Below, piece after piece: positions 1 to 42,749 of a stretch of DNA of 42,749 nucleotides. Made by a program: the position numbers and the translations under genes. The DNA lies in NCBI GenBank assembly GCA_011523045.1, contig WTHR01000192.1, positions 1 through 42,749 on the forward strand, written 5' to 3'. Source of the stretch: Gammaproteobacteria bacterium. Lineage in GTDB: Bacteria; Pseudomonadota; Gammaproteobacteria; Arenicellales; UBA868. Every line of letters begins with the position of its first letter. The first letter of the stretch is position 1. Below the pieces are notes generated by a model, which was not told the origin of the DNA, did not search any database, and saw only the letters and a program-made list of their open reading frames with translations.

Positions 1-3000
1 CGGCAAGACCCTGAAACGCGTCAAGATGCTGTCGCCCGGCCTTAAGATCAGACATCGTCACATCCACCGGTCGGAAGCCGGCGCGGTCAAACGCAGCGGC
101 CATCTCCATATGGCCGTTGACACCCTGCTCGCGCAGAATCGCCACACGCGGGCGAGTCCCGCCCAAAATGGCCTGGGTGGCAGGATTGACTGCCGGATCA
201 AAAGTCAGTTTGTCACTGAGACCAGGATCCGATAAATCAGTCAAACGGTCATATTCCTGAACCGTGCACTCAGGGTTATCCCTAAGAGTCTGCATGCGGA
301 AAGTGAGTTCCGACCAGATTCGGTGGAGCGAAGAGCGGCTCGACTCCAGCAGGACGTCAGTGTCGCTGGCAATACGGATCGAATCACCGCCCGCCAAGAC
401 TGTTCCCAACGGTTGAACCCATGAGCCAAGCCCCTCCTCATCAAAAATCTGAACCACGCGATCCAGTTCGTTTTTGCTGACCTGAATCACGGCGCCCGGT
501 TCCTCGCAGAACAGGTAAGCGAGCGGGTCCTGTGCTTTTCCGATGTCAATATCGAGCGAACAACGGCTGGCGAAAGCCATTTCCATCAGGGTGACAATCA
601 AGCCGCCATCGGACCGATCGTGATAAGCCAGGACCAAGTCATTGGCCAATAATCGTCTTGTTGCTGCAAAAAATCCGCACAGATCCTCCGGGTGATCCAG
701 ATCTGGCACCTCGTTGCCTACCTGCCCATAAACCTGTGCGAAGGCAGAGCCTCCAAGCCGCTGTTTGCCTCGTGCCAAATCTATCCCAAGGAGCACCGAC
801 TCACCCGAGACATTCAGCACAGGCGTCACAGAGCGGCGCACATCCGCCACGGGCGCAAATGCGGTCACGATAAGGGACAGGGGCGAGGAAACGCTGAAAC
901 TGTCTTCGTTCTCACTCCAGCGGCTGGACATGGACATGGAGTCCTTTCCCACCGGGATCGAAATTCCGAGCGCTGGGCAAAGCTCAAGCGCAACGGCCTC
1001 AACGGTCTTAAAGAGATCCGCATCCTGCCCGGCCTCACCTGCCGCCGCCATCCAGTTGGCACAAAGATGTATGTCCGACAGCTCGCTAATCCCCGCACAG
1101 GCGATGTTGGTGATCGCCTCCGCAACCGCCATACGGCCACTGGCAGGTGCATTGATGAGCGCAAGCGGTGTCCGCTCGCCCATCGAGATCGCCTCCCCGG
1201 TATGGCTATCAAAACCCGCTGTCGTGATACCGGCATCGGCCACGGGTACCTGCCAAGGCCCAACCATCTGATCGCGCACCACCTGACCACCCACACTTCT
1301 GTCGCCAATCGTCACCAGAAAGGTCTTGTCGGCGACGGCCGGCAAGCGCAGCACCCGATCCAGCGCTTCATTGACTGTGATACCGTCCAGATCGATATCA
1401 GGATAGGCACGAGAGCGGCTGAGCCCTTCCCGATGCATCCGCGGGGCATTGCCAAAGAGTAAGGACATGGGAAGATCCACCGGTACTGGATCAACAGTCT
1501 CGTCCTGTTTCGGCTCAACCGCCGTCTCAGAGGAAGCAAGATGCAGCAGCGCTTCCGAACAGGCCTCTCCGACGACGCTGAAGAGACACCGTTCCCGCTC
1601 GCAGAGTGCTTGAAACGCCTCGAGTTTTTCCGGCGCCACGGCCAGGACATAGCGCTCCTGCGCCTCGTTGCACCACAACTGCATGGGAGAGAGCCCGGGT
1701 TCATCAGAGGGGATAGCGTTGACGTCAAATCGCGCGCCAAGGCCTGCATCGTGAACAAGTTCCGGGAGCGCATTAGATAGCCCGCCCGCGCCCACGTCAT
1801 GGATTGAGATGATCGGGTTTTCAGAGCCCAGCGCGATACAGCGGTCAATAACCTCCTGGCAACGCCTCTGCATCTCGGCATTACCCCTTTGCACGGAGGC
1901 AAAGTCCAATGCTTCGTCGCTTTTGCCGGAATCCACACTGGAAGCCGCACCACCCCCGAGCCCAATCAGCATCGCCGGACCCCCCAGTACGATCAGCTTG
2001 GCCCCCGGGGGAATCGCTTGCTTGTGCACATGACAGTCGCGGATGTTGCCAAGCCCGCCGGCGATCATGATTGGCTTGTGATAGCCGTGCCGCCGGGCAG
2101 GGTCTCCCTCATCCGTTGCCACCTCCAGGGTGCGGAAGTACCCCGCAACATTCGGCCGGCCGAACTCATTGTTGAAGGATGCGGCCCCGATAGGCCCTTC
2201 GAGCATGATCTGCAGCGGTGGCGCAATGCGGGACGGGCTTTGTTGCGGGAGCTCCCAGGGCATTTGCGCATCCGGCAAACGCAGGTCGGAGACCGAAAAC
2301 CCGGTGACCCCGACTTTGGGCTTGCCGCCACGGCCCGTTGCCCCTTCATCCCGAATCTCACCCCCCGAACCGGTCGCTGCGCCAGGAAACGGAGAAATCG
2401 CCGTGGGGTGATTATGGGTTTCAACCTTTGCCACCAGATGCAGCGGTTCAGCGATCTGGCGGTATTCGCCGTCAGAAGAATCCGGCAAAAACCAGGACGC
2501 GGGGTAACCCGTCAGTACCGCTGCGTTATCACTATAGGCGCTTAATGTTTTTTGGCCATGCCGGGCATGTGTCGTTCGCACCATCTCGAAAAGTGAGGCA
2601 TCCTGACCTGCCCCATCCAGCGTCCACTTCGCATTGAAGATCTTGTGCCGGCAATGTTCTGAATTGACCTGCGCAAACATCATTAACTCAGCATCGGTCG
2701 GATTGCGACCCATCCGGACATAAGCCTCAGTGAGGTACTCACACTCCTGGCGTGTCAGCGCAAAGCCTTCCCGGTTATTTGCGGTCTCAAGCGCTTCCAA
2801 TCCGCCAGCTAGAACATCCACAACCTCAAGGGGGGCGGCGTTCTGTCGCGTGAACACCTGGTGCAATTCCTGCGCATTCTTTACGACGGATTCCGTCATT
2901 GGATCATGGAGTAACGGAAGCAATGCGCTCAGGGAGGGTTCCCGATCATCCGGACCTTCAATTTGCCAGACAATACCGCGCTCAATTCTTAGAACCGAAG

Positions 3001-3301
3001 CCAGGCCGCAGTGTCGGGCAATGTCAGTCGCTTTGGTGGACCAGGGAGATCGGGTCCCGTAACGGGGAACCACCCGAATCGGGTCACCGGAAAACACAAG
3101 CTCTTGCGTACTTTCCAAAGAGGCGTCAAGCAGATTTTCGAGAATCTGAACCTCTTCAGCATCCAGCGTGCGAACGCTGTCAACGAGATAAAAAAACCGG
3201 GCCGAGCACGCGCGCAGCCCGATTTGCCGATCCGCCACGCGGGCCGCAAACTTTTCAAGGTTGAAGGGCGTAAGAGCGGACCCGCCGCCCAGTATCAGCA
3301 C
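1..3301 (-). CDS. purL: Phosphoribosylformylglycinamidine synthase (FGAM synthase), 3' end truncated by the window edge
   Basis: The minus frame starting at GTG 3301 (VLILGGGSALTPFNLEKFAARV..., GAGG upstream) stays in the same frame as the PurL glutaminase segment at the window edge (RVAILREQGVNGHMEMAAAFDRAGFRPVDVTMSDL). Recognisable PurL blocks include MMFAQVNSEHCRHKIFNA, AKVETHNHPTAISPFPGAATGSGGEIRDEGATGRG and GKDSMSMS. It is absent from the ORF track because it runs off the window. Confidence 0.95.
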   Translation of the reverse strand, partial: MLILGGGSALTPFNLEKFAARVADRQIGLRACSARFFYLVDSVRTLDAEEVQILENLLDASLESTQELVFSGDPIRVVPRYGTRSPWSTKATDIARHCGLASVLRIERGIVWQIEGPDDREPSLSALLPLLHDPMTESVVKNAQELHQVFTRQNAAPLEVVDVLAGGLEALETANNREGFALTRQECEYLTEAYVRMGRNPTDAELMMFAQVNSEHCRHKIFNAKWTLDGAGQDASLFEMVRTTHARHGQKTLSAYSDNAAVLTGYPASWFLPDSSDGEYRQIAEPLHLVAKVETHNHPTAISPFPGAATGSGGEIRDEGATGRGGKPKVGVTGFSVSDLRLPDAQMPWELPQQSPSRIAPPLQIMLEGPIGAASFNNEFGRPNVAGYFRTLEVATDEGDPARRHGYHKPIMIAGGLGNIRDCHVHKQAIPPGAKLIVLGGPAMLIGLGGGAASSVDSGKSDEALDFASVQRGNAEMQRRCQEVIDRCIALGSENPIISIHDVGAGGLSNALPELVHDAGLGARFDVNAIPSDEPGLSPMQLWCNEAQERYVLAVAPEKLEAFQALCERERCLFSVVGEACSEALLHLASSETAVEPKQDETVDPVPVDLPMSLLFGNAPRMHREGLSRSRAYPDIDLDGITVNEALDRVLRLPAVADKTFLVTIGDRSVGGQVVRDQMVGPWQVPVADAGITTAGFDSHTGEAISMGERTPLALINAPASGRMAVAEAITNIACAGISELSDIHLCANWMAAAGEAGQDADLFKTVEAVALELCPALGISIPVGKDSMSMSSRWSENEDSFSVSSPLSLIVTAFAPVADVRRSVTPVLNVSGESVLLGIDLARGKQRLGGSAFAQVYGQVGNEVPDLDHPEDLCGFFAATRRLLANDLVLAYHDRSDGGLIVTLMEMAFASRCSLDIDIGKAQDPLAYLFCEEPGAVIQVSKNELDRVVQIFDEEGLGSWVQPLGTVLAGGDSIRIASDTDVLLESSRSSLHRIWSELTFRMQTLRDNPECTVQEYDRLTDLSDPGLSDKLTFDPAVNPATQAILGGTRPRVAILREQGVNGHMEMAAAFDRAGFRPVDVTMSDLKAGRQHLDAFQGLA

Positions 3302-3322
3302 GGCGGAGCCTCAGGCAAGCAG

Positions 3323-4051
3323 TCAGCCCGCAATGGTTGCCTCAAGATCGACACCGAGTCTCAGAGCCACCTCTTCATAGGCCTCCACGACACCACCGAG
3401 CCCCTGACGGAATCGATCTTTATCGAGTTTCTTGCGGGTATCGGCATCCCAAAGGCGGCACCCATCGGGCGTAAACTCGTCTCCGAGCAGCAGTTCACCG
3501 TCAAAACGGCCGAACTCCAGTTTGAAGTCCACCAGAATCATACCTCCGTCGGCAAAAAGCTTCCTCAGAATCTCATTGACTCGGAAGGTCTGGGCTTTCA
3601 TCGACTCGACTTCGACCGAACTCGCCCAGCCAAAAGACGCGATGTGGTACTCATTGATCATGGGATCGTGCAGTTCGTCATTCTTCAGAAAGAACTCAAA
3701 AGTCGGCGGCTGAAGGTCCAGGCCCTCTTCTACCCCCAGACGACGGCACAAAGAACCCGTCGCGACATTACGAACAACACATTCGGCCGGAATCATATCA
3801 AGACGCTTGACCCGGGATTCATTGTCGCTGAGTAGTGCGTCAAAATGCGTGGCAACCCCCTCGGCCTCCAAGTGCTCCATGATGAAGGCGTTAAAGCGGT
3901 TGTTGATCATCCCCTTGCGGTCGAGTTGATCGACCTTCTGCCCGTCAAACGCCGAAGTGTCATCCCTGAACTCCAGGACAAGCCGAGCAGGATCCTCGGT
4001 CAGGAAGACGGACTTGGCTTTGCCTGAATAAAGCTCTTCACCTCTTTGCAC
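3323..4051 (-). CDS. purC: Phosphoribosylaminoimidazole-succinocarboxamide synthase (SAICAR synthase)
   Basis: ORF 3323..4126 with a likely GTG start at 4051 ([37 protein letters not shown]...); the full-length ORF would overlap dapA. Motifs [42 protein letters not shown] and [11 protein letters not shown]. Confidence 0.96.
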
Positions 4052-4077
4052 AGCGGTTGATCCTGGTTGAAATGTCT

Positions 4078-4953
4078 TTACAGGACGCCAGCACCGGACA
4101 TCGCTGAGCGGACCTCGTCGTGACACTGCGAAGACAGAGGAAGCAGCGGCAAACGAATGCCCTCACCCATGAGCCCTTGTTGCGCAACCGCCCATTTTGC
4201 CGGGATCGGGTTGGATTCCACAAACATGGCTTTATGCAACTCTGCCAGTTGGTTATTGAGCGCCCGCGCCGAATCAGCGTCCCCAGCGATCGCCGCCTGA
4301 CACATCCGGTGCATCAGGTTGGGGGCGGCATTCGCGGTCACCGAAATGGTGCCCTTGCCGCCTGCAATCATTAATTCGCAAGCCGTTCCGTCTTCTCCGG
4401 AATAGATCAGAAAATCCTGCGGCGCCCGGCTGATCAGATCCCTGCCGCGATCAAGGTCATTGGTCGCGTCCTTGATTGCGACAATATTGTCAATCTCGGC
4501 AAGACGCAAAGTCGTGTCGTTTTGCATATCCACACCGGTACGTCCCGGCACGTTATACAGAATCTGCGGAATAGAGACCGCATCGGCAATCGCCTTGAAA
4601 TGCTGATAGAGACCTTCCTGGGGAGGCTTGTTGTAGTACGGCACCACAAGAAGGCAAGCATCGACACCCGCTTCAGCGGCATGGCGGGTCAATGAGATGG
4701 CTTCGGCTGTCGAATTGGCCCCCGTCCCCCCGATCACGGGAATGCGTCCAGCTGCCGCTTTTACTGTCCTCGCGATCACCTCGCCATGTTCATCATGGTT
4801 CAGCGTAGCGGACTCCCCTGTAGTTCCTACGGAGACAATGGCATCAGTGCCTTCTGCAACGTGGTGATTAACCAAACCCTCCAACGCGCTCCAGTCAACA
4901 CTGCCATCATCGTGCATCGGGGTGACCATCGCCACCATACTGCCTGTGAACAT
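4078..4953 (-). CDS. dapA: 4-hydroxy-tetrahydrodipicolinate synthase
   Basis: [21 protein letters not shown]..., [62 protein letters not shown]. Confidence 0.96.
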
Positions 4954-5064
4954 GTGGGAACTCCTCAAATTTGACCTTCGGAAGGTTGGAACGAAGCCGC
5001 TCGGCAACACCCGGATGGTACTTTGCGCTCATTCACAGCACAAGACATCCTTAAGACAATTCTC

Positions 5065-5943
5065 CTACAGATCAAGATTCCAGAGAAGTTGATCGTGCCT
5101 GATCTCAGCCTGCGCGCCGATCGCAAGCGGCAGGTTAGGCGTCACGTGACCGAAGTCACGCGAGGAAAAAACCGGGCACGGCGTCCTGGCCGCCAACTCG
5201 GTGACGGCCCATGAGTCTGCCTCTGTCATGGAACCCATCTCCGTAAACCTGCCGAATACTACAGCACTCACCCCCTTTAAGAGGCCGCTATCCAGCCACT
5301 GACGCCAATATCGCAGCAGTCGGGGTGCGCTTTCTCCGGTGTCCTCAAAAAAGAGGATATGTCCGGAGAGGTCCGAAGGCAGATTAGGGGTCCCCACCAA
5401 ATTGCTCAGCACGCTGAGGCAACCTCCAAAGAGACGCCCCTGGCATTTCAGTTCCGGTGTGTTCGAGACCGGCGCCAGATCGATGCTCCCTGTCCAGGGT
5501 CGGTCTGAGCGCAATAGATCCAGAAGCGCCCTAACATCTTCTCCACCCTGCCACAATGAAGACCCCGGCATGGGGGCATGCAAAGACGGCCATTTCAGTC
5601 GAGCGTATAGCGCGCTTTGCAGCGCACTGATATCAGAAAACCCTATCAGAACCCTCGGAACCTCCTTCGTCAGCGCATCCCAATCAAGACGGCTCAAAAG
5701 CTCGCTGGCACCGTAACCCCCTCGGGCACTGAGGAGATAACGGCTGTTACTGTCTAAAGCCGATTGCAGCGCACCGAGACGAATTTCGATACCCTGTATT
5801 TCCAGGCGTGTCTTCGCATCTGCCGAACAAGGGGTGTAATCCACTTCAAACCCCTGTTGCCGAATCGCCCTGAGATTCCGATCCAGTACATCACTCTCTG
5901 GCGGGCCAGAGGGTTCGAGGACATGGATCAGATTGTTGTCCAT
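5065..5943 (-). CDS. ldcA: LD-carboxypeptidase (peptidase S66 family, muramoyltetrapeptide carboxypeptidase)
   Basis: ORF 292 aa with YLLSARGGYGASELLSRLDW, LIGFSDISALQSALYARLKWPSLHAPMPGS and a C-terminal TPCPVFSSRDFGHVTPNLPLAIGAQAEI, typical of S66 LD-carboxypeptidases. Confidence 0.87.
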   Translation of the reverse strand: MDNNLIHVLEPSGPPESDVLDRNLRAIRQQGFEVDYTPCSADAKTRLEIQGIEIRLGALQSALDSNSRYLLSARGGYGASELLSRLDWDALTKEVPRVLIGFSDISALQSALYARLKWPSLHAPMPGSSLWQGGEDVRALLDLLRSDRPWTGSIDLAPVSNTPELKCQGRLFGGCLSVLSNLVGTPNLPSDLSGHILFFEDTGESAPRLLRYWRQWLDSGLLKGVSAVVFGRFTEMGSMTEADSWAVTELAARTPCPVFSSRDFGHVTPNLPLAIGAQAEIRHDQLLWNLDL

Positions 5944-5976
5944 CTCTTTAATCAGCGGGCCCCATAGCCGGCTGGC

Positions 5977-8682
5977 TCAATTTTCCAGCAGGGTCTTTAG
6001 CGGGCCGTCGCGTTCCATGAGTTCCTGGGTGCGACCCCGCTCGAGAATTCTTCCAGACTCCATCACCACGACTTCTTCAAAATGCTCGACCGAACTCGCG
6101 CTCTCAAGCGCCCAGATGATTCCCCGGCCGCGCATATGCTCGCGGATCCCCTTGATGAGACTGCCTCGGACATTGAAATCAAACGGTGCCAGCGCTTCAT
6201 CGACCACGAGCAAATCGGGATGCTTCATGAGGGCTCTTGCAAATCCGAGTTTTTGCCGTTGAATACTGCTGAGTTTCCCGCCAGACGTCCCGACTTCTGC
6301 ATGCAGTCCCAATTCCATCACATAGGCTCGTAAATCCACCGCATCAATCACTTCGTCGATGCTCTTGCGTATCTTGCTCCGCAAGGCCGGCTTGCCAAAC
6401 GGCAGCGCCCCAAACAGCACATTGGACTCAACATCCAGCCCCGGGTTAAGAGATGCCGGGTCGAGAAAATCTACCGAATCGTTCGTGTCACCCAATTTTT
6501 CCCGAAGCAGTCCACGGACCTTGAGCAGCTTGGCCTGCAGGGAATCGTCGACAATGCCCAACCGGTGTTGCGCCGGAACCAGGCGGTAAACAAAGGACCT
6601 GAGAACCTCCTGATCGGATTCGGGCAAGGACTGCGGCGACTGATCTTCGGTCGCAGACAGTCTTCTTAGGATCTCTTCGAGAACCGGAAGATCGTCTCCA
6701 CTGATCAGGCTGAAGCGCTCAAAAAGGTCGCTGTCCGGACTGACTCCTTCAAACACTTCGGTCATTGTCTGGGCGACCTTCACCCCCAAATGCAGGAATT
6801 CGTCAAACAGCCCAGCCTCTCGCAACAGGTCAGTAACCAGAGGATTGGAGGGCAACAGCTCCGGCGCGAACTCAGCAGCCAGCGGATAACCGAAGAGAAT
6901 ATTCTGCGAGACTGAAATATTGACGTTGTAGGTATTGGGATCAAATGTGGTGACATCGAGGCCCTTATCCTGAAACTGTCTGCGCGCCTCGAGAATCTTT
7001 GACTCGGTCTGCGGATCGATCTGTGCATCAGCAATGCGAGTCGCAAGACCCATCTGATAGACGTCTTCTCCAAGGTCTGCCACTTCGAGGACCTCTCTTG
7101 CCCGCTCACGCAGCCCTTTTATATCCTGAACCCCCACAGCCGTCAGATCCAGCCAGTCCGCACCCGCATCGTCGGTGCTGTTTCCCGAGGCGATTGATTC
7201 GTGAATCCGGTGTTTCTCATCAGAGCTTGCATCTCCTTTTTGATTCACAGGGGAATTAAAAAGCCCGTAATACAAGTTATGGGCAACGGTTCCGGTGAAA
7301 ATGTACGGCGCGGACCCAACCCAACCGACTCTTCTCCCGGCAACCGCCTCGGGCGCTTCCGCCCAGTCGAGATGACCGACCTCAATCTTGCCGGAGGTCG
7401 GCCAGAGCAGTCTCGCCGCCAGCGCCGACACATCACTCTTGCCGGAACCTGCCCCGCCGACAATGGCGACATGGGTATCCAACGGCACTGAGAAGGTCGT
7501 GTTGCTGACGGTCGTTGTCTCGTCGGCTACATAACTGACGCCTTGCGCCTTGAGTTCCCCTGACAGGGGCTCGACTTCCTCAGGCGCTTCAAGCAGAGAC
7601 TTTCGGATCATGTTTTCAGGCTCAAACTGCTCTGCCACCTGGAGATACTTGACCCGCGTATCTTCAAACACCTGATAGAACTTCAGCAGTTCTTTCCACG
7701 GCGGACCGATATCCTTGTACGCAGCCAGCACCGCGACTAAAGCACCGAGCGAGACTTCTCCCTTGATGACCAGGTAGCCGCCAATGGAGAAAAAGAAAAA
7801 CGGCGTCACCTGGGCCAGGAAATTATTGAGGAACTTGATGAAAAACTTCCTGCGATAGATCTCCTCACGAATACCAAAGATCCGTCCCAGATGGCCGGAA
7901 GTCCGGGCCTGCTCAAAACGTCCGCTGTCGTTGGCATGAATATCGGAAGCGCCCTGCACGGTTTCCCCGATATGCGTGGCCAACACTCTCACTGTCTTGA
8001 CACGTTCCTTGGAGAGTGCGTTCACCTTCGCCTGCAGCTTTGGGATGAGGTACATCTGGGGTGGATAGAGCGCAATAGACGCCAATCCGAGCCAGACATC
8101 CTGCTGGAAAATGAAAGAGAGGTAAGTGAGCAGCAAAGCGCCCTGAAACGCCGGAGCGGCAATCGCGTCCCCAATCAATCCCCCAAGCGGCTCAGTTTCC
8201 GCCGTGATCATGGGGATGATTTCAGCAGGCGGCGTTCGGCGAATCTTGGCTGAAGGAAAACGCAGGATGCGTGCGTACAGATCAAACCGGAAGCGGCGCA
8301 GCATGCGCTCCCCCAGGATGCCCTTGTAAACATTCAGGTAATACTTCAACCCTCCCGAGGCCACCACAGCTACGAGAAACCCGACCGAAAGCAGCATCAG
8401 GAAAGCGACTTGGGTGACTTCGAAGCCAAGGATCATCTCCGGCAAGTTCTCGCCGCCGATCGCCTGATTGATGATCCTTTTGGGGATGTCCAGAGAAATA
8501 TAGACAAGCGGCATGGTCAAGGCCGTCAACAACAGCAGAAACAGCTGACCGCGGAGGGTATGCCGCAGGACATAACGATAGATCGACTTGTCTATCCGGG
8601 GATAATCGGCATCATCCCCCTCAATTGAAGCCGTGGACTGAGCTTTTTTGGGATCGGTCATGGTGGTGGTTTGCGCTGGCAA
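5977..8682 (-). CDS. ABC transporter permease/ATP-binding fusion (exporter-like) with an NBD containing a large insertion
   Basis: ORF 901 aa. N-terminal transmembrane segments, Walker A GGAGSGKS (aa ~409-416), Walker B LLVVDEALAPFD, degenerate signature SGGKLSSIQRQKLGFARAL (aa ~800). The start may be M8 (MTDPKK, 8661). Confidence 0.9.
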   Translation of the reverse strand: MPAQTTTMTDPKKAQSTASIEGDDADYPRIDKSIYRYVLRHTLRGQLFLLLLTALTMPLVYISLDIPKRIINQAIGGENLPEMILGFEVTQVAFLMLLSVGFLVAVVASGGLKYYLNVYKGILGERMLRRFRFDLYARILRFPSAKIRRTPPAEIIPMITAETEPLGGLIGDAIAAPAFQGALLLTYLSFIFQQDVWLGLASIALYPPQMYLIPKLQAKVNALSKERVKTVRVLATHIGETVQGASDIHANDSGRFEQARTSGHLGRIFGIREEIYRRKFFIKFLNNFLAQVTPFFFFSIGGYLVIKGEVSLGALVAVLAAYKDIGPPWKELLKFYQVFEDTRVKYLQVAEQFEPENMIRKSLLEAPEEVEPLSGELKAQGVSYVADETTTVSNTTFSVPLDTHVAIVGGAGSGKSDVSALAARLLWPTSGKIEVGHLDWAEAPEAVAGRRVGWVGSAPYIFTGTVAHNLYYGLFNSPVNQKGDASSDEKHRIHESIASGNSTDDAGADWLDLTAVGVQDIKGLRERAREVLEVADLGEDVYQMGLATRIADAQIDPQTESKILEARRQFQDKGLDVTTFDPNTYNVNISVSQNILFGYPLAAEFAPELLPSNPLVTDLLREAGLFDEFLHLGVKVAQTMTEVFEGVSPDSDLFERFSLISGDDLPVLEEILRRLSATEDQSPQSLPESDQEVLRSFVYRLVPAQHRLGIVDDSLQAKLLKVRGLLREKLGDTNDSVDFLDPASLNPGLDVESNVLFGALPFGKPALRSKIRKSIDEVIDAVDLRAYVMELGLHAEVGTSGGKLSSIQRQKLGFARALMKHPDLLVVDEALAPFDFNVRGSLIKGIREHMRGRGIIWALESASSVEHFEEVVVMESGRILERGRTQELMERDGPLKTLLEN

Positions 8683-8755
8683 CCGCCCTCTTATAGCATA
8701 CCCCTGCTTCTTGTCGAGTCTGTTCTAGGACTCCACGCGACCCGGATCCCAACCT

Positions 8756-9988
8756 ATGCCTGTTGCAGTCGTACTCAAAGGCTATCCGCGACTGTCGGAG
8801 ACCTTCATTGCGCAGGAACTTCACAGCCTCGAGAAGGCCGGCGTAGACCTTGAAATTGTCTCGCTTCGTCACCCAACGGATCCCACCACGCACCCGATTC
8901 ATCGTGACATAAAGGCGCCAGTGCTCTACCTGCCGGAATATCTCCACCGGGAGCCGCTGCGCGTCATTAGGGGATGGCGCGCTGCCCGCAAACGTCCAGG
9001 TTATCGTGCTGCCCGGGCTCTGTGGATTAGGGATCTGAAACGGGATCTGTCGATCAATCGTATTCGGCGCTTTGGCCAGGCCCTGGTATTGGCGACAGAG
9101 GCTCGATCATCCACCTCCCTGATGTATGCCCACTTCCTGCATACCCCAGCATCCGTCACCCGCTACGCGGCAACCGTTCGCGACATACCGTGGTCTTTTT
9201 CTGCTCACGCGAAGGACATCTGGACAACGCCGGATTGGGAAAAGCACGAAAAACTTGCCGACTGCGCTTGGGGGGTGACCTGTACCCAGACCGGGTTTTC
9301 ACACCTCAAACAACTTGCCTCGGCTGGGGTCCGACTCAGATTGCTCTATCACGGTCTGGATACCAAGCGGTTTTCTGACCCGGGACCTCGGCACAGTCAG
9401 TCAAACGGTGTCACCGCACAACGAGAGGTTAATCTCCTCAGCGTCGGACGCGCGGTTCCGAAAAAAGGTTTTGACGTACTGCTTGCTGCTCTGGCATCGC
9501 TCCCGGCCGAGTTTCACTGGCACTGGCAGCATGTCGGAGGCGGCGACAAACTGCCGGCGCTGCAACGCGCTGCCGCTGACCTCGGTCTCGAGAAGCGGAT
9601 CTCCTGGCTTGGGCCACAGCCACAGCAGGCAGTCTTGTCTCTCTATCGGGAAAGCGATGTCTTTATATTGCCCAGCCGCATTGCCACCGGAGGTGATCGT
9701 GACGGTTTGCCCAATGTCCTGATGGAGGCGGCAAGCCAGGGTCTTGCTATCATCACAAGCGACCTCCCCGGCATTGCTGAGTTCATCACCCCGGATAAAC
9801 ACGGTGTTTTGGTTTCTCCTGATGACGCAGAGGCGCTCTCCGATGCGATCCACCGCATCGGCACCCACCCGGAGTTAAGAGCGGCCCTCGGTACTGCCGC
9901 AAAAGCCCGGGTGATCCAGGAGTTTGATCATCGGGACAATATCCAGCCACTCATTTCTCTAATCGAAGATGTGGCAGGCGCCGACTGA
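8756..9988 (+). CDS. Glycosyltransferase family 4-like (GT-B)
   Basis: ORF 410 aa: MPVAVVLKGYPRLSETFIAQELHSLEKAG..., VGRAVPKKGFDVLLAALASL, LPSRIATGGDRDGLPNVLMEAASQGLAIITSDLPGIAEFI. Confidence 0.9.
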   Translation: MPVAVVLKGYPRLSETFIAQELHSLEKAGVDLEIVSLRHPTDPTTHPIHRDIKAPVLYLPEYLHREPLRVIRGWRAARKRPGYRAARALWIRDLKRDLSINRIRRFGQALVLATEARSSTSLMYAHFLHTPASVTRYAATVRDIPWSFSAHAKDIWTTPDWEKHEKLADCAWGVTCTQTGFSHLKQLASAGVRLRLLYHGLDTKRFSDPGPRHSQSNGVTAQREVNLLSVGRAVPKKGFDVLLAALASLPAEFHWHWQHVGGGDKLPALQRAAADLGLEKRISWLGPQPQQAVLSLYRESDVFILPSRIATGGDRDGLPNVLMEAASQGLAIITSDLPGIAEFITPDKHGVLVSPDDAEALSDAIHRIGTHPELRAALGTAAKARVIQEFDHRDNIQPLISLIEDVAGAD

Positions 9989-11121
9989 TGAGGATTGGCT
10001 TCTATGCCCCCATGAAGGCGCCCGACCACCCTTCTCCCTCGGGCGACAGAACCCTCGCCCAACTTCTGATCGAGGCGATGACCCAGGCCGGCCACGACGT
10101 TCGATTGATGAGTCGGCACCGCTCCATCGATATCTCTGGAGATCTCGAAAACCAGCGAAAAATCAGGGAGCAAAGCACGCCTGAAGTCGCACGCATCCTT
10201 GATCAACTGCAGAACCACTCTCACTCCATTGATCTTTGGTTTACCTATCATCTTTTTCACAAGGCGCCGGACTGGCTAGGTCCGAACGTCTGTGAGAAGC
10301 TCGACATTCCCTATGTGATTGCCGAAGCCTCCTACGCACCCAAACAAAAAAACGGACCCTGGTGCGAGGGGTTATCCAGCACCGAGACAGCGCTCAGGCG
10401 GGCTGCAGGAATTGTCTCGCTCAACCCTCGCGACCAAGAGTGCATCCAGCCCCTTCTGAAGCCCAAGGCAAAACAGCTTTCTCTCTTGCCGTTCACTCAT
10501 GAAACGGCCTCGCCGTCTGACCACCGGGGTCAACTTAAGCAGCAGTTAGGACGCACGTTCGATATTGACTCGCAACCGCCCTGGCTGGTGACGGTCGCGA
10601 TGATGCGAAAAGGAGACAAACAGCGCTCGTTCAGCATGTTGGCGGCAGCACTTGACGCGGTGAAGGATCTTGACTGGCGTCTCATCATCATTGGGGACGG
10701 GGACGCCGCACAGGATGTGAAAGACGCATTTGCGCCATTGGGTCGACAGCGAGTTTTTTTCACCGGTCAGTTAACGACAGCTGAGGTGCATCCCTATCTG
10801 AATGCCGCAGATCTTTTTGTATGGCCGGCAATCAATGAGGCCTTCGGCATGTCCCTGCTTGAAGCCCAACGCCATGCCCTGCCCGTCGTTGCGGGACACA
10901 CCGATGGAACGGCCACCATTATTGAAAACGAACACACGGGAATACTGACTGAGCCTGAAAATACGGCCGCTTTTTCGCAAGCCGTTAGGCAACTGATGCA
11001 AAATTCCGGATTGCGCGAGCACATGGGGCAAAACGCCCGGCAAAAGTTCCTGGCCCACCACACGCTGAAAAGCGCCTCACAGACCATTGACACTTTTCTG
11101 CGTTCACTGACGGGCGAATGA
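9988..11121 (+). CDS. Glycosyltransferase family 4-like (GT-B)
   Basis: ORF 377 aa: MRIGFYAPMKAPDHPSPSGDRTLAQLLIEAM..., DLFVWPAINEAFGMSLLEAQRHALPVVAGHTDGTATII. Start overlaps the previous stop (TGATG). Confidence 0.9.
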   Translation: MRIGFYAPMKAPDHPSPSGDRTLAQLLIEAMTQAGHDVRLMSRHRSIDISGDLENQRKIREQSTPEVARILDQLQNHSHSIDLWFTYHLFHKAPDWLGPNVCEKLDIPYVIAEASYAPKQKNGPWCEGLSSTETALRRAAGIVSLNPRDQECIQPLLKPKAKQLSLLPFTHETASPSDHRGQLKQQLGRTFDIDSQPPWLVTVAMMRKGDKQRSFSMLAAALDAVKDLDWRLIIIGDGDAAQDVKDAFAPLGRQRVFFTGQLTTAEVHPYLNAADLFVWPAINEAFGMSLLEAQRHALPVVAGHTDGTATIIENEHTGILTEPENTAAFSQAVRQLMQNSGLREHMGQNARQKFLAHHTLKSASQTIDTFLRSLTGE

Positions 11122-11717
11122 CTGAACTGCTTTTTATCCGGCATGGGCCCACCGAGTGGAACGAGGGGGGCCGCATTCAGGGTCGGTCCGATATTCCCCT
11201 GAGCAATTCCGGTCGAGATGAAGTGCGATCCTGGACCCTTCCCGCCTCCTTTCAGTCATGGGCATGTTTTTGCAGTCCTCTTGCACGGGCCCAGCAAACC
11301 GCAGCACTGCTTGGATTTGAAACTCCTCAGATCGTTGATGATCTGCAGGAAATGCACTGGGGAGAGTGGGAAGGTCATACGCTCGACACACTTCGTGCCA
11401 TTGATCCGGAGGCTTTCCGGCGCAATGAAGACCGCGGTCTTGATTTTCGTCCTGCAGGCGGGGAAAGTCCGCGTGAGGTCAGGGCACGACTTGCGCAATG
11501 GGTTGCTTCTCTTGATGAAGAAGTCCTGCCGGCTGTTATCGTCTGCCATAAAGGAGTGCTGCGGGCTGCTCTCAGTCTCGCAACCGGCTGGGACATGTTT
11601 GATGACCCACCCGATAAACTCCGCGAGCCGTGTGCACATCTCTACACGATCCAAGGTAACTCACTGATGGTCAAACAACTGAACATTTCACTTAAAAAGC
11701 CAGAACTCAGCCCATGA
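11118..11717 (+). CDS. Histidine phosphatase family protein (phosphoglycerate mutase-like)
   Basis: MTELLFIRHGPTEWNEGGRIQGRSDIPLSNSGRDEV, SPLARAQQTAALL, HWGEWEGHT, VIVCHKGVLRAAL. 4-bp ATGA overlap with the upstream gene. Confidence 0.93.
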   Translation: MTELLFIRHGPTEWNEGGRIQGRSDIPLSNSGRDEVRSWTLPASFQSWACFCSPLARAQQTAALLGFETPQIVDDLQEMHWGEWEGHTLDTLRAIDPEAFRRNEDRGLDFRPAGGESPREVRARLAQWVASLDEEVLPAVIVCHKGVLRAALSLATGWDMFDDPPDKLREPCAHLYTIQGNSLMVKQLNISLKKPELSP

Positions 11718-12832
11718 CGGCAAAGCGCGCACGTGAACTGGGTTTGGATTTCTCCGGAACGCCCGGCCCGCATAATGCCATTACCGATGTGCCCGGGCTG
11801 ATGGTCGGCTATAAAACCCTGATGACAGGGGACGGCCCGCTGGTTACCGGCCGCGGCCCGATCCGTACCGGAGTAACGGCAATCCTGCCGCGAGGCCGTG
11901 ACACGGTTCCCCAACCGGTCTGGGCCGGGACACACAGTCTGAATGGCAATGGTGAGATGACTGGCACCCACTGGATCCACGACGGAGGGTACCTGCTTGG
12001 TCCGATCATGATTACCAACACCCACGGCGTGGGGCGGGTACACCAGGCTGCCGTTCAGTGGATTATCGACACCTATCCCGAGCATTGGGGATCCGAACAT
12101 CTGTGGGCCATGCCCGTCGTCGCCGAAACCTATGACGGCACCTTGAACGACATTAATGGACTGCACGTCACCGAGGATCACGCCCGAGAGGCGCTGGATC
12201 AAGCCGCGAATGGACCACTTCAAGAAGGCAATGTGGGCGGTGGCACCGGCATGATCTGCTATGAATTCAAAGGAGGCACCGGGACGAGTTCCCGCCGGAT
12301 CTCAGTGGGAGGCCAGCAATTTCACATTGGCGTCCTGGTTCAGGCCAATCACGGCAGACGGCAAGACCTCACTATCCTGGGTGTTCCGGTAGGTCGCCAC
12401 CTCCAGAATGATAAGCTGTTCGATGAACATGAGATGGGTTCGATCATCGCGGTCATCGCCACCGATGCTCCCATGATGCCTCACCAGCTTGAGCGTCTCG
12501 CAAAACGCGGCACCCTAGGTATTGCCCGAGGCGGCACACCGGGAGGCAACGGCTCAGGCGACATCTTTCTCGCAATAAGTACCGCCAACCCCATGCCCAT
12601 TGATCGCATGGGCCAGATCAATTCCGATTTTTCCTGGATCGGGGATGATTTGTGTGACGCCGTCTATCTGGCGGCTGTTCAGGCAATTGAGGAGTCTGTA
12701 ATCAATGCCCTGGTCGCGGCTGAAGACATGACCACTCTTCGACCGCCTGGTCAACGCTGCGCGGCGATGGATATCGACGCTATGCTGGAACTCATGGCCC
12801 GGTACGGCCGGCTCAGGACGTCCTCTCGTTGA
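11714..12832 (+). CDS. P1 family peptidase (DmpA / beta-aminopeptidase type, Ntn-like autoprocessing)
   Basis: ITDVPGLMVGYKTLM, EGNVGGGTGMICYEFKGGTGTSSRR (autocleavage region), GTLGIARGGTPGGNGSGDIFLAIST. 4-bp ATGA overlap with the upstream gene. Confidence 0.9.
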   Translation: MTAKRARELGLDFSGTPGPHNAITDVPGLMVGYKTLMTGDGPLVTGRGPIRTGVTAILPRGRDTVPQPVWAGTHSLNGNGEMTGTHWIHDGGYLLGPIMITNTHGVGRVHQAAVQWIIDTYPEHWGSEHLWAMPVVAETYDGTLNDINGLHVTEDHAREALDQAANGPLQEGNVGGGTGMICYEFKGGTGTSSRRISVGGQQFHIGVLVQANHGRRQDLTILGVPVGRHLQNDKLFDEHEMGSIIAVIATDAPMMPHQLERLAKRGTLGIARGGTPGGNGSGDIFLAISTANPMPIDRMGQINSDFSWIGDDLCDAVYLAAVQAIEESVINALVAAEDMTTLRPPGQRCAAMDIDAMLELMARYGRLRTSSR

Positions 12833-13259
12833 GCCACTTCTGCACCAACTGCACATCCCCGTCACGATAGTTCAGTCGGCCATAAAATCCGCGGACTGCA
12901 AGATTGTCGTGCCGGATCATGGCCTGAATCTTCGGAACTTTTCTCGCGCGCAGCCAGTTCTCGGCGTGCTCCATGAGAGTTCGCCCGATGCCCTGATGGC
13001 GAAACTGGGAATCCACGGCGAGGTAATACACCCAACCACGGTGCCCGTCGCAGCCGATCATGACACTCCCGCAAAGCGTGTCTTGGGCAGCCGCCACCAG
13101 CAGTTCGGAAGACGGGTTCTCGAGGCACTGACGAATATCGTCTTCGGGGTTATTCCAGGGGCGGGTCAGGTCGCAGTCGTGCCATAACTGCACGAGTCGT
13201 TCCTGATCAGGCAATCCGAATGTCCTGATCTCAACCCGTGGTTGGGAAACGGTCGTCAT
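12813..13259 (-). CDS. ypeA: GNAT acetyltransferase, YpeA-like
   Basis: VEIRTFGLPDQERLVQLWHDCDLTRPWNNPEDDI...GYDGHRG-like CDGHRGWVYYLAVDSQFRHQGIGRTLMEHAENWLRARKVPKIQ. Confidence 0.85.
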   Translation of the reverse strand: MTTVSQPRVEIRTFGLPDQERLVQLWHDCDLTRPWNNPEDDIRQCLENPSSELLVAAAQDTLCGSVMIGCDGHRGWVYYLAVDSQFRHQGIGRTLMEHAENWLRARKVPKIQAMIRHDNLAVRGFYGRLNYRDGDVQLVQKWLNERTS

Positions 13260-14395
13260 GATGAAAGATAGGCATTCAGGGCTTCGGCTGAACGCTCTGC
13301 GCCGTCACAGACGACAGGCGCAAAAGACCCCGGGGGCTGTGCCAGCAGGCTGTCTGCTGCCGCCGCCAGGGCTGGGCCATCCAGGTCCGCCTCGGGCAGA
13401 ACCTGAGCTCTTTGAATTTTCAGGAGGTGTTGCGCCCGTGCCGGTTGCTCTGTCTCGCCGCCTTTCCCGGTAAATGGCACGAGCAGTGCCGGCGCACCAC
13501 TCGAGAGAATATCAACGACGCTGTTGTAACCCGCTTGGGAAACCGACAGTCGGCAACCGCTCAAAAGATCCCGAAAGTCGGCGCGGTTGGGTTCAACTGT
13601 CAGCGTGTCCGAGCCCATTTGGCGCAAACGGCTGACGAAATCCGGATCAGGCGAGGCGCCCGCGAGAATCCGCCACACGATATCGGAATGCATCGAGAGC
13701 GCACTGGCTTGCGCTGCTGCAAGATAGAGCCGCTCGCCAGCCTTCCCTCCACCCGCCGAGACGAGAACTTCCCGAGAGCGCCGCGAAGAAGATTCCCCTC
13801 TTGGTTTTGAGTAAGACGTCGTATCTACAAAGCCGGTGTAGGACACGAGGTCGGCGATCTCATCGAACTCGTCAAAGGAGTCACTCAAGGGCAAGAACTC
13901 CTGCTCCCCATGCACAAGCACCCGCTGATAATAATCTCGAAGCCAGCCTATCGTCTCCGCTTCACGGGCTCTCGAGCGTTTTTGAACGCTGTCCCGTACA
14001 GAGCACAGCACAGGGGTTTTTGCTGCCCGCGCTGCTTCAAGTAAAGGCAGTAACTCAAATCGGAACCGCCTTCGCCCAAATGGAAACAACTCCGTTACCA
14101 GCACCTTGGGCTGCAAATCATGAAAAAGCCGCAGCAGTTCTTTAGTACGTACGGTTTCCAAAACGTCGTTTAGGGGCTCACCACGGCGATCCACAATACT
14201 CGAAAAGGAAAGATCCGCACTTTGCAGGGGCTCGAGCTGATGCACCGGAAAAGGTGACGCCTGTTGCAGATTAATGGGCATCCCACCGGTGATTACCGCA
14301 ACAGGCGTTCCAGCATTCTGGCAGGCTTCAGCAATGGCCAGTGTTCGGCGCAGATGGCCGATACCCAGTAGATGCTGAACGTAGAAAAGGATCAA
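13256..14395 (-). CDS. MurG/GT28-like glycosyltransferase (GT-B)
   Basis: MILFYVQHLLGIGHLRRTLAIAEACQNAG..., VLVSAGGGKAGERLYLAAAQ, CRLSVSQAGYNSVVDILSSGAPALLVPFTGKGGETEQPARAQHL. Confidence 0.85.
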   Translation of the reverse strand: MILFYVQHLLGIGHLRRTLAIAEACQNAGTPVAVITGGMPINLQQASPFPVHQLEPLQSADLSFSSIVDRRGEPLNDVLETVRTKELLRLFHDLQPKVLVTELFPFGRRRFRFELLPLLEAARAAKTPVLCSVRDSVQKRSRAREAETIGWLRDYYQRVLVHGEQEFLPLSDSFDEFDEIADLVSYTGFVDTTSYSKPRGESSSRRSREVLVSAGGGKAGERLYLAAAQASALSMHSDIVWRILAGASPDPDFVSRLRQMGSDTLTVEPNRADFRDLLSGCRLSVSQAGYNSVVDILSSGAPALLVPFTGKGGETEQPARAQHLLKIQRAQVLPEADLDGPALAAAADSLLAQPPGSFAPVVCDGAERSAEALNAYLSS

Positions 14396-14419
14396 AGCGC
14401 TGGCCCACCCACCGCGGGG

Positions 14420-15637
14420 TCAGGAGAGTTGTTGGCGTACTGGGGCTTTGTCGAAAAGCAGGCGATGGGTGCGGTCACAGATAACGTCCAAACCTGACAA
14501 GATCTGATCTGAACCCGCCGCAGAAGGCAGCGACTGGCGCTCGAGTCCACGCAAGGCCATCGCCATCGCACCAGCAGACCGATCGCCATCGCCATCGAGC
14601 ATTGACACCAGGCCAAGCGAAGCCGCCCGGCGGGCGCGAAGTGTTTGCTCCATACGCGGCCTAGAGCGCGGAATCAGCAGCGCAGGCTTATCAAGCGACA
14701 GGATTTCGCAAAATGTGTTGTAACCGCCCATGGCAACCACACCGGCCGCCCGCTCCATTACCAATTCCATGTTGGAATTGAAGACGATGGTCTGCACCCC
14801 CGTGAGCGCCTCGGCCCGCAATTGAAACTGCTGTCTGACTGCCTGGGGCATAAATGGCCCCAGAACGATCACAACAGGTTTGGCTGGCCGGGGTTTTTGT
14901 TCCAGTGCGTTCAAGACCCAGTCCACCAAAGTCTCGCCATCTCCCCCGCCTCCAGGCGTCACCAGCAGAAACGGTTCGCGCGGCAGGTTGACGGGCGCTC
15001 TTGCAATCGAAGGCACCGATCGACGCAGGTATCCGGTATAGACCATCCTCTGTAGACCTGCTTCACTGACGCCCAATTCAGCCAGCGGGTTACCCATCGA
15101 GCGCGATCCAAATACCCAGAGCTCGTCATACCAGTCCTCAAGATTTCGCGGTGTCCCGCGATGATCCCACTCTTTGTTCAACAAAACGGGGTCATCAAGA
15201 ATATCCCGAAGCCCGAGGACTGTCGGCACACCTTTGTCTCGAAGTTTCTTAAGGGTTTGGGTGACTTCCCCCCGAAGCCCTAGTGGCTCCTTATCCACGA
15301 TAAACAGGTCAGGAGAAAACGTATCTGCAGTCTGCTCCATAATGGACGCCCGCAGCTGCAGCGTCTGAGACAGGTCAATATGATCCGAAAGAGAGGTGTA
15401 GTCACCGCCACGGAGCTTGACCACACCCGGGATCCGCACAAAATCCACCCGGCTTTTGAAATCAAAACTGCCGATAATCGGAGAACCTGAGACGATCAGG
15501 ACCTTCAGGCCGGCAAACTGATCCACCAGGGCATGAGCAATGGTCCGACACCGGCGCAAGTGGCCTAGGCCAAATGAGTCGTGGCTGTAGATCAGAACAC
15601 GCTTGCCGTGCAACTGGTTGTTTATATCATTGGTCAT
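14420..15637 (-). CDS. MurG/GT28-like glycosyltransferase (GT-B), paralogue of the next gene in the operon
   Basis: RVLIYSHDSFGLGHLRRCRTIAHALVDQF..., LLVTPGGGGDGETLVDWVLNAL, GVVAMGGYNTFCEILSLDKPALLIPRSRPRMEQTLRARRAASLGL. Confidence 0.86.
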   Translation of the reverse strand: MTNDINNQLHGKRVLIYSHDSFGLGHLRRCRTIAHALVDQFAGLKVLIVSGSPIIGSFDFKSRVDFVRIPGVVKLRGGDYTSLSDHIDLSQTLQLRASIMEQTADTFSPDLFIVDKEPLGLRGEVTQTLKKLRDKGVPTVLGLRDILDDPVLLNKEWDHRGTPRNLEDWYDELWVFGSRSMGNPLAELGVSEAGLQRMVYTGYLRRSVPSIARAPVNLPREPFLLVTPGGGGDGETLVDWVLNALEQKPRPAKPVVIVLGPFMPQAVRQQFQLRAEALTGVQTIVFNSNMELVMERAAGVVAMGGYNTFCEILSLDKPALLIPRSRPRMEQTLRARRAASLGLVSMLDGDGDRSAGAMAMALRGLERQSLPSAAGSDQILSGLDVICDRTHRLLFDKAPVRQQLS

Positions 15638-16092
15638 GCGCTTTTTACCGCTTCCCGCGCGGCAACCATAATCTTCCCCGCCGCGCTTGCGACCTCAACA
15701 TCCTGCTGGTTGGTGCATAGGCAGCTCAGACTGATCACCCCGCCCTGGAACTTCGGCTTGTCTGTCATATCGGTGATCTCCCAAGCTGCCCGCAGCGTAT
15801 CACCAGGTCTAACCGGAGCCAAAAATCGACAACTGTGCTCAAGATAGGCGATCGCCGTACCTGAAAAGTAAATTCCGACGGGAGCCGCAACAAAAGCGCT
15901 GGTAAACGGTCCGTGCAGAATGCGCCCGCCAAATCGGGATTGACTGGCAAACGTTTCGTCCACATGCAACGGGTTGAAGTCCCCGAAAAGACCCGCCGCG
16001 GTAACAAGATGAGTCTCTGTGATTGTCAGGACATAATCGAACTCATCGCCCACACTGACTTCGTCGTATGCCCTGCCTGCTGGTATCCGCAT
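15634..16092 (-). CDS. MaoC family dehydratase
   Basis: YDEVSVGDEFDYVLTITETHLVTAAGLFGDFNPLHVDETFASQSRFGGRILHGPFTSAF, hot-dog/MaoC signature. Confidence 0.9.
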   Translation of the reverse strand: MRIPAGRAYDEVSVGDEFDYVLTITETHLVTAAGLFGDFNPLHVDETFASQSRFGGRILHGPFTSAFVAAPVGIYFSGTAIAYLEHSCRFLAPVRPGDTLRAAWEITDMTDKPKFQGGVISLSCLCTNQQDVEVASAAGKIMVAAREAVKSA

Positions 16093-16256
16093 CGTTGATT
16101 AATCTAGGGCCGTCCAGAGTGCTGATTATAGGTCTAAAAGCCACTCACCCCGCGGAAGGGCACCCTTTCAACAACCAGTTTTTGGGAATTCGCCCCACCT
16201 GACACAGGTCGTTAAAGCCGTTAGGATTGCCGTCTCACTCGTGACGAGAAATTACC

Positions 16257-17876
16257 GTGTCTATATTCGAAGCGCAGCTCGCAAAAGATCGCGCCAACTA
16301 TGAACCCCTGACGCCGGTCAGTTTCCTGCGCCGGGCGGCACAGGTGGCTCCCTCACACACTGCCATCATTCACGGCCAGCGCCGTTACTCTTACGCACAG
16401 TTTCTGGCGCGCTCGTCACAACTGGCTAATGCGCTTGCGGGCCGGGGCATTGGCCCTGGCGACTGTGTGGCGATCATGGGAGCGAACACACCCGAAATGC
16501 TCGAGGCCCACAATGGGGTGCCGATGCTCGGCGCTGTGCTGAATTCGCTCAATATCCGGCTGGATGCCAACACTATTGCCTTCATTCTCGATCATGGTGA
16601 AGCCAAAGTGCTATTGACCGACCGGGCATTTTCAGACGTTATCAAGGAAGCGCTGACCCTAACCCAGCGAGAACTGCTGGTTATCGACATTGATGACTCC
16701 GAAAGCCAGGGCGGCGAAAGCCTTGGGGAGATGGACTACGAGACTTTTATCTCGGGTGCTGACGATACCTTCCCTCTCGGACAGCCCAAGGACGAGTGGC
16801 AGGCGCTGTCGCTGCTGTATACCTCCGGGACGACCGGCAACCCAAAGGGTTGCGTCTATCATCACCGCGGCGCTTATCTGAATGCGCTGGGCAACATGAC
16901 CACCATGGAACTGAACCGTGACTCGGTGTACCTGTGGACCTTGCCGATGTTTCACTGCGACGGCTGGACGTTTACCTGGGCGGTCACCGCAGCAATGGGG
17001 ACCCATGTTTGTCTGCGGGCGGTTGAACCGGAAGCGGTCTTCGCATCCATCGCCTCCAACGGGGTCACTCATATGTGTGGCGCGCCCATAGTGATGAATA
17101 TGCTTGCAAACGCACCGCAGGAAATGAAAACGCCTTTCTCTCAGACCGTTGAGATCGCAACTGGCGGCGCTGCGCCGCCGTCCGCGGTCATCGAGGCCAT
17201 GGAAGCGGACGGCTTCCACGTGACTCACCTCTACGGCTTAACTGAGACTTATGGGCCAGCCACGGTCTGTATCCCGCAGGAGGATTGGCCAGCCCTCGCC
17301 CTTCAGGAGCGTTCGTCGCGCATGGCGCGGCAAGGCGTGCATTACGGCACGCTGGAAAATGCCAGCGTCAAAAACCCGGAAACCATGGAGGATGTGCCGT
17401 GGGATGGAGAGACCTTTGGTGAAGTCATGATTCGGGGCAATACGGTCATGAAGGGTTATCTTAAGAACGAAGACGCGACGCAGGCCGCTTTTGCCGGAGG
17501 GTGGTTTCACAGCGGGGACATCGCCGTGCGCCATCCTGACGGTTATATCGAGATCAAGGACCGTTCAAAAGACATTATCATTTCAGGCGGAGAGAATATT
17601 TCAAGCCTTGAGATCGAGGAAACGCTCTACCGTCACCCCAAGGTCCTGGAAGCCGCCGTCGTGGCAAGACCGGACAAAACCTGGGGAGAGAGTCCTTGCG
17701 CTTTTGTGACACTGCATGAAGGAGAGGACGCGCAACCGCAGGAGATCATCGACTTCTGTCGCGAAAACATGGCGCACTATAAAGCGCCGCGCACGATTGT
17801 CTTCGGCGAACTCCCCAAGACCTCGACCGGCAAGATTCAGAAGTTTGTACTCCGGGAAAAAGCCGAAAATCTTTAG
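16257..17876 (+). CDS. Acyl-CoA ligase (AMP-binding family)
   Basis: GTG start. [119 protein letters not shown]. Confidence 0.93.
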   Translation: MSIFEAQLAKDRANYEPLTPVSFLRRAAQVAPSHTAIIHGQRRYSYAQFLARSSQLANALAGRGIGPGDCVAIMGANTPEMLEAHNGVPMLGAVLNSLNIRLDANTIAFILDHGEAKVLLTDRAFSDVIKEALTLTQRELLVIDIDDSESQGGESLGEMDYETFISGADDTFPLGQPKDEWQALSLLYTSGTTGNPKGCVYHHRGAYLNALGNMTTMELNRDSVYLWTLPMFHCDGWTFTWAVTAAMGTHVCLRAVEPEAVFASIASNGVTHMCGAPIVMNMLANAPQEMKTPFSQTVEIATGGAAPPSAVIEAMEADGFHVTHLYGLTETYGPATVCIPQEDWPALALQERSSRMARQGVHYGTLENASVKNPETMEDVPWDGETFGEVMIRGNTVMKGYLKNEDATQAAFAGGWFHSGDIAVRHPDGYIEIKDRSKDIIISGGENISSLEIEETLYRHPKVLEAAVVARPDKTWGESPCAFVTLHEGEDAQPQEIIDFCRENMAHYKAPRTIVFGELPKTSTGKIQKFVLREKAENL

Positions 17877-17911
17877 GTCGGCACCGTACTGGCCACCTTC
17901 CGCAGGTATGC

Positions 17912-18376
17912 TCAGTCGGTAGCGCCGACCTGGTCTCCCGGGCGAATCACGCCCCCACGGAGAATCTCGCAGCGCAGGCCACCCTTATGGGTGAGTTGCT
18001 TCACCAATCCGGGAATATCGAGAAGTTTCTGCAGGTAGGCACACGGCTCGCAGAGCTCAACGCCGCGCAACTGCACTTCTCCCACCGTGAAGATACGCCC
18101 TTCCAGTGTGTTGAGATCAACCCCCTCAGTAATCACGTTTCTACGGAACGCGGTCGCTGGTAAGTCGGTAGCAAAAGCCTCGTTAAATTCATTAACGGCT
18201 TCAATCTGAATCAACGTCAGTTGCGTTTCCGCTGAGGCGCCAAAGGTGCAATAACGATCCCCTTCGAGGCCTGCTCCCGCCGTAGCCACAGCTTCAGGTA
18301 CTTCACGGGCTACTCCGCCTTCGGTTGCCGAAAGGCAAACTCCTTTTACAACCCCCTGCGCTGTCATACCTGTCAC
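17912..18376 (-). CDS. MOSC domain-containing protein
   Basis: GAGLEGDRYC, LTLIQIEAVNEF, FRRNVITEGVDLNTLEGRIFTVGEVQLRGVELCEPCAYLQKL. Confidence 0.87.
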   Translation of the reverse strand: MTGMTAQGVVKGVCLSATEGGVAREVPEAVATAGAGLEGDRYCTFGASAETQLTLIQIEAVNEFNEAFATDLPATAFRRNVITEGVDLNTLEGRIFTVGEVQLRGVELCEPCAYLQKLLDIPGLVKQLTHKGGLRCEILRGGVIRPGDQVGATD

Positions 18377-18378
18377 CC

Positions 18379-19911
18379 TTAAAGTGGAATGTTGCCGTGC
18401 TTACGCCAGGGATTATCCAGTTGCTTATTGCGCAACATGGCAAGAGACCGGCTGATCCGGGTGCGGGTCTCACTCGGCAAGATGACATCGTCAATGAATC
18501 CTCTATGGCCAGCCACAAAGGGATTGGCAAACTTCTGGCGGTATTCCTCCGTCCTTTGGGTAATCTTCTCTTCATTACCGATATCTTCACGAAAGATAAT
18601 CTCCACCGCCCCCTTGGGCCCCATCACGGCAATCTCCGCACTGGGCCAGGCCAGATTGACATCCCCGCGCAGGTGTTTGGAAGCCATCACATCGTAGGCC
18701 CCGCCATATGCTTTTCGCGTAATAACCGTGACCTTAGGCACCGTACATTCTGCGTAGGCATAAAGCAGTTTTGCGCCATGTCTGATAATGCCGCCGTACT
18801 CCTGGGAAGTTCCCGGCAAAAAGCCCGGCACATCGACGAAGGTCACGATTGGAATGCTGAAGGCATCGCAGAACCTGACGAAACGCGCCGCCTTGACCGA
18901 CGACTGAATGTCGAGACACCCCGCGAGCACCATGGGTTGATTGGCCACGATACCAACGGTTGAGCCGTCCATACGGCCAAACCCGATCAGGATGTTGCCT
19001 GCAAAATCCGGTTTCAGCTCAAAGAAATCACCATCGTCGACGACTTTGGTGATGAGTTCGTGCATGTCATAAGGCTTGTTGGGATTGTCTGGTATCAGCG
19101 TGTCCAGAGACGGTTCGGTCCGGGTGACCGGATCCATTGCCTGCCGCTGGGGCGCCTCATCGACATTGCTCGCCGGCAGAAAATCGATAAACCGACGCAG
19201 GCTCAAAAGCGCCTCGACGTCATTATCAAAGGCACCGTCGGCCACTCCGGATCGACTCGAGTGTGTGGTTGCTCCGCCAAGTTCTTCATGGGTCACTGTT
19301 TCATGCGTGACAGTCTTTACGACCTCTGGGCCCGTGACGTACATGTAGGAGGTATCCCGGACCATAAAAATAAAGTCGGTGATAGCCGGTGAGTAAACAG
19401 CGCCCCCGGCACAGGGGCCCATGATCATGGAGATCTGCGGAATCACGCCTGACGCCAGAACGTTGCGCTGAAAAACCTCGGCATACCCAGCCAATGAGTC
19501 AATACCTTCCTGAATTCTGGCGCCGCCCGAATCATTCAGGCCAATCACGGGCGCACCTGCCCGCATGGCGTGATCCATGATCTTGCAGATTTTCCCCGCA
19601 TGCGCCTCAGAAAGGGATCCTCCGAGCACCGTGAAGTCCTGACTGAAGACGAAAACGGTGCGGCCGTTGATAGTCCCATGCCCGGTGACCACGCCATCGC
19701 CCGGCACCGCTTTATCAGCCATATCAAAGTCGGCGCACCGATGCTCAACGAAAATGTCCCACTCCTCAAAACTGTCTTCGTCCAGCAGCACACCGATCCG
19801 TTCTCGCGCGGTCAACTTGCCCTTGGCATGTTGAGCGTCAATACGCCTTTGGCCTCCTCCCTGACGGGCCGCTTCACGGCGCCGCTCCAGTTCCTCGAGA
19901 ATCTCGCGCAT
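18379..19911 (-). CDS. pccB: Acyl-CoA carboxylase carboxyltransferase (beta) subunit, propionyl-CoA carboxylase beta-like
   Basis: [130 protein letters not shown]. Confidence 0.94.
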
Positions 19912-22064
19912 CAGTCGTTTTCCTCTGTGAGGGGAATCAGATCAAACACCTCGCGGGCTGCCTCGAGAATAGGCGTGCCCGGGCCGAAAAACGCCGCCAC
20001 ACCCAGCGATGAGAGCGCTTCGCGATCGGCCTTGGGCACGACTCCGCCCAATACCACCTTTATGTGACCTGCGCCTTTAAGAGAGAGATTTTCGAGCACT
20101 TTCGGCACCAGAGTGGAGTGACCCGCTGCCTGAGAGGAGACACCAATCACGTGCACATCGTTATCGAGCGCCTGCTGCACAACTTCCTCAGGGGTCTGGA
20201 ACAGCGGTCCGATATCCACATCAAATCCCACATCGGCAAATCCGGTTGCGATGATGCGCGCCCCCCGGTCGTGGCCATCCTGGCCCAACTTGGCAACGAG
20301 AATGCGCGGCCGCCTGCCCTGCCGCGCAGCAAAAGCGGCGACATCCTCCCGCAACTGCTGAAAGGTCGCATCCTGCTGGTATGCCTCGCCGTACACGCCT
20401 GAAATTGTCCTGACCTGAGCCTGATATCGACCAAATTTCTCTTCCAGCGCGAGCGAGATTTCACCAACGGTTGCCCGAGCCCTTGCCGCTTCGACGGCAT
20501 ACTCTAGCAGGTTGGCGCCGCCCTGCCCGGCAGCCGACTGCAGTGCGTCAAGCGCCTGCCGGCATTTCTCCTGATCGCGATTCGCGCGAACGGACTCCAG
20601 GCGGTCAACCTGCGTCTTCAATACCTCAGAGTTGTCGATGCTGAGAATATCCACCTCGGTCTCCTCAGACGCCTCATAGCGGTTTACGCCAACAACGACT
20701 TCGTCACCGCGGTCTATTCTTGCCTGCTTTCTCGCCGCTGCCTCCTCGATTCGCATCTTGGGGATGCCGTTTATGATTGCCTGAGTCATGCCGCCCATGT
20801 CCTCGATTTCATCGATCAGGGATCGCGCATGTGCCGCGAGGCTGGCCGTCAGGCTCTCGACGTAATAAGACCCGCCCAGCGGATCGACCACGCGGTTAAT
20901 ACCCGCCTCTTCACGAAGAATCAGCTGGGTGTTGCGTGCGATGTGCGCGGAGAAATCGGTTGGCAGAGCAAGCGCCTCATCAAAGCTGTTGGTATGCAGC
21001 GACTGCGTCCCACCGAGTACGGCGGCCAGCGCCTCGATGGTTGTTCTCACGATATTGTTATAAGGGTCCTCACTGGTCAGACTGACACCTGAGGTCTGGC
21101 AATGCGTTCTCAGCATCAATGAGCGCGGATCCGAGGGATTGAATTTTTCCTGGATCAACTGAGCCCATAGCAACCGCGCCGCCCGCAGCTTTGCCACCTC
21201 CATGAAAAAGTTCATTCCAATCCCGAAGAAAAACGACAGGCGGGGGGCAAACTTGTCGATCTGCAATCCGCTTGCCACGGCGGTGCGAACATATTCAATA
21301 CCGTCTGCCAGCGTATAGGCCAATTCCTGGACAGACGTCGCTCCAGCCTCCTGGATGTGATATCCGGAAATCGAGATCGGATTAAAGCGCGGCATATACG
21401 CTGCGGTATAGCCAATGATGTCGGAAACGATCCGCATCGACTCCTGCGGCGGATAAATATAGGTGTTGCGCACCATGAACTCTTTAAGGATATCGTTCTG
21501 CAGCGTTCCGGAAAGACTCGCCTTGTCCACGCCCTGCTCCTCGCCGGCAACGATAAACATTGCCAACACGGGGATCACGGCGCCGTTCATGGTCATGGAC
21601 ACCGACATTCGGTCCAGGGGAATGCCATCGAAAAGAATCCGCATGTCCTCGACCGAGTCAATCGCGACTCCAGCCATGCCGATATCACCGGTGACGCGCG
21701 GATGATCCGAGTCATAGCCTCGATGGGTTGCAAGATCGAAAGCGACCGACAGCCCGCTTTGGCCTGCCGCCAGATTGCGCCGGTAAAAGGCGTTGGACTC
21801 CTCTGCCGTCGAAAAACCGGAATACTGGCGAATGGTCCAGGGCCGTCCCGCGTACATGGTGGCCCGCGGACCCCTGACATAGGGCGGCAAACCCGGCAGA
21901 CCCCCCTGGTGATCCAAATCTTCCAGATCCTCAGCGGTGTAGAGTGGCTTGATAGAGATGCCCTCAGGGGTCACCCACTCCAGGTCTTCGGGTTGATCAC
22001 CCGACAGTTCTCGGGCCGCCAAATCCTGCCAGGCTCTCAGCGAACGATCAGTTGAATCCGTCAT
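19911..22064 (-). CDS. scpA: Methylmalonyl-CoA mutase (single-polypeptide large subunit with C-terminal B12 domain)
   Basis: [60 protein letters not shown]..., B12-binding C-terminus [41 protein letters not shown]. Confidence 0.96.
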
Positions 22065-22081
22065 GACGCAGGTCCGAAGTC

Positions 22082-23995
22082 TTATTCCGCTCGAGGCAAG
22101 CCAATGGCTTTCAAAGATTCTGTTATCTCATCCAGAATCACCGGATCATCAATCGTTGCCGGCATCTTCCATTCCTCACCGTCGGCAATCGCTCTCATGG
22201 TTCCGCGCAGCACTTTCCCCGAGCGGGTTTTTGGCAGACGCTTGACCACGAGCGCCTGCTTGAAAGCCGCCACGGGGCCGATTCGCTCCCGAACCATTCC
22301 AACGACTTCTGTACAAATGACCTCTGTCGGGCGATCGCACCCAGCACTTAAAACAAGAAAGCCCAGCGGCACCTGACCCTTCAGCTCATCTGCCACCCCG
22401 GTGACCGCGCACTCAGCAACATCTGGATGATCTGCCAGCACTTCTTCCATGGCGCCGGTGGAGAGCCGATGGCCAGCGACATTGATGATGTCATCAGTGC
22501 GCGACATCACATACACATAGCCATCTTCATCAATGATTCCGGCGTCGGAAGTATTGTAGTAACCCGGGAACCGGCTCAAATAGGAATCGAAATGACGCTG
22601 GCGCGCATTCCATAGGGTGGGGAATGTGCCGGGCGGCAGCGGCAACTTCACCGCCAGCGTACCAATCTCGCCGGCAGGGGTCGGGGCCCCGGCTTCGTCC
22701 AGGACTTGCAGATCCCAACCCGGAACGGGCAACGAAGGAGATCCCTCCTTGATCGGAAGAAGTTCAATGCCGGCACAGTTCGCGGCAATTGACCAGCCCG
22801 TTTCCGTCTGCCACCAATGATCAATGACCGGCACGTTGAGCTTGTCTTCCGCCCAATGGAGTGTGTCGGGATCGGTTCGTTCGCCAGCAAGAAAAAGATA
22901 CCGTAATGATGAGATATCGTATCGGCCGATATGCTCCCCCGACGGATCCTCTTTTTTGATGGCACGAAAAGCCGTGGGTGCTGTAAACAATACGCTTACG
23001 CGGTTTTCGCTGATGACACGCCAGAAGGCACCGGGATCCGGGGTGCCCACAGGCTTTCCCTCATAAAGAACCGTCGCATTACCAGCCAACAGGGGGGCGT
23101 AGACAATATAGGAATGTCCCACAACCCAGCCGACGTCAGAAGCCGCCCAGAAAGTCTCGTCGGGACTCACGTCGTAGATGTTCTTCATGGTCCACTTAAG
23201 GGCGACGGCATGACCGCCGTTATCCCGGACCACCCCCTTGGGCTGCCCGGTGGTCCCGGAGGTATAGAGAACATAAAGGGGGTCTGTTGCCAGCACCGGC
23301 ACGCACTCATGCGGCACCGCGTTTGCCACTTCTGTCTGCCAGTCAAAATCGCGGCCGGCGGTCATGGCGGCGCTTGCCTGGGGGCGCTGGAGCACAATAC
23401 AGAAGTCCGGCTTGTGATCCGCCAGTGAAATCGCCTCATCCAGCAAAGGTTTGTATTCCACCACCCGGCCAGGTTCGATTCCGCAGGATGCACTGACAAT
23501 TGCCTTGGGAGTGGCATCATCGAGTCGCACCGCAAGCTCGTTGGCAGCAAAACCGCCAAAGACGACCGAGTGCACAGCGCCCAAGCGGGCACAGGCGAGC
23601 ATGGCGATAACGGCCTCAGGCACCATCGGCATATACACGATGACCCGATCTCCTTTACCGACACCGCGTGCGGCCAGAACCCCTGCAAAAGTCGCGACGG
23701 CATCACGCAATTCAGAAAATGAAAAAGTCTGTCGGGCCTGCGTCATCGCAGAGTCATAAATAAGCGCCGTGCGGTCGCCGTTGCCCTCATCGATATGCAG
23801 GTCTAAAGTGTTGTAGCAAGTATTGAGCTCGGCGCCGGAAAACCATCGGTAATACGGCGCATCGGAATCGTCCAGCACCCTATCCCAAGTGCGGGTCCAG
23901 TGAATATCTGCGGCCGCTTCCGACCAGAACTGCTCGGCATCCTGAAGCGACGCCGCAAAGATCTTTGAGTAGGAATAACTGGGACTTGCACTCAT
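22082..23995 (-). CDS. prpE: Propionyl-CoA synthetase (acetyl-CoA synthetase-like)
   Basis: [118 protein letters not shown]. Confidence 0.94.
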
Positions 23996-24208
23996 GAGAT
24001 GATGCCTTGCGATTGCTTATTCATAGTCCATCCAGAAAAGAAAACTCGGCGTCTGCGGCATCTTGCTAAACGCGAAACCTGTTGCCGGTCTGATAGACTC
24101 CTTCCCTCGACGCCGTCCCAGATCCCGAACCGTTATTGGCGCACCGCCTTGCTCGCTGACCCAAGGCCCATTGTAACGGTTTGTATTTGCTTCCCCAAAG
24201 GAGTTCTC

Positions 24209-24986
24209 ATGAGTTACGAATACATCTTGACCGAAACCCGCGAAAACGTGGGACTGATTACCCTTAACCGGCCTGATGCTCTCAATGCCCTGTCTGACGG
24301 CCTGATGGACGAGGTGGGCCAAGCCCTCGCACACTTCGAGCAAGACGACGCTATCGGAGCCGTGGTTATCACCGGGAGTGAAAAAGCCTTTGCGGCTGGC
24401 GCCGATATCAAGGGGATGAAGGATCGCTCTTACATGGACGTGTATCTCGGAAACTTTATTGGGCGCAACTGGGAACAGGTCACACGCTGTAGAAAACCAG
24501 TAATCGCAGCTGTGGCCGGCTACGCGCTCGGCGGAGGATGCGAACTCGCCATGATGTGTGACTTTATTCTTGCGGCAGACAACGCCCGTTTCGGCCAACC
24601 CGAGATCAAGCTTGGCATTATTCCAGGGGCCGGCGGCACCCAGCGACTGACGCGCTTCGTCGGCAAATCCAAAGCAATGGAAATGTGCCTGACCGGGCGC
24701 ATGATGGACGCACAAGAAGCAGAGCGTGCCGGACTGGTTAGCCGGATTATTCCCAGTGCTGATCTTTTAGAAGAAGCCGTGAAAACAGCGGGCGAGATCG
24801 CTGCGATGTCACGGCCTTCCGTGTTTATGGCGAAAACTGCCGTCAACAAGGCTTACGAGACAACATTGGCCGAGGGCGTTGCCGCGGAGCGAATTATGTT
24901 CCAGTCGCTGTTCGCCACAGAAGATCAGAAAGAAGGCATGGCAGCATTTGCCGAAAACGCGCCGCTGATTTCAAGAACCGTTAGGA
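24209..24986 (+). CDS. Enoyl-CoA hydratase/isomerase (crotonase); end given assumes correction of a -1 frameshift at about 24954-24957
   Basis: ATG 24209 after [47 protein letters not shown]..., [72 protein letters not shown]. Adding one A to GAAAAC gives [14 protein letters not shown] ending at TAG 24984-24986. The uncorrected ORF reads on to 25165. Confidence 0.88.
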
Positions 24987-24993
24987 TTTTGAA

Positions 24994-26103
24994 TTGCAGG
25001 TCAACGGAACCCCTTTCCGATCAATCTGGCTCGCCTCGGACAGGTCCGAGGTTCTGGTCATTGACCAGACTCTATTGCCCTTTGCCTTTGAGGTGCGGAC
25101 ACTTACCACCTCGAGCGAGACAGCACTTGCCATCCGTGAAATGGTTGTCCGCGGTGCACCGCTGATCGGAGCGACGGCCGCCTGCGGAATGTTTCTTGCG
25201 GCCGCCAGTGATGCCAGCGAGGACAATCTGCGGCGCGCCTGTGCGGAACTGCTGTCTTCGCGCCCCACCGCGGTCAACCTGCGCTGGGCGCTCGACCGAA
25301 TGCTTCCTTTGTTGCTGGAATGCTCCGAATCGGAGCGCGCAGACCGTGCCCGGATGCTCGCCCAAAAAATCTGCGACGAGGATGTGGCCACCAACAGCGC
25401 TATCGGCAACCATGGACTGACGCTTATTTCCGAAGCGGCCGACGCCTGCCCACATCGACCAGTGAATATCCTCACACACTGCAATGCCGGCTGGCTTGCG
25501 ACGGTCGATTGGGGCACCGCCCTCGCGCCGATCTTCAAGGCACATGATCAGGGCATTGCAGTTCACGTGTGGGTAGATGAAACGCGGCCGCGCAACCAGG
25601 GTGCCTCACTGACGGCATGGGAGCTTGCCGCTCACGGCGTCCCCCACACGGTGATTGCCGACAATGCCGGCGGTCATCTGATGCAGCATGGCGAAGTCGA
25701 TCTTTGTATCGTCGGATCGGATAGAACCACCCGTGCCGGGGATGTCTGCAACAAAATCGGCACCTATCTCAAAGCGCTCGCTGCCCACGACAACGGGATT
25801 CCCTTCTATGCCGCCCTGCCGTCTTCCACCATCGATTGGACGATTTCGGATGGCGTTCGGGATATCCCGATCGAAGAGCGCGCCGAAGAGGAAGTCAGCC
25901 ACATCTGTGGCCGCGACAGTGAGGCGGACAGGCTCGTGCGAGTGCGAATCATCCCTGACGGCAGCTCAGCCGCCAATCCTGCCTTTGACGTCACACCACG
26001 CAAACTCGTAGATGGCATTATTACCGAAAGAGGCGTAGTGAAGGCGTGCGAGGACGATCTCGTCTCGCTTTTTCCACAGGATGCCGAAGTGCCAAACATA
26101 TAA
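24994..26103 (+). CDS. mtnA: S-methyl-5-thioribose-1-phosphate isomerase
   Basis: TTG start: (M)[36 protein letters not shown]...[120 protein letters not shown]. Confidence 0.94.
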
Positions 26104-26135
26104 TTTGACCTATCGTCACGACTCCCGAGCCTGAT

Positions 26136-28301
26136 TTGCACTATCGTATTTTTCCAAACTTCATTAAGGACGCCGTATTCCCTCCGTGCCGGGTGGGTAT
26201 CGCGGTCGGGTTACTGCTGGCGCTTATCGGAAGCGGTGTCAGCGCCTCCCTGCCACCTACTTCAACGCTGAGCGCAGAGCCGCATCACGACCAAACACTC
26301 AAATACGTCAACTATTTCATCGAGCGGTACCACTACCGGAAAACCCGCCTCGATGATCCCCTGTCATCCCGTATTCTGGATCGCTATCTCGATGCTCTGG
26401 ATGCCAACCGCATTTATTTTCTGGCGGCGGACATTGAGTCGTTCGAAACGCTTCGATTTGAACTTGACGACTATCTAGGGTCGCATAACACCGACCCGCT
26501 ATTTGCTGTTTTCAACCGTTATCGAGACCGGGTCATTGAAAGAATCGACTATGCGCTGGGGCGACTCAACCAACCGTTCGATTTCTCAGCCAATGAGACT
26601 TACCCCTTTGACCGGGCTGAAGCTCCCTGGGCAATCGATGGCGCCGCCCTGGACGATTTGTGGCGGCGACGGGTCAAAAACGACTATCTGATCCTGAAGC
26701 TCGAGGGCAAACCGCACGAGGAAATCGTGGGCACCCTCCGCGACCGATATCAGCAACAGAAGCGGCGCATTCTGCAGATCTCCAACCAGGATGTCTTTCA
26801 GACGATTCTCAATGCGTATATGTCGGCGATTGAGCCGCATACGGGATACTTCTCGCCTCGGGCAACGGAGAATTTCAAGATCCGCATGAGCCTGTCTCTG
26901 GAGGGTATCGGTGCTGTGCTGCAATCACAGAATGAATTCACCGTAGTCCAGCGCGTGGTCCCCGGCGGCCCTGCGGAGGTCGAAGGCAGTTTACGTGCGG
27001 GTGATCGGATAGTGGGCGTAGGTCAGGGCGACGGTGATCCTGTCGTGGATGTAATCGGCTGGCGCCTGGATGATGTAGTCGATCTGATTCGAGGCCCCAA
27101 AGGCTCCATCGTCCGCCTGCAGATCCGGCCTGACCCCAAGACCGGGAAAAGTGAGTCGCGCATCCTGGCGCTTACACGGGACCAGATCAAACTTGAGGAA
27201 CAGGCAGCGCAGAGCATGCTTTTGGAAGTTTCTGGCCCTGATCAAATACAGCGCATTGGGGTAATTGATATCCCGACTTTCTATGTTGACTTTGATGCGC
27301 GTTCACGCGGCGACGCCGATTATCGCAGCACTACGCGGGACGTACGGCGTCTGATCCGGGACCTTGAGCGCGAAGGAGTCGATGGCCTGATTGTTGATCT
27401 TCGCGGCAACGGGGGTGGCGCCCTTGCCGAAGCGACCGCGTTAACGGGGCTCTTTATTGATTCAGGACCCGTCGTGCAGGTACGTGACGCCCGCGGACGG
27501 ACCAGTGTGAACCGGGATCCCAACAAGGGCATTGCCTATGCCGGACCGCTCGCGGTGATCGTGGATCGTAACAGCGCCTCGGCTTCGGAGATTTTCTCAG
27601 GGGCGATACAGGATTATCGACGCGGCATCATCATCGGAGAGCCTACCTACGGGAAAGGAACCGTACAGAATCTCATCAACCTTGACCCCTACTCTGAAGA
27701 TCAAGAGCAGCCCCTCGGCCAACTGAAACTCACCATCGCGCAGTTCTTCCGGATAAACGGCGAGAGCACCCAGCATCGGGGTGTTGTGCCTGACTTCGTG
27801 CTGCCCGGTGTCGAGCCCGATCTCCCCTATGGCGAAAAGGCGCTCGACAACGCCTTACCCTTTGCCCAGATTGATGCGGCAGCGTTTTCCCGATTTACCG
27901 ACTCTGAACTGGACCTGCAACGGCTCCGCGAAGCCCATGACAAGCGGGTGCTGGAAGATCCGGACTTCACTTACCTCGCCGGCCTTAAGGAACTCGACCA
28001 GGTGTTGACGCGGTCCGGGGAGGTTTCTCTGCTAGAGAGCCAGCGCAAGGCTGAACGGGATCAAAGAGAAACGACACAACAACGTATCTTCGAGACTTTG
28101 AAAACCGCTCACGGCGTCAGTGATGATTCTGACGAGCCGTTGGAAGATCTTCCGAGAGATGCTGTTCTGCTCGAATCGGCCCGCATCCTGACGGATCTGA
28201 GTATCGGTGACTTTGACGATCGACTTGTTGTGCAGTTAGTCAAGAAAGACGCTGCGCCACTTCCGAGCGCAGCAAAAGATCACAACGCCGTCGGTCAATA
28301 A
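26136..28301 (+). CDS. prc: Carboxy-terminal processing (tail-specific) protease Prc
   Basis: TTG start, signal-like N-terminus, SRILDRYLDALDANRIYFLAADIESF, PDZ region EGIGAVLQSQNEFTVVQRVVPGGPAEVEGSLRAGDRIVGVGQG, catalytic IVDLRGNGGGALAEATALTGLFI and DRNSASASEIFSGAIQDYRRGIIIGEPTYGKGTVQ. Confidence 0.95.
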   Translation: MHYRIFPNFIKDAVFPPCRVGIAVGLLLALIGSGVSASLPPTSTLSAEPHHDQTLKYVNYFIERYHYRKTRLDDPLSSRILDRYLDALDANRIYFLAADIESFETLRFELDDYLGSHNTDPLFAVFNRYRDRVIERIDYALGRLNQPFDFSANETYPFDRAEAPWAIDGAALDDLWRRRVKNDYLILKLEGKPHEEIVGTLRDRYQQQKRRILQISNQDVFQTILNAYMSAIEPHTGYFSPRATENFKIRMSLSLEGIGAVLQSQNEFTVVQRVVPGGPAEVEGSLRAGDRIVGVGQGDGDPVVDVIGWRLDDVVDLIRGPKGSIVRLQIRPDPKTGKSESRILALTRDQIKLEEQAAQSMLLEVSGPDQIQRIGVIDIPTFYVDFDARSRGDADYRSTTRDVRRLIRDLEREGVDGLIVDLRGNGGGALAEATALTGLFIDSGPVVQVRDARGRTSVNRDPNKGIAYAGPLAVIVDRNSASASEIFSGAIQDYRRGIIIGEPTYGKGTVQNLINLDPYSEDQEQPLGQLKLTIAQFFRINGESTQHRGVVPDFVLPGVEPDLPYGEKALDNALPFAQIDAAAFSRFTDSELDLQRLREAHDKRVLEDPDFTYLAGLKELDQVLTRSGEVSLLESQRKAERDQRETTQQRIFETLKTAHGVSDDSDEPLEDLPRDAVLLESARILTDLSIGDFDDRLVVQLVKKDAAPLPSAAKDHNAVGQ

Positions 28302-28321
28302 TTTTCCCAATTAAAGCTCTG

Positions 28322-29593
28322 ATGGACTTTTCCCCATTCGGCCGCTTTCTCTCCTGTGGCTCAGGAATCCTGACCCTTATGGAGGATATTGAAAGCGCAG
28401 CGGCTGACAGTGCTGAAATGCGGCTTCTTGGTGGCGGCAATCCCGCCCGCATTCCCGAGGTGCAAGCTCGTTTCCGGCAGGCAATGATCGACCTGCTTGA
28501 AGACGGCGAGCAGTTTGAGAGGACCACTGGAGAATACGACGGCGCGAGAGGTCACGCCCGATTGATCAACGGGCTGGCGGCGCTGTTGAAATCCCGGTGC
28601 GGCTGGGAGGTTGGTCCGGCGAATATTGCGGTCACCAACGGCAGCCAGAGTTCTTTTTATCTGCTGTTCAAGCTTTTTGCCGGCGACTTCGGGCAGGGCA
28701 AACACCGAAGGATCCTTTTACCCCTTGCGCCAGAGTACATCGGCTACGCCGACATTGGGATGGGCGATGAGTTTTTTCACGCTTACCGGCCCTCTATCTC
28801 GTTTGTCGGTGATCGGGAATTTAAATATCACGTGGACTTTGATCGCTTGAAGATCTCCGGCGACATGGGCGCCATCGCCGTTTCCCGACCAACCAACCCC
28901 ACAGGCAATGTTCTGACTGATGAAGAGGTGCAAAAGCTTGGCGAGCTCGCGCGCCACCATGGGATTCCGTTTATTCTGGATTCTGCGTATGGCGGACCCT
29001 TTCCGAACATTGTCTTTCCTCCGGCGAGCAATCTCTGGGATGACAACACAATAGTCTGCCTGAGCCTCTCCAAACTTGGACTGCCCGGCCTTCGCACCGG
29101 CATTATTGTGGCTAACGAGCAGGTGATCCGCGCGATAACCGCGGCCAACGCGATCGTGTCGCTGGCTCCCGGCAGTATGGGACCAGCCCTCGTCAGTGCG
29201 ATGGTGGAAAACGGCAATATTCTCGATCTGTCAGACAACGTCATCAGGCCCTACTACCGTGACAAAGTTCAGCAAGCGGTCGGATGGATCACCGACGCGA
29301 TGGGCAACTTGCCCTGCCGGGTGCACACCCCTGAAGGGGCAATATTTCTCTGGCTTTGGTTTGAGGGCCTGCCGATCACCAGCGAGACCTTATATCAACG
29401 TTTAAAACAAAGAGGCGTGCTCGTGATCGCGGGAGAGCATTTCTTCCCGGGTATGCGGGATTCGTGGGCTCATCGTCATGAGTGCATCAGAATTTCATAC
29501 GCACAGGACACTGAGACGGTTCAATCAGGCATCGCAATCATTGGTGAGGAGGTGGCTCGCGCCTACCACGAAGGCGCTACGGGCGGATCCTGA
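28322..29593 (+). CDS. avtA: Valine--pyruvate aminotransferase
   Basis: FSPFGRFLSCGSGILTLMEDIESA, LGGGNPARIPEVQ, TNGSQSSFYLLFKLFAGDF, LPLAPEYIGYADIGMGDEFF, SRPTNPTGNVLTDEEVQKL, MSLSKLG-like CLSLSKLGLPGLRTGIIVANE. Confidence 0.93.
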   Translation: MDFSPFGRFLSCGSGILTLMEDIESAAADSAEMRLLGGGNPARIPEVQARFRQAMIDLLEDGEQFERTTGEYDGARGHARLINGLAALLKSRCGWEVGPANIAVTNGSQSSFYLLFKLFAGDFGQGKHRRILLPLAPEYIGYADIGMGDEFFHAYRPSISFVGDREFKYHVDFDRLKISGDMGAIAVSRPTNPTGNVLTDEEVQKLGELARHHGIPFILDSAYGGPFPNIVFPPASNLWDDNTIVCLSLSKLGLPGLRTGIIVANEQVIRAITAANAIVSLAPGSMGPALVSAMVENGNILDLSDNVIRPYYRDKVQQAVGWITDAMGNLPCRVHTPEGAIFLWLWFEGLPITSETLYQRLKQRGVLVIAGEHFFPGMRDSWAHRHECIRISYAQDTETVQSGIAIIGEEVARAYHEGATGGS

Positions 29594-29605
29594 TTCGTGA
29601 CGCGC

Positions 29606-30133
29606 TCAGGCGGGATTCGAAAGATTTCTGTAGGTTTTCCATATCAGGCATAACACCCCGGATAGGGATGGGTCACCAGAATCAATCCAGTTGTCCAACT
29701 CGGCGGGGTCGAACCAGTCGCCGCCCGACATCTCCTGCTCGTTGAGCTTGAGGGCTTGATCGGTTTCCACCCGATACACCCAGGCAAACTCCATCCCGGT
29801 GATCGGGGTGGCGTCCAGCTTGAAAAGCCGGGGCGGTACCTGGTCGAGAACCAATCCCACCTCCTCTTCGATTTCTCGAACACAGCAATCGTCATAACTT
29901 TCGCCCGCGTCCACGTGCCCTGCCACTGACGAATCCCACATTCCGGGATTCTCCTGTTTGTGCAGACTCCGCTTTTGCAAAAACACCGCTCCCTCGGGAT
30001 TGAACACCAGCGCATGTATCGCCCGATGACGCAATCCCAGACGATGGATCTCATCCCGGCGGTCTTCACCGATAATCGAATCTGCCGAATCGACGACCGA
30101 CAGGATTTCGGCATCCTCTGCTTGACGAGTCAA
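29606..30133 (-). CDS. NUDIX hydrolase
   Basis: NUDIX box [46 protein letters not shown]. Confidence 0.92.
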
Positions 30134-31839
30134 TGCTGTGGTGCCGAGCCAGGATCCAGGCGGCGTTGGGGCTCTCCCGTGCGCTGGGCCTCACGCCAGG
30201 ACGGATCAATCCACACTGGCGCATCTGATGCCTGCAATGGCGTTTTCCCGGCAATCAGATCGGCCGCGCGCTCAGCCACCATGATGGTCGGCGCATTGAG
30301 ATTACCGTTGGTGATGGTTGGAAATATTGAAGAATCCACCACCCGAAGTTGATCTATCCCGCGTACGCGACAGTGCTCATCCAGCACCGCGGCAGGATCA
30401 TCCTCGGCACCCATCTTGCATGTGCACGAGGGGTGGTAAGCGCTCTCAACGCTTTGTCGGACCCACGCATCAATCTCAGCGTCAGTCTGGATCTCTTTGC
30501 CGGGTGCGATTTCCTCACCCCGGAAACGATCCATTGCAGACTGTCCGAGTATCTCGCGGGTCAATCGGATACACGCGCGCCAGTCCGCAATATCTTTTTG
30601 TGCAGTCAGGTAATTGAACAGGACTCTTGGGTGCTGCCGGGGGTCATCAGACACCACCGTTACCGATCCCCGACTGACCGGCTTGTTCGGACCGACATGG
30701 ACCTGGAAGCCATGTCCGTCAAATGCGGCGCGGCCGTCGTACCGCATGGCCCCGGGCAGGAAGTGATATTGGATATCCGGCGACTTGACTCCCGCAGCCG
30801 AACGGATGAACGCGCAGGATTCAAAGTGATTGGTTGCGCCGAGTCCGGATTTGAAGAGCAGCCACTGCAGCCCGATCATTCCTTTGCTGACGAGACCCAG
30901 GCGTGAGTTCAGGGATATCGGCTCCAGGCAACGGTACTGAAAATAGACTTCAAGATGATCCTGCAGATTCTGACCGACACCCTGAAGAGGGTGCGCCACC
31001 GGGATTCCGGCTGCCTCGAGTATCCCGGGAGCGCCGATGCCGGAGCGCTGAAGCAAAGCAGGAGAGCCGATAGATCCTGCCGAGAGAATGACTTCTGTCC
31101 GAGCGAATACCTCAAAGTCATTGCCATCTTTTTGATAGGCTACGCCCACCGCGCGGTCGCCTTCGAGCAGCACTTTGGTTGCCAGCGTGCCGCTGATTAC
31201 TCTCAGATTCTTTCGGTGGCGCACGGGCTTAAGGTAGGCGTGACTGGTTGATGCACGACGGCCCCGATCAACCGTCATATGCATTTGACCGAACCCTTCC
31301 TGCTGATATCCGTTGTAATCCTCAGTGGAGGGGTAACCTGCCTCAACCCCCGCATCAATAAATGCCCGATACAACGGATTCAGTTTCATGTCATTTCCCG
31401 CGCAGACACCGACCGGGCCGCTACCCCCTCGATACTGATCGGCGCCGCGATACCAGGTCTCCGCACGCTGGTAATAAGGCAGGCAAGCCGCATAATTCCA
31501 GCCGGCCGCGCCGCTGGATTCCCACTGATTGATATCCTCGGCATGTCCGCGAACATAGACCATCCCGTTAATCGAAGAAGAACCGCCAAGGCCCAATCCC
31601 CGGGGGCAGTCCATGACGCGCCCATCCAAACCAGGCTCCGCCTCAGTCTGAAATCCCCAGTTGAAGCGACGAGTATTCATCGGCATGGAAAGCGCCGAAG
31701 GCATCTGCACAATAATGCTTCGGTCACTGCCTCCTGCTTCAAGAAGCACCACATTGACGGAAGGATCTTCACTAAGACGCGTCGCCAGGACACATCCCGC
31801 GGAACCGGCACCAACAATTAAATAATCACAATCACGCAT
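30130..31839 (-). CDS. betA: GMC family oxidoreductase, choline dehydrogenase-like
   Basis: [125 protein letters not shown]. Confidence 0.85.
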
Positions 31840-31913
31840 AACGCCGATTATTTCACGTTTTGCCAGATCAGCGCTTTGCCCGATGCCTGATGAATACGCT
31901 ACAGTGCGAGGCT

Positions 31914-32672
31914 ATGGACAATCCCGTTATCAAAGTGGCAGATATCGAGGCACCTGCCCGTTGTGTGGTCTTCGACAAGGACGGCACCCTGATCGATTTC
32001 CACGCCATCTGGGGACCCAGACTCGCTAGAGGTGCTACGGCGCTTGCCGAGGCCGCAGATCTTGGTGATAAGTTTCTGGCGCACCTGTATCGTGCAGCGG
32101 GCTATGACCCCGATAACGGGATGACATCGGGACAGGGGCCCCTTGCCACAGCGCCGCTGCACCAGTTCACGGTGATCGCGGCGAGCGTGATCTACCAGCA
32201 CGGTATCATCTGGGACAGAGCGCTCGAGCTCAGCCAAAACTACATCGGCGAGGCGATGACTGCCAAACCCGCGGCAGAGGAAATCATTCCTAAAGGCCCA
32301 CTTATCCATTCTCTGCAACAGCTCAAGGACGCAGACATCCAAACCGCCATCGCTACCACCGACAATCGATCCGCGACGGAAGCGATGATCGGCACAATCG
32401 GTCTTGCGACGTTCTTTGCTGACATCAGGTGCGGTGACGACGCCGGTCCCGTCAAGCCCGATACCGGCGTTCTCGAAAGCATTGCGATGGGGCTTAAGCT
32501 GAAGGTCGTGGATCTCATCATGGTCGGTGACACGGTGAGTGATCTCGCGATGGCGCGCAAGGCAGGGGCTGCGCTGTGCGTTGGAGTGACCGGCGGCGCG
32601 GGCAGTGTTGCGCAGTTACAACCGCACGCTGACGTGCTGATTGAGGATATCGGACAGATCCGCCCTGCTTGA
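31914..32672 (+). CDS. HAD family hydrolase (phosphoglycolate phosphatase-like)
   Basis: ORF 31860..32672; likely start MDNPVIKVADIEAPARCVVFDKDGTLIDFHAIWGPR; VKPDTGVLESIAMGL, DLIMVGDTVSDLAMARKAGAALCVGVTGG. Confidence 0.9.
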   Translation: MDNPVIKVADIEAPARCVVFDKDGTLIDFHAIWGPRLARGATALAEAADLGDKFLAHLYRAAGYDPDNGMTSGQGPLATAPLHQFTVIAASVIYQHGIIWDRALELSQNYIGEAMTAKPAAEEIIPKGPLIHSLQQLKDADIQTAIATTDNRSATEAMIGTIGLATFFADIRCGDDAGPVKPDTGVLESIAMGLKLKVVDLIMVGDTVSDLAMARKAGAALCVGVTGGAGSVAQLQPHADVLIEDIGQIRPA

Positions 32673-32677
32673 GGAAA

Positions 32678-33202
32678 CTAGCCCGGCTGACGCAGAAAAC
32701 GTTCCTGGGTGGCGGACTCGATGGCACCTGGCCTTGCAGCACGGACCCGGTGAATAGCAGTATCCGCATCATGGCCCGCCATCATCAGAAGCCGTGCCGC
32801 CACGGTCCCGGTTCGGCCCAGCCCGGCCGCACAATGCAGCAGAATGCGACCTCCCTGACTCACTAAACCAAACCACTGACCCAATAAGGAACCCTCTTCC
32901 GCCTCCTCAGAGGGCGCTGAGAGATCCCGGATAGGATGATGCTGCCACTGAAATCTTCTTTCAAACTCTTCGGGCAGTTGCGCCACACCCAAAAAATCAA
33001 ATTCATGCAGCTCAACAAGGGAGATCACCAAATCGGGCTGCCACTCGCTGACCATTGCCAGATCTTCGGAAAGATCTCTGGGGCGATGAACGCCGTCGTT
33101 ATGCTGCTCGATCCGTCCGGGGCAACAGCACATACCCACTACACCGCCGCCATCTCCCACCGTAACCGTATTGATCTCCAGAGGCGCGCCGGGGGACTGC
33201 AT
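32678..33202 (-). CDS. Protein-tyrosine / dual-specificity phosphatase family protein
   Basis: Cys-based phosphatase loop LLHCAAGLGRTGTVAARLLM preceded by VISLVELHEF and HHPIRDLSAPS. Confidence 0.88.
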   Translation of the reverse strand: MQSPGAPLEINTVTVGDGGGVVGMCCCPGRIEQHNDGVHRPRDLSEDLAMVSEWQPDLVISLVELHEFDFLGVAQLPEEFERRFQWQHHPIRDLSAPSEEAEEGSLLGQWFGLVSQGGRILLHCAAGLGRTGTVAARLLMMAGHDADTAIHRVRAARPGAIESATQERFLRQPG

Positions 33203-33213
33203 TAGAGAATGAG

Positions 33214-33633
33214 TTACCAGGATCCCGTGTTAGCCATGGACAGCCAAGGTTCGGCCGGAGGCAGAGCCTCACCTTTTTGCAGCAGTTCAACTGAGATACC
33301 GTCCGGAGAACGGACAAAAGCCATACGACCATCCCGTGGCGGACGGTTGATAACCACACCCTCCGCCATCAAGTGCCGGCACAGATCGTAGATATCCTCT
33401 ACCTCGTAGGCCAGGTGTCCAAAATTTCGCCCGCCGCCATAATCTTCCGGATCCCAGTTAAAGGTTAACTCCACCTGGGCGGACTCATCACCAGGGGCCG
33501 CAAGAAAAACATTCGTGAAGCGTCCTTTGGGCTCATCGTAGCGACGCAGTTCAACCAGACCCAGCTTTGCACAGTAAAAATCCAGCGACGCATCAAGGTC
33601 CTTGACCCTGACCATGGTGTGAAGGTATCTCAT
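33214..33633 (-). CDS. VOC family protein, lactoylglutathione lyase (glyoxalase I)-like
   Basis: MRYLHTMVRVKDLDASLDFYCAKLGLVELRRYDEPKGRFTNVFLAAPGDE...VELTFNWDPEDYGGGRNFGHLAYEVEDIYDLC. Confidence 0.88.
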   Translation of the reverse strand: MRYLHTMVRVKDLDASLDFYCAKLGLVELRRYDEPKGRFTNVFLAAPGDESAQVELTFNWDPEDYGGGRNFGHLAYEVEDIYDLCRHLMAEGVVINRPPRDGRMAFVRSPDGISVELLQKGEALPPAEPWLSMANTGSW

Positions 33634-33688
33634 ACTTTTCCTTGTTTTCTTTTGTCCTGCGTTTCCAATAATCTGCCAGCTTGCTTGC

Positions 33689-35407
33689 CTACTTGGCCAC
33701 AGCGACCCGCCACGCCTGCGTGCGCGCCTCGATGCCCCGACTTAGGAGGTAGTGCAGGATTTTGACGCCGGCTGCGGTGTAGAAAATCATCATTCCCATC
33801 GCGGCTGCCGGTGCAATATCACCTGCATCATCCATATTGAGCACCGCGACAGAGGCCAGTGTCGTATGCGGAGAATAGAGAAAAACAACTGCAGAAACTG
33901 TCGTCATCGCATTTACAAAAAGATAAATGCTGATATCCAGAATCGCGGGGGTACAGACAGGTACCGTCACTCTCAGGAAGGTGCGATAGAACGGCTGCTT
34001 CAAAGACGCCGCAACCGACTCAAACTGTGAATCCATCTGCTTCAATGCCGTGGTGGCAGTCAGGTGGCTCACGGTATAGAAATGGGTGATAGTGCTGATC
34101 ACCAGTATCGCCATCGTGTGGTATAAAAAATTGAGCGGGTTCGACGGCGCGTTAAAGAAGAAGATATACGCCAGACCCAATACCAAGCCAGGAATCGCCA
34201 TCGGCAGCATCGCCAGAAACTGAAACGCTCCCCGAATGGGCCCCAACCCCTGACCTTTTTCAACCAGATACGCCCCGGCGAAAACCACTATCGTTCCAAA
34301 CACTGCGGTGTAGGAGGCCATCTCAATCGAATTGAAGTAACTGTCCCAGCCACCTCCATCCATCAGGTCAAACTGGTAATTGCTGAAACCCAGACTCAGG
34401 TTATAGGGAAAAAACTTCACCAGCGCCGCAAACTGGCAGACGCCAAGAATCCCCAGAATAAAAATACTGATGATGATTGAGTAGGTCAGCATCAGGGTGT
34501 CGAACCGCTTGTTTGGAAGCGGTTCAAGAGGCACAGCCCGGGCCGATAGAAGCGCTACCTGTTTTTTCTGGACAATGCGATCCACCAAAAAGGCCAGGCC
34601 TGCTGGAAGCAACAGCACCATCGAGACTACCGCGCCCATCTCGAAGTTCTGCTGCCCGATCACCTGTTTATATATATCCGTCGCGAGAACGTTGAAATCT
34701 CCGCCGATGACCTTGGGCGCGCCGAAGTCCGTTACCGACAGCGTGAAAACAACGAAAGCAGCGCTGATCAATCCGTAGCGTACCCCAGGCAAGGTGACGG
34801 TAAAAAATATCCGCGCGCGGTTGGCACGAAGAGCGGTGGCTGCCTCGTACAGCCTCGCATCAGCAATGGATAACGCAGTGATAATGATGATGAGCGCATG
34901 GGGCAGTGTGAAAAACACTTCAGCAATGACAATACCGATTGGCCCGTAAATCTCATAGCCAAACAACAGTTCGTTGATCAACCCCTGACGGCCGAAAAGA
35001 TAAATCAAGGCGATGCCGGGCAAAAGAGAAGGCACGAGGATCGGGATCATCGCGATCGTCTTGAAGACAGATTTTCCCGGCATGCGACTGCGAGTGAGGG
35101 CGTACGCGAGGATGAAGGCGATCGTCACCGTGATGGTGGTGGTGACCACTCCAATAAAAAGGCTGTTCTGGATCGAATACACCAGAGCCGGAGTATTGAA
35201 ATATTCGAGGTAATTCTGGAACCCGACAAACGCACCCTGTGAATTCTCCAGACTCTTGGAGAACATGACATACAGGGGCAAAGCGAGCGCGATCACCAGA
35301 TAGACCGCGATCACCAGAATAAAGAGCCGCATGGCCCGGTCGTCTGAACTGGATTTACGACGCAGCGGTGATCCGTGAGTGCCGCTCCGATGAGGCATGC
35401 CGGCCAT
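33689..35407 (-). CDS. ABC transporter permease (two fused permease domains), putative 2-aminoethylphosphonate type (PhnU2/AepW-like)
   Basis: ORF 572 aa with two BPD-transport permease repeats (EAATALRANRARIFFTVTLPGVRYGL; ESVAASLKQPFYRTFLRVTVPVCTPAI). Substrate class inferred from the adjacent binding protein. Confidence 0.85.
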   Translation of the reverse strand: MAGMPHRSGTHGSPLRRKSSSDDRAMRLFILVIAVYLVIALALPLYVMFSKSLENSQGAFVGFQNYLEYFNTPALVYSIQNSLFIGVVTTTITVTIAFILAYALTRSRMPGKSVFKTIAMIPILVPSLLPGIALIYLFGRQGLINELLFGYEIYGPIGIVIAEVFFTLPHALIIIITALSIADARLYEAATALRANRARIFFTVTLPGVRYGLISAAFVVFTLSVTDFGAPKVIGGDFNVLATDIYKQVIGQQNFEMGAVVSMVLLLPAGLAFLVDRIVQKKQVALLSARAVPLEPLPNKRFDTLMLTYSIIISIFILGILGVCQFAALVKFFPYNLSLGFSNYQFDLMDGGGWDSYFNSIEMASYTAVFGTIVVFAGAYLVEKGQGLGPIRGAFQFLAMLPMAIPGLVLGLAYIFFFNAPSNPLNFLYHTMAILVISTITHFYTVSHLTATTALKQMDSQFESVAASLKQPFYRTFLRVTVPVCTPAILDISIYLFVNAMTTVSAVVFLYSPHTTLASVAVLNMDDAGDIAPAAAMGMMIFYTAAGVKILHYLLSRGIEARTQAWRVAVAK

Positions 35408-36495
35408 CAGGTGCCTAACGGGTAGAGTCGAATCTTGTCCGCAGGAAAAGTCACCGCAACGGCTGTTTGCGCCACCATCGCCGATGGGTCGATGTTCCCG
35501 GAAGATAAGTCGGCCTGCACCGTTGCCCCGCTTTGGTGGAGCTTCACCGTTGCTCGAACAAAGGCCCCAAGGTATTCCAGGGACTCTATCGTCCCCGGAG
35601 TCTGATTCTGCTCTTCTGCAGATCCAGACTCTTTTGCCTCCAGGTGGATATCCTCGGGCCGTACGGCAAGCTGCACCTGCTGACCCGCCTCGAGGTCCGA
35701 TGTGTCAACAGCAATTTCGGTTGCGTCGAGAAGGCATTTGCCGGAACAGGCGACCTTGGCGCTCAGGAAATTCATGGTTCCAATAAAGTCCGCGACAAAC
35801 TGTGAGGCCGGACTCGCGTAAATCTCCTGGGGCGTTCCGATCTGCTCGATGATCCCATGGTTCATCACAACAATCCGATCGGCCATCGTCAACGCCTCTT
35901 CCTGGTCATGGGTCACCATAATTGTGGTGACCGCCAGGCGCCTTTGCAGGTCCTTGATCTCCATTCTGAGGTGGGCACGCACTTTTGCATCCAGCGCCGA
36001 CAAAGGCTCATCTAACAACAGCAATCCCGGAGAAGTCGCTAACGCCCTCGCCAGGGCAACCCGCTGCTGCTGCCCCCCGGAGAGTTGAGCGGGATATTTT
36101 TTCGCCTGATCGGCAAGATCAACGAGCGCCAGCAACTCGGCAACACGTTGACTGATCTCATCTCGCTGAGCGCGCCGACTCTCGAGACCATAAGCCACAT
36201 TCTTTTCCACCGAGAGATTCGGGAAAAGCGCGTAGGATTGGAAAACGATCCCAAAGTCACGCTCCGCCGGAGGAAGCACCGAGATGTCTGCGCCCGCTTG
36301 GGCAATACTTCCTTGCGTCTGGATATCGAGCCCTGCAATGGCGCGCAGTAAGGTGGTTTTCCCACACCCTGAAGGGCCCAGAAAACACACGAACTCGCCT
36401 TGGAACACCTCGAGGGAAATGTCCCGTAAAGCGGTGAATTGACCAAAGTTCTTGGTCAGATTCTCTATCTTTAGAAATACTTCGCTCATCAGCAC
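35407..36495 (-). CDS. ABC transporter ATP-binding protein, putative 2-aminoethylphosphonate type (PhnT2/AepV-like)
   Basis: Walker A GPSGCGKTTLLRAIAGL, signature LSGGQQQRVALARALA, Walker B LLLLDEPLSALD, TOBE-like C-terminus. TGATG overlap with the permease start. Confidence 0.88.
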   Translation of the reverse strand: MLMSEVFLKIENLTKNFGQFTALRDISLEVFQGEFVCFLGPSGCGKTTLLRAIAGLDIQTQGSIAQAGADISVLPPAERDFGIVFQSYALFPNLSVEKNVAYGLESRRAQRDEISQRVAELLALVDLADQAKKYPAQLSGGQQQRVALARALATSPGLLLLDEPLSALDAKVRAHLRMEIKDLQRRLAVTTIMVTHDQEEALTMADRIVVMNHGIIEQIGTPQEIYASPASQFVADFIGTMNFLSAKVACSGKCLLDATEIAVDTSDLEAGQQVQLAVRPEDIHLEAKESGSAEEQNQTPGTIESLEYLGAFVRATVKLHQSGATVQADLSSGNIDPSAMVAQTAVAVTFPADKIRLYPLGT

Positions 36496-36557
36496 AAAAG
36501 GCTCTGGAGTTTGTGGTTACCCCGCCGCGCAGCAACTGGGCTTTGCCCCAAAATAAA

Positions 36558-36591
36558 ACGGCCGATCACTGGTCACACAGCGACCGGCCGT
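36558..36591 (-). terminator. Rho-independent terminator-like hairpin between the binding-protein gene and the ATPase gene
   Basis: Minus strand ACGGCCGGTC-GCTGTGTGACCAGT-GATCGGCCGT followed by TTTATTTT: 10-bp stem (one G.U) plus T-rich tail. Confidence 0.7.
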
Positions 36592-36612
36592 CAAAACGTC
36601 AGGACTGTGTTC

Positions 36613-37644
36613 CTAGCTCTTTGGTTCCGATTTTGAATCGTAGCGTTTTTGCCACTCGGCAAGAATACGCTTACGGTTTTCTGCCGCCCATTCAAAGTCG
36701 TTGTCGATCATGGCCTGAGGAATATTCTCAGGGAAATGCTCAACCGGCTTGGCGAGGCGCTGGATACCGATAACCGCATAGCCTTCGTTATACATCTTGT
36801 TGGCCTTTTCGCTGACTGACCAATCCACCAGGGTCTTGGCCGCATCAAGCTTCTTGGTTCCCTTTACGATCGCTGTCGCTTCCATGTCCCAGCCGATACC
36901 TTCACTGGGGATAATGACCTCAAGAGGTGCGCCTGCGGCCTTGGACTTTGCGCCTCGGAATGCAAACGACACCCCGATTGCCACCTCGCCTCTTGCGGCC
37001 TGCTTGCAGGGCTTGGAGCCGGAATGGGTGTAATGATCAATGTTCTGATGCAGTTGATCCATGAACGCCCAACCACCGTCTTCGCCAAACATCTGAAGCC
37101 AGCTGGAAACATCAAGAAAGCCCGTTCCGGAGGAATTCGGATTGGGCATTGCGATGTGTCCCTTGTAGACCGGCTTGGTCAGATCCTTCCAGGAGGAAGG
37201 CATTGGCAGGTTGTGCTTGTCGGATTCGACGGTATTTACGCAGACTGCCGCCACCCAAGCGTCCATTCCCGTCCAGGTAGGTGGATTGGATTTATCGCGG
37301 AACTTTGAATCAAGCCCATCCAGCCCATTAGGCGCGTAGGCATGCAGCATTCCCTCCCCTTTCATCAACAGCAGGCTGGTCGCGGCAAGGCCCCATATGA
37401 CATCTGCACGCGGGTTTTCTTTCTCCGCCAACAGCTTTGCCGTTACGATGCCGGTGGAGTCACGGACCCAATTGATTTTTATATCGGGGTGATCTTCATT
37501 AAATCGCGCTGCATATTTTTTAAGGTCCTCAGCCTCGACTGCGGTATAGACCGTAAGTTCCGTCGCAGCAAAGGTGGCATGGCTGAGGCCGAATGCCAAA
37601 GCGGCCGCAAGGCCGACGCGAACACCAGATAAACCGTTTTTCAT
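36613..37644 (-). CDS. ABC transporter substrate-binding protein, putative 2-aminoethylphosphonate-binding (PhnS2/AepX-like)
   Basis: Signal peptide plus ELTVYTAVEAEDLKKYAARFNEDHPDIKINWVRDSTGIVTAKLLAEKENPRADVIWGLAATSLLLMKGEGMLHAYAP, FRDKSNPPTWTGMDAWVAAVCVN. Strong AGGAGG RBS upstream of the ATG. Confidence 0.85.
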   Translation of the reverse strand: MKNGLSGVRVGLAAALAFGLSHATFAATELTVYTAVEAEDLKKYAARFNEDHPDIKINWVRDSTGIVTAKLLAEKENPRADVIWGLAATSLLLMKGEGMLHAYAPNGLDGLDSKFRDKSNPPTWTGMDAWVAAVCVNTVESDKHNLPMPSSWKDLTKPVYKGHIAMPNPNSSGTGFLDVSSWLQMFGEDGGWAFMDQLHQNIDHYTHSGSKPCKQAARGEVAIGVSFAFRGAKSKAAGAPLEVIIPSEGIGWDMEATAIVKGTKKLDAAKTLVDWSVSEKANKMYNEGYAVIGIQRLAKPVEHFPENIPQAMIDNDFEWAAENRKRILAEWQKRYDSKSEPKS

Positions 37645-37714
37645 CTGCTCCTCCTATCAGTTAAGTAAATACGTTACCGGGTACCTCACCGGATGCGTAT
37701 CATCACTATTGTTT

Positions 37715-37732
37715 TTTACAGAAAGATGACAC
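37715..37732 (-). promoter_or_regulatory. Candidate Pho box (PhoB-binding direct repeat) upstream of the phosphonate-type ABC operon
   Basis: Minus strand GTGTCAT-CTTT-CTGTAAA against CTGTCAT-N4-CTGTCAT: 11/14 repeat positions match with the canonical 4-nt spacer, followed 10 nt later by a -10-like GATGAT (37704-37699). Confidence 0.45.
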
Positions 37733-37818
37733 AACGTAGTCCCATAGTAGTGTCTTTGGTTGCTTGAGACAACAAAATGGGTTTTGGCGTGCGAAACTGC
37801 CGCCACGACACTGCTTAC

Positions 37819-38907
37819 CTAGCGATTCACGCTGATTTGTTGCGTTTCGCGGTGTCTGGCCAGGGCCAACTGGATCAATTCATCGATCAGGGCAGGATAG
37901 GCAATACCGCTCGCCTGCCAGAGCCGGGGATACATACTGATGGGCGTAAAACCGGGCATGGTGTTGATCTCGTTCAAGAAAATGTCGCCGGAAGAAGTCA
38001 TAAGGAAATCAACACGTCCGAGACCGGCACAGTCTATCGAGCGAAAGGCATCCACCGACATTCTCTGAATCTCGGCACTGACCGATTCCGGCAGTTCGGC
38101 TGGGACAATCAACTGGGAGCGGTCATCAATATATTTGGTGGTGTAGTCATAGAACTCAGCCCCGGGAATGATCTCTCCGATGACGGAGGCTTTGGGATCA
38201 TCATTACCCAACACGGCGCATTCGAGTTCCCGTGCGTTTTCTACCGAAGCCTCCACCATTATCTTTAGGTCGTAACCTGCAGCAAGATCCATAGCACTCT
38301 CAAGCGACTGGGTGTCGTGCACCTTCGAAATGCCAATACTGGAGCCGAGGTTCACCGGCTTAACGAACAGCGGGTAGCGTAGTTTGGCTTCGATACCTTC
38401 AAGCGTACCCTGACGGTCGACATTCCACGCGCTGCGACGAATCACCAGGTAATCCGTCTGACGCAATCCAGCCTGAGCAAAGACTGCTCGGGCCAACTCT
38501 TTATCCATCCCCACCGCGGATGCGGCTATTCCTGCTCCCACGTACGCGACTTCGACCAGTTCGAGCAGACCCTGCACAGACCCGTCTTCCCCGCGAGGCC
38601 CGTGCAACAGAGGGAATACGACGTCGAAAGCGGCACCGCCCACAGGGTTGCCGTCCAGCGCCACGAGGTCACGCTGACCAGCGCCCAGCTGTACCGGCGA
38701 GCCGTTGCCATTGGAAACCTCGCTCTGCTCCAGCAGAGAGGCGTCACCATCCTCGAGAAACCACTGCCCCGTCCGGGAGATCCCGGCAAGGATCACTTCA
38801 TACTTATCGGCATCAATTGCCTGGTACACCGACCGCGCGGAGACTACCGACACCTCATGCTCGGCGGACTGACCGCCGAACAGCAACAGGACTCGAGTCT
38901 TACTCAT
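37819..38907 (-). CDS. ddl: D-alanine--D-alanine ligase
   Basis: SKTRVLLLFGGQSAEHEVSVVSARSVYQAID, FPLLHGPRGEDGSVQGLLELVEVAYVGAGIAASAVGMDKELAR, FVKPVNLGSSIGISKV, FLNEINTMPGFTPISMYPRLWQASG. Confidence 0.95.
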   Translation of the reverse strand: MSKTRVLLLFGGQSAEHEVSVVSARSVYQAIDADKYEVILAGISRTGQWFLEDGDASLLEQSEVSNGNGSPVQLGAGQRDLVALDGNPVGGAAFDVVFPLLHGPRGEDGSVQGLLELVEVAYVGAGIAASAVGMDKELARAVFAQAGLRQTDYLVIRRSAWNVDRQGTLEGIEAKLRYPLFVKPVNLGSSIGISKVHDTQSLESAMDLAAGYDLKIMVEASVENARELECAVLGNDDPKASVIGEIIPGAEFYDYTTKYIDDRSQLIVPAELPESVSAEIQRMSVDAFRSIDCAGLGRVDFLMTSSGDIFLNEINTMPGFTPISMYPRLWQASGIAYPALIDELIQLALARHRETQQISVNR

Positions 38908-38948
38908 GCCGGGGGAGTCCAAACACTCTGACTGGCTGAAAACCCGGG

Positions 38949-39863
38949 TTAGACCAGGGCGTCCTGCGCGTGCTCCGAGATATGGGCCTCGACATAGTCT
39001 GAGAAGATTTGTCGAGTCTGGCGGGTCACCTCACCGCCGCCAACCGGAAATTCAAGGCGTTCGCCGTCAAGCAGTGTCAGCGAGACCACCGGCATGACCT
39101 CTCGCGTGGCGCTGGTAATAAAACACTCTGTCGCATCGAGCAGTTCATTGACGTGCACATCTTCCTCAAAACTTTCCATCTCGGCAGCTTGAAGTGCGCG
39201 ATGTACGTGTTTCTTGGTCAATCCTTTAAGGTTTCCGGATCCTGGTGTTACCAGTCTGCCACGGATCAGGAACCACACATTGCTGTTCGCAGCTTCCGTA
39301 ACAAAACCATCGCGGTTCAACATGACGCAGTCATCGGCGCCGGCTTCTCTCGCCTCAGTCAGCCCCATAATATTGTTCAGATAGTTTCCGCCTTTGATGT
39401 TGGGGTCGAGGGAATTCACAGGATTACGCCGCACATTGGGAATTGCCATATTGACCCCCCGCTCGTAGAAGACAGGATTCCACGATGGCAAAGCCTTGAC
39501 GATGATGACATACCGGGTCTTGAGGCTTGGATCCGGATATAGGTCAACGGCCCCCTCTCCCCGGGTGATCTGATAACGCACATAAGCATCTGATTCGCGG
39601 GAAATGCCCGCCTCTATAGCAGTTCGGCGAATCTCCTCCAGAAGCTGCTCTCGAGACTGGCTGATCTGCATTTGAATCAGCTGGGCGGAATTCTCAAGAC
39701 GCTCAAAATGGTCCTCGAGGAAAAGCGGCACAGCCCGATAGGTTCGAAACACCTCATACACCGAGTCTCCGTAAAGAAACCCTCGATCCAGAACCGGGAT
39801 CGACGCTTTGTCTGCTGCAGAAATAATGCCATCCACATTTGCGGTAGAGCTGATCATCGGCAA
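38949..39863 (-). CDS. Class IV (BCAT/D-amino acid aminotransferase fold) aminotransferase
   Basis: PVLDRGFLYGDSVYEVFRTYRAVPLFLEDHFERL, NIKGGNYLNNIMGLTEAREAGADDCVMLNRDGFVTEAANSNVWF, PLP fold type IV pattern. Confidence 0.9.
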   Translation of the reverse strand: MPMISSTANVDGIISAADKASIPVLDRGFLYGDSVYEVFRTYRAVPLFLEDHFERLENSAQLIQMQISQSREQLLEEIRRTAIEAGISRESDAYVRYQITRGEGAVDLYPDPSLKTRYVIIVKALPSWNPVFYERGVNMAIPNVRRNPVNSLDPNIKGGNYLNNIMGLTEAREAGADDCVMLNRDGFVTEAANSNVWFLIRGRLVTPGSGNLKGLTKKHVHRALQAAEMESFEEDVHVNELLDATECFITSATREVMPVVSLTLLDGERLEFPVGGGEVTRQTRQIFSDYVEAHISEHAQDALV

Positions 39864-40067
39864 ACACGCTCTCTTGGCGCGGGTAACGCTTTTTGAATCT
39901 TTTCTGTCATTGGACGTTTGCGCTTCGTGACTTGATGGAAGCCATTATGATACCGCTCTTTGCTCTGGGGATCGTGCAGAGCAGAACGTTGTCCAAGAAG
40001 ACAGAATTCGCAATCAAACGAACCTGTACGCTCCCTGGGAAAGAGCAACCCCTTTGAACTGTGTTCT

Positions 40068-40991
40068 ATGTCGATCTCTCAAATTCTAAACAACGGCCAT
40101 CTGGGGCTGGCGAGGTCTGCGTGCCTTCTGGGCGGCGCGCTTTGGGGCGCCTACTGGATCCCCCTCAGGCATCTCGACACAGCTGGGTTTTCGGGAACTC
40201 TTGCTGCAGGACTGATCCACGTCATCCCAGCTCTGATTCTCGTGCCTTTGATGATCTTTCGATACCAGAGTGTTCGTCGAGGCGGGATAGCGCTTCAGGC
40301 GACAGGCGCCGCGATGGGATTGGCTCTTTTGCTTTATTCCACCGCGTTTCTTTATACCGACGTGATCCGAGCCACCCTGCTTTTTTACCTCACCCCGGTT
40401 TGGGGCGCGCTTATCGCTAGGGTCTGGCTCTTTGAGAAAATTTCGGTCGATAGGGTATTCGGAATTGCTTTGGGCTTCGCTGGGATGCTAGTGATTTTCA
40501 ACGTGGATGAGGGAATCCCCCTGCCACAAAATCCCGGCGACTGGATGGGCCTCGCCTCGGGGATCATCTGGGCCATAGCGGCTACGCTGACGAGGCAATT
40601 CCCCGACCAGCCCGCGATTGATGTGGTAACTTCCTGGATGATTTGGGCAAGCCTATTGGCTATTCTGGCACTCGCCATTTTGCCGGCAAATATCAGTATT
40701 CCGCCAGCTGAGGCGTTTATATCTGTGATGCCCTGGCTTATTCCGCTTAGCCTCGGAGTCGTGCTACCGGTCTACCTTGCGGTAACGTGGGGATTGCCTC
40801 AACTGAACCCAGGCACATCCGGGCTCTTGTTTATGACGGAAATCAGCGTTGCGACCATCACCGCTGCTTGGTTAACCAGTGAGGTCATCGGGCCCCGTGA
40901 AATCGCGGGAATCGCGCTGATCAGTCTCGCCGGGCTGTCTGAAGTACTGTTGCCTATGGCGCGAAGAGTGCTTCGCTTGAGCGCACCCTGA
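40068..40991 (+). CDS. DMT/EamA family transporter
   Basis: ORF 39960..40991; likely ATG at 40068 (MSISQILNNGHLGLARSACLLGGALWGAYWIPLRHLDTAG). About 10 hydrophobic segments, two-repeat EamA arrangement. Confidence 0.85.
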   Translation: MSISQILNNGHLGLARSACLLGGALWGAYWIPLRHLDTAGFSGTLAAGLIHVIPALILVPLMIFRYQSVRRGGIALQATGAAMGLALLLYSTAFLYTDVIRATLLFYLTPVWGALIARVWLFEKISVDRVFGIALGFAGMLVIFNVDEGIPLPQNPGDWMGLASGIIWAIAATLTRQFPDQPAIDVVTSWMIWASLLAILALAILPANISIPPAEAFISVMPWLIPLSLGVVLPVYLAVTWGLPQLNPGTSGLLFMTEISVATITAAWLTSEVIGPREIAGIALISLAGLSEVLLPMARRVLRLSAP

Positions 40992-41379
40992 TCCGGGTTG
41001 CACGCCAATTTGGACTTATCGGCGTTTTGGCTGACCTGCAGAGCGGCTGCCCGGTCGATTTGAGGGGTGTTCCGGGAAGGGTTCTCCGGGAAGCCAGACG
41101 CTCCATTCAGGGAACGGCTCGCTTCGCTGACTGCCGAGGTTCGAATCGCGGGATTTTGGGAAATCTGCTTTTTTGCTGACCTTGGGGTGGCGCCTGCTGA
41201 ACCAGCGATCTCTGAGACGGGTACCGCTGCCCTTCTCACCAACGTCCGTACCGGTTTGGGTGGTGTAAGTCTTATCGTATTCCAAAAGGGTGCTCCCAAG
41301 CCTCGGGGGTCAATAGTGAACGTCGAGCGATTTCCAACGAGAGCAGGATTCTAACCGCCGACAGCGCTTGTGTGCGCGC

Positions 41380-42546
41380 CTAACTTGCCTCGGCCACCGC
41401 TGCGGCAACACGTGGAGCTACTCTGCTATCGAGAGCATCCGGGAGAATCAGGTCAGCGGTCGGTGACTCAACACAGGCGGCGAGCGCCCTGGCTGCTGCC
41501 AGTTTCATCTCCTCCGTGATTCGCTGCGCACCGGCATCCAAAGCGCCGCGAAAGATCCCCGGAAAGGCCAGCACGTTGTTCACCTGATTGGGAAAGTCGC
41601 TGCGACCGGTACCCACCACGGCTGCCCCAGCGTCACGAGCCACATCCGGCATGATCTCAGGAATGGGATTAGCCATCGCCAGAATAATCGGCGTATCCGA
41701 CATTGACTTGATGTGTGAACCATTCAAGAGATCACCCTTGCTCACGCCGATGAAGACGTCAGCGCCCTGCAAAACATCCTCCAGCTTCCCGGATCGGTTT
41801 GCTTGGTTTGTATATCGGAGAAGTTCCTCCTTCTCCGGAGTCAATCCTTCGCGTCCGGCATGAATCGCACCTTTCGAGTCACAAACAATGACTTCTTTCA
41901 TGGGTCGGCACACACTCGGATCATGACCGACGCAGCATAACAGCCGGGCAATGGCAGTCCCGGCCGCTCCGGCCCCATTGATGACGGCCGTCATCTCAGT
42001 CAACTCCCGCCCGACAACAGCGGCGGCATTCAGCAATGCGGCCAATAGAACAATTGCCGTCCCGTGCTGGTCGTCATGAAATACCGGAATACCCAAATCC
42101 TGAAGCGCGGCTTCTACCTCAAAGCATCGGGGCGCGGCTATGTCTTCCAGATTAATGCCGCCGAATACAGGAGCTATGCGGCGCACCGTTTCAATAATCT
42201 CGGACGCGTCCTGGGTGTCAACGCAAATGGGCCATGCAGCAATTCCGGCAAATTCACTGAACAACAGGGCCTTGCCTTCCATAACGGGAATCGCAGCATG
42301 GGGGCCTATATTCCCAAGGCCCAACACTGCTGAGCCATCACTAACCACCGCGACGGAATTATTCTTGATGGTCAGGTCACGCGCACGCGAGACGTCTCCC
42401 GCAATCACCTCGCAGGGACGCGCCACTCCCGGGGTATAGGCGAGCGAGAGATCATCGCGGCTCTGCACAGGAACTCTCGAATGGATCCCTATCTTGCCCC
42501 GCAGTTGCTCATGGACAATCAGGCTACGATCAAAAAAGTCTGTCAT
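41380..42546 (-). CDS. Malic enzyme (NAD(P)-dependent, short form without PTA domain)
   Basis: GKIGIHSRVPVQSRDDLSLAYTPGVARPCEVIAGD, GLGNIGPHAAIPVMEGKALLFSEFAGIAAWPICVDT, GINLEDIAAPRCFEVE, PVFHDDQHGTAIVLLAALLNA, GTGRSDFPNQVNNVLAFPGIFRGALDAGAQRITEEMKLAAARALA. Confidence 0.94.
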   Translation of the reverse strand: MTDFFDRSLIVHEQLRGKIGIHSRVPVQSRDDLSLAYTPGVARPCEVIAGDVSRARDLTIKNNSVAVVSDGSAVLGLGNIGPHAAIPVMEGKALLFSEFAGIAAWPICVDTQDASEIIETVRRIAPVFGGINLEDIAAPRCFEVEAALQDLGIPVFHDDQHGTAIVLLAALLNAAAVVGRELTEMTAVINGAGAAGTAIARLLCCVGHDPSVCRPMKEVIVCDSKGAIHAGREGLTPEKEELLRYTNQANRSGKLEDVLQGADVFIGVSKGDLLNGSHIKSMSDTPIILAMANPIPEIMPDVARDAGAAVVGTGRSDFPNQVNNVLAFPGIFRGALDAGAQRITEEMKLAAARALAACVESPTADLILPDALDSRVAPRVAAAVAEAS

Positions 42547-42588
42547 GAACCAGGTATCCTCCCTTGCCGACTAACGCATCTAACAGCG

Positions 42589-42749
42589 TCAGGGTGCCGC
42601 CGTGTCAATGGTCACACGCTTGACGGATCCGGTGAACTTTGAGTCGCGAACGTTTTCAAACGCGGCTACGACCTGCGTCGCGTCGTCTTTGCCCACATCC
42701 GCCGTCTCGTCACCAGAGAACACAGCGGGCGTGGTGCGCTCTACACGTC
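42589..42749 (-). CDS. Arylsulfatase, C-terminal end only (truncated by window edge)
   Basis: Minus frame reads RVERTTPAVFSGDETADVGKDDATQVVAAFENVRDSKFTGSVKRVTIDTAAP*, resembling the arylsulfatase C-terminus (DETxDVGxDxxTxV...KFTGxxKxVTID). Confidence 0.65.
   Translation of the reverse strand, partial: RVERTTPAVFSGDETADVGKDDATQVVAAFENVRDSKFTGSVKRVTIDTAAP

Follow-up and report, generated by a model that had tools for sequence, protein, structure and literature searches.

The stretch of DNA analysed here (the window, 42,749 nucleotides) carries on its minus strand an open reading frame that, to judge from its sequence, encodes an ABCB-type half-exporter, with a transmembrane domain (TMD) and a nucleotide-binding domain (NBD) in one chain (ABC_membrane and ABC_tran in Pfam, 53.9 and 58.5 bits, both above the cut-offs). 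The TTG is doubtful as a start, because the alignment, together with an ATG in frame at 8661 (residue 8), suggests that this ATG is the real one, giving 894 amino acids. An AF2 monomer model based on a shallow alignment (pLDDT 80.9, pTM 0.76) shows fold matches to P-gp, BSEP, TmrAB and MsbA. The protein scores below every NCBIfam exporter equivalog cut-off, including that for MsbA (best scores 166.2 bits for a cut-off of 853.3 and 163.3 bits for a cut-off of 602), and no NCBIfam model covers its family. The features of the reading frame are:

5977..8682, minus strand: ABC half-exporter open reading frame, 901 amino acids from TTG
7603..8586, minus strand: transmembrane domain (ABC_membrane), residues ~33–360, the most conserved part of the protein
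7435..7458, minus strand: Walker A motif GGAGSGKS, residues 409–416, with Lys in 41/66 family members
7264..7329, minus strand: Q-loop region VGWVGSAPYIFTGTVAHNLYYG, residues 452–473, with Ser457 at the Gln position
6259..6273, minus strand: signature LSSIQ, residues 804–808, with SGG in 0/66 family members
6196..6213, minus strand: Walker B motif and catalytic Glu, LLVVDE, residues 824–829, with Asp in 14/66 and Glu in 31/66 family members
6097..6123, minus strand: H-loop region GIIWALESA, residues 854–862, with Glu860 at the His position

Walker A and Walker B are thus present, and the LSGGQ signature, the Q-loop Gln and the H-loop His are absent, with S457 and E860 facing the latter two residues in pairwise HMMER alignments. 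The ABC_tran match is split, its N-terminal part ending at about residue 488 and exporter models restarting at about residue 788, and Walker A lies 395 residues away from the signature, as compared to 103–111 residues in 29 MsbA-like orthologues from the same order. The first-pass annotation of this DNA had been right about all of this, i.e. the split ATPase domain, a motif spacing of about 390 residues against roughly 100–110, the missing Gln and His, the degenerate signature and the retention of Walker A, Walker B and the catalytic Glu. Since the last three are kept, some ATPase activity of the window copy is possible; it may bind ATP, with normal hydrolysis being probably out of reach.

The first-pass annotation had also proposed an insertion of about 280 residues. 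The extra region is real, with residues 464–750 corresponding to 287–313 residues in 53 family sequences (Walker A-to-signature spacing 395–421), but 'tandem triplication' of a module of the NBD itself is the more fitting description. Three consecutive units can be delineated:

6955..7329, minus strand: repeat unit A, residues ~452–576, with Q-loop-like segment, N469, helices and the 'KILEARRQF' helix (hhalign with shuffle control, AF2 secondary structure)
6481..6954, minus strand: repeat unit B, residues ~577–734, with 'VTTFDPNTYNVNISVSQNILFG', N594, helices, an extra helical insert and the 'KLLKVRGLL' helix (hhalign with shuffle control)
6199..6480, minus strand: repeat unit C, residues ~735–828, with 'VDFLDPASLNPGLDVESNVLFG', N754, the native helical subdomain and the signature helix (hhalign with shuffle control, AF2)

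All three share the same order of elements, i.e. a strand with a Q-loop-like segment (VGWVGSAPYIFTGTV in unit A, VTTFDPNTYNVNISV in unit B and VDFLDPASLNPGLDV in unit C), an N-x-[LFY]-[FY]-G motif, 'L..lGL' helices and a long helix whose core is [AV]R (KILEARRQF, KLLKVRGLL and QKLGFARAL, respectively), and the AF2 model shows the same succession of helices and strands in each. Profile–profile comparison with hhalign gave scores of 72.1 for A–B, 71.4 for B–C and 33.5 for A–C, with none of 100 column shuffles per unit pair exceeding 19.3; most of the A–B score is contributed by the unit's C-terminal end, and most of the B–C score by its N-terminal end. The Asn of the motif is invariant (N469 in 66/66 sequences, and N469, N594 and N754 all present in 53/53). 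Moreover, in five genomes the insertion profile matches a second time just behind its main match (~1e-7), with its unit-B start falling on the expected unit C. The best reading of the 'insertion' is that of two additional tandem copies of the module consisting of Q-loop, helical subdomain and signature helix, with unit C being the native helical subdomain; this is well supported for A–B and B–C and less so for A–C alone. Modelled on its own, the insertion is an all-helical domain (pLDDT 87.7) that finds no fold match in the PDB at E ≤ 0.001. No intermediates with one or two units were recognized among those partial matches from 399 genomes of the phylum that were examined, and the open-licence literature yielded no description of this NBD architecture.

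The three-unit exporter occurs in the order of the window at 44–94% identity and in 31 of 399 genomes taken across the phylum; overall, the analysis draws mostly on metagenome-assembled genomes. The named loci belong mostly to uncultured Gamma- and Alphaproteobacteria, with Acidiferrobacteraceae/Arenicellales as the nearest labelled relatives, but the family is also found on replicons of Rhizobium, Sinorhizobium, Azospirillum and roseobacters; a search of viral contigs gave no relative, and there was no hint of a role in defence or of a phage origin. A decayed or misassembled gene, which degenerate motifs and a fragmented assembly might have suggested, is so improbable that we discard it: the same length and architecture recur in more than 60 gamma- and alphaproteobacterial species including complete replicons, and dN/dS against near relatives is 0.05–0.08 overall and 0.06–0.11 in the insertion where measurable, i.e. 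the near relatives are under strong purifying selection. Insertion-free homologues with canonical motifs, which would have left the window copy as a single decayed gene, are not what surrounds it, because the split domain and the degenerate motifs are family-wide. Some genomes carry two or three family copies. At two loci (L119, L120; G056:C10, G044:C88), there is a second, even more degenerate copy in a genome that also carries a less degenerate one, and the two may form heterodimer pairs. An 850-aa protein (L146:5473-8022, G088:C1) combines the same three-unit NBD with a strongly different transmembrane half, which points to the rebuilt NBD as a portable module.

What varies within the family is the catalytic equipment. 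Most relatives do not retain both Walker A and Walker B. Among 66 sequences, the Walker A Ser/Thr is found in 16, the Walker B position is Asn in 48, and the Q-loop Gln and the H-loop His are each found in nine. The Walker A Lys, Walker B Asp and catalytic Glu occur together in just 10 and are all missing in 19, and on a tree derived from TMD columns they require at least 6, 7 and 13 state changes, respectively. The copy in the window ranks among the least decayed members; in more distant copies, when read by eye, the Walker motifs are unrecognizable and the three N-x-x-x-G units are kept. At the same time, identity within the family is 63% in the TMD and 41% in the NBD core, whereas the MsbA control shows the reverse (43% versus 52%). 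Together with the erosion of the motifs, this indicates that selection acts more strongly on the membrane part and the helical scaffold than on catalysis. The 'divergent ATPase cycle' suggested by the first-pass annotation therefore captured the degeneracy of the motifs but is probably too weak a wording: the absence of SGG throughout, of the Walker B Asp in 52/66 and of the Walker A Lys in 25/66 sequences points to a trend towards no ATPase cycle at all.

The genomic context, together with the cyclic-nucleotide-binding partner described below, offers the best functional clue to this exporter and had been overlooked by the first-pass annotation. In the window, a set of glycan genes lies near the reading frame, for two of which co-occurrence was counted in exporter-positive versus exporter-negative genomes (32 versus 29, i.e. 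61 genomes of the window's order):

8756..9988, plus strand: GT4 glycosyltransferase, divergent neighbour, with GT4 genes at the same position in most loci
9988..11121, plus strand: second GT4 glycosyltransferase, with a phyletic profile like that of the exporter (29/32 versus 1/29)
11118..11717, plus strand: histidine phosphatase of the cluster (neighbourhood comparison)
13256..14395, minus strand: GT28-like (MurG-type) glycosyltransferase (domain search)
14420..15637, minus strand: GT28-like glycosyltransferase, with a phyletic profile like that of the exporter (28/32 versus 2/29)

Over about 81 loci, the recurrent neighbours include GT4 (61, mostly divergent) and GT28-like glycosyltransferases (41), the histidine phosphatase (29) and a polysaccharide deacetylase-like protein (17). 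These loci show no recurrent canonical exporter half-gene and no recurrent gene for another dedicated flippase or exporter. Some genomes are devoid of one or the other pathway gene, possibly reflecting genome incompleteness. Sulfitobacter, Rhizobium and Sinorhizobium have the same set of neighbours and, close by, also a nucleotide-sugar dehydrogenase and a peptide-type ABC importer. An adjacent LD-carboxypeptidase (S66) had invited a reading as microcin resistance, which was dropped, as this gene lies beside the exporter in only nine loci near the window. In one member of the order, an HPr-kinase-C-like P-loop protein (L116:2854-3681; Pfam match below the cut-off) adjoins the exporter, and further along the window (18379-25165) there is an ordinary propionate/methylmalonyl-CoA gene set (carboxyl transferase, methylmalonyl-CoA mutase, acyl-CoA synthetase and enoyl-CoA hydratase).

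A small cyclic-nucleotide-binding (cNMP) protein is encoded adjacent to, near or fused with the exporter in about 50 loci. Fusions are located at the C-terminus of the exporter (L069, L100, L102, L105 and, by reading, also L141–L145), while other cNMP genes are kilobases away; in the genome of the window, the copy (PF00027, 63.9 bits) sits on a different contig next to an HD-like gene. An orthologue (E < 1e-29) is present in 31/32 exporter-positive but only 2/29 exporter-negative genomes, with a Fisher p of 7e-14 that overstates the independent evidence because the 61 genomes are related. One of the two exceptions carries an in-frame TAA in its cNMP orthologue (G010:C39:10596-11036), with no exporter found in this genome, which may reflect joint loss. 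The phosphate-binding cassette is intact in about 48 of 50 cNMP proteins (Glu in 48/50, Arg in 49/50), and the window genome contains six matches to class III cyclase domains. Going by gene fusions, adjacency and co-occurrence, the cNMP protein may bind the exporter and control it. Three side observations touch on this partner: the HD-like protein (L115:3706-4341, L116:9866-10492; no Pfam match), found beside the cNMP gene in both the window genome and a relative, is possibly a phosphohydrolase of the pathway; a 1168-aa family member (L069:8001-11504) is fused to the cNMP-binding domain plus a weak GGDEF-like domain; and a protein with an adenylate/guanylate-cyclase domain is encoded upstream of rhizobial clusters (L103:3646-4989, L104:1826-3175).

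The reading we favour, and consider reasonably probable, is that of a homodimeric glycan exporter that has a link to cyclic nucleotides and a pseudo-ATPase NBD. The half-exporter, probably as a homodimer, would carry out the inner-membrane export or flipping step in a conserved pathway for a cell-surface glycan or a glycan intermediate. Its rebuilt NBD, in which the module repeated three times in tandem would form a large all-helical lobe and the ATPase residues have repeatedly been lost, may act as a pair that serves as a pseudo-ATPase or regulatory lobe and couples the TMD to the small cNMP-binding protein. Because Walker A and B remain, the dimer of the window clade may still bind ATP in non-hydrolysing sites similar to site 1 of CFTR. 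In many relatives, ATP binding itself appears unlikely and transport would therefore have to use something other than ATP hydrolysis, such as the proton motive force, as in SbmA, a substrate gradient or gating. A more far-reaching version, which we put forward tentatively as a serious possibility, is that of a widespread family with an ABC-exporter fold that operates without ATP hydrolysis, with the three-module helical pseudo-ATPase relaying a cyclic-nucleotide signal and the conserved TMD moving a surface glycan with another source of energy.

Other explanations have to be weighed against this pseudo-ATPase glycan exporter. The protein could be a true but slow ATPase exporter with a non-canonical cycle, in which the Walker motifs suffice and the helical lobe substitutes for the residues of the Q- and H-loops. 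The window clade, which retains the Walker A K/S and the Walker B D/E, as well as the 10/66 sequences with K, D and E together speak for this, but the absence of the Asp in 52/66, the Glu in 35/66, the Lys in 25/66 and all three in 19/66 sequences, with the architecture unchanged and the TMD strongly conserved, makes it unlikely. That the protein is no transporter but a membrane scaffold or sensor, which in a SUR-like manner regulates glycan synthesis by cyclic nucleotides, would fit with the lost catalytic residues and the linked or fused cNMP domain (in one fusion also with a GGDEF-like domain); with the TMD being the most conserved part and the cluster lacking any other recurrent flippase or exporter, we regard this as quite unlikely.

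Asymmetric pairs of a degenerate and a canonical protein are common among ABCB exporters, and the exporter could be one half of such a heterodimer, with the catalytic site coming from a canonical half-transporter encoded elsewhere, as in TM287/288 or TAP. The genomes with two or three family copies might be seen in this light; the extra copies examined, however, are more degenerate rather than less, and no canonical half-gene recurs near the exporter in the roughly 81 loci, all of which renders a heterodimer with a canonical partner quite unlikely as well. The pseudo-ATPase glycan exporter continues to be our preferred reading: with catalytic residues lost in most relatives and the gene nevertheless under selection together with glycan and cNMP genes, this may be a transporter that is no longer run by ATP.

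For transport driven by ATP, ABC exporters are the textbook case. A family that loses its ATPase residue by residue, while its TMD is the most conserved part, allows hydrolysis-free ABC export or gating to be tested directly, and if transport without ATP hydrolysis were shown, this would be more than a variant of the ABC exporter kind. Its closest counterparts in sequence and fold are MsbA, TmrAB and TM287/288, i.e. ABCB-type (type IV) half-exporters with the same order of TMD and NBD in one chain, from which it differs by two extra helical modules in the NBD, by unconserved catalytic motifs and by a TMD that is more conserved than the NBD. CFTR and SUR have degenerate nucleotide sites and play gating or regulatory roles instead of pumping. 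Both are full-length ABCC proteins, however, in which one site is competent, whereas here both sites of the presumed homodimer would be degenerate. SbmA/BacA (SLiPT) provides a precedent for an ABC-exporter-like TMD driven without ATP, with SbmA drawing its energy from the proton gradient and resembling ABC TMDs in structure according to PMC13316013. SLiPT transporters are TMDs without an NBD; the window family, by contrast, keeps a full though degenerate NBD and shows no sign of belonging to them.

A further comparison is with the rhizobia, in which two genetically tractable laboratory strains, S. meliloti 1021 and R. johnstonii 3841, are available for work on the family. In Sinorhizobium meliloti, the gene order is GT28-like, GT4, GT28-like, methyltransferase, exporter, cNMP, FkbM and LacI. 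With SMb21265 given as 'glycosyltransferase family protein' in PMC10128002 and SMb21272 as LacI family (PMC11387232), counting the genes in between fits with SMb21269 being the exporter and SMb21270 the cNMP gene. By this count, the family member and its cNMP and glycosyltransferase neighbours appear to lie inside the cluster smb21252–smb21271, in which, according to PMC10128002, protection against phazolicin by a putative surface polysaccharide (PPP) requires nine genes, with cyaA insertions being depleted too; predation up-regulates seven of these nine PPP genes (PMC10315480). The S. meliloti homologue reads TGGTSGGGE at Walker A, VFNQP at Walker B and LTSGQ at the signature, i.e. it is devoid of the Walker A Lys, the Walker B Asp and the catalytic Glu. 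In the open-licence literature, no individual characterization of the transporter of the PPP cluster was found. If the mapping of the locus is right, this cluster with its clear phenotype contains a family member that has no ATPase residues. The family also supplies candidates for the transporter and for a second-messenger switch of a rhizobial surface polysaccharide, one that confers protection from an antimicrobial peptide.
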